A DNA stretch of 53,237 nt from a virus. This document shows, one piece after another, positions 1 to 53,237 of this stretch; within the stretch, counting starts at the first letter, position 1; the number at the start of each line of letters is the position of its first letter. The stretch covers positions 1 to 53,237 of the IMG/VR virus record IMGVR_UViG_3300033153_002781; one strand, 5' to 3'. The position numbers were made by a program, and so were the translations under genes. Under the pieces are notes generated by a model. It was not told the origin of the DNA, searched no databases, and saw nothing but the letters and a program-made list of their open reading frames with translations.

Positions 1-114
1 GAGATACTGATGATTGAGATGTTTCTAATGTTTCAGTATCACCAAAATCATATTTGTATATTAGAGTTCCACCTTCAGGGTCTATTGACTGGCTTGCATC
101 TATTAAGACATCAG
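1..114. repeat. Terminal direct repeat, left copy
   Basis: The first 114 bases are identical to bases 53124-53237. An exact overlap of this kind is what an assembler leaves at the two ends of a circular contig, or what a terminally redundant molecule gives. The large tail gene reads through it in one frame, so the join is coding and continuous. Confidence 0.95.
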
Positions 115-2551
115 CACCAACAAAGCCTGTTTTCGAAACAGATAAGAATCCTATTGGTATTGCATTATTGAAAGTGTCACCCTGATAATCGTCAACTTCA
201 CCTGTTCTAGATTGAGCACCATATTCATTCTTTATTCTACCTTCTATGTAACATAATTGTGATGCTAAATCTGGAGCGCATGATATCGGGAATGACGGTA
301 TTGGTGAATTTACTAAATCAAGTATTTGTTCATTTGTAAGATTCTTAGCTCCATATCCCTGACCATTTACACGCCCAATTATATCAACATCGTATATTTC
401 AAATATCGCATTTGTCTGAGGTGTGGTTAAAGAACTTACTAATATCATATTTCTTCCAGTATAATGCTGTTGGTCGGCTGGATTGTGATTGTTTGATATA
501 AGTGTATATATGTAAGGATGAGTTTTGTAATCTATATTTTGAACACCAGCTAGTGTTGTATCTATATTGTATATTATTGTTATTACATCTCCCTCACCAG
601 ACAAACCAAAATATGGCGATATTATTATATCAAAATAGATAAATTTGCCTTTATTTATTGGCAATAATGGCGAATTAACACCCCCTATACCGAATGATGC
701 TAGCAACACATGATCAACTACAAAATTTCCTTGTCGATACACCTTCATATTGTTCTGACCGTAATTGAAATGCAATTCATATCCACTTTTAGAACCATGG
801 CCAGGTGTTATATTGTCAAATGCAGTTGTACTTATTATAAAATATAAACCAGAACCGAAAGTCCAACTTGTATCAAATCTAAATATTTTCTTTAATCTAT
901 ATCCTCCAGTGTATTTTGATAAATATTTATCATAATTATTACTTGGACTGGTTTGCCCTAATAGTTTTTTATAAATTGTTGAAAGAGTTGGTGCACCATT
1001 ATGTGTAGTTTTCATTACAGGCGCACCTCCGACACCGGTTCCATATACTGGTGCAGTAGCACCCGATATAGTCCATCCCCATTTACCATCATCTCCTGGA
1101 GCACCTGCAAAATCATCTTTGAATATTATTTCACCAGATTGTTGACCAGCTACAGACAAATCAATAGGAACTAGATCGCCAGATGCAAAAGGTCTTCCAT
1201 TGAGTGCCGGCGGTGCATCAGCATAAGCACCATCCGGGATTGCTACTGGGCATGGTGATGGCCATGCGACATCAAATTGTTCTGTTGTTTTATCTGTTGT
1301 GGCTTTACGATACAGACCCCCAGAATCATATATTTTACCCTTCACTTTGTAAGGTTTGAATCCGACATCACCCTTTATTATCCCACCGGAAATGAAATCC
1401 ACTGGGGTGAAATCATTAGTTTCACTGGCCGTACCAGGCCATGAAGATACGCCTCTGAAATATGCTTCAACAGTTAATTTATCTATGTAATTTTCATCAG
1501 TTATATCATTATCATCATACCATTCTGGTATTATTTCAACCCCATATGGGGCATAGATTAAATTATCGTCTATGAAATCCTCATCCCAATATTTTGATTT
1601 TGGTGAGAATAATAAGCTTACTGGCCTTATCGCTGGTATTGTTGTAGCATCTGCTATTCCATACCCAGTTGCACCAAAGATATCTGACACAACAGATAGC
1701 CGATAATATTTTGTCCTACCATTTGGATAAGTATCATTATCCTCATCATAGTCATCCACATTACCCTGACCTACTAAGCCAGTATGTTCATATTTGACTG
1801 TATCTTTATCTGTGATTGTGGCTAGAGTTGTCCACCCACCAACACCAGTATCAGATTGCTCTAAAAGATAATGGGTGAAATTATCATCGTCTAACTCGGT
1901 TTTATCCCATGATAAATCTAATTGTGTTGAACTTATTGTTTCAGCTGATAATGTTGGAATATCGAAATTATCTATTTCAATTTCTAAAACCAATCTTGCT
2001 TTAGTTGAACCTGCTTCTTTCGTTGCAAACGCTACTGAAACATCTGCTATGATTTCATTTGTTGATTTTAATAAAAAAGTATAATTCTTGTTTGGATTAA
2101 ATGTGAAATTTTCTATATCCAATGGTATATAAACAGTGTGTTCCCACAAAACATATGATGAATTTATATATATGCCAACCAAATTATCATAATCACCTTC
2201 AGCACCTCCAGCTGACCACCCAAAACCCTTAGCAAAATCATTCCAACTATAACCTCTTGGATCAACTATACCATTAGACACACCTTCAATCCATAAATCA
2301 TCTGTTGGTGATTTTAATATATAAAAACCAAGTTGTATAGGGTCGGCATCATAGGCTCTTAATTGTAATTCAGCAGATAAAATATTACCAACAAATTTGG
2401 GTACTTTAAATCTCATAAGGCCACGCATAATACCGCCTAATTGTTGTACACCGACAACATTCCAAACAAAACCACCATAATTTAATGTTGGGTTAGTTGA
2501 CCACATCATTCCATCAGCATTTGTGTCTATATATATGGTTTGTATTGCCAT
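1..2551 (-). CDS. Modular tail fibre/adhesin, N-terminal 850 residues (continues at 53123)
   Basis: An open frame starts at ATG 2551 (sharing the A of the upstream TGA) and runs off the left edge without a stop. Joined across the terminal repeat it continues from 53123 to 52627, giving 1016 codons (1015 aa). Visible modules: residues 1-190 resemble a DNRLRE-type beta domain (conserved LMRFKVP and SAELQLRAYD); about 193-295 is a fibronectin type III domain (LDLSWD ... YYRLSVVS); about 480-725 resembles a LamG/concanavalin jelly roll; about 800-885 is a PKD domain (YDFGDTET, then HQYTSAGTYTVKL). It lies directly after the tape measure and a small gene, the position of distal tail and receptor-binding proteins. 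Domain calls are from motif reading; receptor binding is inferred. Confidence 0.85.
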   Translation of the reverse strand, partial: MAIQTIYIDTNADGMMWSTNPTLNYGGFVWNVVGVQQLGGIMRGLMRFKVPKFVGNILSAELQLRAYDADPIQLGFYILKSPTDDLWIEGVSNGIVDPRGYSWNDFAKGFGWSAGGAEGDYDNLVGIYINSSYVLWEHTVYIPLDIENFTFNPNKNYTFLLKSTNEIIADVSVAFATKEAGSTKARLVLEIEIDNFDIPTLSAETISSTQLDLSWDKTELDDDNFTHYLLEQSDTGVGGWTTLATITDKDTVKYEHTGLVGQGNVDDYDEDNDTYPNGRTKYYRLSVVSDIFGATGYGIADATTIPAIRPVSLLFSPKSKYWDEDFIDDNLIYAPYGVEIIPEWYDDNDITDENYIDKLTVEAYFRGVSSWPGTASETNDFTPVDFISGGIIKGDVGFKPYKVKGKIYDSGGLYRKATTDKTTEQFDVAWPSPCPVAIPDGAYADAPPALNGRPFASGDLVPIDLSVAGQQSGEIIFKDDFAGAPGDDGKWGWTISGATAPVYGTGVGGAPVMKTTHNGAPTLSTIYKKLLGQTSPSNNYDKYLSKYTGGYRLKKIFRFDTSWTFGSGLYFIISTTAFDNITPGHGSKSGYELHFNYGQNNMKVYRQGNFVVDHVLLASFGIGGVNSPLLPINKGKFIYFDIIISPYFGLSGEGDVITIIYNIDTTLAGVQNIDYKTHPYIYTLISNNHNPADQQHYTGRNMILVSSLTTPQTNAIFEIYDVDIIGRVNGQGYGAKNLTNEQILDLVNSPIPSFPISCAPDLASQLCYIEGRIKNEYGAQSRTGEVDDYQGDTFNNAIPIGFLSVSKTGFVGADVLIDASQSIDPEGGTLIYKYDFGDTETLETSQSSVS

Positions 2552-2766
2552 CAAATCTCCTCCATCCAATCATCTGGAAGTTTTGGATATTCCTCTGTCA
2601 GTGTCCAATTAACGACATGATTCATATCATCATACACAACATATTTGATTAATCCATAAACTGAATGTTCAAGTTCTACAATGGCTATTTCCTCATTGTC
2701 ATCAACATCTTTGTATATGCCATCAACATCCAGATAGAATCCTTTTCCAGTTACCATGATATTCAA
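2551..2766 (-). CDS. Small acidic protein between tape measure and tail adhesin
   Basis: 71 aa, start overlapping the tape-measure stop (ATGA) and stop overlapping the adhesin start (TGATG). The sequence is acidic, has alternating hydrophobic residues (YLDVDGIY, GLIKYVVYDD) and no signal or membrane segment. I do not recognise a family. Its strict coupling on both sides in the tail operon suggests a small tail-tip or distal-tail component, but that is inference from position only. Confidence 0.7.
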   Translation of the reverse strand: MNIMVTGKGFYLDVDGIYKDVDDNEEIAIVELEHSVYGLIKYVVYDDMNHVVNWTLTEEYPKLPDDWMEEI

Positions 2767-5147
2767 CCTCCAGTAGCCCCTCTCATCTTTGCTTCAGTCA
2801 ATGCCTGAGTGATCTTATCTGCCAGACTTTCAGGAGTTTCCTGTTCAGGTAATACACCTGTCTGAATTGTCAGATTATATGTATCGTGAGTTTCAATACC
2901 AGTTCCTGTACCAACAGCACCGCCAATGATGTCCACGGGAACAGCACCATCCTTCAACGGAATAACGGCCTCAGATCCAGCCTCGCCAATAAGAGCAAGC
3001 GTAGGTTCTGTAACTATTCCACCATCAGCAAATCCGAGGACACCACCTAAACCTTCACCAAGGCCACCAATGAACTCTCCCGTCCCACTTATAGCTTCAT
3101 TTATTGGTCCAAACACCTTATCGAATTCTTGACCAACTTTAACAATCATATCCCAAAGCCCTTGCAATGAATCTACTAGCAACATTATTCCAATAACAAA
3201 AAAGTCAAGCGGTGGCTTGATATATGTATCATAGGCAGATGCAAAAGAAGCCATTACAATGTTGAATAAATCCCCCAACCAACTCCAACCTTCTATGATG
3301 TCTGCTATAGCTCCTTTGATGGCTTCTACTGTTGGCCCAATACTAGAATCATATGCTGATTTGAAAGCATCACCAACCCTCTGGAATGCCGCCGAAATCT
3401 CATCCCAATGCTTAACCATTAGGATTATAAGAGCTATCAATCCTGCAGCCGCGATAATGATTAAACCAATAGGATTAGATGCCATTGCAATGTTTACAGC
3501 TATCTGAGCAACCTTCAAAGCTATCATTGCACCTATAATGAGCCATAGCAATTCAGGATAATCTGCGAACAACCTACCTAGATGACCAACAACCTCTGCA
3601 ATCTGTCTTATAACAGGCATCATTGATTCGAGTATTGGTATGAATGTGCTCTGTATCATTGGAATCAAATCATCACGCAGAATCTCATTCCACTGTTCCA
3701 TGACTGGCATCATTTCATCGCCGATTTCAATCTTCAAATCCTCCATGGAATTCTGCATCAGCTGAGCACCAGCCGCCGCTGTATCTGTGTTTATAGCGTA
3801 TGCCTCACCCATTGCTCCAGCCGTATCAGTCATTTCATCTGTAATGGCAATGAGTTCTTCTTCACTACCCATGATGGCTAGTATTGCCCTTCTTGCTCTG
3901 ATTTGAGGAAACATCTGGCCAATTATATCAGCTCTAGCGGCCTCTCCTAAATGACCATATTTCTCACCAATTTCCTCAACAATATCAACCAATGGTCTGA
4001 AATTACCAGTTGCGGCTATCTGCTCATCAAATGCCTTTTGTGCCCCTTCAGTGGCTATTTTCTGGGCTTCCATAGCATTGTTCAAATCTGTTGATTGAAT
4101 CCGGGCTTCTTGTTGGGCTACCGACATCTCACTATATGATATTGTTAAATCTGCATTTGCATCCTCTATTTCGGCAATTCTGTTGGCTTCAGCTTCACTT
4201 ATATCTCTTCCTTCTTTCTCAGCTTCACGCCGTATTTTGGCAATTTCCAATCTATTTTTAGCTTCTTCTAAGGATACCTTTGCCATCTCCTCTCCAAGAG
4301 ATTTAACATCACCTTCAACCCGGACATAAGAATTAGACAATTCATCCAATGCGGTTTTCTGTCTTAAGAACTCATCTCGAGCTATTATAGATTCTGAGGT
4401 CATTTCTACAAAGCTTATGCCCAATTCAGCGGCTGCTCTGATGGCTGCTGGCTTTGTCAATCCGTCCATTGCCCTAGCCAATGCTGTTGATGCTTCAGCC
4501 GCATTAAGACCCTTCTTTGTTAGAATAGCCAACGTAGCAAACATTGATTCCATAGATTGACCAGCGGCTTTGGCAGATGGGGATAATTGACCAACGACTG
4601 AAGCCAATTCCTCATAACGCAGAATACCAAATTTAATTGTCAAAAACTGGACATCAAAGATATGTTCCAATTCAGCGGCTTCCATGCCAAAGGCATTCAT
4701 TGTTGATATTCCTGCTTTGGCGGCTGTGGCCGTTTCAGTAAGACCAGCAGATGCTGTTTTTGCGGATAATTCTAATGCGTTCATCGCTTCGGCTGAATCG
4801 GTTATACCTGCTGAAAAGATATCATATAGAGCAGTTCCGAGATCCCTAGGTGATTTTGGAATTTCCTTGCTCATTTCACGGATTTCATTTGATAAGCCTT
4901 TCATTTCATCGGCTGTCTTTCCGACAATTGATCCAGCCTCAGCCATGACTTGCTCAAATTCCACGGCTATCTTTATAGAATCTTTTAGAAATTCAAAGGC
5001 AGCATAGGCGGCGAAGGCGGCTAACATAGGAACAGCGGCTTTGGCAGCTGCACCAATACCCTTTATCCCACCTCCAGCCTGATTGAAGGCTTGGCCTCCT
5101 TGCATACTCGCCGTGAGTATTATTGCCAGTTTGACTTCGCCCGCCAT
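2763..5147 (-). CDS. Tail tape measure protein (TP901 family type)
   Basis: 794 aa. The N-terminal third has the TP901-type tape-measure core: the stretch with EQVMAEAGSIVGKTADEM, GQSMESMFATLAILTKKG and ASTALARAMDGL at about residues 65-240. A long helical, coiled-coil-prone segment follows (about 255-400), then hydrophobic membrane-prone helices at about 531-583 (LLWLIIGAMIAL, GLIIIAAAGLIALIILMV), and a Gly-rich C-terminus with the FADGGIVTEPTLALIGEAG motif common at the end of these proteins. It sets tail length and sits in the tail lumen. It follows the chaperone pair, as in lambda-like tails. Length predicts a flexible tail on the order of 100 nm; no contractile sheath gene is visible. 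Confidence 0.93.
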   Translation of the reverse strand: MAGEVKLAIILTASMQGGQAFNQAGGGIKGIGAAAKAAVPMLAAFAAYAAFEFLKDSIKIAVEFEQVMAEAGSIVGKTADEMKGLSNEIREMSKEIPKSPRDLGTALYDIFSAGITDSAEAMNALELSAKTASAGLTETATAAKAGISTMNAFGMEAAELEHIFDVQFLTIKFGILRYEELASVVGQLSPSAKAAGQSMESMFATLAILTKKGLNAAEASTALARAMDGLTKPAAIRAAAELGISFVEMTSESIIARDEFLRQKTALDELSNSYVRVEGDVKSLGEEMAKVSLEEAKNRLEIAKIRREAEKEGRDISEAEANRIAEIEDANADLTISYSEMSVAQQEARIQSTDLNNAMEAQKIATEGAQKAFDEQIAATGNFRPLVDIVEEIGEKYGHLGEAARADIIGQMFPQIRARRAILAIMGSEEELIAITDEMTDTAGAMGEAYAINTDTAAAGAQLMQNSMEDLKIEIGDEMMPVMEQWNEILRDDLIPMIQSTFIPILESMMPVIRQIAEVVGHLGRLFADYPELLWLIIGAMIALKVAQIAVNIAMASNPIGLIIIAAAGLIALIILMVKHWDEISAAFQRVGDAFKSAYDSSIGPTVEAIKGAIADIIEGWSWLGDLFNIVMASFASAYDTYIKPPLDFFVIGIMLLVDSLQGLWDMIVKVGQEFDKVFGPINEAISGTGEFIGGLGEGLGGVLGFADGGIVTEPTLALIGEAGSEAVIPLKDGAVPVDIIGGAVGTGTGIETHDTYNLTIQTGVLPEQETPESLADKITQALTEAKMRGATGG

Positions 5148-5156
5148 CTTGTTACC

Positions 5157-5450
5157 TCATCGTTTCTTTCTTGGCTTCCTTGATTTTCCACTGCCTTTTT
5201 TCTTGTCCTTCCAGCGTTTCTTCTTACGCTCTCGTTCCTGAATATTTTGAATGATGCTATTCACATTCAGGAGTTTGACACAAACCGCCCAGTCTTGGTC
5301 GAGCCATCTATCTGGATACCCACCATATTTGTCAAGTAGGAAATGCAATACCAAGATGTCGTGCTTGGCCGCACCTTTCCCAGACTTGATGGCTCGTATC
5401 AGTTTTTTCGGTTGATGTTTCCAATATCGGCTATTGCCAGTTGCACCCAT
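5157..5450 (-). CDS. Tail assembly chaperone, frameshift extension (gpT-like frame)
   Basis: The frame is open for 97 codons and overlaps the upstream chaperone by 52 bases in the -1 frame. The ATG at 5450 lies deep inside the upstream gene and has no good ribosome site, so the useful part is probably the 81 residues made by -1 frameshifting at 5402-5408, giving a fusion of about 250 aa. The extension ends in a very basic tail (repeated Lys/Arg after residue 70). In lambda and many other siphoviruses the G-T fusion loads the tape measure; the gene order here (tail tube, G, G-T, tape measure) is the same. Confidence 0.75.
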   Translation of the reverse strand: MGATGNSRYWKHQPKKLIRAIKSGKGAAKHDILVLHFLLDKYGGYPDRWLDQDWAVCVKLLNVNSIIQNIQERERKKKRWKDKKKGSGKSRKPRKKR

Positions 5451-5908
5451 TTTAGGGCAATTGGGAATAATTCTATTGATTCACCCAAATCATCCATCAC
5501 GGTTTCCAAATCATCATGGTTATCAAAGCGTGGGACTATCTTTTCACCATCTCTCTTCTTGATGGTCGCCAACAGGACATCAACAAGAATATCCATCATT
5601 TCACCAGCGAATTCAGCATTCTTATCATTGTCAGTTCCCTTCATGACCTCTTTCAGTTCATCTTTTGTGAGTTTGGTTTCATCCAGTTTAAGGAACTCTT
5701 CAACGGTCATCTTTCGCTTTTTAGCACATTTTATTATGCCACCATAATTGGCTGCTGGCTTCGCTATGAACTTCATGACTTTAGAAACGATCATCCGATG
5801 TCTTAAGGCTGGCTTTCCGAATAGGAATTCTCTACCTCTGGCAGTCTCATATTCTTTTGGCGGTGGGGTTTTAAGCCCGTATTCATCATTTTTCTTTTCT
5901 TCACTCAT
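5399..5908 (-). CDS. Tail assembly chaperone (gpG-like)
   Basis: 169 aa, acidic and helical, positioned between the tail tube and tape measure genes. It ends Asn-Ile-Asn-Arg-Lys-Asn followed by TGA, and the last codons form the slippery heptamer A AAA AAC. By position, length and overlap it matches tail assembly chaperones; sequence similarity in this class is low, so the call rests mainly on context. Start ATG 5908 has GAGGTAGATAAT upstream, a reasonable Shine-Dalgarno site. Confidence 0.75.
   Translation of the reverse strand: MSEEKKNDEYGLKTPPPKEYETARGREFLFGKPALRHRMIVSKVMKFIAKPAANYGGIIKCAKKRKMTVEEFLKLDETKLTKDELKEVMKGTDNDKNAEFAGEMMDILVDVLLATIKKRDGEKIVPRFDNHDDLETVMDDLGESIELFPIALKWVQLAIADIGNINRKN
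5402..5408 (-). other. Programmed -1 frameshift site, A AAA AAC
   Basis: On the minus strand the zero-frame codons are CGA AAA AAC TGA. The heptamer A AAA AAC fits the X XXY YYZ rule in phase, immediately before the stop. Slipping back one base gives CTG ATA CGA GCC and enters the 81-codon extension. A possible stimulating hairpin (CCAAG, 8-base loop, CTTGG) lies about 30 bases downstream. The heptamer class is known from viral and bacterial frameshifting; its use here is inferred. Confidence 0.7.
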
Positions 5909-5952
5909 ATTATCTACCTCGTGGATTTACTTAGGTGAGTTTATCCCCTCAC

Positions 5953-6933
5953 CTATGGGATTGTTGCGTATGTTGCGCCTTCAAAGGATGCCGTTAGGCT
6001 CTCTGATATAAGATCTTCCTCAGCTATTGCTGGCGGTTGACCTTCCCAGACTCCTCCTACAAGAGTGATTCGTGTTGTCCCGATATCAAACTTGAAATCG
6101 AATCCTTCATTGGCGACCATTCGATCATATTCCTCTACATCATGGAAGTCCTTTGTCAGTGTGAGTGTCAAGTCTCTGACCTTCTCAGCCATCTCATAGG
6201 CCATCCTACCTTCCAGACCTCTCCTGATTCCGCGCCTTTGCTCAGTTCCCCGGGATATAGATAGTGTCATATCCTGAACACCAAGCAACTGTAAATCAGA
6301 CGGTGAACCGCTGGGGTCTTCTACAAGGATTGGGTCACCCTCATAGTACATCAGCATATCATCAGCTATATCTGCAGGATCCGCACCGATTGTAACTGCT
6401 GCGAATATATCTGCTAGTGTTTCATCAGGAACAGCAGGATATGTTTTTGTTGTGGATTTCCTGACATACTGGGCAACACAGTTTTCAGTGACCATGATTG
6501 GCTCATCGACTGAGATTGCTATCTCAAAGTCAACAATCTTTGCCATGTTGTATAAGAATCTGTATTGAGCCACAGTAGCGGTATCCCTTTTCATCGCGCC
6601 CTCTGTAAAGAATGTCTCAATGTGGTCAGATAGTGCACCAGCCGCACCGAAAGCATATTTCAGCCTTGCTTGTAATAGAGCATCTACAGCGGCGTATTCC
6701 ACTGAAAATCCACCAATTACATTCGTTCTCCTGTTCTGGGTTATTCCTTGATTCCCTATCCCTCTCTTCTTTGTCCTATTCGGCCAGAATCCATCTGGGC
6801 TGAAGTCAGTTACAACACCGTAATTGTTCAGTGTTGCAAGTGCGATGTTATCATCTGGCACACCACAAACAGTTTCAGTACCAGTTCCAACGACACCCTC
6901 AAATCCTCCGAATGTTTTGTTGCAATATGCCAT
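5953..6933 (-). CDS. Probable major tail (tube) protein
   Basis: 326 aa, start ATG at 6933 overlapping the upstream stop. The protein is soluble and beta-rich in appearance, with repeated alternating segments (DLTLTLTKDF, ESLTASFEGATYATIP) and no membrane part. It sits immediately upstream of the chaperone pair, the standard place for the siphovirus tail tube subunit. No sheath-like gene stands beside it, which supports a non-contractile tail. Family identity by sequence alone is not certain. Confidence 0.7.
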   Translation of the reverse strand: MAYCNKTFGGFEGVVGTGTETVCGVPDDNIALATLNNYGVVTDFSPDGFWPNRTKKRGIGNQGITQNRRTNVIGGFSVEYAAVDALLQARLKYAFGAAGALSDHIETFFTEGAMKRDTATVAQYRFLYNMAKIVDFEIAISVDEPIMVTENCVAQYVRKSTTKTYPAVPDETLADIFAAVTIGADPADIADDMLMYYEGDPILVEDPSGSPSDLQLLGVQDMTLSISRGTEQRRGIRRGLEGRMAYEMAEKVRDLTLTLTKDFHDVEEYDRMVANEGFDFKFDIGTTRITLVGGVWEGQPPAIAEEDLISESLTASFEGATYATIP

Positions 6934-7205
6934 TATTCATCACCTTTTGTTGTCTTTCCAGCCTTTTTACCACTGCTGGCCGTGGCGTTCTCATCACCAG
7001 TAATCTCTTCTTTCCTAGTTTTGGTAATGGCCTTCTCGATTTTGTCCTTTCGACCCTCAAGTGCCTTTACCCTCTGCTCCATGTGCTTGATAGTGCTCTT
7101 AGGTGCTTTGGCTTTTTTGGCACTATCCAATTCTTTTTGAGCCGAATCGATAAGATTACTGTTTTTCTTTTCCTCGATTTTAAACATTCTTTCTGTTTCT
7201 TTCAT
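6933..7205 (-). CDS. Small Lys/Glu-rich coiled-coil protein
   Basis: 90 aa, extremely charged, with heptad-like spacing over residues 5-65 (LIDSAQKELDSAKKAKA, HMEQRVKALEGRKDKIEKAI) and a low-complexity Lys/Gly/Thr tail. It overlaps the tail-tube start. No family recognised. In the head-tail joining to tail-tube interval it may be a tail assembly factor; that is inference. Confidence 0.65.
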   Translation of the reverse strand: MKETERMFKIEEKKNSNLIDSAQKELDSAKKAKAPKSTIKHMEQRVKALEGRKDKIEKAITKTRKEEITGDENATASSGKKAGKTTKGDE

Positions 7206-7216
7206 ATTTCACACCT

Positions 7217-7711
7217 CTAACTTATTTTATTCGCTAGACATTGCTTTCTACTAACATTGATTGTTGCTTCAGTTTCTGAGAATACGAATTTTTCACCATA
7301 CGCAAATTCATATTCCCAGTTTTGTAAATCGCCTTTGTGGATTCCTAAATCTTCCTCTCCATCTATGTACCAATGAGGGTTAATCCTACATACCCTATCA
7401 AGCCCCTCAGTCCAGAGATAATGATCATCCATACTATTTTCTGATGGGTCTTTTGTGTACATGAATACCTTAACTTCTATGTTCCACCAGTCTTGTCTCT
7501 TTATGGCTAAAGGATCCCTTGAACCCCCATCAACAAACACGTACATAGCAGGATATGTTGGTGTTGACTTTTTGGCATTGTAGAATATGTGTCCTTTGAA
7601 CTGTTCAAATATCTTGACACCATCATTATCTTCATAATCCATGAGCATTCTTACCAAACGCTCACAGACTCTAGCTTGATATGACCTTAATTTGATATCT
7701 CTTCTAACCAC
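7217..7711 (-). CDS. Probable tail terminator / head-tail joining protein
   Basis: 164 aa. It lies between the gpG-like tail completion gene (8-base overlap) and the tail tube, the usual slot for the tail terminator (lambda gpU-like). Predicted alternating strands and a helical N-terminus (RLVRMLMDYED) fit the small alpha/beta terminator fold, but no specific motif proves it. Confidence 0.5.
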   Translation of the reverse strand: MVRRDIKLRSYQARVCERLVRMLMDYEDNDGVKIFEQFKGHIFYNAKKSTPTYPAMYVFVDGGSRDPLAIKRQDWWNIEVKVFMYTKDPSENSMDDHYLWTEGLDRVCRINPHWYIDGEEDLGIHKGDLQNWEYEFAYGEKFVFSETEATINVSRKQCLANKIS

Positions 7712-8156
7712 CCGTGGACACCTCCACCCTGTGCTCTATATCCTCCGCGAACACCTTTTCCATCATCTTTATATCCTCATCATAGACCGCTAAGAACTTT
7801 CTTTCAGGAATTCCTCTTTTCGGAAATCCAAATTGATGAGATGGTGCATAGATGATTTTGGTTCCAAATACCAGGGTTCTTTTACCATATTTACGAACAG
7901 CCGCTGGATGTGATGAGGCAGTTACACTCTGCATCATTCTATTTGATAACTGGAGAACCTTACCGCCTCTGGCTGTCTTTTTCCATTTCGGTCTGCCTTG
8001 TAATCTGAATGTCTTTGTTTGTGATTTCTCCAATATTATCACGGCTTTGTCCCACAATGGAGGTGTTTTCTGGACTTCCTTTTTAGCTATCTTTAATGCT
8101 TGTTCAGCCTTTTTCAAGCCACGAATATCCATACCAACATTAAGGCCCGGGGTCAA
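7704..8156 (-). CDS. Tail completion / virion morphogenesis protein (Mu gpG / P2 S-like)
   Basis: 150 aa with the signature layout of the phage virion morphogenesis family: a basic GRPKWKK turn near residue 55, then LQLSNRMMQSVT, a FGTKIIYAPSHQFG block and the RKFL motif near residue 120 (IPERKFLAVYDED). Members complete the head-tail joint. Overlaps both neighbours slightly. The recognisable YA-x-x-H-Q-x-G plus R-x-F-L pair makes this call firm. Confidence 0.8.
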   Translation of the reverse strand: MTPGLNVGMDIRGLKKAEQALKIAKKEVQKTPPLWDKAVIILEKSQTKTFRLQGRPKWKKTARGGKVLQLSNRMMQSVTASSHPAAVRKYGKRTLVFGTKIIYAPSHQFGFPKRGIPERKFLAVYDEDIKMMEKVFAEDIEHRVEVSTGG

Positions 8157-9240
8157 TGTATGTCCCTCCTGAAATTACATTTGTGATGTCTGGTAAATCA
8201 TCCAGTGAGAATAATGCATGTTGACCTTCAGTAGTGGATAACATATCTGTTGATGTAGGCTGGTCCCTCTCTATCCAGTTCCCATCAATATCAAGAAGTT
8301 CTAATTCACCATTCAGCAATGATTTCCAGATTGCATTTACTTCTTTCAGAACATCCTTATAGACTGGGCTATCGTTAGGATCATGACCAATATATGATTT
8401 CCTAGCCGCATATGCTGATGTGAGCAATGCTGTGATGGCCCTTATAAGGGGTGGTGTATCATCACCTGTTTTGAATGGTGCACCATATCCCTCAGCTCTG
8501 AATCTAGCATCCACCTGTGGCATTGCAAAGACAGTTTCAAGACTTGCTAATGTAGAATCACTCATATCATTTAATTCATCCAGATTTGTCATCTGCCTAG
8601 CTTGCTCAGGAGTGCAATACAAATCCTCATACACTATTGTCTCGGGATCCCCTATTGCATTTATTTCATAAGCCCAAACATTATAGACATTATCAGTGGA
8701 ATTCCATTCAGATAGACCAACTTGATTTAAATCAAAGTTCTTTGTTGAATCTATATCCATGCTAATCTCTTGAATGAGTTGCTGGGTAAGGAAATCATAT
8801 AAACCAAGATAAGCCTTTCCATCTTCAGGCACATTCCTTATTGCACAAATGTATTTTTTTGAATCTAATATTGTAATGAAATCAGTGCTTTTCTTATTAC
8901 TAGCATCATCATAAGCAACATATAGATGAAGTCTGGTTCCATCTATATAAATGGATAATGTCAAATCCTCAGCGGATGATTCCTGTGAATCAAAGAATCC
9001 TAGAAGGGCTATGGCATTGTCGATTGGTACGACACCAACTTCAAGAGCGAATAAAGCACTTATGAATTCATTAGGCTGGTACTTCTTACCTAAAAACTTA
9101 TGATACCTCATGTCAGGTACAGCACCGATAGAACCGCCAATGGCATCCACTGTATTCCATGCAATAGATGAGCCGCCTTGCTGAAGCCACCCCATGTTTG
9201 CAGGGTCTTTTGTGAAATCAGATTCTATCTCATATCCCAT
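8140..9240 (-). CDS. Head-tail connector with an N-terminal lectin-like domain
   Basis: 366 aa. Residues 1-200 read as a LamG/concanavalin-like beta sandwich (FISALFALEVGV, LTLSIYIDGTRLHLYVAYDD, KYICAIRNVPEDGKAYLGLYD). Residues about 240-330 resemble the Gp36/DUF1320-type head-tail connector (VDARFRAEGYG, LIRAITALLTSAYAARKSYIG, NAIWKSLLNGELELLD). A connector usually is about 140 aa, so this is a fusion of an ordinary connector to a surface-type domain. The connector role is supported by the gpG-like gene directly downstream. Domain identities are by eye. Confidence 0.6.
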   Translation of the reverse strand: MGYEIESDFTKDPANMGWLQQGGSSIAWNTVDAIGGSIGAVPDMRYHKFLGKKYQPNEFISALFALEVGVVPIDNAIALLGFFDSQESSAEDLTLSIYIDGTRLHLYVAYDDASNKKSTDFITILDSKKYICAIRNVPEDGKAYLGLYDFLTQQLIQEISMDIDSTKNFDLNQVGLSEWNSTDNVYNVWAYEINAIGDPETIVYEDLYCTPEQARQMTNLDELNDMSDSTLASLETVFAMPQVDARFRAEGYGAPFKTGDDTPPLIRAITALLTSAYAARKSYIGHDPNDSPVYKDVLKEVNAIWKSLLNGELELLDIDGNWIERDQPTSTDMLSTTEGQHALFSLDDLPDITNVISGGTYIDPGP

Positions 9241-9591
9241 CTAAATAACCCCTGCCTGTTTAAGTCCTATTATAACTGTTGATATGCTTATAATTGCTCC
9301 TAATACTATCTCAACCCAATGCCTTCCAGTCCTAGTCATTCTGGATTCCTCATCTGTTATCTTGTAGAGATGTTTCTTATCACGATGGGTTTTTAGAGCA
9401 CCCCGCACACCATCAATATCATTATGAATATCCTTATTATCTAATTGTAATTCATTCATAGTTTTGTTTCCAGCATCTAATTTCCTATTGATTGTTCCTA
9501 GGCAACCATTGATATTCTTCATGGATTCGTCATACTTGCCTATTAATTGTCCGAGTTCAAATGCACTTGGTTGCCCATCTTCACCAGTCAT
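9241..9591 (-). CDS. Coiled-coil protein with a C-terminal membrane helix
   Basis: 116 aa: a helical heptad-rich N-terminal part (residues 10-75), a basic stretch, then one hydrophobic segment near residues 93-112 (IVLGAIISISTVIIGL). The layout resembles XhlA/hemolysin-type or holin-accessory phage proteins, which could place it in host envelope disruption. Nothing enzymatic is visible. It is embedded in the virion operon between two beta-sandwich genes. Confidence 0.6.
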   Translation of the reverse strand: MTGEDGQPSAFELGQLIGKYDESMKNINGCLGTINRKLDAGNKTMNELQLDNKDIHNDIDGVRGALKTHRDKKHLYKITDEESRMTRTGRHWVEIVLGAIISISTVIIGLKQAGVI

Positions 9592-10259
9592 TAGCTCACG
9601 CTCTCATATCCGTTTACTTCTCTTGTATTAATTCTTGAATAGTCATTTAATTGATTCGGGTTCTCGAATCCGTTGTAGTTTCCATCCCATCCAGAAGCTT
9701 CACCTATCTGAACATCATCCATCCATAGATTTCCAGTACCGACATTATGTCCGAAACTCTTGAAACTATCCGCAACACCGGCAGCGTAGAAACCGCCTCC
9801 CGAAATTATCTTGGAGTCATCATACCACATATCATATACGTCACTTCCAAAATCATGCACGATCTCTATGTGATGCCAGCCAGTCGAGTAATTTGTTCCT
9901 GTGTCATGCCATCCACCAGAATAGTATTGGATATTGGCGGATGCGTCAAAATTAATATATATTAGCCATTTAGTAGGATCGAAGTCGCCAGGTGTTCTTT
10001 GTGTGTACAATGCTCTACTGTTATTCGTGGTATCGAAGTACAGCCAGGTGCTGAACCTTTCTGTCGTTGCTGTGAATGAATAAGTTGAGTGGCAGTATTT
10101 ATTTGTACCTACCATCTTTGCACCGTGAGGGGATGAATGATAATGTGCATCATCAACTTCAAATATGTCCATCGGGGATGCAACACTATTAAGAAATTTC
10201 ACAGGTGGACTTGTTCCCTCTCCCTCGCCGTTGAAATTAGATTCGAACAAGATTGGCAT
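9591..10259 (-). CDS. Concanavalin/LamG-like lectin domain protein
   Basis: 222 aa, one domain: FSTWLYFDTTN, STGWHHIEIVHDFGSDVYDMWYDDSKI and LWMDDVQIGEASG are the strand pattern seen in LamG/concanavalin-like jelly rolls, including the tryptophan-histidine turn and the closing WMDDVQI strand. No signal peptide. Coupled by one-base overlaps to genes on both sides. Probably a capsid or tail surface decoration that binds glycans; binding is inference. Confidence 0.65.
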   Translation of the reverse strand: MPILFESNFNGEGEGTSPPVKFLNSVASPMDIFEVDDAHYHSSPHGAKMVGTNKYCHSTYSFTATTERFSTWLYFDTTNNSRALYTQRTPGDFDPTKWLIYINFDASANIQYYSGGWHDTGTNYSTGWHHIEIVHDFGSDVYDMWYDDSKIISGGGFYAAGVADSFKSFGHNVGTGNLWMDDVQIGEASGWDGNYNGFENPNQLNDYSRINTREVNGYESVS

Positions 10260-10489
10260 TATTCACCCACCTTTAAATCAGTTCCCACAAGTTCCAGGCC
10301 CGAGATCTCCTTATCCGAATATATGTAACAATCGACCCCATTCTTATCGTATTCTATTACGACGTTCCATTCTGGACTGTTCTCTGCCGTTATGTCCTGT
10401 ACATCACCAGATATTCCCGGCAGATTTGAAGGCACAGATGATATCTTTACTGTATCCTTGTATTTGTAATTCCAGACTTTTTCAGCCAT
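10259..10489 (-). CDS. Small virion-operon protein, unknown
   Basis: 76 aa, beta-rich in appearance (WNVVIEYDKNGVDCYIYSDK), one cysteine, no membrane helix. It overlaps both neighbours by one base. Not recognised; position among the fibre and lectin genes suggests a small virion or assembly component. Confidence 0.6.
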   Translation of the reverse strand: MAEKVWNYKYKDTVKISSVPSNLPGISGDVQDITAENSPEWNVVIEYDKNGVDCYIYSDKEISGLELVGTDLKVGE

Positions 10490-11229
10490 TAGGGTACCAC
10501 CACGTATGAAGTGTCTGGGCAGAAATCTATGATGTCAAGATTTTCGGTAATATCTGCCACACACCTTCCAATATAATCTGTCGTGTCTGGCTTTGTTTCT
10601 GTCAGAGCACCATGTATATGATCTATGTACAGTCTCGCTCCTTTCGTAGTCCATGTCCATGCATCGTTTCTGACCTTTCCTGTTTTTAATGCTTTTCCAG
10701 AAGCATCCGCATCGATTGTTTCTAGAATCATCACGACCTTTCCTGTTGATGTGGCTATTGCATCATTGTCTGTCTTCCAGTATTTTCCGTCAGATTTCAA
10801 GTATGCGACATTCGGGAATACTAAATTCTCTCCTGCTGTGATCTTCACCACGACACCATCATATCCACCATCAGCATTTATATCAGCTTCTAATTCTTTC
10901 GGATATTCACACTCGTCCACTTTAATCATTGTTGAACTACAATATGGACATGCTGTTGGTGCAGAAATACCCTCTTCTGTGTAATGCCGGTTGCAACATA
11001 TACAATATCGAGAATATGTCGTGGGCGGGTTTCCATCATGGTTCGATACAAGCGTATCCAATGCCGTTTCCTCACCGCCCCCAAGCGTTCCATCAAAGAA
11101 TATTGATAGAGCGTCTGGTGCTTTCCAGTTAATGTATTGTAAGTCTGTCACTATTATTTCGTTGGCTTCAATCTCCATAGTGAGCTTTGTTGCATTCACA
11201 CTAGCTTTTGTATAAGGATATTCAGTCAT
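10489..11229 (-). CDS. Virion protein with an internal zinc ribbon
   Basis: 246 aa. Residues about 78-102 carry a rubredoxin-like zinc ribbon (CICC, then CPYC 17 residues on). The flanking sequence is beta-rich, and the C-terminal half (about 120-235: GGYDGVVVKITAGENLVF, SDGKYWKTDNDA, ARLYIDHIHGALT) looks like the trimeric capsid-decoration/fibre type fold with repeated ligand-like turns. A metal site inside a structural protein is unusual. Function otherwise unknown. Confidence 0.6.
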   Translation of the reverse strand: MTEYPYTKASVNATKLTMEIEANEIIVTDLQYINWKAPDALSIFFDGTLGGGEETALDTLVSNHDGNPPTTYSRYCICCNRHYTEEGISAPTACPYCSSTMIKVDECEYPKELEADINADGGYDGVVVKITAGENLVFPNVAYLKSDGKYWKTDNDAIATSTGKVVMILETIDADASGKALKTGKVRNDAWTWTTKGARLYIDHIHGALTETKPDTTDYIGRCVADITENLDIIDFCPDTSYVVVP

Positions 11230-11230
11230 C

Positions 11231-12898
11231 TTATTCCACCACCTTTGTTATGATAAGTCTTTTTCTTCTAATTGATACGGTTCCACTTGGCGATCCATTT
11301 CTTCTAAATTCAAAATCAATATTATGACTTCCAGCGAGTGGATTAACTATAACGAATCCAGAACAAACATTGTAATTATTCATTTCCCAGTTGGTCAATG
11401 CCAACTCACTTCCACCAAGTAAAACTCTCGCTTCACAACTCACATTTGCCGTTCCTGTACTTATTAATTCAAATGAATATTCGATTTTGTATTTTGCTAA
11501 TTCAAATGTTTTTGTAAATCGTCTTGCTAATTGAAATGTAGTAGACGTTGTGCTATCAACTGCTGACTCACTGTCCTGAATAACAGTTGGTGCTTTTGGT
11601 GTTGCGCTCAGTTTCAATGGTGTTACAATCTTTTCATCATCTGTTCCAGCATCAGTCTCTGCTTGCGTTGCAATTTCCGCAATTCCAATTACCAATTCAG
11701 TGGCTTGTATTGGTCTATTGTGGTTAAGTGGATTACCATCGGCTTTAGCACCCATAGCAGATACCGCTTCACTATCAAGATACTTTGCGTGATGGACACT
11801 TGGAAGTCCCGCATGTGTAGCGATATCAGTTGTTATATCAGCTGGCGTTGCTTTCTCAGTATCAAGTTCATTTATAGCCGCTTGAACATCCGTAGATGCA
11901 ATTGTTCCAGCTGGTGTATTTTCTATTGAATCCGCTGTAATGCTACCATAATACGCTGTTGGTGGTGTTAATACAGAACCAGTACCAGACGTTGCTGTGA
12001 ATGTAGATCCACCAAAATTCAATATATGAATCAATGTTGGATCTGGTGTGGCATATGATATTGCAGGCATAAGTCTTAGATACATGTGTGTGGCATCAAT
12101 ATTCACATGAAGTTCTATCAAAGCACCAACTTCATATATTGGTCTTGCTATCATCCAAGCACCTCCTGTCGCATTAGATTTAGCATTTATAATATATATT
12201 TTTGATGCTTCTGGATTAGGTCCAGATATTGATACAATTATAGAATGGTTGTCACCAGCAAAATTACCAATCTCTGTTTGATTATTACCAGCACCTATTG
12301 TTCTATTCACGGCATGATTGTATAGTTTGTTTGATTTCAAACCACCAGATGCATTTCCAAGAAATATTGCATCCAAGTCATAGTCAACCAAACTTGTTAA
12401 ATTATTACCGCCCATGCTTTGATCTGCTGTGAAAGGAACAGAGCCATCTGCACCTATAACATCTGTATCACTTACCTTTGAATTCAGATTTGCCAATAAA
12501 TCTGCTGAATGTAAAGATCCACCTAATGCGTGGATATCTTGTGTATTATCGATCTTCCTCCAAACTGATGCTATACCATCAAACCATGCGATGTCTTTTA
12601 CTTTCCAATCTGTTATTCCATCTAGGTTTGTGTTTCCAGCAACAGTGACAATATATCCATGCCCAGCAACTTTTGCACCAGGCAATGTCAAATCAGGAAC
12701 ATTTGTTGTTGCATTCCAAGCACCTTGTATGTTAATACCACCAAGAATGGATGCCAGACTTGTTAAGCTATCCTCTACTGGAAGACCATTTACATCTATT
12801 ATGACTATGTTTCCAGGTGTTGTCCCTGCCACTGGCTTATGGTCTTTTATAGAATTTATTGGATGCTTCTTACCATGATCTTTCTTACCTGGAACCAT
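11231..12898 (-). CDS. Tail or head fibre protein
   Basis: 555 aa from ATG 12898, chosen because AGGTGG lies 7 bases upstream; a TTG at 12907 is the alternative. The region around residue 400 (ATQAETDAGTDDEKIVTPLKL) is a signature of phage fibre proteins. Residues 45-110 (GAWNATTNVPDL ... GNTNLDGITDWKVKDIAWFDG) form the fibre repeat that often precedes it. The C-terminus is a beta-sandwich with EARVLLGGSELALTNWE and RRKRLIITKVVE. Role: adhesion or virion surface spike. It sits between head genes, so it may be a capsid fibre rather than a tail fibre. Confidence 0.75.
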   Translation of the reverse strand: MVPGKKDHGKKHPINSIKDHKPVAGTTPGNIVIIDVNGLPVEDSLTSLASILGGINIQGAWNATTNVPDLTLPGAKVAGHGYIVTVAGNTNLDGITDWKVKDIAWFDGIASVWRKIDNTQDIHALGGSLHSADLLANLNSKVSDTDVIGADGSVPFTADQSMGGNNLTSLVDYDLDAIFLGNASGGLKSNKLYNHAVNRTIGAGNNQTEIGNFAGDNHSIIVSISGPNPEASKIYIINAKSNATGGAWMIARPIYEVGALIELHVNIDATHMYLRLMPAISYATPDPTLIHILNFGGSTFTATSGTGSVLTPPTAYYGSITADSIENTPAGTIASTDVQAAINELDTEKATPADITTDIATHAGLPSVHHAKYLDSEAVSAMGAKADGNPLNHNRPIQATELVIGIAEIATQAETDAGTDDEKIVTPLKLSATPKAPTVIQDSESAVDSTTSTTFQLARRFTKTFELAKYKIEYSFELISTGTANVSCEARVLLGGSELALTNWEMNNYNVCSGFVIVNPLAGSHNIDFEFRRNGSPSGTVSIRRKRLIITKVVE

Positions 12899-12903
12899 AT
12901 ATA

Positions 12904-13314
12904 TCAACCACCTATTACATAGAATGTATCAGTCGCTACTTCAGCTATATAATAAATTGCATTTGTGTTACTGAATGGGAATGGTAAACTCTCACCAGAA
13001 GCTATGGGTGCTCCACCAAGTCCAACAGCAATGGATGAACCACCAAACCAGATTTGACCTATATTGCCAGAATCACAAATTATGGACACACCATTCAATA
13101 CAGGAATATCTGGTAATTGGTGTTGTAACAAATCAGGAACTGTTACTGCTAGAGAAGCATCTATATCTGACGGTAAGGCCGCATTAATTATAATTCCACC
13201 AGCCGCCCCTTTTTCAAGAGGATATGGCTTACCATCTGACTTCTTAATAGCCGCCAAAATGATGAAAGCCTGAGCTTGGTCATCTATCGGTAAATCTGGA
13301 TCGGTGTCACTCAT
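12904..13314 (-). CDS. Small virion surface protein (capsid fibre base type)
   Basis: 136 aa. The C-terminal half has the pattern SIICDSGNIGQIWFGGSSIAV ... ASGESLPFPF ... NAIYYIAEV, a beta fold seen in many small phage head-decoration or fibre-base proteins (NtG-x-[IV]-[YW]-[IVF]-GGSS). The N-terminal half is Ala/Pro/Asp rich. Position directly upstream of the fibre gene supports a partner role. Confidence 0.55.
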   Translation of the reverse strand: MSDTDPDLPIDDQAQAFIILAAIKKSDGKPYPLEKGAAGGIIINAALPSDIDASLAVTVPDLLQHQLPDIPVLNGVSIICDSGNIGQIWFGGSSIAVGLGGAPIASGESLPFPFSNTNAIYYIAEVATDTFYVIGG

Positions 13315-13319
13315 TCATC

Positions 13320-13790
13320 TCACCCCTCATATGGAATTATCTTTCCAGTCTTCAGAGCATTCTCAAGCCCCGGAGTGAGTTCGTCTGGCAATGCCTTTGG
13401 TTTGTCCATACCAGGTGTGAATGACCATCCTGAAGCCCAATCATTATAGGCTCTTGGTGCGATGAACAAATCCTCATCTGGTTCTGGAATATCTTCTACG
13501 ATATCCTCAGTCTCAATTTCCTCAATGGCATCATTAATTGCCTCATCGACAATATCTGTGACATCTTCAACCGATCCCTCATCTGGTTCTGGAATATCTT
13601 CTACGATATCCTCAGTCTCAGTTTCACCCAATGCATAACTCTCATCAAAGATCACTAGCAAGCGCATTTTCAGTTCATCCTCTCTGGCATTCAATACCAA
13701 TTTGTGACCATCCTCTTTGAATGTTCTACCGATGTCCTGGAGCTTTCTGTAGTTCTCCTCGTTCTCAATTTGTTCTCGCGTGATTTCCAT
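13320..13790 (-). CDS. Acidic protein with an internal duplication
   Basis: 156 aa from ATG 13790 (AGGTG six bases upstream; a GTG at 13799 is the alternative). It contains two copies of a 13-residue acidic block, TEDIVEDIPEPDE, encoded by exact 44-bp repeats, and a C-terminal segment rich in Trp/Pro (YNDWASGWSFTPGMDKP). It follows the capsid gene past a terminator hairpin. Not recognised; the acidic repeat and the Trp-containing tail suggest a binding peptide or head-fibre linker. Confidence 0.65.
   Translation of the reverse strand: MEITREQIENEENYRKLQDIGRTFKEDGHKLVLNAREDELKMRLLVIFDESYALGETETEDIVEDIPEPDEGSVEDVTDIVDEAINDAIEEIETEDIVEDIPEPDEDLFIAPRAYNDWASGWSFTPGMDKPKALPDELTPGLENALKTGKIIPYEG
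13472..13620. repeat. 44-bp direct repeat, two copies
   Basis: Bases 13472-13515 and 13577-13620 are identical and spaced by 105 bp (35 codons), so the duplication stays in frame within the acidic protein. It explains the doubled EDIVEDIPEPDE block and looks like a recent in-gene tandem duplication with later divergence of the spacer. Confidence 0.85.
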
Positions 13791-13825
13791 CTTGTCCACC
13801 TCGTGGTTTTGATTCTCCTTTTTCT

Positions 13826-13863
13826 TTCAAAAAAGTAAAGAGGCGTGGCCATTAAGACCACGC
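13826..13863 (-). terminator. Terminator-like hairpin after the major capsid gene
   Basis: On the minus strand, immediately after the capsid stop, GCGTGG and CCACGC (13843-13863) form a 6-bp stem with a 9-base loop, followed by a T-rich run (CTCTTTACTTTTTT). A partial terminator here would leave capsid transcripts more abundant than those of the downstream fibre genes. Confidence 0.6.
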
Positions 13864-13873
13864 TATTTCCTGT

Positions 13874-14773
13874 CTAAATGACAAGGCTATCGAGCTGGTG
13901 TGCCGCCTTGGTCTGTACAAGTGCGGTTGCGAAATACTTTCTAGCATACGCAATGTCTATTCCAGCATCAGCTTTCCTTTCATTTTCAAGGGTCATTGGT
14001 CTCTGTGTGAATACACCACAGGCCTTTGTATCAATGACGAAGAGATATCCTGTTGGATCAAAGAACTCCTCATATCCACTTCCATCTGGCTTCTCTGCTT
14101 GTATGATATCCCAGATATATGTTTTCTTGATGCCTGGGAATTTCTTGGCGATCAGTTCCTCAGCCGTTAGCATATTGGCATAGTTCATACCAATGTCATC
14201 GATTCTTGATCTTTGGTCTGATGTCCAGACAATTGCATCTGGATTGAATCCAGCCTGACGTGGCTTTTTAATTATACCATTGAGTTGGGCAAGGACGTTC
14301 TTATCGGTTTCACTTGACCAGTCAGTACCAGAGGTTGTTGCCATAGTATCCTTGACAAGATTGAAAGCCTGGGAATCAACAGCCCTAGAGAATGCCCTAG
14401 CATGATTTCCAGCACTCAACAGATCCTGAGCACTCATACCGAGATTTATCTTTGCCGCATCTGTTATTGGTATCTTGGTTTCATACTCCTCAAGAGTGTA
14501 TTCTGTGTCAGATGCTTTGATCTTTTGATCACCAGTTGAGATTCCATCTGGTTTCAGACGAGCAATGAGTTGACCCCAGTCATAGAATTTTCCTTTTAGA
14601 CCAGCTTTCCTGTCCAAAGGATTGGCGACAAAGAGTTGAGGTGCGAGTGACATCTCACCTGATTCTTTCAGAACAGATTTGACCATCTTGGCCAGATACA
14701 TCTTCTGCTTGGCTGATATCGCATCAGGGTTTACGAACAAACCCTCATAGTATTTTTCAGGTTCCAAAGGCAT
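13874..14773 (-). CDS. Major capsid protein, HK97 fold
   Basis: 299 aa from ATG 14773, where GGAGGTG lies six bases upstream (GTG 14782 is the alternative). The sequence has the HK97-type order: an N-terminal arm, an E-loop-like stretch (GQLIARLKPDGISTGDQKI), the ITDAAKINLGMSAQDLLS spine region, a P-domain helix with the INGIIKKPR/NPDAIVWTSDQ block, and the A-domain end with GVFTQRPMTLENERKADAGIDIAYARKYFATALVQTKA. Length is typical. It follows the protease-scaffold and decoration genes and is followed by a terminator, all expected for a capsid gene. Confidence 0.88.
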   Translation of the reverse strand: MPLEPEKYYEGLFVNPDAISAKQKMYLAKMVKSVLKESGEMSLAPQLFVANPLDRKAGLKGKFYDWGQLIARLKPDGISTGDQKIKASDTEYTLEEYETKIPITDAAKINLGMSAQDLLSAGNHARAFSRAVDSQAFNLVKDTMATTSGTDWSSETDKNVLAQLNGIIKKPRQAGFNPDAIVWTSDQRSRIDDIGMNYANMLTAEELIAKKFPGIKKTYIWDIIQAEKPDGSGYEEFFDPTGYLFVIDTKACGVFTQRPMTLENERKADAGIDIAYARKYFATALVQTKAAHQLDSLVI

Positions 14774-14774
14774 A

Positions 14775-15197
14775 TTATGCACCTCCAGTCAAGCGAACCA
14801 GAATTTTCTTGTTCGCATCCTTCAGCCTGTCAACATACCCAACAAGGTCATCAACATAATCAGATCCACCAATCCATAGCCTAAGCTTTCCAGCAGTGCC
14901 GACACACTTCACGGGTTGATTGAGCTTCAGAGTATCATCCTCACTGTCAATTCCCTCATGGATTCCCTTGCGGAGTAAGCCTACACGCTCACCCTTGACA
15001 GCCTCGGCCACGCCAGCGGATGTGCCTTGAATAATGCGAGCAAGCCCACAATATCTTCCAGCATTCCAGATCTTGACATTGCCGTTATCCATCATTTCCA
15101 TGGCCATGCCATCAACAACAGTTGCGCTCTCAGTCGAATCTATGATTGCACTGCCATTGACATCTTCCTCTTGAGGTCCAGTTGTAGTGTCGCTCAT
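14775..15197 (-). CDS. Capsid decoration / stabilisation protein
   Basis: 140 aa. The central beta-rich block (VKIWNAGRYCGLARIIQGTSAGVAEAV ... PVKCVGTAGKLRLWIGGSDYVDDLVGYV) resembles small capsid-cement proteins of the DUF2190/gpD-like type placed between the protease-scaffold and capsid genes. The N-terminal 25 residues are disordered. Stop and capsid start are two bases apart. Confidence 0.65.
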   Translation of the reverse strand: MSDTTTGPQEEDVNGSAIIDSTESATVVDGMAMEMMDNGNVKIWNAGRYCGLARIIQGTSAGVAEAVKGERVGLLRKGIHEGIDSEDDTLKLNQPVKCVGTAGKLRLWIGGSDYVDDLVGYVDRLKDANKKILVRLTGGA

Positions 15198-17218
15198 GTG
15201 AACACGCCCCTTTCAGGTTCACTGAATTCAAGTTCTTTGTCCTTGTCCTTGTTCTTATCATCTTCTGACAGGACTAATCCCTTTTCTCCAGCTTTCCAGT
15301 TTTCTTGGCCTCCAATGGTATTCAGGAATGCAGCCCTGTCCTCATCGCTCGAAAGAGCCATCAGAACTTTGGTTGTTCCCTCTCTCTTGGCCTCAGAGAG
15401 TTGACCTGATTCAATCAGACCGTTAACCATTGCTTTCGTATCGCTCAAGCTCCTCTCATTGCTGAGATTTGCGTTTGACTGCTTCAGGGTGTCGATCTCC
15501 GTCTGCATAGCACTGAATCTCTTTTCGAGATCAGAATTGAGCGCAGAGTCCGCTGCGGCTTTGGCAGTAGCAGCTTCCTCTTCCTTCAGTTTTTCTTCCT
15601 TTGCCTTATCCTCAGCCAGCTTCTTGTCAGCTTCAAGCTTTTCAGCTTCGAGTTTCTTTGCTTCCGCAAGTTTCTCCTCTTCAAGCTTCTTTTCTGCGGC
15701 CAATTCTTCAGGCGTTTTCGGTTTTTCTGCCATTTTCTTTCCTCCATCAGAATTCTTATCCGATGAGCTTAATTCCACCAACTCTGCTGACTTTAGCCAG
15801 CATACCTTACAGGCGGGATTTAGAGTTAGTGCTATCCCTTTGAAATCCAAGTATGTACATACCTTCTTACCACTTGAATAATCGAATGTGCATTTATCAT
15901 TGAGTTTTACACTCAGTCCTATCTTTGTGTCCGGATTACGTTTGTACCAATCTATGACACGCTCATCAAAGATGACACCGCTGACATCAATACCATTGAT
16001 TTCATCATTCCAACGTGGTTTGTAATTAAATCCTTTGACATTCTCCCAAGTGTCATCCTCATGTTCTACATCAATTCTTAGTCCACTAGCTCTATCCAAA
16101 GCATCCTTGACAACATCTGCTGGGAATTCTGTGTTCTTCCAAAAGCCCTCAGCTATTGCGGGACCATTAATCATCAAGAGTTCCGTTTTACCAGTCCTTT
16201 CAGCATCCTCATCAGACAGTTGCTCAAATCTCGGTGTCACAGCACTGTAAAAGTCATCACATTTTGATAACTCGGGAGTGTCCTTTTCAAACTGTTCATA
16301 ATGACCAGATAGATGAGTGTAGACTGATTTCTTATCTTCTGACGGAATATCAACACCGCCACGTGCACCAAGTAAAGCAGCCATAGCTGCAACTACTCCT
16401 TTCCAGACTACTTTCAATGAGCCGTCTATGATATCGTGATGGGGTAGTTTATAGCTTTCCAGATTCTCTTGGTCATCACCATTGTACCAGGCAAAGCCTA
16501 ATCTGTATTTGTCCCAGTCTATTTTGTCCTTATCACCAGAACCATCACTAGAAGCCCATTTTCTTATGTTGAGTTCTGAGGATGTTCCATCCCAAACCAT
16601 GTCTATATCTGCCATTGGTGTGTCATGTGGTGCAACGGCTGAGAATGATTCAGATAGTTTGGTAACTGTTTGGATTGATTCTATTTTGAATGATAATCCA
16701 TCTTCAGGAAGCTCGGCTACAATTGCACCATTTATAACACCACCTATATCTGGATGAACTGGGAACAACATAAATTCACCCTCCCATAGAACTGCACCTA
16801 AAATATCCTCATTAGGTTCATCAACAAAGAGTAATTGATCAACATTCCATCCCTGAACGTCCTCACCCATTCTTTTTCTGAACACCAACCATGCCTTGTC
16901 TTCGCCTTCTGGTGGATATTTATCCAGTAAGGATTGTATAGCACTACCTTGTAACACTACTGTTGTATGTATATTTGATTTTAATAGTGACAAGGAAAGC
17001 TCTTTCTCACGATTGACCCATGATTTTTCATCCTCTGATTTTTCAAAGAGTTTTATCCACGTAGCCCACGCTACGGCTGCAGGATTATCTATTTCCTCTT
17101 GACCTTTGAGTGAATCAAAGATTTCTCCAAATTTATTAGCCTGTTCTAAAGTCAGAGGAATTCCCTGATGCGTTTTTATATTATCTGGCAATTCTTCAAT
17201 AGTATTCCAAGGTGTCAT
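15194..17218 (-). CDS. Prohead protease-scaffold fusion
   Basis: 674 aa, longer than typical proteases. Residues 1-70 resemble a ChaB-like segment (VAWATWIKLFEKSEDEKSW). About 195-310 is the block with YKLPHHDI, LKVVWKGVVAAMAALLGARGG and SVYTHLSGHYEQF that is common ahead of phage proteases. About 335-480 resembles the prohead protease (GFWKNTEF, RIDVEHEDD, GFNYKPRWN, IGLSVKL, GIALTLNPACKVCW). Residues 500-650 are a Lys/Glu/Ala coiled-coil scaffold with a processed-looking C-terminus. Fusion would deliver protease and scaffold in equal amounts. Overlaps the portal stop by four bases. Confidence 0.8.
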   Translation of the reverse strand: MTPWNTIEELPDNIKTHQGIPLTLEQANKFGEIFDSLKGQEEIDNPAAVAWATWIKLFEKSEDEKSWVNREKELSLSLLKSNIHTTVVLQGSAIQSLLDKYPPEGEDKAWLVFRKRMGEDVQGWNVDQLLFVDEPNEDILGAVLWEGEFMLFPVHPDIGGVINGAIVAELPEDGLSFKIESIQTVTKLSESFSAVAPHDTPMADIDMVWDGTSSELNIRKWASSDGSGDKDKIDWDKYRLGFAWYNGDDQENLESYKLPHHDIIDGSLKVVWKGVVAAMAALLGARGGVDIPSEDKKSVYTHLSGHYEQFEKDTPELSKCDDFYSAVTPRFEQLSDEDAERTGKTELLMINGPAIAEGFWKNTEFPADVVKDALDRASGLRIDVEHEDDTWENVKGFNYKPRWNDEINGIDVSGVIFDERVIDWYKRNPDTKIGLSVKLNDKCTFDYSSGKKVCTYLDFKGIALTLNPACKVCWLKSAELVELSSSDKNSDGGKKMAEKPKTPEELAAEKKLEEEKLAEAKKLEAEKLEADKKLAEDKAKEEKLKEEEAATAKAAADSALNSDLEKRFSAMQTEIDTLKQSNANLSNERSLSDTKAMVNGLIESGQLSEAKREGTTKVLMALSSDEDRAAFLNTIGGQENWKAGEKGLVLSEDDKNKDKDKELEFSEPERGVFT

Positions 17219-19443
17219 GCTACATCACCAAAACCTTCTGGTACTGAAGTTTCGACTCCAGCTGGGTCATACTGGGGACTTCCTTCTATTATATAATCTA
17301 AAATTGATCTACATGAAAAATGAAGGCTCGGGGTATTGGCATCAAGTGCTGGATCGTTGATAGCAAATTCTTTCCCATCTCTTTCACGGCAAATGTCAGT
17401 TGTAACTTTGTCAATAACCGCAATGAATCTCATTCCCTTCACAAATGGGGTATTGGCTCTTCCAAATGCCTTCTTTCCTTGATTGATTATTGATGTTGTA
17501 TTTGTTTGTACCACTGTCTTTAATTGAGCTTTAGAATATCTATCGCCAAGCAATCCCGATTCAAGGTTCTTAACTACATCACGGCCTCTCAATCCTTCAT
17601 CTAAGCCAGCCTGAACTATCTTCTTTGTATCTTCAAGTATTCTCAATTCTAGGTCATTCGCATTGGCACTTCCATAATCAATCAGTCCATTTCTTATATT
17701 GGACATTTTCTGTTCAATGAAATTAAATGCGCCGGTTCTAGTCCTGACATCAAAGGATGGTTCCATACCGAAGCCGGTTAAATGAGTTTGATCACCCAAT
17801 ACGATATCAACCAATATCTCATCATACATTTCAAGGAATCCAGCTTCAAAGCCAACAATTTCCAATTTGAGACTATCAAGCCATGTTGGTGTTTCAGCGA
17901 ATTCAATTGACTTATCATCCTTTAAGTTCTTTTCAACTTCTTTGATTAATTTCTTGATTGAATTTTGAATTGTAGGAACTAAGAAATCTCCAAATTTCTT
18001 TTCGGCACTATCTAATTGAGCCTCCAATTGTGCTATTCTACCATCTGCAAATTGAGATGATTCCCCAACGTCCTTTCCTTCGCGCTGATTGGTCTGGGCT
18101 TCTGTTCGCGTAATACCGGCTACTGGTGATGGTGTATCAATTATAGCTTGACTGCCAGCTGTCTGTTTGGCTCTCCACGATTGATCCAAGTCATCCGCGA
18201 ATCTATCTTCCATCTCAGGCAATTGGAGTTCACGCCTTATCCACGGTTCAAGAGGATGCACCAATGAATTCTTAATCAATAGATCGAATGTCTGAGCCAT
18301 CTTGACCCTCTGAGTGATGCTGAATGGCTTGAATGTGAATACAGGATAATGTTTAACATTAGGGAAATTCAAATCTATTTCCTTTTTAATAAGTGCCCGG
18401 GTAAGATTTTGTAGTTTACGCTGAATGTATTCTATCCTGAATTCAAATAATTTATAAAATAAATCACCTAATGATTTTGAACCCTCGACCTCAGAACCAC
18501 CCAACAATGATGGGACAAGAAGACCCTTAGTGATTTCATTATCACAATAGGTTATCATTATCTTGAATGCCTCACCCTCTTTCTTGGGTTCCATCATCTC
18601 TACTTTATCATCCTTTTCAAGTGCGAAAGATGTACTGGTGATTATGTTTTTCAATCCATCCCTAGCTGCCTTCATATTTTTGGCCTTAACGAATGATATT
18701 AAAAGAGGAGCACCGAATCTCTCAATGAATATTGACCAGAATTTAAGAATGAAATCCTTTAGGAACCAATATTTATAGACGGCATCAAGGTCAGATTTCC
18801 CAATGAACTGGCTATAATCATCACCATTGACCCAAAGCAAAACCTTGTTCATGTCAAGTAGTATTGGATCTTGGTCGACATATTTTCCAGTTGGATATTT
18901 ATTTTCAAGTTCTATGTTATAAGGGAATTGCTGAATTGCTTTGAGATTTCCAAATTCATCACATGGTAACTTGATACTCTCTGGTGGTAAGACCTTGGCC
19001 TTTTTGACAAATATATATTCTTGGACTGGATCGCGTGCATATACCAGCTCACATACCATCTTTTTGAACCAGAGAGCATCCATCCATTTCTCGATCAGAT
19101 CCTCAATACCACCAGCACTCCAAGGATGCTCATTGATTCTATTCAATGATTCATAAAGGTAATTAGTCATCTGGGTTCCTAATACTTTCTGTTCATCCCA
19201 GTCATAATGAATCTCCCAACCAGCTGATAATACGGCTTCAACAGTTAAACCGACAACGGCTTTGACCTGAGCATCCTTCATCATTCTACGCCGAGCTTCA
19301 TTACTTGGCTCATCAGCACCATTGGAATCAATGTATGCTATCATGTCGTTGACATATTCATCAAAAGCCTGGACATATCCACGCTCTTTATTCCCATAGT
19401 CAGCCTCGACCTCTTCATCATCTATCTTATCTTCATTGGGCAT
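17215..19443 (-). CDS. Portal protein fused to MuF-type minor head protein
   Basis: 742 aa. The N-terminal ~430 residues match the Mu gp29/DUF935 portal type: RMMKDAQVKAVVGLTVEAVLSAGWEI, then FILKFWSIFIERFGAPLLISF and DVVLL-like strands, and QRVKMAQTFDLLIKNSLVHP. Residues about 560-735 are a MuF domain: RGRDVVKNLESGL, KTVVQTNTTSIINQGK, then IDKVTTDICRERDGKEF and the LHFSCRSILDYI ending. Most phages encode these as two genes; here they are one polypeptide, so every portal subunit carries a MuF domain unless it is cleaved. First gene of the late minus-strand operon, behind tandem TATA elements. Confidence 0.88.
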   Translation of the reverse strand: MPNEDKIDDEEVEADYGNKERGYVQAFDEYVNDMIAYIDSNGADEPSNEARRRMMKDAQVKAVVGLTVEAVLSAGWEIHYDWDEQKVLGTQMTNYLYESLNRINEHPWSAGGIEDLIEKWMDALWFKKMVCELVYARDPVQEYIFVKKAKVLPPESIKLPCDEFGNLKAIQQFPYNIELENKYPTGKYVDQDPILLDMNKVLLWVNGDDYSQFIGKSDLDAVYKYWFLKDFILKFWSIFIERFGAPLLISFVKAKNMKAARDGLKNIITSTSFALEKDDKVEMMEPKKEGEAFKIMITYCDNEITKGLLVPSLLGGSEVEGSKSLGDLFYKLFEFRIEYIQRKLQNLTRALIKKEIDLNFPNVKHYPVFTFKPFSITQRVKMAQTFDLLIKNSLVHPLEPWIRRELQLPEMEDRFADDLDQSWRAKQTAGSQAIIDTPSPVAGITRTEAQTNQREGKDVGESSQFADGRIAQLEAQLDSAEKKFGDFLVPTIQNSIKKLIKEVEKNLKDDKSIEFAETPTWLDSLKLEIVGFEAGFLEMYDEILVDIVLGDQTHLTGFGMEPSFDVRTRTGAFNFIEQKMSNIRNGLIDYGSANANDLELRILEDTKKIVQAGLDEGLRGRDVVKNLESGLLGDRYSKAQLKTVVQTNTTSIINQGKKAFGRANTPFVKGMRFIAVIDKVTTDICRERDGKEFAINDPALDANTPSLHFSCRSILDYIIEGSPQYDPAGVETSVPEGFGDVA

Positions 19444-19460
19444 AGAATCTAACAGGTGTA

Positions 19461-19484
19461 TTAATATAAAAGAGAATATATAAA
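19461..19484 (-). promoter_or_regulatory. Tandem TATA boxes of the virion operon
   Basis: Minus-strand TTTATATATT (19475-19484) and TTTATATTAA (19461-19470) lie 18-42 bases upstream of the portal ATG at 19443. The distal box would place transcription start about ten bases before the ATG; the proximal box would give a nearly leaderless message. AT-rich boxes at this distance are typical archaeal TATA/BRE promoters. Confidence 0.6.
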
Positions 19485-19514
19485 AGTTATGTTATGATTA
19501 TTGTGTTACAAGAA

Positions 19515-19524
19515 TTTATATATT
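19515..19524 (+). promoter_or_regulatory. TATA box for the 19.5-20.2 kb gene trio
   Basis: TTTATATATT is centred about 28 bases before ATG 19548, so the transcript would start at or just before the codon (leaderless). It faces away from the virion promoter, giving a compact divergent promoter region of roughly 100 bases. Confidence 0.6.
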
Positions 19525-19547
19525 TTGTAATCATGTTGGTTGATTAC

Positions 19548-19697
19548 ATGAAAATAAAAATGACTGTTGATGGTTATAGGTGCTCAAGATGTTATTATGA
19601 ATGGCAACCAAAAACTAAGGGGAAAAAGCCAATAGTTTGTCCAAAGTGCCATTCACCATACTGGGACAAGCCACGAAGGAATAAAAAGAAAAGGTGA
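19548..19697 (+). CDS. Basic zinc-ribbon protein
   Basis: 49 aa from ATG 19548 (leaderless spacing from the TATA box); ATG 19533 would add five residues. One ribbon, CSRC and CPKC separated by 17 residues, then a strongly basic tail. It resembles archaeal one-ribbon proteins such as the one at 46022. Possible nucleic-acid binder; the stop overlaps the next GTG (GTGA). Confidence 0.65.
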   Translation: MKIKMTVDGYRCSRCYYEWQPKTKGKKPIVCPKCHSPYWDKPRRNKKKR

Positions 19698-19861
19698 TTG
19701 TGATTAGAGAAGAGGTTGTATTGGTGTGTGGTTCACTTGGTGATTGCTACGGTGAATGCGATTTGGTGTTGGCTATAATCGAACGAGTCACAAGGGATGG
19801 ATTGAACTTGACCGTCAGGTGTGAGGATGCTTGGAAAAGTGAACGGGTGTGGCTTGAATGA
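19694..19861 (+). CDS. Small protein, GTG start, coupled on both sides
   Basis: 55 aa starting GTG 19694 (GTGA overlap with the previous stop) and ending TGA overlapping the next ATG (ATGA at 19858-19861). It has four cysteines (VCGSLGDCYGECD, then VRCEDAW) and beta-like hydrophobic spacing. The double overlap is strong support that it is real. No family recognised. Confidence 0.6.
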   Translation: MIVIREEVVLVCGSLGDCYGECDLVLAIIERVTRDGLNLTVRCEDAWKSERVWLE

Positions 19862-20205
19862 ATACAATTCTATTTTGCATTATGTGGTTAATATTCAAAC
19901 ATTGGTTAGTTGATTTTGTTCTACAGACACCTTATCAATGGATGAACAAGGGTAAATATGGGCATCCTGGAGGAATATTACATAGTGTTTTGATGGTCGC
20001 ATTCAGTATTCCAGTTGCCGTTGTATTAAATGCTTGGTGGATACTTCCAATGGAATTCATCGTACATTATCATGTTGATTGGGCAAAGATTCAAATCAAT
20101 GATAAATTTGAATTGAAACCAGACACAAGTGAAAGGTATTGGTGGTTACTAGGATTTGACCAGATGATGCATTATCTTACATATATCGTGATGGTCATGT
20201 TATGA
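19858..20205 (+). CDS. DUF3307-like membrane protein
   Basis: 115 aa with three to four hydrophobic helices (MNTILFCIMWLIFKHWLVDFVL, GGILHSVLMVAFSIPVAVVLNAWWIL, LTYIVMVML). The conserved polar residues HWLVDFVLQT, HYHVDWAKI and FDQMMHY match the pattern of the DUF3307 family (H-x-x-x-D, H-x-x-x-D-x-x-K, D-Q-x-x-H), found in phages and bacteria. Function of the family is unknown; it probably sits in the host membrane. It meets the terminase gene tail to tail, four bases apart. Confidence 0.75.
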   Translation: MNTILFCIMWLIFKHWLVDFVLQTPYQWMNKGKYGHPGGILHSVLMVAFSIPVAVVLNAWWILPMEFIVHYHVDWAKIQINDKFELKPDTSERYWWLLGFDQMMHYLTYIVMVML

Positions 20206-20209
20206 TTAA

Positions 20210-21619
20210 TCAACTGGTATATGGATTTCCATGCCTCAAAACATTGTTTGGGTCGTTATTATTCAACACAGATAATCCCTGCCTGACATTCTGAACACTT
20301 GAACCTGAGCCATAATCGACAACCTCATTTTCATCTACATAAGCCTTACAAGCTAGCAATGCCGCAATCACGATATCATCATTTGATCCTTTTGGATGAT
20401 GGTATCTTGTCTTACCGCTTTTCAGCTTTTTGGCTTCCCATTCATAGAATTGTTGTCTTAGGTCGTAATCCTTCCAGAATTCTACTTTTGGATCGAATCC
20501 AACATCTACATCACCCTCACCAAGTTTCATGAACTCATCAACAATCTCTTGTTTTTCCTCATTGCTAAGGAATACACCTTCTACTGGAACTGTCTGAGGC
20601 AACATATCAATGATGCCTTCACCGACCCCAGTCATATCTACCAGACCATTGGCGATGTTGTATTCATCGTAAAGATCGATTATTTCATCAAACACAAGCT
20701 TGTATGATTTGAATGCTGATAACCGTCTTAAATCAACCTGATAAAGCTTATTACCACTCCATCCAAGGATTACAAAGACAGTCTCATCCTGTTTACCGAT
20801 ATCACCGCCTAAGAAATAATGTTGCATGTCTGGTAATCCATCCAATTCATCAGGATCTATTTTTATTATTGCATCAAGCATCTCAGTAGCGAAAGCAACA
20901 TCAACATCAGTAAGGAATATACAATTGAATGCAGCATCGAATTTTGCTCTTGGCATTCTGGCCTTCCTACGCAAGACATATTCCTTATCTATAAATGGGC
21001 ACTCAGTCCATTTCTGGGTAATTACAGATACGCCAGTTTTGATTCTGGTGAGTTGATAGAAATGATTTCGCCTTTTGGGTGTGCCAATCTCTTGAATCTT
21101 AGCACCAGTCGCTGCTCCACTGGGTAAGATTCCCTCATAATACAGCCTATCATTAACATCCTGAGCCTCATCTATCTGGATTTTTGTAGGGCTGTATCCA
21201 TCCACATGAGCCTGTTCTGAAGCGGACAATGTATGAAGTGTATTTCCATTTTTCATAGTGATAGTTCTCTTAAGCTGGTCTTGAACATATCCTTTCAAAA
21301 TAGGAATCGTGTTAAAGAATTGGTGGACACGGCCCATTACAATTGATGTCTGTGGTAGAGATGGGGCATAAAGAATAGTGTGGTCTGGTTCACCGTTTTT
21401 ATCCTTACCAAAACACAATTCATGAGTGTCATATACGGCTAGTGACTCAGATTTTCCACTTTGCCGGGAAAATATTCCAACTGTGTGATTGTCATTTCTA
21501 AACGATTCTATAAGGGATATCTGCTTAGGTGCTAATGTCCACCTTCGCTTATACAATATGTTGTGGGCAAAGAACCCGACATCATTTTCCAGTCGATCTA
21601 TGAATTTCTGATTATCCAT
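20210..21619 (-). CDS. terL: Terminase large subunit
   Basis: 469 aa from ATG 21619, which overlaps the upstream stop in ATGGATAA; an upstream ATG at 21655 would add 12 residues. ATPase: Walker A-like SRQSGKSES near residue 50, Walker B KIQIDEAQD near 150, coupling motif EIGTPKRR. Nuclease: GGDIGKQDETVFVIL near 270 and NDDIVIAALLA near 420 supply the acidic RNase H-like residues. It packages DNA through the portal. It is transcribed with the zinc-ribbon gene upstream and separately from the portal operon. Confidence 0.95.
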   Translation of the reverse strand: MDNQKFIDRLENDVGFFAHNILYKRRWTLAPKQISLIESFRNDNHTVGIFSRQSGKSESLAVYDTHELCFGKDKNGEPDHTILYAPSLPQTSIVMGRVHQFFNTIPILKGYVQDQLKRTITMKNGNTLHTLSASEQAHVDGYSPTKIQIDEAQDVNDRLYYEGILPSGAATGAKIQEIGTPKRRNHFYQLTRIKTGVSVITQKWTECPFIDKEYVLRRKARMPRAKFDAAFNCIFLTDVDVAFATEMLDAIIKIDPDELDGLPDMQHYFLGGDIGKQDETVFVILGWSGNKLYQVDLRRLSAFKSYKLVFDEIIDLYDEYNIANGLVDMTGVGEGIIDMLPQTVPVEGVFLSNEEKQEIVDEFMKLGEGDVDVGFDPKVEFWKDYDLRQQFYEWEAKKLKSGKTRYHHPKGSNDDIVIAALLACKAYVDENEVVDYGSGSSVQNVRQGLSVLNNNDPNNVLRHGNPYTS

Positions 21620-22088
21620 TGTCTTCCTCTGATTTTTCCTTTGGCTTATTAGCATCCATTGATTCCATAGCCTTCAGAAGATATTCTCTGAAATCACCAA
21701 CAACATCATGCTTCATGAACTTGGTATCCTTCCTGATTGATTTGATTGTCAGATTCAATTTATCGGCTAGGTTCTTCCAGTGATTACGCTCGGACCTTAG
21801 CAAATCCATGATAATCTTAGACTCATCATCATTGGCTATCTTCTTCTCATAGTGCCTCATATTGATTTCACAACGGACTAATTGCCGAACCATGTCATCA
21901 TGAAGGACATCATCGTAATCATCACCAAAGACCTCTTTGAGCTTGTCTATCATGACCTTTGTTTTATCACGATACTCAATCTCCTTATCATCATTATCAT
22001 AGAATCTATTTGAATTGCAATTCGGGCAAAGAACTGATTCGCCTTCAAACTCTACATCACATATGGGACATTCTTCCATTTGGCGCAC
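21612..22088 (-). CDS. Probable terminase small subunit with N-terminal zinc ribbon
   Basis: 158 aa if started at GTG 22088; ATG 22079 gives 155. The TATA box at 22111-22120 places transcription start near 22088, favouring a leaderless GTG. Residues 7-24 are a zinc ribbon (CPIC, CPNC). The rest is helical, with DLLRSERNHWKNLADKLNLTIKSIR resembling the C-terminal part of P27-type small terminases. Directly upstream of terL and overlapping it. The DNA-recognition role is inferred from context; the ribbon in a small terminase is uncommon. Confidence 0.6.
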   Translation of the reverse strand: MRQMEECPICDVEFEGESVLCPNCNSNRFYDNDDKEIEYRDKTKVMIDKLKEVFGDDYDDVLHDDMVRQLVRCEINMRHYEKKIANDDESKIIMDLLRSERNHWKNLADKLNLTIKSIRKDTKFMKHDVVGDFREYLLKAMESMDANKPKEKSEEDNG

Positions 22089-22110
22089 CGTGATATTAAT
22101 AGATTACATG

Positions 22111-22120
22111 ATATATTAAT
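22111..22120 (-). promoter_or_regulatory. TATA box of the terminase operon
   Basis: Minus-strand ATTAATATAT is centred about 27 bases before GTG 22088. It lies just downstream of the tRNA-Gln 3' end and its T-run, so the tRNA transcript and the terminase transcript are probably separate. Confidence 0.5.
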
Positions 22121-22138
22121 CTTTGTTAAGAAAAAAAG

Positions 22139-22269
22139 TTACCCTGCTCGTATTTGAAACGAGGTCGCCGGATTTCTTTAGATTCCAGATCCAAGGGTCG
22201 GAAAAGGATTTGAAGTCCTTCTAGAATCTATCAAAGTCCGAAGTTATGGCCAGACTAAACCACAGGGTA
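22139..22269 (-). tRNA. tRNA-Gln (anticodon TTG) with a 57-base archaeal intron
   Basis: Cloverleaf read by hand: acceptor TACCCTG/CAGGGTA, discriminator A, D-arm GTT/AAC with loop holding the expected A14 and GG, anticodon stem TCGGA/TCCGG, loop CTTTGAA after splicing, variable CGAC, T-arm CTCGT-TTCAAAT-ACGAG. The intron (22174-22230) lies between 37 and 38. Flanks form a canonical bulge-helix-bulge: central helix CTTT/AAAG, three-base bulges GAT and AAA, inner helix AGATTC/GAATCT. Mature length is 74 bases with the discriminator; CCA is not encoded, a T-run follows. U1-A72 is a weak end pair. Reads CAA/CAG codons. Confidence 0.85.
22174..22230 (-). other. Bulge-helix-bulge tRNA intron
   Basis: 57 bases between nucleotides 37 and 38 of the tRNA-Gln. 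Cleavage after the second base of each three-base bulge (GA^T and AA^A) restores the seven-base loop CTTTGAA exactly. Such introns are removed by the archaeal splicing endonuclease, so splicing must use the host enzyme; no endonuclease gene is visible here. Confidence 0.8.
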
Positions 22270-22275
22270 AATGTG

Positions 22276-22346
22276 TGCAGAGGGTGGGATGTGAACCCAC
22301 CACTCCAGGGGGCGACCCCGTTCCCAGCTCACTAGGCTGCTCTACA
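22276..22346 (-). tRNA. Degenerate tRNA-like element (possible tRNA pseudogene)
   Basis: Length is about 71 bases, like its neighbours. It has a good T-stem (GTGGG/CCCAC) and acceptor-like pairing TGTAGAG/CTCTGCA. But the T-loop is TTCACAT (position 58 is C rather than A), the D-arm lacks the GG pair, and no seven-base anticodon loop with a well-paired five-base stem can be drawn; the best leaves one mismatch and would give CGC. I therefore call it tRNA-like and assign no amino acid. Confidence 0.35.
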
Positions 22347-22352
22347 TTATGA

Positions 22353-22423
22353 TTGCGACCCTTGGATTTGAACCAAGCTTGTCAGGTCATGAGCCTGAAA
22401 TGTTACCGCTACACTAGGTCGCA
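22353..22423 (-). tRNA. tRNA-Met (anticodon CAT; elongator or Ile2 not distinguishable)
   Basis: Clean cloverleaf: acceptor TGCGACC/GGTCGCA with discriminator A, D-arm GTGT with loop AGCGGTA, anticodon stem TCAGG/CCTGA with loop CTCATGA, variable CAAG, T-arm CTTGG-TTCAAAT-CCAAG. No intron. The anticodon stem lacks the three G-C pairs of initiator tRNA, so it is an elongator, or an Ile2 tRNA if C34 is modified. U1-A72 as in the tRNA-Gln. Confidence 0.85.
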
Positions 22424-22543
22424 TTATATCTTATCCATTAACTCATTAAGTTTCTTCTGGACAAAGCCTGAAAGACTTATCTCGGGGTGGTCATTAAGCC
22501 ACTCGTCTTGTTTATCGGTGATAGATACTCCGCGCCTTGGCAT
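22424..22543 (-). CDS. 39-residue ribbon-helix-helix-like regulator
   Basis: Starts ATG 22543 and ends one base before the tRNA-Met 5' end. The sequence VSITDKQDEWLNDHPEIS and LSGFVQKKLNELMDKI follows the pattern of tiny archaeal RHH proteins (D-E-W-L, then hydrophobic L-S-G-x-V/F-x-x-K-L-x-E-L). Such proteins bind DNA as dimers. It may regulate the early minus-strand genes or be co-transcribed with the tRNAs; both are inference. Confidence 0.7.
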   Translation of the reverse strand: MPRRGVSITDKQDEWLNDHPEISLSGFVQKKLNELMDKI

Positions 22544-22547
22544 GTTA

Positions 22548-22886
22548 TCACCTGTTGTTTACATTGGATTCTTCAAGATGGAATTTAAGTGGAGCATCAG
22601 GATGGCATGTTTTACACCATGGGCCGTCTGGACTGTTCTGCAGTTCTGTTCCACATTCGGGACAATTAGATTGACCTTGAACATTATCTTTATCCATCAT
22701 AGCCATATGCAAGTCATGGTTGACCTCACTAGCGTTTGCTAGGATTATCTCTCCATCTGAGTGTATAAGAACTACCTTTGGATTTATAGAATGGTGAATT
22801 TCATATATGTGAATATCATCCTTATTTGCCTTCTCCATGACCTTCAAAGCCTGTTCTCGTGTTATATGTGTTAAGCACCAAGTCAT
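22548..22886 (-). CDS. Zinc-ribbon protein, unknown function
   Basis: 112 aa. The first 60 residues are alpha/beta with hydrophobic strands (HIYEIHHSINPKVVLIHSDGEIILA); residues about 75-94 form a zinc ribbon (CPEC, CKTC). No family recognised. It belongs to a run of small minus-strand genes with tight spacing. Confidence 0.65.
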   Translation of the reverse strand: MTWCLTHITREQALKVMEKANKDDIHIYEIHHSINPKVVLIHSDGEIILANASEVNHDLHMAMMDKDNVQGQSNCPECGTELQNSPDGPWCKTCHPDAPLKFHLEESNVNNR

Positions 22887-22890
22887 ATAA

Positions 22891-23100
22891 TCACCCGAAC
22901 AGGTTACTCATGCCAGCACAAGCGACATCCTCAGCTGTCTCTTCCATCTTTGGGAACAACTCAAAGAACATCCTCTTCAGAGGCTTGTGTTTGTTCAGAT
23001 TGTCGGCTAGTTCCTTTGCTGCTGTCTTCTTTGTCAAACTCTTTCCAGTGACCTGTTTGTAGGTCTCTATAAATCCTTCTTTCGTTGGCATCTTATTCAT
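22891..23100 (-). CDS. Small helical protein, unknown
   Basis: 69 aa, Lys-rich and helical (FIETYKQVTGKSLTKKTAAKELADNLNKHK), ending in a hydrophobic GMSNLFG. Stop and start overlap neighbours by four bases or fewer. No family recognised. Confidence 0.6.
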   Translation of the reverse strand: MNKMPTKEGFIETYKQVTGKSLTKKTAAKELADNLNKHKPLKRMFFELFPKMEETAEDVACAGMSNLFG

Positions 23101-23285
23101 CTCCTATCAAGTATTTCTTTGAATTGTCCATATGTTTTAACAGATCGAACTTCCCCCTTGTCAACTCTATCACAGAAAGTCTGCATAGCATCAAGGCATT
23201 CGTTCAATAATGATTCTTTCTTTACCAATTCATGAATTCTATTGATTAGCATATCTCCAGCTTCATCCATATCCATTTCATTCAA
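23097..23285 (-). CDS. Small helical protein, unknown
   Basis: 62 aa, acidic helical N-terminus (MDEAGDMLINRIHELVKKESLLNECLDAM). Eight-base overlap with the upstream gene and four-base overlap downstream support translation. Not recognised. Confidence 0.55.
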   Translation of the reverse strand: MNEMDMDEAGDMLINRIHELVKKESLLNECLDAMQTFCDRVDKGEVRSVKTYGQFKEILDRR

Positions 23286-23535
23286 CTCCCATGTTTTCCC
23301 TGTAAATTCTTAATTTGTCAAGATCGACATCATATTTCTTAGCCCTGCGATACACGATAGCACCTGATAACTCACCTATCTTTTGTAAGATAAGGGATGC
23401 CCGCATTGTTGATACACCAATAATACGACCAATGGACTTACTATTGGTGACCTCTGACTTCTTTTCCAAGATGAGGTCGATGACATTGTTTTGTTGATTC
23501 ATTATATAATCTGTATTAGTCATGAAATCACTCAT
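23278..23535 (-). CDS. Winged-helix-like small DNA-binding protein
   Basis: 85 aa. Residues 30-65 read as a helix-turn-helix (SIGRIIGVSTMRASLILQKIGELSGAIVYRR), followed by a basic segment that could be a wing. Overlaps both neighbours. Possibly a regulator of this early minus-strand block; the DNA target is unknown. Confidence 0.55.
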   Translation of the reverse strand: MSDFMTNTDYIMNQQNNVIDLILEKKSEVTNSKSIGRIIGVSTMRASLILQKIGELSGAIVYRRAKKYDVDLDKLRIYRENMGVE

Positions 23536-23752
23536 TCACTACTACCATCACCTTTGGAGAGCATTCCTTACACAGAACGGTGACCTCTTGATCTCCACCG
23601 AATTGCACATGTGTAGAGTCATCACCATCAGCCTCAATTAACATTCCCGTCTGGAGAGTGCAAACGGATTCCCCATCATCTAGCTCTCTCTCACACAGGT
23701 CACACCGTATGTTGCCCTCATAGTGTTTTTGCAGTCTCTTATCAATTTCCAT
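23528..23752 (-). CDS. Small zinc-binding protein
   Basis: 74 aa with CDLCERELDDGE near residue 18 and VLCKEC near 60, the paired CxxC spacing of a treble-clef or ribbon. Start ATG 23752 has GGAGATGAATC upstream, a strong ribosome site. First gene after the structured non-coding stretch. Confidence 0.65.
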   Translation of the reverse strand: MEIDKRLQKHYEGNIRCDLCERELDDGESVCTLQTGMLIEADGDDSTHVQFGGDQEVTVLCKECSPKVMVVVNE

Positions 23753-23759
23753 GATTCAT

Positions 23760-24010
23760 CTCCATTAGATTGAGGTGGGAGCAGTTTCGGTTCCACCCCT
23801 TCAGCCCTTGAGGTTGCTCCCGTGAACGTCTTGCTTGACTTCTTACGAGTATCCCGCCCCTTTCAGTCTGTTGGGGTATTTGTTGGGGACATCTTTATGG
23901 ACCTCTGCTCGACAGTGAGGTGGTCAGTTAGTCAGGCATGACCAGGCGCATGTATCCTAGGGCTAGCCTTGTCAAAAGGGATGGTAGTCGCAATTTAACA
24001 ACAAAGCCCG
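23760..24010 (-). ncRNA. Structured non-coding RNA candidate
   Basis: About 250 bases between two co-directional genes hold no open frame longer than about ten codons. The stretch is visibly richer in G and C than its surroundings. Minus-strand stems include GGGAGCA/TGCTCCC, GGTCA/TGACC, ACCTC/GAGGT, GACT/AGTC and the palindrome GGCTAGCC. Two related blocks, CTGAAGGGGTGGAAC and CTGAAAGGGGCGGGA, occur about 60 bases apart. I recognise no known RNA family. It could be a stable viral RNA, or a long structured leader of the 23528 gene. Confidence 0.5.
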
Positions 24011-24032
24011 TATGGATCGTGATATAAGCAGA

Positions 24033-25208
24033 TTAATCCGCTTCTGGTTGCTCTTCTTTGATCTCATTGACAGGTTCAATGTAGGATATCTTGACGGTCA
24101 AGTTATCAGAATATCTTCCAATCTGGAACTTACCAAGGCTCTCCTTCAAGCCCTTTGAATGCATCAATCTATCGATGTCATCATCAGTGAGCATGATCGA
24201 AATGTCTCTCTCCCGAATCATTACTTCACCAGCATTCTTCATCATTACAGTCCCTGTCTTGGTGTCGAAACCAACGAATTCATCATCAGTCTTCTTGGCT
24301 AGTTCTCTAGCTTCTTTGTGATCTATTTCCATTTTATTTCCTCCTATTGCCCAATCAAACCCTACGATTGGCTCTCCTAACATTGATATCGAATATGATG
24401 ATTTGAAGTAATCCAAAGCCCATTTACCATATTTATCCAAATCAGATTGTTCAATATCTGCCATGCACTTTTCGATATCCTCATATGAGAACATTCTAGC
24501 AACATCATCCATCTGTTTGGACCAAGTTTGGAATTTATTTGCGTATAGTCCACCATCCTTGATATCTATCTTGAATTTTTCAAGTGCTTCCTTTGAAATG
24601 TGGAAATCCCCGTAATATTCCATATCAAAGATTGTGCCTTTTACAACCCCTCCCCTTGGTGCTGGCTCGATGACTTGCAGATGTCTCTTGCTAACATTTA
24701 CCTTATACGTTCTATTATCAAAGAGAACATCAACCATACAACCAGGAGAGTATTTCTTGACGATGCCTTCATTAAGATGTAGGTATCCATTATTTATTAC
24801 CCTCACCCTACATCCGACTTCAAGTTTCATCTCTTTCTTTGGCGCAGGATCCAGAACTATTAATTCTGATTTGTTGAATTGGTATCTTGAACCAGTATGT
24901 GATATGATGATACAATAACCTGAGGCTGATATGTCAGTTACGATACCCTCAGTGCCATTATATTCTTTATATCTACTATCAACAACACGAACCTTACACC
25001 CTATCTCAAGAGAATACGCTAGCTCTAATGAACTTAAATCAAATGACCATGATCCATAACCACACAATAGAACATGATTATTTAGACTATAAATGCCACA
25101 AACAACACCCACATTACCATATTTTAGACCGTGATAATCGTTACCATTATTATCCTTCTCATTAATCATGCGAACAGTCATCCCGACCTTGACATCTTTG
25201 ATATCCAT
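24033..25208 (-). CDS. Protein with repeated small beta-barrel (KOW/SH3-like) domains
   Basis: 391 aa from ATG 25208, preceded by AAAGGAG at good distance. A GTG at 25292 would give 419 aa and fits leaderless transcription from the TATA at about 25320, so the start is uncertain. Three repeats of the type VGMTVRMI / IGCKVRVVD / VGCRVRVIN followed by EGIV and a closing strand occupy residues 1-180, like KOW or SH3 barrels. The rest (about 190-390) is alpha/beta, with a possible nucleotide or ligand role unseen. Family unknown; likely nucleic-acid or protein binding. Confidence 0.7.
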   Translation of the reverse strand: MDIKDVKVGMTVRMINEKDNNGNDYHGLKYGNVGVVCGIYSLNNHVLLCGYGSWSFDLSSLELAYSLEIGCKVRVVDSRYKEYNGTEGIVTDISASGYCIIISHTGSRYQFNKSELIVLDPAPKKEMKLEVGCRVRVINNGYLHLNEGIVKKYSPGCMVDVLFDNRTYKVNVSKRHLQVIEPAPRGGVVKGTIFDMEYYGDFHISKEALEKFKIDIKDGGLYANKFQTWSKQMDDVARMFSYEDIEKCMADIEQSDLDKYGKWALDYFKSSYSISMLGEPIVGFDWAIGGNKMEIDHKEARELAKKTDDEFVGFDTKTGTVMMKNAGEVMIRERDISIMLTDDDIDRLMHSKGLKESLGKFQIGRYSDNLTVKISYIEPVNEIKEEQPEAD

Positions 25209-25292
25209 ATCATATCTCCTTTCATTGTGAGTGTAGGCAGGGTGCTCGTAAAGGGATTTTTCACTGTGCCCGAACCTACCTACGATGGTCAC
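25209..25292 (-). promoter_or_regulatory. Structured leader upstream of the beta-barrel gene
   Basis: GTAGGTAGG and CCTGCCTAC (with one G-U pair) can close a nine-pair stem around a loop of about 35 bases, ending near the ribosome site of ATG 25208. It could control translation. If the GTG at 25292 is used this segment is coding instead. Confidence 0.35.
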
Positions 25293-25312
25293 AGGTGAGC
25301 AGATGTATGATG

Positions 25313-25329
25313 TTATACTATTTATATCA
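25313..25329 (-). promoter_or_regulatory. TATA-type promoter, leftward
   Basis: Minus-strand GATGATATAAATAGTAT contains TATAAATA about 28 bases before the GTG at 25292. It would drive the leftward run of small genes down to the tRNAs. Confidence 0.45.
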
Positions 25330-25394
25330 TCTGTACCATTTTATGTAAACTACGCAATCAACTATCATAAATATACTACCAGTGATTCAATGCA

Positions 25395-25530
25395 CCTCAC
25401 CATATTCCCTTTCCTTGCTCCGAACCGCCCAAGACCCAGTGGTGTGGCTGGGCTGTGGTGCTGGTCACTGGATGATGTGTTGATTGTTGTGATGTTGTTG
25501 TGGATGACACTTGTCCGACACCTCAGATAA
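25395..25530. other. GC-rich non-coding stretch next to the integrase
   Basis: Between divergent promoters, this stretch is noticeably GC-rich and holds CCAGTG/CACTGG closing a 24-base interval, plus a repeated TGTTG-type run. No convincing gene on either strand. Because it adjoins the integrase gene it is a candidate location for an attachment site, but no core sequence can be proved from one molecule. Confidence 0.3.
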
Positions 25531-25546
25531 TTGATCGATAATAACT

Positions 25547-25555
25547 CTTATATAG
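25547..25555 (+). promoter_or_regulatory. TATA box of the integrase gene
   Basis: CTTATATAG lies about 50-60 bases before the integrase start codons, leaving a leader of about 25-35 bases that contains GGTGAT ahead of ATG 25613. Confidence 0.45.
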
Positions 25556-25612
25556 TTCGTATTACATCACTGGCGTAACACATTAAGATATGATATAACA
25601 ATGGTGATAGTT

Positions 25613-26176
25613 ATGGTGCAAAAACTACCGATGACATCAGAGGATCTGGATAGATTAGAGGTGATAGCAATGACTTATCCAAAGGATAGTGATCATTATA
25701 GAGTATTCATGATACTAAGATATACTGGAATGCATGTATGTTGTCTATATAGAAAGGAATCCCGAATTAAAGAGATACAAAGAAACGGACACACTCACAT
25801 CAAATGGTTTCGACCAATGAAGGGAAAGATCAAAGGTGTTAAGAATCTATGGGAGATATTGCCTGGAATTATCAAGCACAATAAGATAGATTTCAATGTG
25901 GAAGAATATTATAACCAGATGGCCAATAGAAGACGCAAAACTGGAAACATGTATTTCTACAGAATCATAAAGGAAATAGGTGATAGGGGGGGATTATCTG
26001 ATATTAGCCCTAACACACTAAGACACTCATTGGCTGTCTATCTCATAGAGGATGTGAGACTATCATATCAGGATGTCGCGGATCTATTAGGCTGTTCAAT
26101 ACAGACATTACATAAGCACTATGCTAAAGTTGGTAAGAAGGCAGTTGATGATAGATTAGTAAAGGCTGGATGGTGA
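25613..26176 (+). CDS. Tyrosine recombinase (integrase-like), degenerate active site
   Basis: 187 aa from ATG 25613 (GGTGAT five bases upstream); ATG 25601 is the alternative. It is a catalytic-domain-only protein. Motif 1 is RYTGMHVCCLYRKES, where families normally have Arg in place of the His after TGM. Motif 2 is SPNTLRHSLAVYLIED: the Arg-His core is present but the leading His is Asn. The later LLGCS has Cys where His is usual; the Tyr nucleophile is in HKHYAKV. Three of the usual catalytic positions are therefore changed. It could be an altered but active recombinase, or inactive. It precedes an HNH gene. Confidence 0.75.
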   Translation: MVQKLPMTSEDLDRLEVIAMTYPKDSDHYRVFMILRYTGMHVCCLYRKESRIKEIQRNGHTHIKWFRPMKGKIKGVKNLWEILPGIIKHNKIDFNVEEYYNQMANRRRKTGNMYFYRIIKEIGDRGGLSDISPNTLRHSLAVYLIEDVRLSYQDVADLLGCSIQTLHKHYAKVGKKAVDDRLVKAGW

Positions 26177-26180
26177 TTGA

Positions 26181-26594
26181 ATGAGATTAAACATAGATCG
26201 ATATAAAGGCTATAGAAGATATAAGTCGGCTGATGTAATCAAAGCATTGGAAGAGATTGGGAGAAGGCTAGAATGTGAATGGTGCGAAAGGAAACGATAT
26301 ATCATCCACCATAAAGATTGTAATCATAACAATAACGATCCGGATAACATCATGCTAATGTGTAAGAGCTGTCATAGCAAATGCCATCTACTATATCCTA
26401 ATTTCAGATACCTCCAAAGAGATGAATTATTGGATATCATTAGAATAGCTAAACACGTTCTTAATGAAAGGATAATCATTGACAGGATTGAGATAACACA
26501 ACCAGATAATTATGATAAGATCGAGGAGGAAGATAATTATACTTATGAGATGGTGAAAGTTGATTATAACAAACACCCATTACCAGAGATATAG
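26181..26594 (+). CDS. HNH endonuclease
   Basis: 137 aa. The HNH core is CEWCERKRYIIHHKDCNHNNNDPDNIMLMCKSCHSKCH (residues about 34-72): two CxxC pairs hold zinc, HH is the catalytic pair and N-N-D-P-x-N the central Asn. The C-terminal half is helical and acidic. Four bases after the integrase stop, so probably co-transcribed. It could be a homing enzyme or function in DNA processing. Confidence 0.85.
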   Translation: MRLNIDRYKGYRRYKSADVIKALEEIGRRLECEWCERKRYIIHHKDCNHNNNDPDNIMLMCKSCHSKCHLLYPNFRYLQRDELLDIIRIAKHVLNERIIIDRIEITQPDNYDKIEEEDNYTYEMVKVDYNKHPLPEI

Positions 26595-26597
26595 TAC

Positions 26598-26699
26598 CTA
26601 CCAATAAGTTTGTATACAACCAATGGTTATCTAGTGTTTAACACACAGCCAGTATCTTTCATCTACCAATATATTTGTAGATACTAATATACTTGTATA
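26598..26699 (+). repeat. Repeat family A: CTACCAATANNTTTGTANA, three copies
   Basis: Copies at 26598-26616 and 26663-26681 match in all but three positions; a third, more diverged copy at 26681-26699 (ATACTAATATACTTGTATA) abuts the second. AT-rich and partly palindromic, as expected for a protein-binding iteron. Confidence 0.6.
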
Positions 26700-27069
26700 T
26701 TGCCTACACATCACATACATTTTGACTACATTACACATACATTACAGGATCCAGAATTACAGAACCATAAGACATTTTTCCAGCCAGAGTGCGTTTTGCG
26801 TGGTTAAACGAATGATATGTATCACTATGTTTTGGTTCACTACTGATTTAGATATTTGTATGGGTGTTTGTTATTGCCATACTTGGCATACTTTTTTTTA
26901 TATTATCGCATTCTGAGTGTATGTATATAAGATAAGGTAATAGAGGTATATGTATTAATTATAAAGTCGTGTGTTACATGATAATAATAGCGAAAAAGTG
27001 TACCAACTGTGTCAATAAAATTACTGGCTTGTTGATATTTGGTTAATATAAGCCTGTCAAAAGTCTGAC

Positions 27070-27166
27070 AAAAGTATGGTAAATCCTCAAAAGTATGGCA
27101 GATGTTATTCATAAAGTATGGTAATAAGTGTGGCAAATTTGGTAAAATCATGTGAAAGTATGTCAA
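27070..27166 (+). repeat. Repeat family B: AAAGTATGGYAA iterons, five direct copies
   Basis: Copies start near 27070, 27088, 27111, 27124 and 27154 (variants AAAGTATGGTAA, AAAGTATGGCAG, AAAGTATGGTAA, TAAGTGTGGCAA, AAAGTATGTCAA). Two copies in opposite orientation sit at 26875-26894. Spacing is 13-30 bases. The layout of direct repeats plus a distant inverted pair is iteron-like. Confidence 0.7.
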
Positions 27167-27262
27167 CGCTCTTTCATGATAATGATTAAATAGTTCATTG
27201 ATATTACGGTATGATTACATTAAGGCATTGTTGGGATGCACTCTAACAACTACCTGAGATCC

Positions 27263-27272
27263 TTTTTTATAT
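27263..27272 (+). promoter_or_regulatory. TATA box of the early operon
   Basis: TTTTTTATAT, flanked by GATCC and GGATC that could pair into a small hairpin, lies 32 bases before ATG 27304. It is the likely start of the long rightward early transcript. Confidence 0.5.
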
Positions 27273-27303
27273 TGGATCGAGCACAGAACCGCGAGGCTAT
27301 TAG

Positions 27304-27684
27304 ATGAGTAATGATGAGCAAAGAGAATTGAAATTCAGGGCTAAGTTAATTGAACGTCATCAGGGTATTACAACAGATGGTTGGTATTATTTTGATATGG
27401 ATGATTTGTTTCATGATTGGGAATTGAAACACCTTATAGATAAAGAATGGCTTAGATTAGATACGCTATGTCAATGGACTGGTGAGATGGATACCAACGA
27501 GGTTGACATCTATGAGAAGGACATCTGGTCTGATGGTCGTACCAATCACAGGTTTGTTATCAAAGATTTAGAACAGTTCTATTGGGCTAAGTTTGATGAC
27601 CAGATGCACCTTAACTTTGAATCAGGCTATGTGATAGGCAATACCATTGATAATCCAGAGCTTCTTGGTGATATTAATGGATAG
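27304..27684 (+). CDS. YopX-like protein
   Basis: 126 aa with the YopX family layout: ELKFRAKLIERHQG at the start, then TLCQWTGEMDTNEVDIYEKDIWSDG near residue 60 (the family Q-x-TG-x-x-D-x-x-x-x-x-IYEGDI motif) and YVIGNTIDNPELLGDI at the end (VIGNI-x-E-NPELL). The biochemical role of YopX proteins is unknown; they occur in phages and plasmids. First gene of the early operon; its stop overlaps the helicase start. Confidence 0.85.
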   Translation: MSNDEQRELKFRAKLIERHQGITTDGWYYFDMDDLFHDWELKHLIDKEWLRLDTLCQWTGEMDTNEVDIYEKDIWSDGRTNHRFVIKDLEQFYWAKFDDQMHLNFESGYVIGNTIDNPELLGDING

Positions 27685-29452
27685 TGGCTCTGATAATAAG
27701 AGTTTATTGCCACCATATATGAACGATTCTAGACACACCGGTAAGTATGTTGGCACATTGGAATATGGAAAGGACTATAATGGAAACTATGTATGGATTG
27801 TCAAGGCGAAACCGCATGTTATAATGATGATTAAGAGATTGTTCCCGTCCTCTAGGACTGGTAGGAAAGGATGCTCATACATCTCTGATAACAGGCGATT
27901 AATCGCCGATCTCAATTGGCTCATGCAAAGATACCCATTGAAGATTAAGGATAAGGAACGCTGGCATGAAGCCTATATGGATGCCGTTGATTATGTTATA
28001 GGGAAGGAACTAATCAATAAGAAGAGAGGTAAGGTGAAACCCTCATCTGATTTTAAAGGCGAACTGATGGACTTCCAGAAACAAGGCTTGGCCTACATGC
28101 TACATAACAAGATGTGTATCCTAGCTGATGAGATGGGCTTAGGTAAAACAGTCCAGGCTCTAGCTCTCTTATCAAAGAATGGCAAATACCCAGCTCTGAT
28201 TGTTGTTCCACCACATTTGATATTACAATGGAAATCAGAAATACATAAATTCCTTGGTGAAGACATTGACATTCATGTAATCAATGGGTTGAAGCCATAT
28301 CCTATCCCTGATGCCGATATCTACATAATTTATTATTTGGTCATCCGGGCTTGGTTTGATCCATTGATTGAGAAGCATTTCGATACCATCATATTTGATG
28401 AATGCCAGGAACTAAGAAGGAATCAATCACAAAAGTATAGAGCTATTAGGGAATTGGTACTTCAGGGACAACCGAAACACAGTATTGGACTTAGTGGAAC
28501 ACCAATTTACAATTACTATGATGAAATATACAATGTTCTCGAGGGTTTATATCCTGATTCATTGGGGAATTCAAAATATTTCTACAAGGAATGGAAGCCA
28601 GATTATGATAACCCAGAATTCAAAGGTGATTGGCGGCTGGCCAGTATAGTGAAAAGTAAAGAATTAGGTGAATATCTGATGGATGAAGGTCTTATGCTTC
28701 GAAGGAAAAAGGCTGAAGTCCTTACTGAATTACCTCCAAAGAGCAGATCCGTTCAAGTCATCGACTTGGATAAGAATCTTTTCATTAAGATGGTATCTGA
28801 ACAAGTATCAATATCACACGAGATCTTAATAAATAAGAGAGAACCAAACCAAATGATGAAGCTGATGAATGTAGTCAACAACATAAGGAGAGCCAGTGGA
28901 ATCGCAAAGGCACAACATGTCGCTGAATTTGTAAAACCGATATTGGAAGCTGGCGAACCATGTCTATTATATGCACACCATCATGACGTTATGGATTTGT
29001 ATGGATTGTATCTTAATCAATTCGATCCATTATTTCTGACAGGTAAGGTTAAAACTGCAGATAAGCAAAAGAATGTGGATTCATTCATGAAAGGTCACAA
29101 TAATCTTCTTTGTATCAACCTAAGAACCACGGCCGGACTTAATCTACATAGAGCTAGATGTGTGGTATTCGGTGAATTAGATTGGTCACCGGCTGTTCAT
29201 GCTCAAGCTGAAGACCGCGTTCATAGGATAGGGCAAAAGAACAATGTACTAGCCTATTATCTTATAGCCAAAACACCTAGTGATGAAGAGATCATGGGCT
29301 GCTTGGGTTTAAAGCACTCACAATTCAAAGGATTGATGGGTGATCCCCAATTCGATACTGCTGATGCTGGAACTATAGAATCAACAAAATTCATGTGGAA
29401 CATCATCAACAAAATTCAGAATAATTCAGGATTGGATATCGTGGGGGAATAA
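27677..29452 (+). CDS. SNF2-family helicase/translocase
   Basis: 591 aa from ATG 27677, overlapping the YopX stop (ATGGATAG). Helicase motifs: Walker A DEMGLGKT, motif Ia VVPPHLILQW, motif II DECQ (a DEAH variant), motif III GLSGTP, motif V-VI TTAGLNLHRARCVVFGELDW and QAEDRVHRIGQ. The last is typical of SMARCAL1/ZRANB3 and HepA-type enzymes, which remodel DNA and forks by ATP-driven translocation. It stands beside an SF3 helicase, so a role in fork handling or recombination is likely. Confidence 0.95.
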   Translation: MDSGSDNKSLLPPYMNDSRHTGKYVGTLEYGKDYNGNYVWIVKAKPHVIMMIKRLFPSSRTGRKGCSYISDNRRLIADLNWLMQRYPLKIKDKERWHEAYMDAVDYVIGKELINKKRGKVKPSSDFKGELMDFQKQGLAYMLHNKMCILADEMGLGKTVQALALLSKNGKYPALIVVPPHLILQWKSEIHKFLGEDIDIHVINGLKPYPIPDADIYIIYYLVIRAWFDPLIEKHFDTIIFDECQELRRNQSQKYRAIRELVLQGQPKHSIGLSGTPIYNYYDEIYNVLEGLYPDSLGNSKYFYKEWKPDYDNPEFKGDWRLASIVKSKELGEYLMDEGLMLRRKKAEVLTELPPKSRSVQVIDLDKNLFIKMVSEQVSISHEILINKREPNQMMKLMNVVNNIRRASGIAKAQHVAEFVKPILEAGEPCLLYAHHHDVMDLYGLYLNQFDPLFLTGKVKTADKQKNVDSFMKGHNNLLCINLRTTAGLNLHRARCVVFGELDWSPAVHAQAEDRVHRIGQKNNVLAYYLIAKTPSDEEIMGCLGLKHSQFKGLMGDPQFDTADAGTIESTKFMWNIINKIQNNSGLDIVGE

Positions 29453-29456
29453 TAGA

Positions 29457-29648
29457 ATGAAGCCAGATAAGATTGGTAAAGAATTGGTTGTCATCATATC
29501 AGAGAATGATGGTAAGACAGAAACCGTCAGAGGCATAGTTACAGCCGTATTTGATGATGATCTCTTTGAGGTTACTGATAAGTGGGGAAATGTTTCAGAG
29601 TGGTCTAGACGGAACATCATAGGCATCAAATGGAAGGGTGATGTCTAA
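29457..29648 (+). CDS. Small beta-barrel protein
   Basis: 63 aa. VVIISENDGKTETVRGIVTAVFDDDLFEVTDKWG and EWSRRNIIGIKW show five strands in the order of an Sm/SH3-like barrel, with conserved Gly turns. Could bind RNA or DNA. Shares TAATG with the next gene. No family named. Confidence 0.55.
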   Translation: MKPDKIGKELVVIISENDGKTETVRGIVTAVFDDDLFEVTDKWGNVSEWSRRNIIGIKWKGDV

Positions 29649-29893
29649 TGGCATTGAACGATGAGCAGAAGCAAATTCTGTTGGACCAAGGATGGCAGGA
29701 ACACAATCCACCTAAGCCTGGTCTTTGGTCTAAGATGTTTGGTCAGAGGCTTCATTATGTTGATTGTAGAGGGCATTGGAGAGCTTATTCTTTTAATGAA
29801 GATGGTCAAGGTTCTCCATCTGATAAAGGTAATAAAATGCTGACAATGATTAAGGCACTAGCCGATGGTCAGAAAGGCTTGGGTGATTTCTGA
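29648..29893 (+). CDS. Small protein, unknown
   Basis: 81 aa, with WSKMFGQRLHYVDCRGHWRAYSF in the middle and a helical C-terminus. Overlaps both neighbours. No family recognised. Confidence 0.55.
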   Translation: MALNDEQKQILLDQGWQEHNPPKPGLWSKMFGQRLHYVDCRGHWRAYSFNEDGQGSPSDKGNKMLTMIKALADGQKGLGDF

Positions 29894-31500
29894 TGCCTTT
29901 CAATCTACTGACTAGCCAACTCGATGAGGAGATAATAAAGCATCGGTATTTCGATGATGGAAAGGTCAGGGTTGACCTAATAGCTAGAGATATCATAAGT
30001 TCCATGAAATTGATTACCATTGTTGATAATGAAGAGATATTATATTATCAAGGCGGCATATATCTTCATGGTGGGAAAAAGAAGGTAAAGGAGATACTGA
30101 CAAAGAAATTAGGCCAGTATTTAAAGATTTATCATATCAGAGAAATAATAGCACAAATCCAAGCTCGAACATATATAGATCGAGATGATATTAATAGTAA
30201 CCCAAAACTAATACACACAATGAATGGTATCTATGATATCGGCACATCTGAGTTTATGGATTTCGATTCAGATATATATGTAACAAATAAAATTCCTGTA
30301 ATTTATAATCCGAAATCAAAATGTCCAAAGATCGATAAGTTTTTATCAGAAATATTGGATGAAAACGATAGGGTGATAATTTATGAGTTGATTGGATATT
30401 GTCTATATCGCGGATATCCTTTTCAGAAAGCCTTTGTCTTTGTAGCTGATGGATCAAACGGAAAGAGTGTATTGATTAATCTTCTTAAAGTGTTTATTGG
30501 TAAGACAAACACATCAAACATTCCATTGCAAGCATTGGAATATGATAGATTTGCCTCCTCCTCATTATATGGGAAGATGGTTAATTCCTTCTCAGAATTA
30601 TCAGACAAAGCCATGAAGAGCACTGGTGTATTCAAGGCTCTGACTGGTGGCGACACAATCAATGCTCAAAGGAAATTTGAGAATAGTTTCGGATTCGTCA
30701 ATTATGCTAAGTTGGTATTCTCATGCAATCAACTCCCATCGACCACGGATGACACAGATGCTTATTTCAGGCGTTGGATTATTATCAATTTCCCAAATAA
30801 ATTCGAGGGAAAGGATGCGGATCCAAACATCATAGATAAAATAACTACACAAGATGAGATGTCTGGATTGTTAAATGTGGCATTGGCTGAATTATCTAAG
30901 ATTATAGATTATGGTGGCTTAACACACTCTGAAACCACTGAAAAAACCAGAGAAAGATATAATCTTATGTCAGATTCATTAAGAGCATTTGTTGTTGATT
31001 GTATAGAAACTGATGCGGATTCATATATTATCAAAGATGACTTCTTTAATGCTTACTTGAAATATTGTGGTAAAGAGAACCTTCCGGATATAAGCAAGAC
31101 TATGGTTGGCCGGTCTTTGATGAAAATTTCTAATGCCGCATCAGAGGATAGATTTACAACACCTATTGGCCGTAAAACGGTCTGGAAGGGCATTAAATTC
31201 AAAGATGGCTGCGAGTTCGGTAAAAATCAAGTCGTTGATACTGTTGATACTGAAACAGAATCATCAGATCCAAATAGCCTAGATGATTATGAAGATGATG
31301 AACAATTATCACAGCACGATAGGATGAATATTATAAGAGATATCTTTATAAATAATCCAGATGGTATTACTGAAAAGGAACTAATAATTAAGATAGATGG
31401 TAGGATGGATAAAGGAGAGTTTAGAGCTTGCATTAGACACTATAAAGAGAAGGGTAATGTAGTTCAGATGGGTAATGTATATCAATGGTATGAAGATTGA
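29893..31500 (+). CDS. D5/P4-type SF3 replicative helicase
   Basis: 535 aa. D5_N-like region about residues 60-190. SF3 ATPase: Walker A DGSNGKSVLI near residue 185, Walker B-like NSFSELSD near 236, then TGGDTINAQRKFENSF and the motif C-type VFSCNQLP near 275, and DAYFRRWIIINFP. The C-terminus (about 470-535) carries a winged-helix-like block (GITEKELIIKIDGRMDKGEFR). A primase polymerase domain is not seen, so the protein probably acts as the ring helicase with another primase or the host enzyme. Probably the replication initiator; the iteron region lies about 3 kb upstream. Confidence 0.92.
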   Translation: MPFNLLTSQLDEEIIKHRYFDDGKVRVDLIARDIISSMKLITIVDNEEILYYQGGIYLHGGKKKVKEILTKKLGQYLKIYHIREIIAQIQARTYIDRDDINSNPKLIHTMNGIYDIGTSEFMDFDSDIYVTNKIPVIYNPKSKCPKIDKFLSEILDENDRVIIYELIGYCLYRGYPFQKAFVFVADGSNGKSVLINLLKVFIGKTNTSNIPLQALEYDRFASSSLYGKMVNSFSELSDKAMKSTGVFKALTGGDTINAQRKFENSFGFVNYAKLVFSCNQLPSTTDDTDAYFRRWIIINFPNKFEGKDADPNIIDKITTQDEMSGLLNVALAELSKIIDYGGLTHSETTEKTRERYNLMSDSLRAFVVDCIETDADSYIIKDDFFNAYLKYCGKENLPDISKTMVGRSLMKISNAASEDRFTTPIGRKTVWKGIKFKDGCEFGKNQVVDTVDTETESSDPNSLDDYEDDEQLSQHDRMNIIRDIFINNPDGITEKELIIKIDGRMDKGEFRACIRHYKEKGNVVQMGNVYQWYED

Positions 31501-31511
31501 GGTGGAATAAG

Positions 31512-31721
31512 ATGGCTAAAAGTCTATTCTGTAAGAAGTGTCGAATGCTCATCAGCAATGGCATATGTGCCTGTAATCGATCTAGGACTGTTATTGGTAA
31601 CAAGCAATACAGGATTCATTATGGGCACTCTAAACCATTATGTGCGATACCAGCAATAGAACCTTCATTGACTACAAATTGGGATATAGTTACATGTCAA
31701 AAGTGCCTTAAAAAACGATAA
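31512..31721 (+). CDS. Zinc-binding small protein
   Basis: 69 aa from ATG 31512 with GAGGTGG upstream (a TTG at 31497 is the alternative). CKKC at residue 7 and ICACN, then TCQKCLKK at the end form a split ribbon around a 45-residue loop with basic residues. Unknown function. Confidence 0.65.
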   Translation: MAKSLFCKKCRMLISNGICACNRSRTVIGNKQYRIHYGHSKPLCAIPAIEPSLTTNWDIVTCQKCLKKR

Positions 31722-31749
31722 ATACCATGACCGCCGTAATACATCGGTA

Positions 31750-31760
31750 CTTATATATAC
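31750..31760 (+). promoter_or_regulatory. TATA box for the 31.8 kb gene cluster
   Basis: CTTATATATAC is 32-42 bases before TTG 31792. A GCCGTAATAC element lies just upstream at 31733-31742 and recurs near other early promoters. Confidence 0.5.
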
Positions 31761-31791
31761 TACATACCCCTTACTAAGTGACGGTGATAAT

Positions 31792-32061
31792 TTGACAACA
31801 ACATTAATTGAATCAGGAAATGGAGCAGGAATTGAGACTGGATATACACACAGTATGATGAGTGGTAGAAAACCAACAAAGGATGAAGTTGCAAGGTTTG
31901 AGAACGATGGATTGTTTCTTGAACACAGTGGTAACTGCACATCAAAGATAGCCGCCAAGAAGTTGACATATAAATACAACCCATGTAACAGTTGCAGGAA
32001 GGCCATGATGTGTATGATGACTGACTACACAAGAAAATCATTGGGACTGGAGGTGGCTTAA
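31792..32061 (+). CDS. Four-cysteine regulator-like small protein
   Basis: 89 aa starting TTG 31792 (GGTGAT 5 bases upstream). The C-terminal half has EHSGNCTSKIAAKKLTYKYNPCNSCRKAMMCMMTDY: a lone Cys, then CNSC and MMCM, giving four Cys in a WhiB/Fe-S-like or zinc spacing. Own promoter. The first gene of a new transcript, so possibly a regulator; that is inference. Confidence 0.55.
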   Translation: MTTTLIESGNGAGIETGYTHSMMSGRKPTKDEVARFENDGLFLEHSGNCTSKIAAKKLTYKYNPCNSCRKAMMCMMTDYTRKSLGLEVA

Positions 32062-32211
32062 ATGAATGGTTCTGAGGCAGAGAACGAGATAATACATGGA
32101 ATTTACAAAGCTACCACAATGTTTGCATATGGAGATGAAACATTAGAGCATTTTGAGGCATGTGGAATAGAGAATATGGCGTGGGAAACGTATGAGAAAG
32201 GGGTGTCCTGA
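32062..32211 (+). CDS. Small acidic protein
   Basis: 49 aa, ATG 32062 with GGAGGTGG 6-10 bases upstream and TAAATG spacing to the previous stop. Helical, acidic, one Cys. Stop touches the next ATG. Not recognised. Confidence 0.5.
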   Translation: MNGSEAENEIIHGIYKATTMFAYGDETLEHFEACGIENMAWETYEKGVS

Positions 32212-32355
32212 ATGAACAAGTGTTGCATAAAAACAATGGAGCGCATGATGGCAAAGATAAAGGCAGACCCATTCAATACGGCTGTGGCTGGTGCGGGTTG
32301 CCCACGTTGCCATACATACATAACCGTAGAGGTAAGGGAAGGGGTGAGGCAATGA
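32212..32355 (+). CDS. Small zinc-finger-like protein
   Basis: 47 aa from ATG 32212, one base after the previous stop. KCCIK at the start and GCPRCHTYI near residue 30 form a potential metal site. Its stop overlaps the next ATG (ATGA). Not recognised. Confidence 0.5.
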   Translation: MNKCCIKTMERMMAKIKADPFNTAVAGAGCPRCHTYITVEVREGVRQ

Positions 32356-32636
32356 ACTCAGAATCCATCGAGCAGACCAAGCTACTTCTCAGACAGGTCT
32401 TAGATCGCGCCTCCAAGCATCCTTACAATGAAATTAGACTATCGCATGATGAGAGGATAGCCATTCGTATGGCTCATGATTTGATGGGAGTTGATGATAA
32501 ACATGAGGATGCTTGTCCAAATTGTGGTTCAAGGAAACTTCCAGTTGTTAAAGCTCAGGAGATTAGAGACAGACAACCACAACCAGCAAAGGAGATATGT
32601 CCAGACTGCGGATACAAAAACCCAAAGGTGATATGA
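32352..32636 (+). CDS. Zinc-ribbon protein with helical N-terminus
   Basis: 94 aa from ATG 32352, which overlaps the previous TGA; an in-frame TTG start further upstream exists but runs through the upstream gene. Residues 1-50 are helical (SIEQTKLLLRQVLDRASKH). A ribbon follows: CPNC near residue 56 and CPDC near 86. Confidence 0.65.
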   Translation: MNSESIEQTKLLLRQVLDRASKHPYNEIRLSHDERIAIRMAHDLMGVDDKHEDACPNCGSRKLPVVKAQEIRDRQPQPAKEICPDCGYKNPKVI

Positions 32637-32755
32637 TGATAATCAAGAGTAGGAAAGCAAAGAGAGATGAAAGGAAAATAGACAACGCGGAAAGAAACCG
32701 AGCATTCTGGGATCCATATCATGAGGATGCAAAGAAAAGAATGGGGTCGAAATAA
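32633..32755 (+). CDS. Small basic peptide
   Basis: 40 aa starting ATG ATG at 32633, very basic (KSRKAKRDERKI), ending RMGSK. Overlaps both neighbours (ATGATGA and TAATG), which supports it. Possibly a nucleic-acid binder. Confidence 0.45.
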   Translation: MMIIKSRKAKRDERKIDNAERNRAFWDPYHEDAKKRMGSK

Positions 32756-32979
32756 TGCAATACGGTGACAAGAGAAAATACGAATGCGATGGCTGCGGAG
32801 CAGTCACATACTTCAAAGGTGAGCCAGAGGATCGACCACATCCTAACTGTCCAAAGAAAGGCACTTACAGGGACATAGAGTTGAGGATGAAATGCCCCGG
32901 GTGCAAGAACATCATCAAGAGAGAGAGCACCGATAGCCAATGGAAGTGTAAGGCTTGTGGGCATAGGGAGTTTGTTTAA
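32755..32979 (+). CDS. Double zinc-ribbon protein
   Basis: 74 aa with two metal sites: CDGC / CPKK near residues 11-35 and CPGC / CKAC near 46-69. Basic around the second ribbon. Typical of small viral zinc proteins in this operon; nucleic-acid binding is likely, function unknown. Confidence 0.65.
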   Translation: MQYGDKRKYECDGCGAVTYFKGEPEDRPHPNCPKKGTYRDIELRMKCPGCKNIIKRESTDSQWKCKACGHREFV

Positions 32980-33134
32980 TGATTGTCATGCCTGAGATAA
33001 GGATTGTGGGTGATTACTTCGCCTTTGTCTTCAGGGCATATAAGAAAGTGATTCATACCTCTAAGCTGTATCCAACATTGGAACAGGCCAGAGATGAGGC
33101 TTACATCTTCAAGAAGAGCATGGGGTGGGCTTGA
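32979..33134 (+). CDS. Small protein, unknown
   Basis: 51 aa from ATG 32979, overlapping the previous TAA. Hydrophobic/aromatic start (IRIVGDYFAFVFRAYKK) then helical. Stop shares TGATG with the next gene. Not recognised. Confidence 0.5.
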   Translation: MIVMPEIRIVGDYFAFVFRAYKKVIHTSKLYPTLEQARDEAYIFKKSMGWA

Positions 33135-33253
33135 TGAGAATTAAACAGTGTGGTCATTGTGGTAACATATATGCTAATGGCAATACTTTTTGTCCTGTGT
33201 GTGAAAGGAAATCTTGTTTCGTATTTGATGTTGAGTGTGAGGTGGTCGAATGA
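33134..33253 (+). CDS. 39-residue zinc ribbon
   Basis: A stand-alone ribbon: QCGHCGNIYANGNTF then CPVCERKSC. Start ATG 33134 overlaps the previous stop; its own stop overlaps the next ATG. A complete one-domain zinc protein. Confidence 0.6.
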   Translation: MRIKQCGHCGNIYANGNTFCPVCERKSCFVFDVECEVVE

Positions 33254-33534
33254 AATCAGATCCAAATCAATGCCGGCACAATCCAAAGATTGTTTGCGGA
33301 ATAATGAATTTAATATCAAACTGTCCGTATCCGATAGAAGGCGATTGCATAGCGATTAGCGCAATCAATCTCTTAGGTCGAGTAAACACTGTCACCGGAA
33401 TCATAACCTTACAGAAATACCGCTACATCCCTGCACAAATCCACATCAGGATACTTGATGATAACATGTGCGATGAATGCCGTGTAATCTGGAAAACGCC
33501 GATGGTGTGTCCTATCTGCAATGCAGAGGAATGA
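33250..33534 (+). CDS. Cysteine-rich small protein
   Basis: 94 aa: a Cys-rich N-terminus (CRHNPKIVCG, SNCPYPIEGDC), a central strand-rich part, and CDECRVIWKTPMVCPICNAEE at the end, a zinc ribbon. Overlaps both neighbours by four bases. Confidence 0.6.
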   Translation: MKSDPNQCRHNPKIVCGIMNLISNCPYPIEGDCIAISAINLLGRVNTVTGIITLQKYRYIPAQIHIRILDDNMCDECRVIWKTPMVCPICNAEE

Positions 33535-33671
33535 TTGCTATGACACGATACACTTGTCCGAAATGCCGATTCATCACTTCAACAAAGCATATCCCATCCT
33601 TAGATGATGGCAAGCAGCCATGTAAGAAATGCGGAACCATAATGAAAGTAGATAAGGTGACCACCAAATGA
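33531..33671 (+). CDS. 46-residue zinc ribbon
   Basis: Start ATG 33531 overlaps the previous stop (ATGA). YTCPKCRFITSTK then CKKCGTIMKVDK: one ribbon with basic flanks. Stop overlaps the next start. Confidence 0.6.
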   Translation: MIAMTRYTCPKCRFITSTKHIPSLDDGKQPCKKCGTIMKVDKVTTK

Positions 33672-34066
33672 TAAGAATCACTGTAACGGGGGACACCTAT
33701 CCTATCAGGAAACGCCTGAAGGATGGCCATTTCAAATGGGCAAAGGATTTCAAGGCGTGGTATAGGGTTGTGGGCGAAGGCTCTTTAAACGCTACCCTAG
33801 AGGCACTGAGGCCAATGAGATCATGGGTTGACCAATCATATCCTGTAGTGGTATGTAAACTAGAAGCCATCGGTGTCGATGGAAAGAAGATGAGTGATAA
33901 GTCCTGTGCTATTAAGCTCAGGCCAGAGGGTGAATTGGGAGGGACTAACTTCTTAGAACTGTTTCAAAAGGAAGTTGATGTTCGATTATCACCAAATGAT
34001 TGTTCCCCTTCCACACCTGACTCTGAAAAGAAAGAGAAGAAATATGATTGGGATGGATTCTATTGA
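33668..34066 (+). CDS. Protein with an N-terminal KTFKAWYR-type domain
   Basis: 132 aa. ITVTGDTYPIRKRLKDGHFKWAKDFKAWYRVV resembles the short DUF5710-like module (G-x-T-Y-P-x-R-x-x-L-K ... KAWY) found in phage and plasmid proteins. The C-terminus is acidic and low-complexity (EKKEKKYDWDG). Function unknown. Confidence 0.55.
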   Translation: MIRITVTGDTYPIRKRLKDGHFKWAKDFKAWYRVVGEGSLNATLEALRPMRSWVDQSYPVVVCKLEAIGVDGKKMSDKSCAIKLRPEGELGGTNFLELFQKEVDVRLSPNDCSPSTPDSEKKEKKYDWDGFY

Positions 34067-34911
34067 GTAATCAATTAACATTAGATGGTGGAACCACGAC
34101 AGATGAATTTGAAAAATACTTACTGAAAATAGCCAGAGTATATGGTCTTGAAAATGTTGTTTTCGGATGTTCTTTCGGTGATGATAGTGTAATGTTAACT
34201 GATAAAGCTGTAGAAATGTTTGGATCGGATATTTGTGTAATCTTTGAAAATACACATATTCAATTTGGTGAAACATATAAATACGGTAGCAAAATGAGAG
34301 AATACTGGGGTTTGACTAATTATCATGAAACACAACCAGATGAGAATTTCATTGATATCACAAACAGAATAGGGTTGCATGGCATAGCAAAGAACAAAAT
34401 GATATGCTGTAGTGGATTGAAAAACGAACCTCTGGCAAAGTGGATGAAGGCCAATAAAAAGAAGTGTACTATTACTGGTTTAAGGCGTTCTGAAGCAAGA
34501 CGAAATAACTGTTATTCAATGATCAATCACCATGAAAAGAGAGACATATGGTATGCTTCACCTATGCTGTATTTGACTGATTATGATGTGCAGGATTATT
34601 ATGATTCAACAGGAATACCAAAGCACCCACTTTATTTAGAGCCATATTTTGCGGATAGAACTGGCTGTGCACCATGTCCAATGACATTGAAATTACAATG
34701 CTATGGAAAACACAACAGTTATTATGATTGGCTGAAAGAACATTTTCCAAGATGGTATAAATTCGCTTGGATATGTCAGAAACGATTTTACGAAAAGAAA
34801 TGTTCTGGGGGGGGGGATATGAGAGGATATGGGACACATATATATCGGCATGAATGGGAGTGGCCGTTCCCAACAATAGAACAAAAAGAAATTCCAGACG
34901 GTGGTAAATAA
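34063..34911 (+). CDS. PAPS-reductase-family protein with altered PP-loop
   Basis: 282 aa from TTG 34063 (TTGA overlap); TTG 34048 is the alternative. The PP-loop reads CSFGDDSVML where the family has SGGKDS-x-x-x-L, so the catalytic-looking Lys is missing. Other family parts are present: DICVIFENTHIQFGETYKY (strand and ENT-motif), TGLRRSEARRN (R-x-x-E-S-x-x-R-type motif) and RTGCAPCPM near the end, which holds cysteines. Such proteins act in sulfate assimilation, tRNA or DNA sulfur chemistry (DndC-like). The substitution makes function uncertain. An in-frame run of ten G lies at 34807-34816. Confidence 0.75.
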   Translation: MSNQLTLDGGTTTDEFEKYLLKIARVYGLENVVFGCSFGDDSVMLTDKAVEMFGSDICVIFENTHIQFGETYKYGSKMREYWGLTNYHETQPDENFIDITNRIGLHGIAKNKMICCSGLKNEPLAKWMKANKKKCTITGLRRSEARRNNCYSMINHHEKRDIWYASPMLYLTDYDVQDYYDSTGIPKHPLYLEPYFADRTGCAPCPMTLKLQCYGKHNSYYDWLKEHFPRWYKFAWICQKRFYEKKCSGGGDMRGYGTHIYRHEWEWPFPTIEQKEIPDGGK

Positions 34912-35459
34912 TGGAGTCCGTGGAACCTCTTGGAATCAAGGGTGATGAGCAAGCCTACAGAGTTATCATAGGTGATGCTACAGAAATCATGATGTACAAC
35001 AGTGTCAAAGACCTATACCAATGCATAACATCTCGTAGAATGGTCTCTGAGCACCTTGCATTGTTTGAACAATATCTCGAGACAAGAGACTCATCATTCA
35101 GATGGATGAATTATATAGGATACACTCTCACTCACTTTTACAGAGGTCTGTATTATGATTTGTGGATGGTCATCACCATTGGTAACATCACTAAGCCAAA
35201 GAGGTATGATAAGGATAGGCTCATCAAGATTATAAATGAGAAACTTAAGGCCATGACATTCTATGAGATCGGATATCTATCGTTGATGGGATTGCCTGTT
35301 GATTTGGATGAGGACTATCTTAATCCAGACTGGTCAAATGCAAGGGATTGGGTGTTGTCAAGTGGTGCATTGGCTGTGCTATATGAGCGAGATGAATTCA
35401 TATGCAATGATGAGCAGAACGAACTTCTAAGGAAGGCTACAATTGATGGAAAGATATAA
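34911..35459 (+). CDS. Unknown early protein
   Basis: 182 aa, mixed alpha/beta with aromatic-rich centre (FRWMNYIGYTLTHFYRGLYYDLWMV) and helical, charged C-terminus. Start overlaps the previous stop (TAATGG). No family recognised; no membrane topology is convincing because hydrophobic runs are broken by charges. Confidence 0.6.
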   Translation: MESVEPLGIKGDEQAYRVIIGDATEIMMYNSVKDLYQCITSRRMVSEHLALFEQYLETRDSSFRWMNYIGYTLTHFYRGLYYDLWMVITIGNITKPKRYDKDRLIKIINEKLKAMTFYEIGYLSLMGLPVDLDEDYLNPDWSNARDWVLSSGALAVLYERDEFICNDEQNELLRKATIDGKI

Positions 35460-35482
35460 GTACATCTGTAATATTACCGTAA
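35449..35482 (+). promoter_or_regulatory. TATA box with an overlapping palindromic operator candidate
   Basis: AGATATAAGT (about 35450-35459) lies 34-43 bases upstream of ATG 35493, and the palindrome TTACCGTAA (35474-35482) covers the expected transcription start. An operator there would allow the AbrB-like protein encoded next to repress its own gene; that is inference. Confidence 0.4.
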
Positions 35483-35492
35483 TCCGATAACT

Positions 35493-35684
35493 ATGACAGA
35501 AACCATTCCAGAAGATTTCCAATATGCAGGAAAAAGAAAGGTAATGAAGCAAGGCAATTCAACTGTAATTGGCCTACCCAAGCACATCATTGAGAGCGAA
35601 GGGCTAAAAAGGGGCGATGGTGTCAAACTTTATTCCAACGGTAACGGCCAGATATTGATTGACCTGAAGCCAGATGAGGAGTGA
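35493..35684 (+). CDS. AbrB/SpoVT-like DNA-binding protein
   Basis: 63 aa. KRKVMKQGNSTVIGLPKHIIESEGLKRGDGVKLYSNGNGQILIDL is a swapped-hairpin AbrB domain: the G-N-S strand, LPKHII helix and KRGD-V turn. These are dimeric regulators, common in archaea and their viruses, and also antitoxins. It has its own promoter. No adjacent toxin is evident. Confidence 0.85.
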   Translation: MTETIPEDFQYAGKRKVMKQGNSTVIGLPKHIIESEGLKRGDGVKLYSNGNGQILIDLKPDEE

Positions 35685-35688
35685 TACA

Positions 35689-36045
35689 ATGCCAGAACAA
35701 ATGCTACAGATAACTGATGATGGTGAAGTGATAAAGCTAATGGAGAATCTGTTTCCAGACTTCAAAGGGAGGATAAAGAGAGTGAAGTGCATGATACCAG
35801 GCGTGTGTTATGATACACCACCATCGAATGTCTCTGTTGATGTCCTTAATGTAATGGTGGAATTACATGATGATGATCCGCGAATGGCTGAGATAGAAAT
35901 AGAGATGGAGGAAGAACAGGAAAGGCTAAAGGCAGAGGCTGAATCTGATGCTATAGATGAAGCAGAACATCAGGCCGAGATGGATGCGGCTGGTGATGAG
36001 GAGAGAGCTAGGCAGTATGAAGAAGATGGGGAGATGTTCACATGA
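35689..36045 (+). CDS. Acidic helical protein
   Basis: 118 aa from ATG 35689 with GAGGAG 7 bases upstream (ATG 35674 is the alternative). The C-terminal half is a long Glu-rich helix (MAEIEIEMEEEQERLKAEAESDAIDEAEHQAEMD). Overlaps the next start. No family recognised; possibly a DNA-mimic-like protein, a weak inference. Confidence 0.6.
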   Translation: MPEQMLQITDDGEVIKLMENLFPDFKGRIKRVKCMIPGVCYDTPPSNVSVDVLNVMVELHDDDPRMAEIEIEMEEEQERLKAEAESDAIDEAEHQAEMDAAGDEERARQYEEDGEMFT

Positions 36046-36929
36046 AAGGCTACAAGATGGTCAGAGATAATTACACCGCGTTCTATGATATGACAACGAA
36101 ATACACAGTTGGTGAAACAATTGAAATCAAGAATCCAGCACCAGCAAGCGAAGGCAAATATGCAAGTGGATTACATATCTCTAAAGAACCTCACAATCCT
36201 CTTAATTACAATGCTAAATACCCTTGGAGATTATTGGAGGTATCATACAATAAAAAAGATATCATCTTTGAAAGCGATGATAAGATAAGGGTTAGGAAAC
36301 TGAAGGTAATTAAGGAACTCGAACCTTGGGAAATCGGATTGCCGGATTCCAAGCGTGTCTTTGATAAAATAGCTGCCACATCCGAGATAAGAATGAGAGC
36401 ACAGACTGAAGCTAGAAAGAAGAAAATAGAAAAACTTGTAGGACAACATGTAGCTAGATTGAACCGTTACTATGGTGAACAAAAGGTCATTCTTAAAGGT
36501 GTCAGATTCTACACTATAAAAGAATGGGCTAGTGTCTGGGCTAGTGTCTGGGATAGTGTCTGGGATAGTGTCAGGGCTAGTGTCAGGGATAGTGTCTGGG
36601 CTAGTGTCAGGGATAGTGTCTGGGCTAGTGTCTGGGATAGTGTCTGGGCTAGTGTCTGGGATAGTGTCAGGGCTAGTGTCAGGGCTAGTGTCAGGGCTAG
36701 TGTCAGGGCTAGTGTCAGGGATAGTGTCAGGGATAGTGTCTGGGCTAGTGTCAGGGCTAGTGTCTGGGATAGTGTCTGGGCTAGTGTCTGGACATCTTTC
36801 GTAGAGAAAGATGCTTCTAACCCATTTTTACCATTGCAGAAAATATGTGAAACTGGTGGTGTGTTCTATGGCATTGACAAAGATGGGATTGCCCACATAA
36901 TCATGCCTGACAAATCGGAGGTGAATTAG
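36042..36929 (+). CDS. Protein with a four-residue tandem repeat (DUF7666-like start)
   Basis: 295 aa. The N-terminal 95 residues (GYKMVRDNYTAFYDMTTKYTVGETIEI, KYASGLHISKEPHNPLNY, WRLLEVSYNKKDIIFESDDKIRVRKLKVIKEL) resemble the DUF7666-type domain of phage proteins. Residues about 163-250 are 22 copies of [AD]-S-V-[WR], from a 12-bp tandem repeat, followed by a 45-residue C-terminal domain (FYGIDKDGIAHIIMPDKSEVN). The repeat would form a regular rod or beta-solenoid-like surface with alternating Trp and Arg. Its job is unknown; repeat number is likely to change between relatives. Confidence 0.75.
   Translation: MKGYKMVRDNYTAFYDMTTKYTVGETIEIKNPAPASEGKYASGLHISKEPHNPLNYNAKYPWRLLEVSYNKKDIIFESDDKIRVRKLKVIKELEPWEIGLPDSKRVFDKIAATSEIRMRAQTEARKKKIEKLVGQHVARLNRYYGEQKVILKGVRFYTIKEWASVWASVWDSVWDSVRASVRDSVWASVRDSVWASVWDSVWASVWDSVRASVRASVRASVRASVRDSVRDSVWASVRASVWDSVWASVWTSFVEKDASNPFLPLQKICETGGVFYGIDKDGIAHIIMPDKSEVN
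36528..36791 (+). repeat. 12-bp tandem repeat, 22 units
   Basis: 264 bases made of units that differ only at two sites: the first codon is GCT or GAT (Ala/Asp), the fourth is TGG or AGG (Trp/Arg); the middle AGT GTC is constant. All 22 units are in frame. The binary variation at exactly two positions, with nothing else changed, suggests recent expansion with selection or recombination among units. Confidence 0.95.
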
Positions 36930-38213
36930 ATGGAAAAGAATGAAACGACAGCATTGGCAACAACATTAGCGCAGGACAAGGAACTAGCTCAGATATTCAT
37001 GGACAGTGGTTTGTTCAAAGATACCAAGGCGATATCTCAGGCCATAGTAAAGATAATGGCTGGTAGGCAAATAGGACTGGATCCGTTTGAGTCTATGTCT
37101 GGACTCAATATCATCAGTGGCAACATAACTCTAAGTGGTAATGTTCAGGCAGCCAAGATCAAAGAGAATCCCAAATATGATTATAGAATCATCCAAGCCA
37201 ATTCAGAAATCTGTGAGATAGATTTCTTTCAGGATGGGGAAAAGATTGGAATATCTACTTACACAATAGAGGAAGTTAGGAACATAACATTTTGGGATAA
37301 GAAAGCAGCAAAGACTAAAAACCTAACTGAGAAAGATAACTGGAAGAATTACCCAAGCGACATGCTATTCAATCGTGCAATAAGTAGAGGTAGACGAAGG
37401 TTCACTCCAGATGTCTTTGGTTGCTTTAAGGTCTACGATCCAGAGGAATTGGGTGATGATGGAAGTAATGAGCCTATCAACATCACACCTCAGAGTGAGA
37501 AGCCAAAGACAAAACCAAAGAGTGATAAAAATATTGTTTCAAAGATATGCACAAACTGCAATGGTGTAATACCAAAGGATAGTGAAACGGGACTATGCGC
37601 CAGTTGTACGACTGGTAAGAAGGATGTTGTTATTGACATACCAAAGCAATCTAAAGAAGAGAAAGATGCAAATGAAGAATTCGTGGATGCTGAGTTCGAG
37701 GATAAGACAGATGATATCGAGGAGGATATCAATCATGATGATCCAGATGATAAAGAATGCCCAGAAATATGTGGTACAGCACCGGGTGTCGAACCAACAG
37801 GCGAAGCTAAGAAGTTAGTTGAGGCGACAAAAGAATCTATTGTGACACATGCTAACCACATCATACCAGAAGGCACGATATCATCTGACATGACACCAAG
37901 AGAAGCCTTGTCCAATATCCAAGATTATGCAATGAATGAGGTAATTGGTGATAAGGTTAAGCCAGTCATCATAGAGTATTGCCCCGAGTATGCTGATGAT
38001 AGATTTAAGACATACCACATTCCAGAGTCAGCTGTCGCTCAGATAGTTGAGGAATTATCTGGAATGAAACTCAAGCGCGTTGAACGTGCTAGGGCATGCA
38101 AGACTGATGGCTGCGGTAATAAGATGACCAAGCCAGAGGCAGAGGAACAGGTCGATGATGATGGTAAATCATTGTGCCGTACTTGTTTCGACAAGTATCT
38201 GGAGGAAAGCTAA
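36930..38213 (+). CDS. RecT-family ssDNA-annealing protein with C-terminal zinc fingers
   Basis: 427 aa. Residues 1-185 match the RecT annealing core: IMAGRQIGLDPFESMSGLNIISGNITLSGN, AAKIKENPKYDY, YPSDMLFNRAISRGRRRFTPDVFGC. After a linker, CTNCNGVIPKDSETGLCASC (about 207-226) and a C-terminal CKTDGCGNK ... CRTC (about 390-420) form two zinc sites not present in ordinary RecT. It anneals DNA strands during recombination-dependent replication, probably with the RecB-like nuclease at 43007. A terminator hairpin follows. Confidence 0.85.
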   Translation: MEKNETTALATTLAQDKELAQIFMDSGLFKDTKAISQAIVKIMAGRQIGLDPFESMSGLNIISGNITLSGNVQAAKIKENPKYDYRIIQANSEICEIDFFQDGEKIGISTYTIEEVRNITFWDKKAAKTKNLTEKDNWKNYPSDMLFNRAISRGRRRFTPDVFGCFKVYDPEELGDDGSNEPINITPQSEKPKTKPKSDKNIVSKICTNCNGVIPKDSETGLCASCTTGKKDVVIDIPKQSKEEKDANEEFVDAEFEDKTDDIEEDINHDDPDDKECPEICGTAPGVEPTGEAKKLVEATKESIVTHANHIIPEGTISSDMTPREALSNIQDYAMNEVIGDKVKPVIIEYCPEYADDRFKTYHIPESAVAQIVEELSGMKLKRVERARACKTDGCGNKMTKPEAEEQVDDDGKSLCRTCFDKYLEES

Positions 38214-38231
38214 AGATTACTCTTCCCCCAC

Positions 38232-38266
38232 GAGGTTGGGTACAGCCCAACCTCACCTTTTATTTT
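38232..38266 (+). terminator. Terminator after the recT-like gene
   Basis: GAGGTTGGG (38232-38240) and CCCAACCTC (38246-38254) form a nine-pair stem with a five-base loop, followed by ACCTTTTATTTT. It is the strongest terminator-like structure in the early region. Confidence 0.75.
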
Positions 38267-38300
38267 GGGGAGAATATCACTAACGATAGGTGGCAATCAA

Positions 38301-38753
38301 ATGTGGAATAAAATTAAGGATCATGTTGATATGAAAGCAAAGGAACTTTCTGAGGAATTGAGAAGCCACCCAGATATAACTACAAAAGAAATGCAACAAA
38401 GTGGTTTCCATCCACATAACATGAATGGTAAATTATTGGCATATCAAGAAATGCAGGTCTTTCTAAATCAGATTGCCGAACCAGTAGATGCCTCTGATAC
38501 AATTGAGTGTCCGACCTGCTTTGGTTGTGGTGAACAGGCTGATATGCCATATTGTCCATTCTGCAAAGGCACAGTCCGAGTACCCAAGCCATCTAAGACT
38601 ATAGATGATTGCACAAGCACACCACTAGGCATTCATAATGATTGTGGAGAAATAGTATATCGTGCCGACAAGCCACCACATGATAAATATTGTTGGAAGT
38701 GCGGTAACATAGACGATGAACAAATTACTTTCAAGCCACAGGAGAGTGAGTAG
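38301..38753 (+). CDS. Zinc-finger protein with DnaJ-type CxxC pairs
   Basis: 150 aa from ATG 38301 with GGTGG upstream (38265 is a longer option). N-terminal helical part, then CPTCFGCGEQADMPYCPFCKGTV near residue 72-95, a DnaJ-like zinc finger, and CGEIVYRADKPPHDKYCWKCG near the end. Possibly a metal-site accessory to the nucleases nearby; function unknown. Confidence 0.6.
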   Translation: MWNKIKDHVDMKAKELSEELRSHPDITTKEMQQSGFHPHNMNGKLLAYQEMQVFLNQIAEPVDASDTIECPTCFGCGEQADMPYCPFCKGTVRVPKPSKTIDDCTSTPLGIHNDCGEIVYRADKPPHDKYCWKCGNIDDEQITFKPQESE

Positions 38754-38861
38754 ATGTCAATGTTAAGGAACGGTACATGTCCGAAATGCGGATGTCGGGA
38801 TGTTAATGAGGGGGATGACTACATAGAATGTAATGAGTGTGATTATTGGGAGGCAATCTAA
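38754..38861 (+). CDS. 35-residue zinc ribbon
   Basis: Starts ATG 38754, immediately after the previous TAG. TCPKCGCRD then IECNECDYWE is a complete ribbon. TAA overlaps the next ATG (TAATG). Confidence 0.6.
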   Translation: MSMLRNGTCPKCGCRDVNEGDDYIECNECDYWEAI

Positions 38862-39394
38862 TGTCAATGTGCGATTGGTGCAAAATTGGGTGTGCCCTGC
38901 CAGAAGAAAATTATGGGGAGTACTGCGATATGTTCAAGGCAAAGAGGATGCCAATCATATCATTCGGGCATACCTCACCACCATTTGTTGCTCAAGAGAA
39001 GTCAGTCACTAGAAGGAACTGGACTGAGAGACATGCTAGAATCTTCAAAGAAGGTAAGATATGCAAGGCATACTCCAAAGGTCCACAGTACGGTGGAGAG
39101 TGCATAGGTATTATCAAGATAACAGAGACACCGTTCAAGCAACACACTGATGACATGACCCCTATGGATTACAGGTATGAGGGATTTGAATATCTGGATC
39201 AACAAAACAAGAGAATCACTGGTGAAGAATTCTTACTCAGAAAGACATTCGATGTATGGAGATTTGATAATATCTCATATCTATCGGTAGTCCCATTCGA
39301 GATACTTGAGGTCTTCCCTGGTATGTTGGAACGCTATACAACCGATGAAGAGATAATCAAGGCTGTAAAGGCACTACAGAAGGCGATAGGATGA
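38861..39394 (+). CDS. ASCH-domain protein
   Basis: 177 aa from ATG 38861 (TAATG overlap). The N-terminus has CDWCKIGC. The core PIISFGHTSPPFVAQEKSVTRRNWTERHARIFKEGKICKAYSKGPQYGGECIGIIKITETPF matches the ASCH (PUA-like) domain: the SF-x-HT start, the K-x-V-TRR-W motif and the G-x-x-x-A-Y turn. ASCH proteins bind RNA or act on modified nucleosides. Function in this virus is unknown. Confidence 0.75.
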   Translation: MSMCDWCKIGCALPEENYGEYCDMFKAKRMPIISFGHTSPPFVAQEKSVTRRNWTERHARIFKEGKICKAYSKGPQYGGECIGIIKITETPFKQHTDDMTPMDYRYEGFEYLDQQNKRITGEEFLLRKTFDVWRFDNISYLSVVPFEILEVFPGMLERYTTDEEIIKAVKALQKAIG

Positions 39395-39666
39395 AGCCTG
39401 GAATAAACTGTCCGATGAGTCGTTGCCAAGGAATACTCATGTTGGTAAGGGGTAAGATAATTTGCCAGTCATGTGAGACAGAATGGCAAACAGACACGAA
39501 CTGGAAAATCGTGGTATCAAGTCTTGAATGCCCATGGAATAACGAATTCATAGGATGTGTCCATGGTAGAAAGCACATGATGGAAGATGGTAAGAGATGC
39601 TCAGAAGACAGGTGTCCAATCAAGGTAGCTACCATGTGCCAAGATTGTAAGATGGAGGGGGAATGA
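39391..39666 (+). CDS. Cysteine-rich zinc protein
   Basis: 91 aa, with CPMSRCQ, CQSCETEW, LECPWNNEFIGCVHGRKH and MCQDCKME: several potential zinc pairs and a basic middle part. Overlaps both neighbours. Confidence 0.6.
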   Translation: MKPGINCPMSRCQGILMLVRGKIICQSCETEWQTDTNWKIVVSSLECPWNNEFIGCVHGRKHMMEDGKRCSEDRCPIKVATMCQDCKMEGE

Positions 39667-39755
39667 TGAAGTGCTCAGATGAGGATTGTAAGCTAATGAG
39701 AGGTCTTATCATAGCCTGTACCACATGCGAGAAATGGGGGAAGAAGGATGGCTGA
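39663..39755 (+). CDS. 30-residue zinc finger peptide
   Basis: ATG 39663 overlaps the previous TGA. KCSDEDCKL and ACTTCEKW form a C-x4-C ... C-x2-C pair. The stop overlaps the start of the nuclease gene. Very short but doubly coupled. Confidence 0.45.
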   Translation: MMKCSDEDCKLMRGLIIACTTCEKWGKKDG

Positions 39756-40404
39756 TATGGTTCATATAACAGTGGACATCCATGAGGATAACTCAAACAT
39801 CATGGAAGAGATAGTAAAGAGGGACATAGGTCATGTTAAGATGAGACATATGGAAACATCTGACGTTCAATTATCTTTCAATAAATGCACTGTTATGATA
39901 GAGATGAAACGAACTGATTTCGATAAGTCATTACAGGATGGCCGGCTACACGATCAAATTAGCAGATGCACTCTTATGTCTAACTTCGCTGTACTCATAG
40001 TTGAAGCATGGTCTCCCTATGTCCACCCAGATGACGATGCAGATGACATCAATGAGAAGATACGCAAACACCAGATGACAATCAGAACTCTTAACCGCAA
40101 GGTAACAGTGGAGGAAACTGATGATGTGATTGAAACCGTGGACATCATCCAAGAGATTGCAAGGGACATGGAAAGAGGAAAATTGAATAACCTTCGAAGG
40201 CCAGTCATAATTCATCCTGGGCTTAGTGGTCCTATGAAGATTCTATGTGGGCTTCCTAATGTGAAAGAAGTTCTGGCTGAGCGTATTCTTGAAAAGTTTG
40301 GAACTGTTAGGAAAGCTCTTGACAATCTAGATTTGTGGACTGAAATTCATGGCATGGGAAATAAGAAACTAGAGAGAATCAAAGACGTATTGGAGGAAGA
40401 ATGA
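39748..40404 (+). CDS. ERCC4/XPF-family nuclease with helix-hairpin-helix
   Basis: 218 aa. ERCC4 nuclease motifs: ITVDIHED at the start, VMIEMKRTDFDKSLQDGRLHDQI near residue 50 (the ERK-x-x-x-D equivalent is E-M-K-R-T-D-F) and AVLIVEAW. The C-terminal 65 residues are a tandem HhH (LCGLPNVKEVLAERILEKFGTVRKAL, TEIHGMGNKKLERIKDVL). Archaeal XPF/Hef proteins use this pair to cut branched DNA. It stands among recombination genes, so fork or flap processing is likely. Confidence 0.9.
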   Translation: MADMVHITVDIHEDNSNIMEEIVKRDIGHVKMRHMETSDVQLSFNKCTVMIEMKRTDFDKSLQDGRLHDQISRCTLMSNFAVLIVEAWSPYVHPDDDADDINEKIRKHQMTIRTLNRKVTVEETDDVIETVDIIQEIARDMERGKLNNLRRPVIIHPGLSGPMKILCGLPNVKEVLAERILEKFGTVRKALDNLDLWTEIHGMGNKKLERIKDVLEEE

Positions 40405-40595
40405 TGAATGCAGATTACAGTTCATATGTCTGGTATAATATCATTATAGACGTGACAGCGACAATATCATGTTCAATAGTTTCTATAATCATAATCAAAT
40501 TTATGAATACTCATATTTGTTGGCCAGTAGGTCTTATGGTCATACCTTGGATATTTATGGGAATTAAGAGTAAGAAAGCATGGAGTGATGATTAG
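40401..40595 (+). CDS. Small membrane protein, two helices
   Basis: 64 aa. Two hydrophobic segments, about residues 12-33 (IIIDVTATISCSIVSIIIIKF) and 39-54 (ICWPVGLMVIPWIFMGI), with a Lys-rich end. It could be a host-membrane effector or holin-like. ATG 40401 overlaps the previous stop; 40404 is in frame too. Confidence 0.65.
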   Translation: MMNADYSSYVWYNIIIDVTATISCSIVSIIIIKFMNTHICWPVGLMVIPWIFMGIKSKKAWSDD

Positions 40596-41024
40596 ATGGA
40601 CAAGACACCAGAATACATTGAGATGTGCCAGAAGGCAAGACATGAACTGCTTGCCAATTGGAAAGCCGACAGTGGAGATTTCGTTTACTCTGACTTGAAG
40701 AAAGAAGTGAGAGTGCTGTACTTCAGTGACCATCATGGATATCCACCGAAGGAATATACGGCTGGGGTATTCAGTATGTGGCTTCCAAGGCAGGATCAAT
40801 TGCAAAGCATCCTCTACAAATCAAGGAAGGATGATGAAGGATATGAGTATGGATTACTTGATTTATTGGAAAGTTTCCAACATTTCACGGATTCAGATTA
40901 TCCTGATGGCCATCATATGAATGCTATAAATTTCTTTGATACATTTGAAAAGGCATGGCTGATGTTCTATATGCTCAAGATTCATGTAAAGATATGGGTC
41001 AAAGAGGATTGGGTGAGTGCATGA
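40596..41024 (+). CDS. Unknown early protein
   Basis: 142 aa, aromatic and acidic, with VRVLYFSDHHGYPPKEYTAGVFSMWLPRQDQLQSIL and an acidic centre. Starts right after the previous stop; its stop overlaps the next ATG. Not recognised. Confidence 0.6.
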   Translation: MDKTPEYIEMCQKARHELLANWKADSGDFVYSDLKKEVRVLYFSDHHGYPPKEYTAGVFSMWLPRQDQLQSILYKSRKDDEGYEYGLLDLLESFQHFTDSDYPDGHHMNAINFFDTFEKAWLMFYMLKIHVKIWVKEDWVSA

Positions 41025-41170
41025 GTGATTTCTTAAAGCAGATGGAAGAGATGAGTGCAGAAGAATTGGTAGCAGTCTATAACAGAGCTAAAGAACTGTT
41101 GCCAACAAAAGTAAATCCAGACAACTTCGGTGAAATAATAGGTGCAATTATGGGTGATTCTAATGGTTGA
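41021..41170 (+). CDS. Small helical acidic protein
   Basis: 49 aa from ATG 41021 (ATGA overlap). MSDFLKQMEEMSAEELVAVYNRAKELLP is a single amphipathic helix. Stop overlaps the next start. Not recognised. Confidence 0.5.
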   Translation: MSDFLKQMEEMSAEELVAVYNRAKELLPTKVNPDNFGEIIGAIMGDSNG

Positions 41171-41726
41171 TGCATATCCTCTACAGTGGCCTACAGGGTG
41201 GGTAAGAGCTAAGTTCCAAAGGAGATCCAATTTCCAGGATCACTCGATGGCCTATGCAACCCACTTCATGATGGAAGAACTCAGGAAGCTTGGAGCAACC
41301 AGCATAGTGCTGTCCACCAATGTCCAGTTGAAAAGGGATGGTCTTCCATACTCAGGCAGGAAACCACCTGATGACAAGGGAGTAGCTGTCTATTTCCAAT
41401 TGTTCGGTGGATCACAGTGTATGCCATGTGACAAATGGAACAGGGTTGAATGCAATCTCTGGGCAATAGCCAAGAGCATCGAAGCTCTGAGAGGTCTAGA
41501 GAGATGGGGAGCAAAGGAGATGGTTGAAGCATCTTTCAGAGGATTCAAAGCATTGCCTCAAGTTGCTACACAACCAAAGGTTGATTACTTCTCTGGATGC
41601 ACTACCCAAGATGAACTAAGGTCTAGATACAAGAACCTAGCAAAGACACTCCATCCAGATCAGGGTGGAGATGGAAAGCAGTTTGTAGAGATGCTAAAAC
41701 AATATGACATTAGAAAACATGGGTGA
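41163..41726 (+). CDS. Phage-type J-domain protein
   Basis: 187 aa from ATG 41163, overlapping the previous stop. Residues 1-15 carry YPLQWPTGWVR, a motif seen at the start of many phage proteins that end in a J domain. Residues about 150-185 are the J domain fragment: DELRSRYKNLAKTLHPDQGGD, with the HPD tripeptide for Hsp70 stimulation. The middle has VAVYFQLFGGSQCMPCDKWNRV. It may recruit host Hsp70 for replication or assembly. Confidence 0.75.
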   Translation: MVDAYPLQWPTGWVRAKFQRRSNFQDHSMAYATHFMMEELRKLGATSIVLSTNVQLKRDGLPYSGRKPPDDKGVAVYFQLFGGSQCMPCDKWNRVECNLWAIAKSIEALRGLERWGAKEMVEASFRGFKALPQVATQPKVDYFSGCTTQDELRSRYKNLAKTLHPDQGGDGKQFVEMLKQYDIRKHG

Positions 41727-41727
41727 T

Positions 41728-42429
41728 ATGATGGATGGGAAAAAGGGAATAGAATATGCGGACAAGAGTTGGAATCCATATCATGGATGTAATGGTATTG
41801 TTGATGGTACTTGCAAGGTAGGAAAGAACTGTTGGGCATATCGGAGGGCACTCATGTTAGGGGCAAACCCACAAGTCAAAGGATACCCATCTAAAGACCC
41901 CTTCCAGCCTGTGTTTGATTCTAACAAGTTGGACATTCCACTGAAACGAAAGAAGCCTACAAGGTGGGATACATGCTTCATGGGGGACATCGCCGATGCT
42001 AAAACGGAATGGCTACAACAAATCATAGATGTGGTCAAACAATGCCCACAGCACAGGTTCTATTTCCTTACAAAAAGACCAGATTTACTTGCTCAAAAGA
42101 ACATTAGCTTCCCAGAGAATGCTTGGCTAGGTGTCACAGTCAATAGTCAAGATGATGTGTGGAGGATAGAGCAATTGAAAGAGATTCAGGCATGTCATTT
42201 GTGGGTATCTTTTGAACCCTTGTATGGGGAAATAGTAACTTATCTTGAAGGAATAGATTGGATTGTTATTGGTGCTCAGTCAAATCCAGTTATTCAACCA
42301 AGAAAAGAGTGGGTAACATCGTTGATGGAATGGGCATTTGCACATAAGATTCCAATATTTATGAAGCCTAATCTATTTGGTTCAGATCATCTGATGGAAT
42401 TACCAGATGAACTAAGGATGGTGGGCTGA
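41728..42429 (+). CDS. Gp37/Gp68 family (DUF5131-like) protein
   Basis: 233 aa from ATG 41728 (GGGTGAT before it). The N-terminus GIEYADKSWNPYHGCNGIVDGTCKVGKNCWAYRRALM shows the family W-N-P-x-x-GC start and the cysteines in an irregular C-x-n-C-x5-C spacing. HRFYFLTKRPDLLAQ, NAWLGVTVNSQDDVWRIEQLKEIQ, LWVSFEPLYGEI and DWIVIGAQSNPVI match the body of the family, which is often described as radical-SAM-like. Substrate unknown. It lies between a J-domain gene and a nuclease. Confidence 0.85.
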   Translation: MMDGKKGIEYADKSWNPYHGCNGIVDGTCKVGKNCWAYRRALMLGANPQVKGYPSKDPFQPVFDSNKLDIPLKRKKPTRWDTCFMGDIADAKTEWLQQIIDVVKQCPQHRFYFLTKRPDLLAQKNISFPENAWLGVTVNSQDDVWRIEQLKEIQACHLWVSFEPLYGEIVTYLEGIDWIVIGAQSNPVIQPRKEWVTSLMEWAFAHKIPIFMKPNLFGSDHLMELPDELRMVG

Positions 42430-43010
42430 TGTCCTATATGACACTATATTCAGTACCAAAAGAAGGAGAATTGAAAGAAGAGAAAGAATTCCATAATGCA
42501 CATCTTGGGGCGCATGTTATATGGATGATGCTCTGTGATAAATACATTGATGATGAATACTACCTTCAACAAAGCCATACACCAAAACTCTGGAAATTAT
42601 CGAAGGATGAGAGATTACCAGTCTGGGAAAGAATCGTATTGATGACAACATATGATAAGGTTATTGTGAAACTTGAGAATCTACCGAAAGTAATCTGGGC
42701 AATGAATAAATTCTATGAGGAATATAAAACTAGATATCCTGATAAGGGATGCCACCTACCAGAACATGCGAAAGAATTACAGAGGATATTTGATGAAGGA
42801 ACGGCATTTGGCGTTTGTTGGAATCAAACATCAGTGTGCGATGGAGTATGGTATGTCTATGATACTTGTGAGTGCTGCGGTCAGGATTTGGTAGAATCTA
42901 GATTGTTCGATATGTCCAAAGAAAAAGATTCCACATATGGAGCTTGGTTGCTATTTGAAGTTGGAGATATTGAGGATTTTGAAATAGATGAAAAGGAGAT
43001 GAATAAATGA
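42429..43010 (+). CDS. Unknown early protein with a zinc knuckle
   Basis: 193 aa, acidic and aromatic; a CECCGQDL element near residue 145 suggests a metal site with an upstream Cys (CWNQTSVC). Starts one base into the previous stop and overlaps the next start. Not recognised. Confidence 0.6.
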   Translation: MSYMTLYSVPKEGELKEEKEFHNAHLGAHVIWMMLCDKYIDDEYYLQQSHTPKLWKLSKDERLPVWERIVLMTTYDKVIVKLENLPKVIWAMNKFYEEYKTRYPDKGCHLPEHAKELQRIFDEGTAFGVCWNQTSVCDGVWYVYDTCECCGQDLVESRLFDMSKEKDSTYGAWLLFEVGDIEDFEIDEKEMNK

Positions 43011-43894
43011 AGTACACAAATAATCATAAAATACCTGATATAGTCAGGCATTGGTTAGAGTTTGATGAGTATGACTATGAGGAAGGAGTAATATCTGCCA
43101 CGGGTCTTCTCAGACCGATAAGAGCCACGGTTCTTGCAAAGCTTAATGATGAGGAGGTCTCAATCGATATCGCGGATCTCATCGCCGCTAGATATGGTAC
43201 AGCCATTCATGATAGCTTTGAGAAGGTCATGATACCAAACACAATCCAAGAGAAAAGGATGTATGCTGATGTTGGTAGCTATAAAGTATCTGGGAAGCCA
43301 GACATCATGAAAATAGTAGGTCAGGGTCCGACATATCAGATGGTAGATATAAAGTCAACATCAGTCTGGACACTCATATACGGATCCCGAGATGAGGATC
43401 ACAAAATTCAGTTATCAATATACAGGTGGTTGGCAGTTGTAAATGGATACACCATGACAGATGATGCTGAGATAATCTACATTTTCACGGATTGGTCAAG
43501 ATCAAAGGCTAAGAATACAAAGGACTATCCACAATTGAGGATACATGTCAAGACATTGAATCTTATGACAAATGGTGAAACAGAGGAATACGTCCTAGAG
43601 AGGCTATCGCAGATTCATTACTACACAGAACATCCTGATGAGTTGCCTGAATGTACAAGAGAAGAACTGTGGCAGGGCGATGATAAGTGGGCCGTCATGA
43701 AGGAAGGTAGGAAGTCTGCTGTGAAACTACACGATACAGAAGAAAGTGCCTTTGAACATCTCGACAATGTGAATGCTGGTGGACACTCTATTGAACATCG
43801 ACCAGGGAAAGTGAACAGGTGTAATTACTGTAATGCCAGAGCATTCTGCAAACAGTATGCTAAGATGTCAGAGGATGGTATAATTGCCGATTAA
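43007..43894 (+). CDS. RecB/Cas4-like PD-(D/E)XK nuclease
   Basis: 295 aa. Nuclease core: RYGTAIHDSFEKVM (the family GTxxHxxxE), KVSGKPDIMKIV, YQMVDIKSTSVWT (the D-x-K) and HKIQLSIYRWLAVVNGY (Q-x-x-x-Y). A C-terminal four-Cys set for a Fe-S cluster: ECTREELWQ and CNYCNARAFC, as in AddB/Cas4-type proteins. The exonuclease partner expected for the RecT-like annealase, and likely acts on ends during replication or packaging. Confidence 0.85.
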   Translation: MKYTNNHKIPDIVRHWLEFDEYDYEEGVISATGLLRPIRATVLAKLNDEEVSIDIADLIAARYGTAIHDSFEKVMIPNTIQEKRMYADVGSYKVSGKPDIMKIVGQGPTYQMVDIKSTSVWTLIYGSRDEDHKIQLSIYRWLAVVNGYTMTDDAEIIYIFTDWSRSKAKNTKDYPQLRIHVKTLNLMTNGETEEYVLERLSQIHYYTEHPDELPECTREELWQGDDKWAVMKEGRKSAVKLHDTEESAFEHLDNVNAGGHSIEHRPGKVNRCNYCNARAFCKQYAKMSEDGIIAD

Positions 43895-43954
43895 TCTAAA
43901 TAGGAGAGACTTCATATTATGAATTATTTCACTGAAACGATTGCCTCCCCCCTT

Positions 43955-43989
43955 GAGGGCTGAAACATGCCCTCATAATTTTATTATTT
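43955..43989 (+). terminator. Terminator-like hairpin after the nuclease gene
   Basis: GAGGGC (43955-43960) and GCCCTC (43969-43974) form a six-pair stem with an eight-base loop, followed by ATAATTTTATTATTT. A 14-codon open frame (ATG 43919) ends in the stem's left arm; it could be a leader peptide but has no further support. Confidence 0.6.
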
Positions 43990-44000
43990 GGTGATTTGAT

Positions 44001-44543
44001 ATGGTACAGAAACCCTACTATCGTAATGTCTGGGCACTGGGTCCACCCAACGCTAACTATCCTGGCGCATTCCCAAGAGGTCTTATCAACATGATTAAGA
44101 AGAAATGGTGGGGGAAAGACAGGCTATGGCTATTCTCTGGAAGTCATAAAGATGAGCTCGGAATAACAGTTGATATAAATCCTGCTGCTAATCCGACCCA
44201 TGTAGCTGATTGTGCTGACCTTTCATTTCTGGAATCGGAATCATTTGATTTTGTGTTTGCAGATCCGCCATATTCAGAAGCCGAAGCTAGAGATTTGTAT
44301 GATTTGCCTTACTTCAACATGGTAAAAACATTGAATGAGATGGCTAGAGTTTGTAAATCTGGAGGTCATGTATTGTTTTTGCATAGGCTTGTTCCAGCAG
44401 TTCATCCACATCTAAGTGATGAGTTTAAAAGATTGAAGATAGCGGGTGTTGTAGGTGTCTATACCATTGCTGGATTCTCTAATATGCGGGCCCTAACGGT
44501 TTGGAGAAAGTTAGAATCATTGGAGGGGTTTGGTGATGAATAG
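44001..44543 (+). CDS. DNA methyltransferase (DPPY type, likely N6-adenine)
   Basis: 180 aa. FVFADPPYSEAEA at about residue 90 is motif IV (DPPY). GITVDINPAANPTHVADCADLSF provides the SAM-binding strand region (acidic D at strand end). KSGGHVLFLHRLVPAV follows as motif VI-like. Compact for an amino methyltransferase. It could modify viral DNA for evading host restriction. Overlaps the next start (ATGAATAG). Confidence 0.8.
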   Translation: MVQKPYYRNVWALGPPNANYPGAFPRGLINMIKKKWWGKDRLWLFSGSHKDELGITVDINPAANPTHVADCADLSFLESESFDFVFADPPYSEAEARDLYDLPYFNMVKTLNEMARVCKSGGHVLFLHRLVPAVHPHLSDEFKRLKIAGVVGVYTIAGFSNMRALTVWRKLESLEGFGDE

Positions 44544-44808
44544 CGATGACAAAAAGAGCCTATTAGCAATGTGTAAAACGTGCGCAATTATGACAAGCAC
44601 TGGCAATACATTAAGGTTGCAGATAGAAGATATAATCACATACCATTTAGGATATGATAACTTTGAAGATTTCGCTAAGAAGGTACAATATGGCGAGGAT
44701 AGCTCCGATTGGTTGATAGATAAACTCTCAGAGGGGAACTTTACTATGAAAGATTTGAATATGGTAATCAGTGAATTCAAAATGAAAATCAATAGGAGTA
44801 AAGATTGA
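44536..44808 (+). CDS. Small helical protein, unknown
   Basis: 90 aa from ATG 44536 (overlapping TAG). CKTCAIM at residue 13, then helical and acidic (FEDFAKKVQYGEDSSDWLIDKL). Stop overlaps the start of the methyltransferase remnant. Not recognised. Confidence 0.55.
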   Translation: MNSDDKKSLLAMCKTCAIMTSTGNTLRLQIEDIITYHLGYDNFEDFAKKVQYGEDSSDWLIDKLSEGNFTMKDLNMVISEFKMKINRSKD

Positions 44809-44864
44809 TGAAAAGAGTATTGAATTTGTATGCTACTAAAGTTTTAAATATGTACGATACATAA
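44808..44864 (+). pseudogene. Probable remnant of the C5-methyltransferase start
   Basis: An 18-codon frame, Met-Lys-Arg-Val-Leu-Asn-Leu-Tyr-Ala..., opens at ATG 44808 on the previous stop. Lys-x-x-Leu-Asn-Leu-Tyr is the same opening as the methyltransferase after the HNH gene (Leu-Lys-Ile-Leu-Asn-Leu-Tyr-Ser-Gly), and phage C5-methyltransferases usually begin Met-Lys-Ile-Leu-Asn-Leu-Tyr. It reads as the 5' end left behind when the HNH gene was inserted. It is short, so chance similarity is possible. Confidence 0.45.
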
Positions 44865-44872
44865 GGTGTCTT

Positions 44873-45364
44873 ATGAAATATGATGGTAGGAATGTCTATT
44901 TTGACAAGAAAGGATACCCTTTGGTGTGGATAAATGGTAAAGATAAAAAGGTTCATATATTAGAATGGGAAAAATACAATGGCAAAAAACCTGAAGGGAT
45001 GCAAATACATCATAAAGATAATGATAAAAGCAATTGGAATATATGCAATCTTGTATTAGTAACACAATCAGATCATTTTAGAATACACGCGGGATGGGAA
45101 AGGCAAGGCAACGTTTGGATTAAAAAGCCTTGTAAAGATTGTAAACAATTATTACCATTAGATAATTTTTATCAAAGAAAAGGATTGACACCTTCACATA
45201 TGTGTATAGAATGTACAAAAAAATATTATAAAAATAAATTAATAAACGATCCTGAACATAGAGAGAAAAAAAGGTTATATTTAAAAGATTATTATAAAAA
45301 GAACAAGGAAGAAATTTTAAGAAAAGAAAAAGAAAAAAGGAGGGAATTGAAATTAAAAAACTGA
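44873..45364 (+). CDS. HNH homing-type endonuclease
   Basis: 163 aa. HNH core KKPEGMQIHHKDNDKSNWNICNLVLVTQSDHFRIHA at residues 40-80 (HH, N...N). A zinc region follows: CKDCKQLLPLDNFYQRKGLTPSHMCIECTKKYYK. The last 50 residues are a Lys/Glu helix. Codon usage is visibly more A-rich than its neighbours, and a TATA-like TTTTAAATA lies 27 bases before the ATG. It sits between the two parts of a methyltransferase start, so it is probably a mobile insertion. Its TGA is directly preceded by the slippery heptamer at 45355. Confidence 0.8.
   Translation: MKYDGRNVYFDKKGYPLVWINGKDKKVHILEWEKYNGKKPEGMQIHHKDNDKSNWNICNLVLVTQSDHFRIHAGWERQGNVWIKKPCKDCKQLLPLDNFYQRKGLTPSHMCIECTKKYYKNKLINDPEHREKKRLYLKDYYKKNKEEILRKEKEKRRELKLKN
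45338..45361 (+). other. Putative -1 frameshift site with internal Shine-Dalgarno
   Basis: AGGAGG (45338-45343) is followed after 11 bases by A AAA AAC (45355-45361) and TGA. In phase codons are TTA AAA AAC TGA; slipping back one base enters the C5-methyltransferase frame at CTG. The E. coli dnaX signal uses a Shine-Dalgarno box at nearly the same distance before A AAA AAG. The same AGGAGG could instead start translation at ATT 45352, 8 bases on. Confidence 0.6.
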
Positions 45365-45975
45365 AAATTCTTAATCTTTATTCTGGATTAGGCGGCAATC
45401 GTAAGCTGTGGGAAGATGTAGAGGTAACAGCCATAGAATTAGGTCCTAAGATTGCAGCCATCTACCAAGACTTCTTTCCAGATGATACGGTGATAGTAGC
45501 CGATGCTCATCAGTACCTGTTGGACCACTATGATGATGGATGGGATTTCATCTGGTCAAGTCCACCATGTCCTACACATAGTAGACTAGTTTTATCTAAT
45601 GTAGGTAAAAACAATTACAATTTCAAATATCCGGATATGTCTCTCTATCAAGAGATATTAATCCTTAGAACATTTTCAAAAAGTAAGTATTGTATTGAGA
45701 ATGTGATAACATATTATGATCCATTAATAGAGCCTAGACATATAAGTAATCATTATTTTTGGTCTAATTTTTATATTTCTGATTTAGATATTGGTAATAA
45801 AGGTCATCGTGATGGGGATATTAAATCATTACAGGAACTTACTGGTTTTGATCTGACAGGATACGACATCCCAGATAAGCGTAAACTGTTAAGGAATTGT
45901 GTCAACCCTAAACTCGGTAAGCATGTCTTTGATTGTGCATTCAAGGTTAAGCAACAAACTCTTTTTGATGGTTGA
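45352..45975 (+). CDS. C5-cytosine DNA methyltransferase
   Basis: About 207 aa. Motif I KILNLYSGLGGNRKLWEDV and ELGPKIA, motif IV SSPPCPTHSR (the Cys nucleophile in PPC), motif VI YCIENV, and a late RNCVNPKLGKHVFD. No ATG, GTG or TTG lies in this frame between an upstream stop near 45290 and motif I; the first canonical start (GTG 45490) would remove motif I and the SAM site. Expression must come from -1 frameshifting off the HNH gene, or from a rare start (ATT 45352 or CTG 45361) using AGGAGG. The start given is the ATT. Probably protects viral DNA. Confidence 0.75.
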   Translation: MKKLKILNLYSGLGGNRKLWEDVEVTAIELGPKIAAIYQDFFPDDTVIVADAHQYLLDHYDDGWDFIWSSPPCPTHSRLVLSNVGKNNYNFKYPDMSLYQEILILRTFSKSKYCIENVITYYDPLIEPRHISNHYFWSNFYISDLDIGNKGHRDGDIKSLQELTGFDLTGYDIPDKRKLLRNCVNPKLGKHVFDCAFKVKQQTLFDG

Positions 45976-45989
45976 AATACGAAAGATAA

Positions 45990-46000
45990 TATTATATATA
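45990..46000 (+). promoter_or_regulatory. TATA box, leaderless small gene
   Basis: TATTATATATA is centred about 27 bases before ATG 46022, a spacing that makes the transcript start at the AUG. Confidence 0.55.
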
Positions 46001-46021
46001 GCTAAATACATACATAGGCAC

Positions 46022-46129
46022 ATGAAATTAACATGCCAAAGATGTGAATATGAGTGGGATTACAATGGAAAGTCTAAGTGGTACACATCGTGCCCTAGAT
46101 GCAGAACATCAGTGAAGGTGAAACAATGA
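46022..46129 (+). CDS. 35-residue zinc ribbon, leaderless
   Basis: MKLTCQRCEYEWDYNGKSK then CPRCRTSVKVKQ: CxxC pair 16 residues apart with basic ends. Very similar in plan to the protein at 19548 (CSRCYYEW ... CPKC). Own TATA box; stop overlaps the next gene. Confidence 0.65.
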   Translation: MKLTCQRCEYEWDYNGKSKWYTSCPRCRTSVKVKQ

Positions 46130-46653
46130 ATGCCATTATTGAAGATACTGGGATGTGTATATGTGGCCATCCGAGAAACAAACACAGAGATAAGAAATTA
46201 AGGTCATCATGTAAAAAGTGTAGATGCACATCATATACACCAGCAGTACAGGCTGCTGAAGGATTGATAGCCAAAGAACACGAACCAGAATGTACATGTG
46301 GCCCATGTGCCTGGGAGAGACTAATGAACGCTGAAAGGAATCTCCTATCACTGAAGGGTGAGATTGAACGGCTTGATAAATCTCTTGATCTTGAAATGGA
46401 AGCCTCCACTGAGATGGAAGAAAGGCTGGATACATTTGAGATAGACACTGACAAATCTATCGAGGCCATCCAGAAAAGGCAGAACGAACTTGAAGATTCT
46501 ATCAAAGACCTCAAAGCTAAGATAGATGAAGGCAATAAAATCATTGTAGAGCATCATAATGATAATGAAGCGACTATCAAAGACATTGTTGAATATCTCA
46601 CATCAGCCGGTTATTCGCGTAAGAAGGAACTGATAAAGAAGATGAGTAGGTGA
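46126..46653 (+). CDS. Zinc-finger coiled-coil protein
   Basis: 175 aa from ATG 46126 (ATGA overlap; GGTGA before it). An N-terminal Cys cluster (CICGHPRNKHRDKKLRSSCKKCRC, then CTCGPC) followed by a long heptad-rich helix from about residue 65 to 155 (LKGEIERLDKSLDLEMEASTEMEERL) and a basic end. Probably a dimeric or oligomeric DNA-binding protein; the coiled coil is clear, the target is not. Confidence 0.65.
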   Translation: MNAIIEDTGMCICGHPRNKHRDKKLRSSCKKCRCTSYTPAVQAAEGLIAKEHEPECTCGPCAWERLMNAERNLLSLKGEIERLDKSLDLEMEASTEMEERLDTFEIDTDKSIEAIQKRQNELEDSIKDLKAKIDEGNKIIVEHHNDNEATIKDIVEYLTSAGYSRKKELIKKMSR

Positions 46654-47279
46654 TTATCCTGCCAGACAACATCAAGCTAGAGTATTGCCCAAGGACAAAG
46701 CACTCTGGCGAAAAGAACCTGACATTGAACCATCCACGTAAGACATGTAAAGATAGGATATATGATGAATACGATGAGATATTCATATGCAAAGCCCATA
46801 CATGCACCCATAAATACTGTGTTGAGAATAACATTGAAAGCTCATTGGAACAGCAATTCAGATGCGTTCTGCAGCCAGAGAAAGATGTGGATAAGATTGA
46901 GATGTTTCGATTCCACATCAAGCATGGCAAAGACTTCACGAAAGAACTTGCAAAGGCTAGGCTCGTAGCTGAATATGGCATAGAAAACGATTGTCGCAGT
47001 TCTAAAGATGTCAAGCACATAGGTCTTAATTCAGTCATTGCAAATGCTATATTGAAGCGATATGTCTATAAATATAAAAGGAAGCCGATAGAAGGCGATG
47101 TCCCATTGATTATTCCAAAACACATAATCATAGATGATAAACATAGAAAGGCAATCTGGCTGGCGAGTTTGAGGGTTAGGATCCCATACGGCGATGTGAT
47201 CGATGTCTCTTATGATAGGATTCAGATGGTGGAAATTGATAAGAAATATGCGACTGTATATCTGGCGAGGGGTGAATGA
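46650..47279 (+). CDS. Unknown early protein with Cys-rich N-terminal half
   Basis: 209 aa starting GTG 46650 (GTGA overlap). A Cys-rich N-terminal third (CPRTKHSGEKNL, KTCKDRIYDEYDEIFICKAHTCTHKYC) gives several metal-like sites; the centre is helical, and the end is strand-rich (RVRIPYGDVIDVSYDRIQMVEI). No family recognised. Confidence 0.6.
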   Translation: MIILPDNIKLEYCPRTKHSGEKNLTLNHPRKTCKDRIYDEYDEIFICKAHTCTHKYCVENNIESSLEQQFRCVLQPEKDVDKIEMFRFHIKHGKDFTKELAKARLVAEYGIENDCRSSKDVKHIGLNSVIANAILKRYVYKYKRKPIEGDVPLIIPKHIIIDDKHRKAIWLASLRVRIPYGDVIDVSYDRIQMVEIDKKYATVYLARGE

Positions 47280-47280
47280 T

Positions 47281-47421
47281 ATGGATAACCCGCGTTGCCC
47301 ATGTGTGTGGATTCCTTTGAATAACTGTGTGCATGGCACATTCATTGGACAATGCCCTGATTGCTTGGATAATGAGGTTGAAGAAATCAGGAATGGTCTG
47401 TTGTATGGGGTGCGAGCATGA
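47281..47421 (+). CDS. Small cysteine-rich protein
   Basis: 46 aa. PRCPCVWIPLNNCVHGTFIGQCPDCLDNEVEE. Four Cys in CxC / CxxC form. GTGA-type spacing to the next gene supports it. Not recognised. Confidence 0.55.
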   Translation: MDNPRCPCVWIPLNNCVHGTFIGQCPDCLDNEVEEIRNGLLYGVRA

Positions 47422-47561
47422 AGAAAACTACTAAAAATCTATGGTGTCCAACATGTGGTAAATTCCAAGGATTCATTTGGATAGCCAAGTGCCTCTATAA
47501 ATGCAGTGTTTGTGGAAGAATAAAGGAAAGAGTTGGAGAGAAATACAAGGTGATAATATGA
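47418..47561 (+). CDS. 47-residue zinc ribbon
   Basis: Start ATG 47418 overlaps the previous TGA. LWCPTCGKFQGF and YKCSVCGRIKERVG form one ribbon with aromatic residues between. The stop overlaps the next ATG (ATATGATAA). Confidence 0.6.
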   Translation: MKKTTKNLWCPTCGKFQGFIWIAKCLYKCSVCGRIKERVGEKYKVII

Positions 47562-48229
47562 TAATGAAAATAAAAATAATCAAAGCGATTCGTGGAGGAC
47601 ACATAGTATCTAATTTGAGCTTTAGCACAATCAAACCAGGAATTTATGATGTTGACCACATGAATCCGCAAGGTGCAATATCTATAAAATCAGAGGATGG
47701 TAAAAGGGTAGGTGTAAAGCCAGATGAATTTGAGTTTCTATCAGAAATGGATAGATATTATTGGATTAAGATTGCATATCCAAATATACCATCTGTTACG
47801 AAAACAGGTATTGAAGAACCAAAGTTCGATTATCAGAATGTTGCTATCAATTGGATAATAACAGGTAATGTTGGCAAAAGTTCTAAAACATTATGGGTAG
47901 CAATGTTTGGTATTACATTTGAAGATGAGAGGTTTGGTGATATCCCTTATGATCCTGATGATTTCAGTAGGTGTTACGAACTCATGAAACTAGCTACACC
48001 AGAACAATTAAAAAAGGCTTTGGATGATGTAGTAATCCTTTGTCCAAGATGGATTCCATATGCGCGTGAATGGGATGAATTGGTTGAATTATATGAACAT
48101 GCAAAATCCATAGGCATCTATTCAAAGATGTATGAGTTCATGAAGGAATTAGAGAACGAAGCAAATTCTAATAAGGGTATTGGTGGAGATAAGGGAAGAG
48201 GTTCATCAAGTGAGTTGTCTGATTTATAA
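47558..48229 (+). CDS. Unknown early protein
   Basis: 223 aa from ATG 47558 (GGTGAT four bases upstream; an earlier in-frame start is inside the previous gene). The first 65 residues are strand-rich (IVSNLSFSTIKPGIYDVDHMNPQGAISIKSEDGKRVGVK). The rest is helical and acidic, with ILCPRWIPYAREWDELVEL near 150 and a disordered Gly/Ser end. Not recognised. Confidence 0.6.
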   Translation: MIMKIKIIKAIRGGHIVSNLSFSTIKPGIYDVDHMNPQGAISIKSEDGKRVGVKPDEFEFLSEMDRYYWIKIAYPNIPSVTKTGIEEPKFDYQNVAINWIITGNVGKSSKTLWVAMFGITFEDERFGDIPYDPDDFSRCYELMKLATPEQLKKALDDVVILCPRWIPYAREWDELVELYEHAKSIGIYSKMYEFMKELENEANSNKGIGGDKGRGSSSELSDL

Positions 48230-48241
48230 TGGTAGAAAGAA

Positions 48242-49633
48242 ATGATATCCGAAACCAAGATTAAAGAGCAATACGGCCAGAATCTCATAGATTCATACCT
48301 CAAATTATTCCATAGGAAAATGATCAAGCATTCGGATGTTGGTCAACTCACATTGCACATCATAATAGGACAGCTACCATCCATCAAAAAGATGAGAATT
48401 CATTTCGGTGACAATGAATTGGATCTCAGAATATCAGGATGTCTGTTCAAGCCATCAGGGAGTGGTGGTGGCCGTGGCATGAACTTCTTATTTAAGGTTG
48501 TCAAATCGCTTAATATCAATGCCCAGATAGTTACAAATATAGACCACGAATCGCTCACTGGCACATCAGAAACTGTTAAGGAATATGACCCGAAACAAAA
48601 GAAAGATTGTAAGATTATTAAAATCATCCCGGGCGCATTGGATCCCACGCCAGAACAAGATAGGGATATCATAGATGTTTTAATCATGAATGAGGCTGAT
48701 GTTCTATTTGATCTCAAGTCAACTAAAAAGACTAAGGAAGCAATGTTGGATTTTCAGATTACATTAAATCCAATGGGAACTGATGATAACATAATTGGCG
48801 TAACATTGCCTGATGGTAACTGGCATGAATTCAATCCAGAATGCTCATTGTTTTTTGTATCATATCCACCAGATAACTTCTATGATACCATTGTAAAGCG
48901 CGGTTTCTTACAGCGTATGATAGTCATATTTAACATGCTATCAATAGATGATAGGATAGGGATATCAAAAGAACTCACTGATATGCTAGAATCTAATAAG
49001 TCCAAAGATTCAGAATATGATGACCTGATTGAGAAGTTGGCTTATGTGAACGAATACTGGTCTACCAAGGATGGAATTCAAATTAAGATAGATAAGAAAG
49101 CCAGAAGATGCCTTAAAAATCTTGTGGATGAAATATTCCTGAAATTGAATAATATCAATGAAAGACCAAGGAAATCACTTGAGGAATTCACCCAAAGATG
49201 GATCGAGCATACATGGAAATTAGCATGGCATCACATGATTCTAAGATTGGATGATACCCTCATGCCAGAGGATGTCGAATATGCCAGAGAATATATGATG
49301 CCCATCTGGACTACGCTAATTGGATTGTTCGAGGCTGGATTCACACCAGCTAAGGACAAGAACCGGCGAGAGAAACGCCAGCTGGCAGATGTTATAGAGA
49401 TGTATGAGAATATCTGTAAAAGGGATGGTGTCAAATCTGGCGAAAGGATTAGTAGGAATGAATTGGTTGATAGACTGTCTAAACAATGGGAGCTGGGAGA
49501 TGCCCAAACATTAAGACGTATCAACAAATTTGAGCAAAAGGGTTGGTTCAGACAATCCAAACGCGGTTATAATATGTACATTTCACTGGCTAGAATGCCT
49601 GAATGGTATAAGAACAAGGAGATAACATTATGA
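48242..49633 (+). CDS. AAA-like protein with a degenerate P-loop (DUF3987/MCM-like)
   Basis: 463 aa. A phosphate-binding-loop position reads FKPSGSGGGRGMNFL near residue 63: the Gly framework is kept but the Walker Lys is replaced by Gly/Arg. A Walker-B-like NEADVLFDL (about 152) and PPDNFYDTIVKRGFLQRMIVIF (about 215) resemble the phage DUF3987/primase-helicase type. A C-terminal winged helix (SRNELVDRLSKQW, LRRINKFEQKGWF) at about 405-450 is as in MCM-like helicases. It may be an inactive or regulatory ATPase that cooperates with the D5 helicase. Identity is tentative. Confidence 0.55.
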   Translation: MISETKIKEQYGQNLIDSYLKLFHRKMIKHSDVGQLTLHIIIGQLPSIKKMRIHFGDNELDLRISGCLFKPSGSGGGRGMNFLFKVVKSLNINAQIVTNIDHESLTGTSETVKEYDPKQKKDCKIIKIIPGALDPTPEQDRDIIDVLIMNEADVLFDLKSTKKTKEAMLDFQITLNPMGTDDNIIGVTLPDGNWHEFNPECSLFFVSYPPDNFYDTIVKRGFLQRMIVIFNMLSIDDRIGISKELTDMLESNKSKDSEYDDLIEKLAYVNEYWSTKDGIQIKIDKKARRCLKNLVDEIFLKLNNINERPRKSLEEFTQRWIEHTWKLAWHHMILRLDDTLMPEDVEYAREYMMPIWTTLIGLFEAGFTPAKDKNRREKRQLADVIEMYENICKRDGVKSGERISRNELVDRLSKQWELGDAQTLRRINKFEQKGWFRQSKRGYNMYISLARMPEWYKNKEITL

Positions 49634-49872
49634 CAGAATTTGAAAACTACGATGATGCAAAGGAAAGAATGGCAAAAGTGTTTCATAAATATCAAATTGC
49701 CATATGCGATTGCGATTTGATTATGGATGCTTGCTTTTTTATCTCAGAACTGAACACAAACAAAGATTTCCCAGATGCTTTGAGAGGTGTAATATCAATG
49801 ATCGAGAATGGCCAACATGATTTGGCTATTGAACATTTGAATAAGAGCATAACAGAATTGGAGAGTGACTGA
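49630..49872 (+). CDS. Small acidic protein, unknown
   Basis: 80 aa, ATG 49630 overlapping the previous stop. CDCDLIMDACF near residue 22, the rest helical. Not recognised. Confidence 0.55.
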   Translation: MTEFENYDDAKERMAKVFHKYQIAICDCDLIMDACFFISELNTNKDFPDALRGVISMIENGQHDLAIEHLNKSITELESD

Positions 49873-49873
49873 G

Positions 49874-50110
49874 ATGACAAATAAAGAGATATGCGGAGAG
49901 TGCGGAGTTGAAATGGGGACTGAAAAGAATGGAGTAACCGTATCAGAGCGTGACGGCAACGGTGACCCATATAAGTTATGGCATGCTGATTTGAAGAAGT
50001 GCCATGAGTGTGGTAAGCACGTTGTTTGCAACTTTGCTGACGTTCCATACCTTCAACACCCAGATGCTCAATTGAGCAAAGAATCCGCAATGGCTGATTT
50101 CCGCTTTTGA
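49874..50110 (+). CDS. Small zinc-binding protein
   Basis: 78 aa from ATG 49874 (GGAGAGTG 7 bases upstream; GTG 49865 is possible). CGECGVEMG and CHECGKHVVC form a ribbon around a basic loop; the C-terminal half is disordered. Not recognised. Confidence 0.6.
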   Translation: MTNKEICGECGVEMGTEKNGVTVSERDGNGDPYKLWHADLKKCHECGKHVVCNFADVPYLQHPDAQLSKESAMADFRF

Positions 50111-50122
50111 TGAGGTGATTGA

Positions 50123-50371
50123 ATGGAAATCGAAAGAGAGATGTTCAATGGAAAGCCAGCACAGATAACCCTAATTGCAGAGAACGCTAATGATGTTCAT
50201 GCAATTAATCAACTTCAACAAAAGTACGAGAAGATGTCAACTGATTCTTGGTCATGCGGTAATTGTCATAATATGTTCATTCCAAGTACTAGGGAAATTG
50301 AGGATGAAAGGGCATGTTGTAGACATTGTGGGAACTATCGAGGCAACTGTCCAACAAGTGAGGTGAAATGA
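50123..50371 (+). CDS. Zinc-binding protein with two CxxC pairs
   Basis: 82 aa. A helical N-terminal half (DVHAINQLQQKYEKM) and CGNCHNMFIP ... ACCRHCGNYRGNC at the end. GAGGTGAT lies 6 bases before the ATG. Not recognised. Confidence 0.6.
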   Translation: MEIEREMFNGKPAQITLIAENANDVHAINQLQQKYEKMSTDSWSCGNCHNMFIPSTREIEDERACCRHCGNYRGNCPTSEVK

Positions 50372-50650
50372 ATGGAAGGTCTGATTGATAGAAACAAAAC
50401 AAGCTTGACAATGATGACAACTGAAATGATGCTCGAGATAGCCAAATCTCAAGATGAGATTGTTATGAACAAACTTCAAGCATATTGCGATGACTGCTTG
50501 ACATTGTTTTCAATCAGGGAACTGTATTTGGAAGAACCACCACTGGATGTTATGTCAATGTACAAGAAGCAAGGTGACCATGTGGTGTTCCAAGTGAGGC
50601 AGCAATGTGTGAAACTGATATGCCAAGACTGCAGGGAGGCATTGCAATGA
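50372..50650 (+). CDS. Small protein with a zinc site
   Basis: 92 aa from ATG 50372 (directly after the previous stop). Helical first half; CDDCLTLF near residue 40 and LICQDCREALQ at the end. The strand segment VVFQVRQQ between them suggests a small zinc ribbon domain. Confidence 0.6.
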   Translation: MEGLIDRNKTSLTMMTTEMMLEIAKSQDEIVMNKLQAYCDDCLTLFSIRELYLEEPPLDVMSMYKKQGDHVVFQVRQQCVKLICQDCREALQ

Positions 50651-50808
50651 TGCGCTGTCATATATGCGGTAAGCTATTGGAATGTAAGACTCTTGAAGAG
50701 TATTTCAAAGAGGTATTGGAGGCTCACTTTGAAAACTTGGACATGCTGACGATAGACATTATTGGTGAGGTGGCACATAATGAAGAAGTGGAAGAAGAAA
50801 TGGAATAA
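50647..50808 (+). CDS. Small acidic protein with one CxxC
   Basis: 53 aa from ATG 50647 (overlapping TGA). CHICGKLLEC at the start, then acidic and helical. It overlaps the next gene by 29 bases in another frame. Confidence 0.5.
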   Translation: MMRCHICGKLLECKTLEEYFKEVLEAHFENLDMLTIDIIGEVAHNEEVEEEME

Positions 50809-50905
50809 ATGCCCTAACTGTGGCGGTCATGTGTGGTTTGGCACAAAGACAGTTCAATGCTCAGAGTGTAAGGTTGAATGGAAATATGCTGATGAGGTGA
50901 AATGA
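50780..50905 (+). CDS. 41-residue basic zinc ribbon
   Basis: ATG 50780 lies inside the previous gene. KKWKKKWNKCPNCGGHVWF and QCSECKVEWKY give one ribbon after a basic helix. GGTGG lies upstream of the start. TGA is followed directly by the next ATG. Confidence 0.5.
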   Translation: MKKWKKKWNKCPNCGGHVWFGTKTVQCSECKVEWKYADEVK

Positions 50906-51154
50906 ATGGGAGTTAATTATCAACAGATAAGGGAAATGCGTGAATCTCTGACAGAGTTGAGGAAATGCGGATTTGAATGCGAAGCTGGTGGACTTGAGAG
51001 TAGCGTTGCCTTCCAGACAATACATCTATACCTATGCTGTATGGAGTGTGTTGAACACCCAAATATTTGCCATGTGTGCAATGAAGTGGGACACTGCAAG
51101 CATTGTATTGTTATAGAGGAATACTGTGGACTGAAATTGGATGTGAAAAAATGA
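50906..51154 (+). CDS. Zinc protein with B-box-like Cys spacing
   Basis: 82 aa. A helical N-terminus (YQQIREMRESLTELRKCGFEC), then CCMECVEHPNICHVCNEVGHCKHC: many Cys/His in short spacing, resembling a B-box/ribbon. Possibly protein-binding. Overlaps the next start. Confidence 0.6.
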   Translation: MGVNYQQIREMRESLTELRKCGFECEAGGLESSVAFQTIHLYLCCMECVEHPNICHVCNEVGHCKHCIVIEEYCGLKLDVKK

Positions 51155-51333
51155 GTGAACTAATTCCAGCCATGCCGTTACTGATGTCAGATAATTGGTC
51201 AACAGTCAAATTCAGAGATGTAGAAAATAAGAATTTAGCTATAAATACAACTGCTACACACAAGCAAATACACGATATAAATATTGATAGATGGCTTTCA
51301 CCAATAAGCGCAGGATATATTTTAAAGAAATAA
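51151..51333 (+). CDS. Small protein at the operon end
   Basis: 60 aa from ATG 51151 (ATGA overlap). NKNLAINTTATHKQIHDINIDRWLSPISAGYIL is mixed; no domain recognised. Last gene of the rightward operon. Confidence 0.5.
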   Translation: MSELIPAMPLLMSDNWSTVKFRDVENKNLAINTTATHKQIHDINIDRWLSPISAGYILKK

Positions 51334-51342
51334 TCGTTTAGA

Positions 51343-51359
51343 GGGGTCATTTAAGCCCC
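51343..51359 (+). terminator. Terminator-like hairpin between convergent operons
   Basis: GGGG (51343-51346) and CCCC (51356-51359) can pair around ATTTAA-type bases. It is short and has no strong T-run, so a weak terminator at most. It lies in the gap between the early operon and the leftward tail genes. Confidence 0.35.
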
Positions 51360-51422
51360 ATCTACTATCGGGCATGTGGAAACACGATATTGGATTTATA
51401 ATCGGTTTCTGCTATGCTCGAC

Positions 51423-51539
51423 CTATTGTAATGATAATAATAAGCATATGATGAACACTATCAATGCAAGTATCTTAAGAAAGTCCTTGATTTGTCGCAA
51501 CCGTCTTTCGAGTGCCTCATCAGAATCTACGAGTATCAC
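51423..51539 (-). CDS. 38-residue membrane peptide after the tail hub
   Basis: Begins GTG 51539 overlapping the hub stop (GTGA). An amphipathic N-terminus with charges (DSDEALERRLRQIKDF) then a single hydrophobic helix (LKILALIVFIICLLLSL). The start overlap and clean membrane helix suggest a real gene, such as a holin or spanin-like peptide. Short length makes chance possible. Confidence 0.4.
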   Translation of the reverse strand: MILVDSDEALERRLRQIKDFLKILALIVFIICLLLSLQ

Positions 51540-52630
51540 AAACCCGTAGTGCCATCAAAGAACTGGAATAATGTAGGAACAAAATCTGCAACCTTGAAAG
51601 TGGCTTTCCATCCAGATCCTTTTGAGATTGTATCTGTTATTCCAATCAATCTGAATATGTTGGATGGAAGCTGTGATGCACCATATCTATGATCATTGAC
51701 ATAAACGATATCGCCCACCCTCAATTGTTCCACACCTACACCACTGAAATCCACGAGGACTTTAGGAGATGATTTCTGGTTCCACAATTGCTGAGCTACT
51801 GCCAGTGCATCAGCAACGGTTGTGATTCCAGCATCCTCATGGTATAGATGTTTTGGACTTGAGGGTGGGCTTAATGGGTACACTGCAGATACACCGTCCC
51901 CTTGAACTTTAACATAATTCTTCTTGAATCCATAATTCTTTTTGACACCAATTGATTCTACATGGTGAATAGCAGCTTGTGATGGGATATCTGAATAATT
52001 AGATTCATCCCCTACAATGAATGCGTGGGTTACATTGACCGCGGTCAACTCTTTTGGCGGTCTTACAATGAATCGCCGGTTATCATCTTGATCGTGTGTC
52101 ATTAGCCATTCATAACCACCATATACAACTAATTTCTTAATCTCATCTAGTGCCTTTTCATAAGAGAATGTGTATTCAAAATCAGATGAATTGTCGTCAG
52201 ATGTATTTCTCTGGAACAATTCAGATAATGGTGATGATAGATTCTGATTAAGATATCTGATGTAATCTAATATGTATCCTTTGTCAATTGGATTTCCATA
52301 TGTATTGAATAATGAATCAACAGTGAGTTCATCAAATAGAATTCTTCCAAAATCACGGCCAGTTAATGCCATTCCCAGACTAGCCTTTGCTACTTTCCAC
52401 GATGGATCATCATGATATCCATCAAATAATAGAGGTGGATTATCAGTATCCCATCCTAGCCATGCTTTGATTGGCATATCCTCTAATGATAGATTCGTAT
52501 ATAATCCAGCTGGATTAGGCATACTTATAGAAATTCCAGATAATGCATTAAGAGTCTGGGTAATAGATATTGAATTCCAATGCCTGAACCTTGAATTGTT
52601 CAACTCTAATTTGACACTGGGCTTAATCAT
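51536..52630 (-). CDS. Tail hub / baseplate protein (gpD/gp44 type)
   Basis: 364 aa, ATG 52630 overlapping the adhesin stop. Begins with a beta-rich domain (KLELNNSRFRHWNSISITQTLNALSGISISMPNP), then a SLGMALTGRDFGRILFDELTVDS block, and ends with VDFSGVGVEQLRVGDIVYVND and FRLIGITDTISKGSGWKATFKVAD, a layout of gp27/gp44-like hub proteins that thread the tail tip. The two recurrent motifs GRDFGR and RVGDIVYV support it. It follows the adhesin, so the order is tape measure, small gene, adhesin, hub. Confidence 0.7.
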   Translation of the reverse strand: MIKPSVKLELNNSRFRHWNSISITQTLNALSGISISMPNPAGLYTNLSLEDMPIKAWLGWDTDNPPLLFDGYHDDPSWKVAKASLGMALTGRDFGRILFDELTVDSLFNTYGNPIDKGYILDYIRYLNQNLSSPLSELFQRNTSDDNSSDFEYTFSYEKALDEIKKLVVYGGYEWLMTHDQDDNRRFIVRPPKELTAVNVTHAFIVGDESNYSDIPSQAAIHHVESIGVKKNYGFKKNYVKVQGDGVSAVYPLSPPSSPKHLYHEDAGITTVADALAVAQQLWNQKSSPKVLVDFSGVGVEQLRVGDIVYVNDHRYGASQLPSNIFRLIGITDTISKGSGWKATFKVADFVPTLFQFFDGTTGL

Positions 52631-53237
52631 TCAAATTGCCTCACATCAATCTCCTGGAATGTCATTGAGAACTGGAAGGCTTGCTGGTCATCTACGGCCA
52701 TTGATGGTTTGTGGTCTGTGATTACACCTCTGACCTTACCAAAGAATACCAGATCCAATGTGATTAATTTCGATTTATTATACAGTGTGTGGAAGTAATC
52801 CTTCTCTTCCTCGGCATTTGTCATTCTAGTGGCCAAATCAATATCACAATCTGGATCGTGGTGTTGCCCTGTAAGACTGAATACACGATTCCCACCATCC
52901 ATTGTTTGAACGGTATCATAATCCAATTCAGGATGTGATGTCTTACTAGTCCCTGGTGGTGATGAATCTGATATAGATTCCCAAGGCGACATCAATGATA
53001 CCTCTTCAAATTGGCCTAGCGCATCATATATTGTGATAACTGATTGTACCTCAACACTCAATAATCCAGCCTCATCTTCTACAATGAGTTTTACTGTGTA
53101 TGTTCCAGCTGAGGTGTATTGATGAGATACTGATGATTGAGATGTTTCTAATGTTTCAGTATCACCAAAATCATATTTGTATATTAGAGTTCCACCTTCA
53201 GGGTCTATTGACTGGCTTGCATCTATTAAGACATCAG
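52627..53237 (-). CDS. Modular tail fibre/adhesin, C-terminal part (starts at 2551)
   Basis: This open frame enters from the right edge. It is the continuation of the gene that starts at 2551; bases 53124-53237 duplicate 1-114. It holds the end of the PKD domain (GTYTVKLIVEDEAG) and a 145-residue C-terminal region with no domain I recognise, ending MTFQEIDVRQFE. The stop overlaps the start of the tail hub gene (ATGA at 52627-52630), so the two are probably translationally coupled. A TTG at 53061 would give a 144-aa fragment, but nothing suggests it is a real start because the frame is continuous across the junction. Confidence 0.85.
   Translation of the reverse strand, partial: DVLIDASQSIDPEGGTLIYKYDFGDTETLETSQSSVSHQYTSAGTYTVKLIVEDEAGLLSVEVQSVITIYDALGQFEEVSLMSPWESISDSSPPGTSKTSHPELDYDTVQTMDGGNRVFSLTGQHHDPDCDIDLATRMTNAEEEKDYFHTLYNKSKLITLDLVFFGKVRGVITDHKPSMAVDDQQAFQFSMTFQEIDVRQFE
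53124..53237. repeat. Terminal direct repeat, right copy
   Basis: Exact copy of bases 1-114. Removing one copy gives a circle of 53,123 bp. The repeat lies inside the PKD domain of the split adhesin gene and has no sign of being a mobile element or att site. Confidence 0.95.

Follow-up and report, generated by a model that had tools for sequence, protein, structure and literature searches.

Genes and features at the locus

The window analysed here is a virus record of 53,237 bases. The stretch of interest carries a small gene, an HNH endonuclease gene and a short C5-cytosine methyltransferase (MTase) gene, together with the following features, some of which are assigned by interpretation and are discussed below.

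44536–44808, plus strand: small upstream gene; its stop codon TGA (44806–44808) shares one base with the stranded MTase ATG (TGATG)
44808–44864, plus strand: putative stranded original 5' end of the MTase gene, MKRVLNLYA, found by pattern match at 44808
44835–45351, plus strand: putative inserted HNH element, starting after TATGCT and ending at an uncertain point (about 45337 to 45384)
44873–45364, plus strand: HNH endonuclease gene, 163 aa, matching PF13392 and PHROG HNH families, with relatives in viral loci L026, L027, L040 and L041
45337–45343, plus strand: AAGGAGG, candidate Shine-Dalgarno (SD) sequence of the MTase, inside HNH codons; AGGAGG lies at the same place in L041
45346–45348, plus strand: in-frame ATT, the less favoured start candidate, with an SD spacing of 2, at the codon position of the ATG of locus L147
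45352–45354, plus strand: in-frame ATT, the probable MTase start, SD spacing 8
45352–45975, plus strand: short C5-cytosine MTase, 207 aa, matching PF00145 and PHROG 363, with homologues of up to 60% identity
45355–45361, plus strand: heptamer A AAA AAC; in the MTase frame the A-run encodes the K-K of KKLKI
45361–45364, plus strand: CTGA, an MTase-frame CTG overlapping the HNH stop TGA, at the codon position of most homologues' ATG (MKVLNLY)
45370–45399, plus strand: MTase motif I, LNLYSGLGGN
45556–45570, plus strand: MTase motif IV, SSPPC
45697–45705, plus strand: MTase motif VI, ENV
within 45352–45975, plus strand: MTase motif X-like sequence, LRNCVNPKLGKH

The assignment of the MTase is based on alignment, in which motifs I, IV (PPC) and VI (ENV) occur in order, and on matches to PHROG 363 (2.2e-10) and PF00145 (1.8e-4; 21.5 bits, just under the curated cut-off of 22). 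The HNH protein has an HNH_3 domain at residues 25–68 (PF13392, 3e-16, 59.2 bits against a cut-off of 24.8), followed by a CxxC...CxxC zinc-finger-like part, and its gene ends in ...TTG AAA TTA AAA AAC TGA. A second HNH_3-like gene lies elsewhere in the window (26181–26594), directly 3' of a tyrosine recombinase gene (25601–26176).

A methyltransferase gene without an ordinary start

The open MTase frame extends from 45298 to 45975 and contains no ATG, GTG or TTG before motif I. Its earliest ordinary in-frame start is the GTG at 45490, which lies 3' of motif I, and a gene finder would therefore call the MTase truncated. These features agree with an earlier note on this DNA, which had described complete motifs I, IV and VI, the absence of an ordinary start between the upstream stop and motif I, an HNH gene ending in an in-phase A AAA AAC (45355–45361) directly before TGA (45362–45364), and AGGAGG (45338–45343) 11 nt 5' of the heptamer. 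The sequence observation is thus confirmed, and what follows concerns its explanation.

Homologues of the MTase were gathered from viral contigs by a protein query and by an alignment query, which gave 101 motif-I sites, 90 of them distinct, in homologous viral loci. An ordinary start between the upstream stop and motif I was absent in the window MTase only, that is, in one of the 90 distinct homologues. The earlier note had named homologues with an MTase ATG of their own as what would count against it, and an ATG start is present at 93 of the 101 sites. The commonest homologue start, at 72 of the 101 sites, is an ATG three codons before LNLY (MKVLNLYAGIGG; MKVLNLY). The missing ordinary start is exceptional, beyond chance.

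In one further homologous locus the LNLY codons occur as a tandem duplicate (L157, 2478–2520; KALNLYKALNLYAGIGG) and the only ordinary starts are TTG; this duplication is possibly a scar at the insertion site considered below. Another locus carries two MTase homologues in tandem (L019, 2964–4540).

The stranded 5' end and the putative inserted element

An explanation for the missing start lies at 44808–44864, outside the stretch that the earlier note covered. At 44808 an ATG begins the codons ATG AAA AGA GTA TTG AAT TTG TAT GCT, which are followed by nine non-homologous codons and then by TAA (44862–44864). The encoded MKRVLNLYA is a typical beginning of the MTase family. About 0.1 chance matches to the MTase-beginning pattern are expected per window; two were found, the one at 44808 and an unrelated one at 19858. 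When the stranded 5' end is joined to the GGA at 45385, the product MKRVLNLYAGLGGNRKLWEDVEV is the family consensus N-terminus, like that of intact homologues. Also, the stranded ATG keeps its original operon place, overlapping the stop codon of the preceding gene. The MTase start would then be missing downstream because the original ATG at 44808 was cut off by the insertion of the HNH element.

The sequence between the two parts has a foreign composition, with a G+C content of 27.7% in the element against 39.6% and 41.2% in the flanks, and it has about 70% nucleotide identity to the corresponding sequences of L041, L026 and L027. A scan of genome contigs with the HNH sequence returned only distant matches, of 41–51% over short stretches.

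The same arrangement in other viruses

A search of viral contigs for relatives of the HNH protein showed that the closest of them all precede the same MTase family. In L027, a stranded MKYIDLFA, whose start overlaps the previous stop as ATGA, is followed by the HNH gene and by an MTase beginning (MQKKKKLSILNLYSG) inside the HNH 3' end. In L041/L040, a stranded MKTLNLYA is followed by the HNH gene and by an MTase whose ATG overlaps the HNH stop as ATGA; this ATG is preceded at 8 nt by AGGAGG, which occupies the same place as the AGGAGG of the window. In L026, the HNH gene itself opens with MTase codons (MKILNLYCG), and the MTase beginning MQKKKKLSILNLYSG follows. The architecture is therefore common to the window and three other virus lineages (L026, L027 and L041/L040), and the MTase lies in the −1 frame relative to the HNH gene in the window and in all relatives with this arrangement.

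Over the stretches compared, the viruses that share the HNH gene have nothing else in common except the MTase and a 35%-identical primase. Because the HNH gene is about 70% identical at the DNA level between viruses that share little else, it appears to move. Its distribution is that of a homing element, with one conserved site, one host gene family, little-related genomes and uninterrupted homologues elsewhere. Taken together, the fixed site, this distribution and the foreign composition suggest a mobile element of the homing type whose entry site is the motif-I codons. In L026, the MTase 3' of the HNH element is interrupted in turn, about 96 codons in, by another HNH C-terminal sequence that differs from the first (1199–1591; DHVIPLTKKG...CRSCNSSKGNRIL), which suggests repeated HNH insertion into this MTase gene.

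Probable initiation of the methyltransferase

The 38 genes of the window were scanned for SD matches of at least 4 bases. A match was found in 31 of them, with spacings concentrated at 7–10 nt and a mode of 7–8 nt, and the AAGGAGG before the MTase is among the strongest matches in the window. The ATT at 45352 lies at a spacing of 8, whereas the CTG at 45361 lies at 17, outside the range seen in this virus. By protein alignment, the ATT at 45352 coincides with the start of homologue L015. AAGGAGG, 8 nt and ATT, with no ordinary start, is the sequence arrangement of AUU-initiated genes of the infC, pcnB and cvfC1 type. AUU starts behind strong SD sequences exist; cvfC1 in Staphylococcus aureus is initiated at about 10% of the AUG level, and pcnB in Escherichia coli is likewise cited as having an AUU start (PMC13009471). 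In E. coli, CUG yields about 0.9% (0.86%) of AUG (PMC11497404). Because of the SD spacing, the L041 layout and the relative efficiencies of AUU and CUG, we favour the AUU at 45352, and the MTase is most likely started from this codon behind AAGGAGG.

Several points weigh against this assignment. An in-frame ATT near an SD sequence is not improbable in A+T-rich DNA, and the ATG of L147 lines up with the other ATT, at 45346. Relatives with the same ATT start were sought and none was found. As an initiation codon AUU is weak, and that the host, which is perhaps archaeal, would use it is proposed as a candidate.

The proposed sequence of events is as follows. An HNH homing-type element would have entered the first MTase codons at motif I (after ...LNLYA), stranding the original ATG and first nine codons at 44808, where they overlap the stop of the upstream gene. 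The N-terminus of the downstream MTase (..IKKLKILNLYSGLGGNRK) is rebuilt, and the last HNH codons contain a ribosome-binding-site sequence; the substitute N-terminus may have arrived as part of the element or through recombination with a different MTase gene. The MTase would be translated as a protein of its own in the −1 frame relative to the HNH gene, probably coupled to HNH translation, with the ATT at 45352, 8 nt behind AAGGAGG, read by the initiator tRNA. The weak start codon would lower MTase output, and the HNH enzyme would spread by cutting intact MTase genes at motif I. Homing of the element is inferred from its distribution. We consider it probable, although well short of certain, that an HNH insertion at the motif-I codons displaced the start and that the MTase is now made from the ATT at 45352.

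Alternative explanations

The start may instead have been lost recently by an ATG-to-ATT mutation, or misread through a base-call or assembly error, in which case the gene would be silent or ordinary. The junction is known from a single contig. An exact 26-mer search of viral contigs found no second assembly of it, and two sibling contigs with an identical terminase (G001 and G002) do not include this stretch. An ordinary start is present in 89 of the 90 distinct homologues, and the window has SD-8-ATT where L041 has SD-8-ATG. However, the MTase is otherwise undamaged, with a frame of 207 codons and conserved motifs, and its SD sequence is intact as well, which leaves such a loss or error unlikely. 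An indel in the A-run was considered separately as the cause of the missing start and was rejected; one added A would fuse HNH and MTase and would not create an ATG.

Termination-reinitiation at CTGA, by which ribosomes ending the HNH gene at the TGA at 45362 would restart at the overlapping CTG at 45361, draws on two positional correspondences: in alignment this CTG stands at the position of the start used most often by the homologues (72 of 101 sites), and the window's CTGA corresponds to the ATGA overlap of L041. The SD spacing of 17, outside the spacing of this virus, and the CUG yield in E. coli, about 0.9% of AUG (PMC11497404), nevertheless make restarting here improbable.

We would give about the same small chance to a programmed −1 frameshift at A AAA AAC, aided by AGGAGG and yielding an HNH-MTase fusion, which the earlier note had preferred. 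The heptamer is in phase directly before TGA with the MTase in the −1 frame and AGGAGG 11 nt 5', so that a heptamer and an upstream SD-like sequence are both in place; A_AAA_AAC is given as the g-t shift site of the archaeal virus HCTV-2, although the same source describes it as far less prone to shifting in E. coli than A_AAA_AAG (PMC5009743). In addition, A AAA AAA occurs close to the end of the HNH gene in L026 and L027, whose MTases are also in the −1 frame, and some HNH-MTase fusion product is possible given these sequences. The heptamer is, however, expected from composition. An in-frame A AAA AAN occurred in 92% of codon shuffles of the HNH gene, the shuffles held a mean of 5.0 X XXY YYZ heptamers against four observed, and 20% of them had one within the last 10 codons. 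Structure 3' of the heptamer was not significant against shuffles (z −0.23 and −0.85). The A-run also codes for K-K-L in the MTase frame, and the same A6CT run (AAAAAACT) is found in L147, which has a normal ATG.

Comparison with related viruses for spacing, a check that the earlier note had proposed, divides its two readings. The AGGAGG-8 nt-ATG of L041 matches the SD-8-ATT of the window, whereas L041 has no heptamer near its HNH end despite having AGGAGG, and the shift site is thus not conserved. Further, L026, L027 and L041, which have the same HNH-MTase junction, each have an MTase ATG of their own. With the heptamer at chance level, no downstream structure and relatives that have an ATG, the frameshift is unsupported, and the rare ATT start behind AGGAGG, which the note had offered second, is the better of the two.

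Finally, a self-splicing intron joining MKRVLNLYA to GLGGNRK is very improbable: the joined flanks do give a perfect MTase start in the window, but the HNH ORF takes up all but about 58 nt of the 550-nt insert, motif I is preceded by a complete second N-terminus (KILNLYSG) that splicing would not need, no Rfam group I or II intron match was found in 44300–46200 at E up to 5, and no Rfam intron reached the gathering threshold in the window, L026 or L027.

The virus and its host

An archaeal origin was an assumption of the earlier note, and the host is perhaps archaeal. The terminase has only 26–28% identical relatives, in genomes of one archaeal phylum; the best match of the primase is a Halorubrum tailed virus (28%), and the portal is closest to those of Bacillus phages (about 30%). 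A single tRNA gene with anticodon CAT lies on the minus strand at 22353–22423. Archaeal initiator tRNAs have an A1-U72 pair; the tRNA of the window starts with G and therefore does not resemble one. Other genes include a PAPS-reductase-like gene (34048–34911; PF01507) and a gene for a protein with a long tandem VWASV/VRDSV repeat (36042–36929), in which an overlapping frame is also open as a repeat.

Relation to known systems

Among published cases, the closest is the ShiLan element, in which an HNH gene lies concealed within an actinophage methylase in a different reading frame (PMC11855218). By architecture the two are alike, with an HNH protein with zinc-finger-like parts at conserved codons of a phage DNA methylase; ShiLan likewise has a patchy distribution and no intron or intein signature (PMC11855218). 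However, the methylase frame remains open across the ShiLan insert, whereas in the window the frame is closed (the TAA ends at 44864 and the MTase frame opens at 45298), a stop cuts off the original start, and the new start lies at the 3' end of the element. Phages Sashimi and Tiff81 also have an HNH gene immediately 5' of a DNA methylase, as in the window (PMC11855218), but no stranded methylase 5' end is reported for them and their annotated methylase starts align normally.

In the mob and seg insertions of T-even phages (mobA in gene 60, mobE in Aeh1 nrdA), an HNH-type endonuclease similarly lies in a part of a host gene that is critical for function, and overlapping starts and stops suggest translational coupling, as here (PMC2988022). 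Those insertions split a protein into two working halves, whereas in the window nine codons are stranded, the N-terminus appears rebuilt and one complete protein is kept. The short phage C5 MTases of PHROG 363 (Vibrio phages 1.182.O and 1.082.O, Gordonia phage Margaret) are about 205 aa long and 47–49% identical to the window MTase; unlike the window, the viral-contig homologues have an ordinary start. The dnaX-type −1 frameshift and the g-t frameshift of archaeal tailed viruses share with the window a slippery A-heptamer and an upstream SD-like motif (PMC5009743), but the window differs from them in having neither downstream structure nor a conserved heptamer, and in having relatives with an ATG.

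The variant feature here, relative to ShiLan and the T4 mob/seg insertions, is a displaced 5' end together with a substitute start. A literature search for mitochondrial elements that displace the ends of host genes found nothing usable; Allomyces atp6 is said to be a case in that connection.

Significance

Homing elements are usually thought to leave the host gene functional, since they are spliced out, lie between genes or divide it into two working parts. The HNH element described here appears instead to replace the 5' end of its host gene together with the start signal, at the same codons in four virus lineages, one of which was left with a non-standard start codon. There may be a recurrent class of HNH homing elements that targets the motif-I codons of viral C5-methyltransferases, strands the start, brings a ribosome-binding site in its own last codons and makes translation of the host gene depend on the gene of the element, here via AUU; we propose this class tentatively, at slightly less than even chances. 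The locus is a natural test case for how a gene can persist once its start codon has gone. Should the host be archaeal and this reading true, it would provide a case of an SD-driven AUU start in an archaeal virus.
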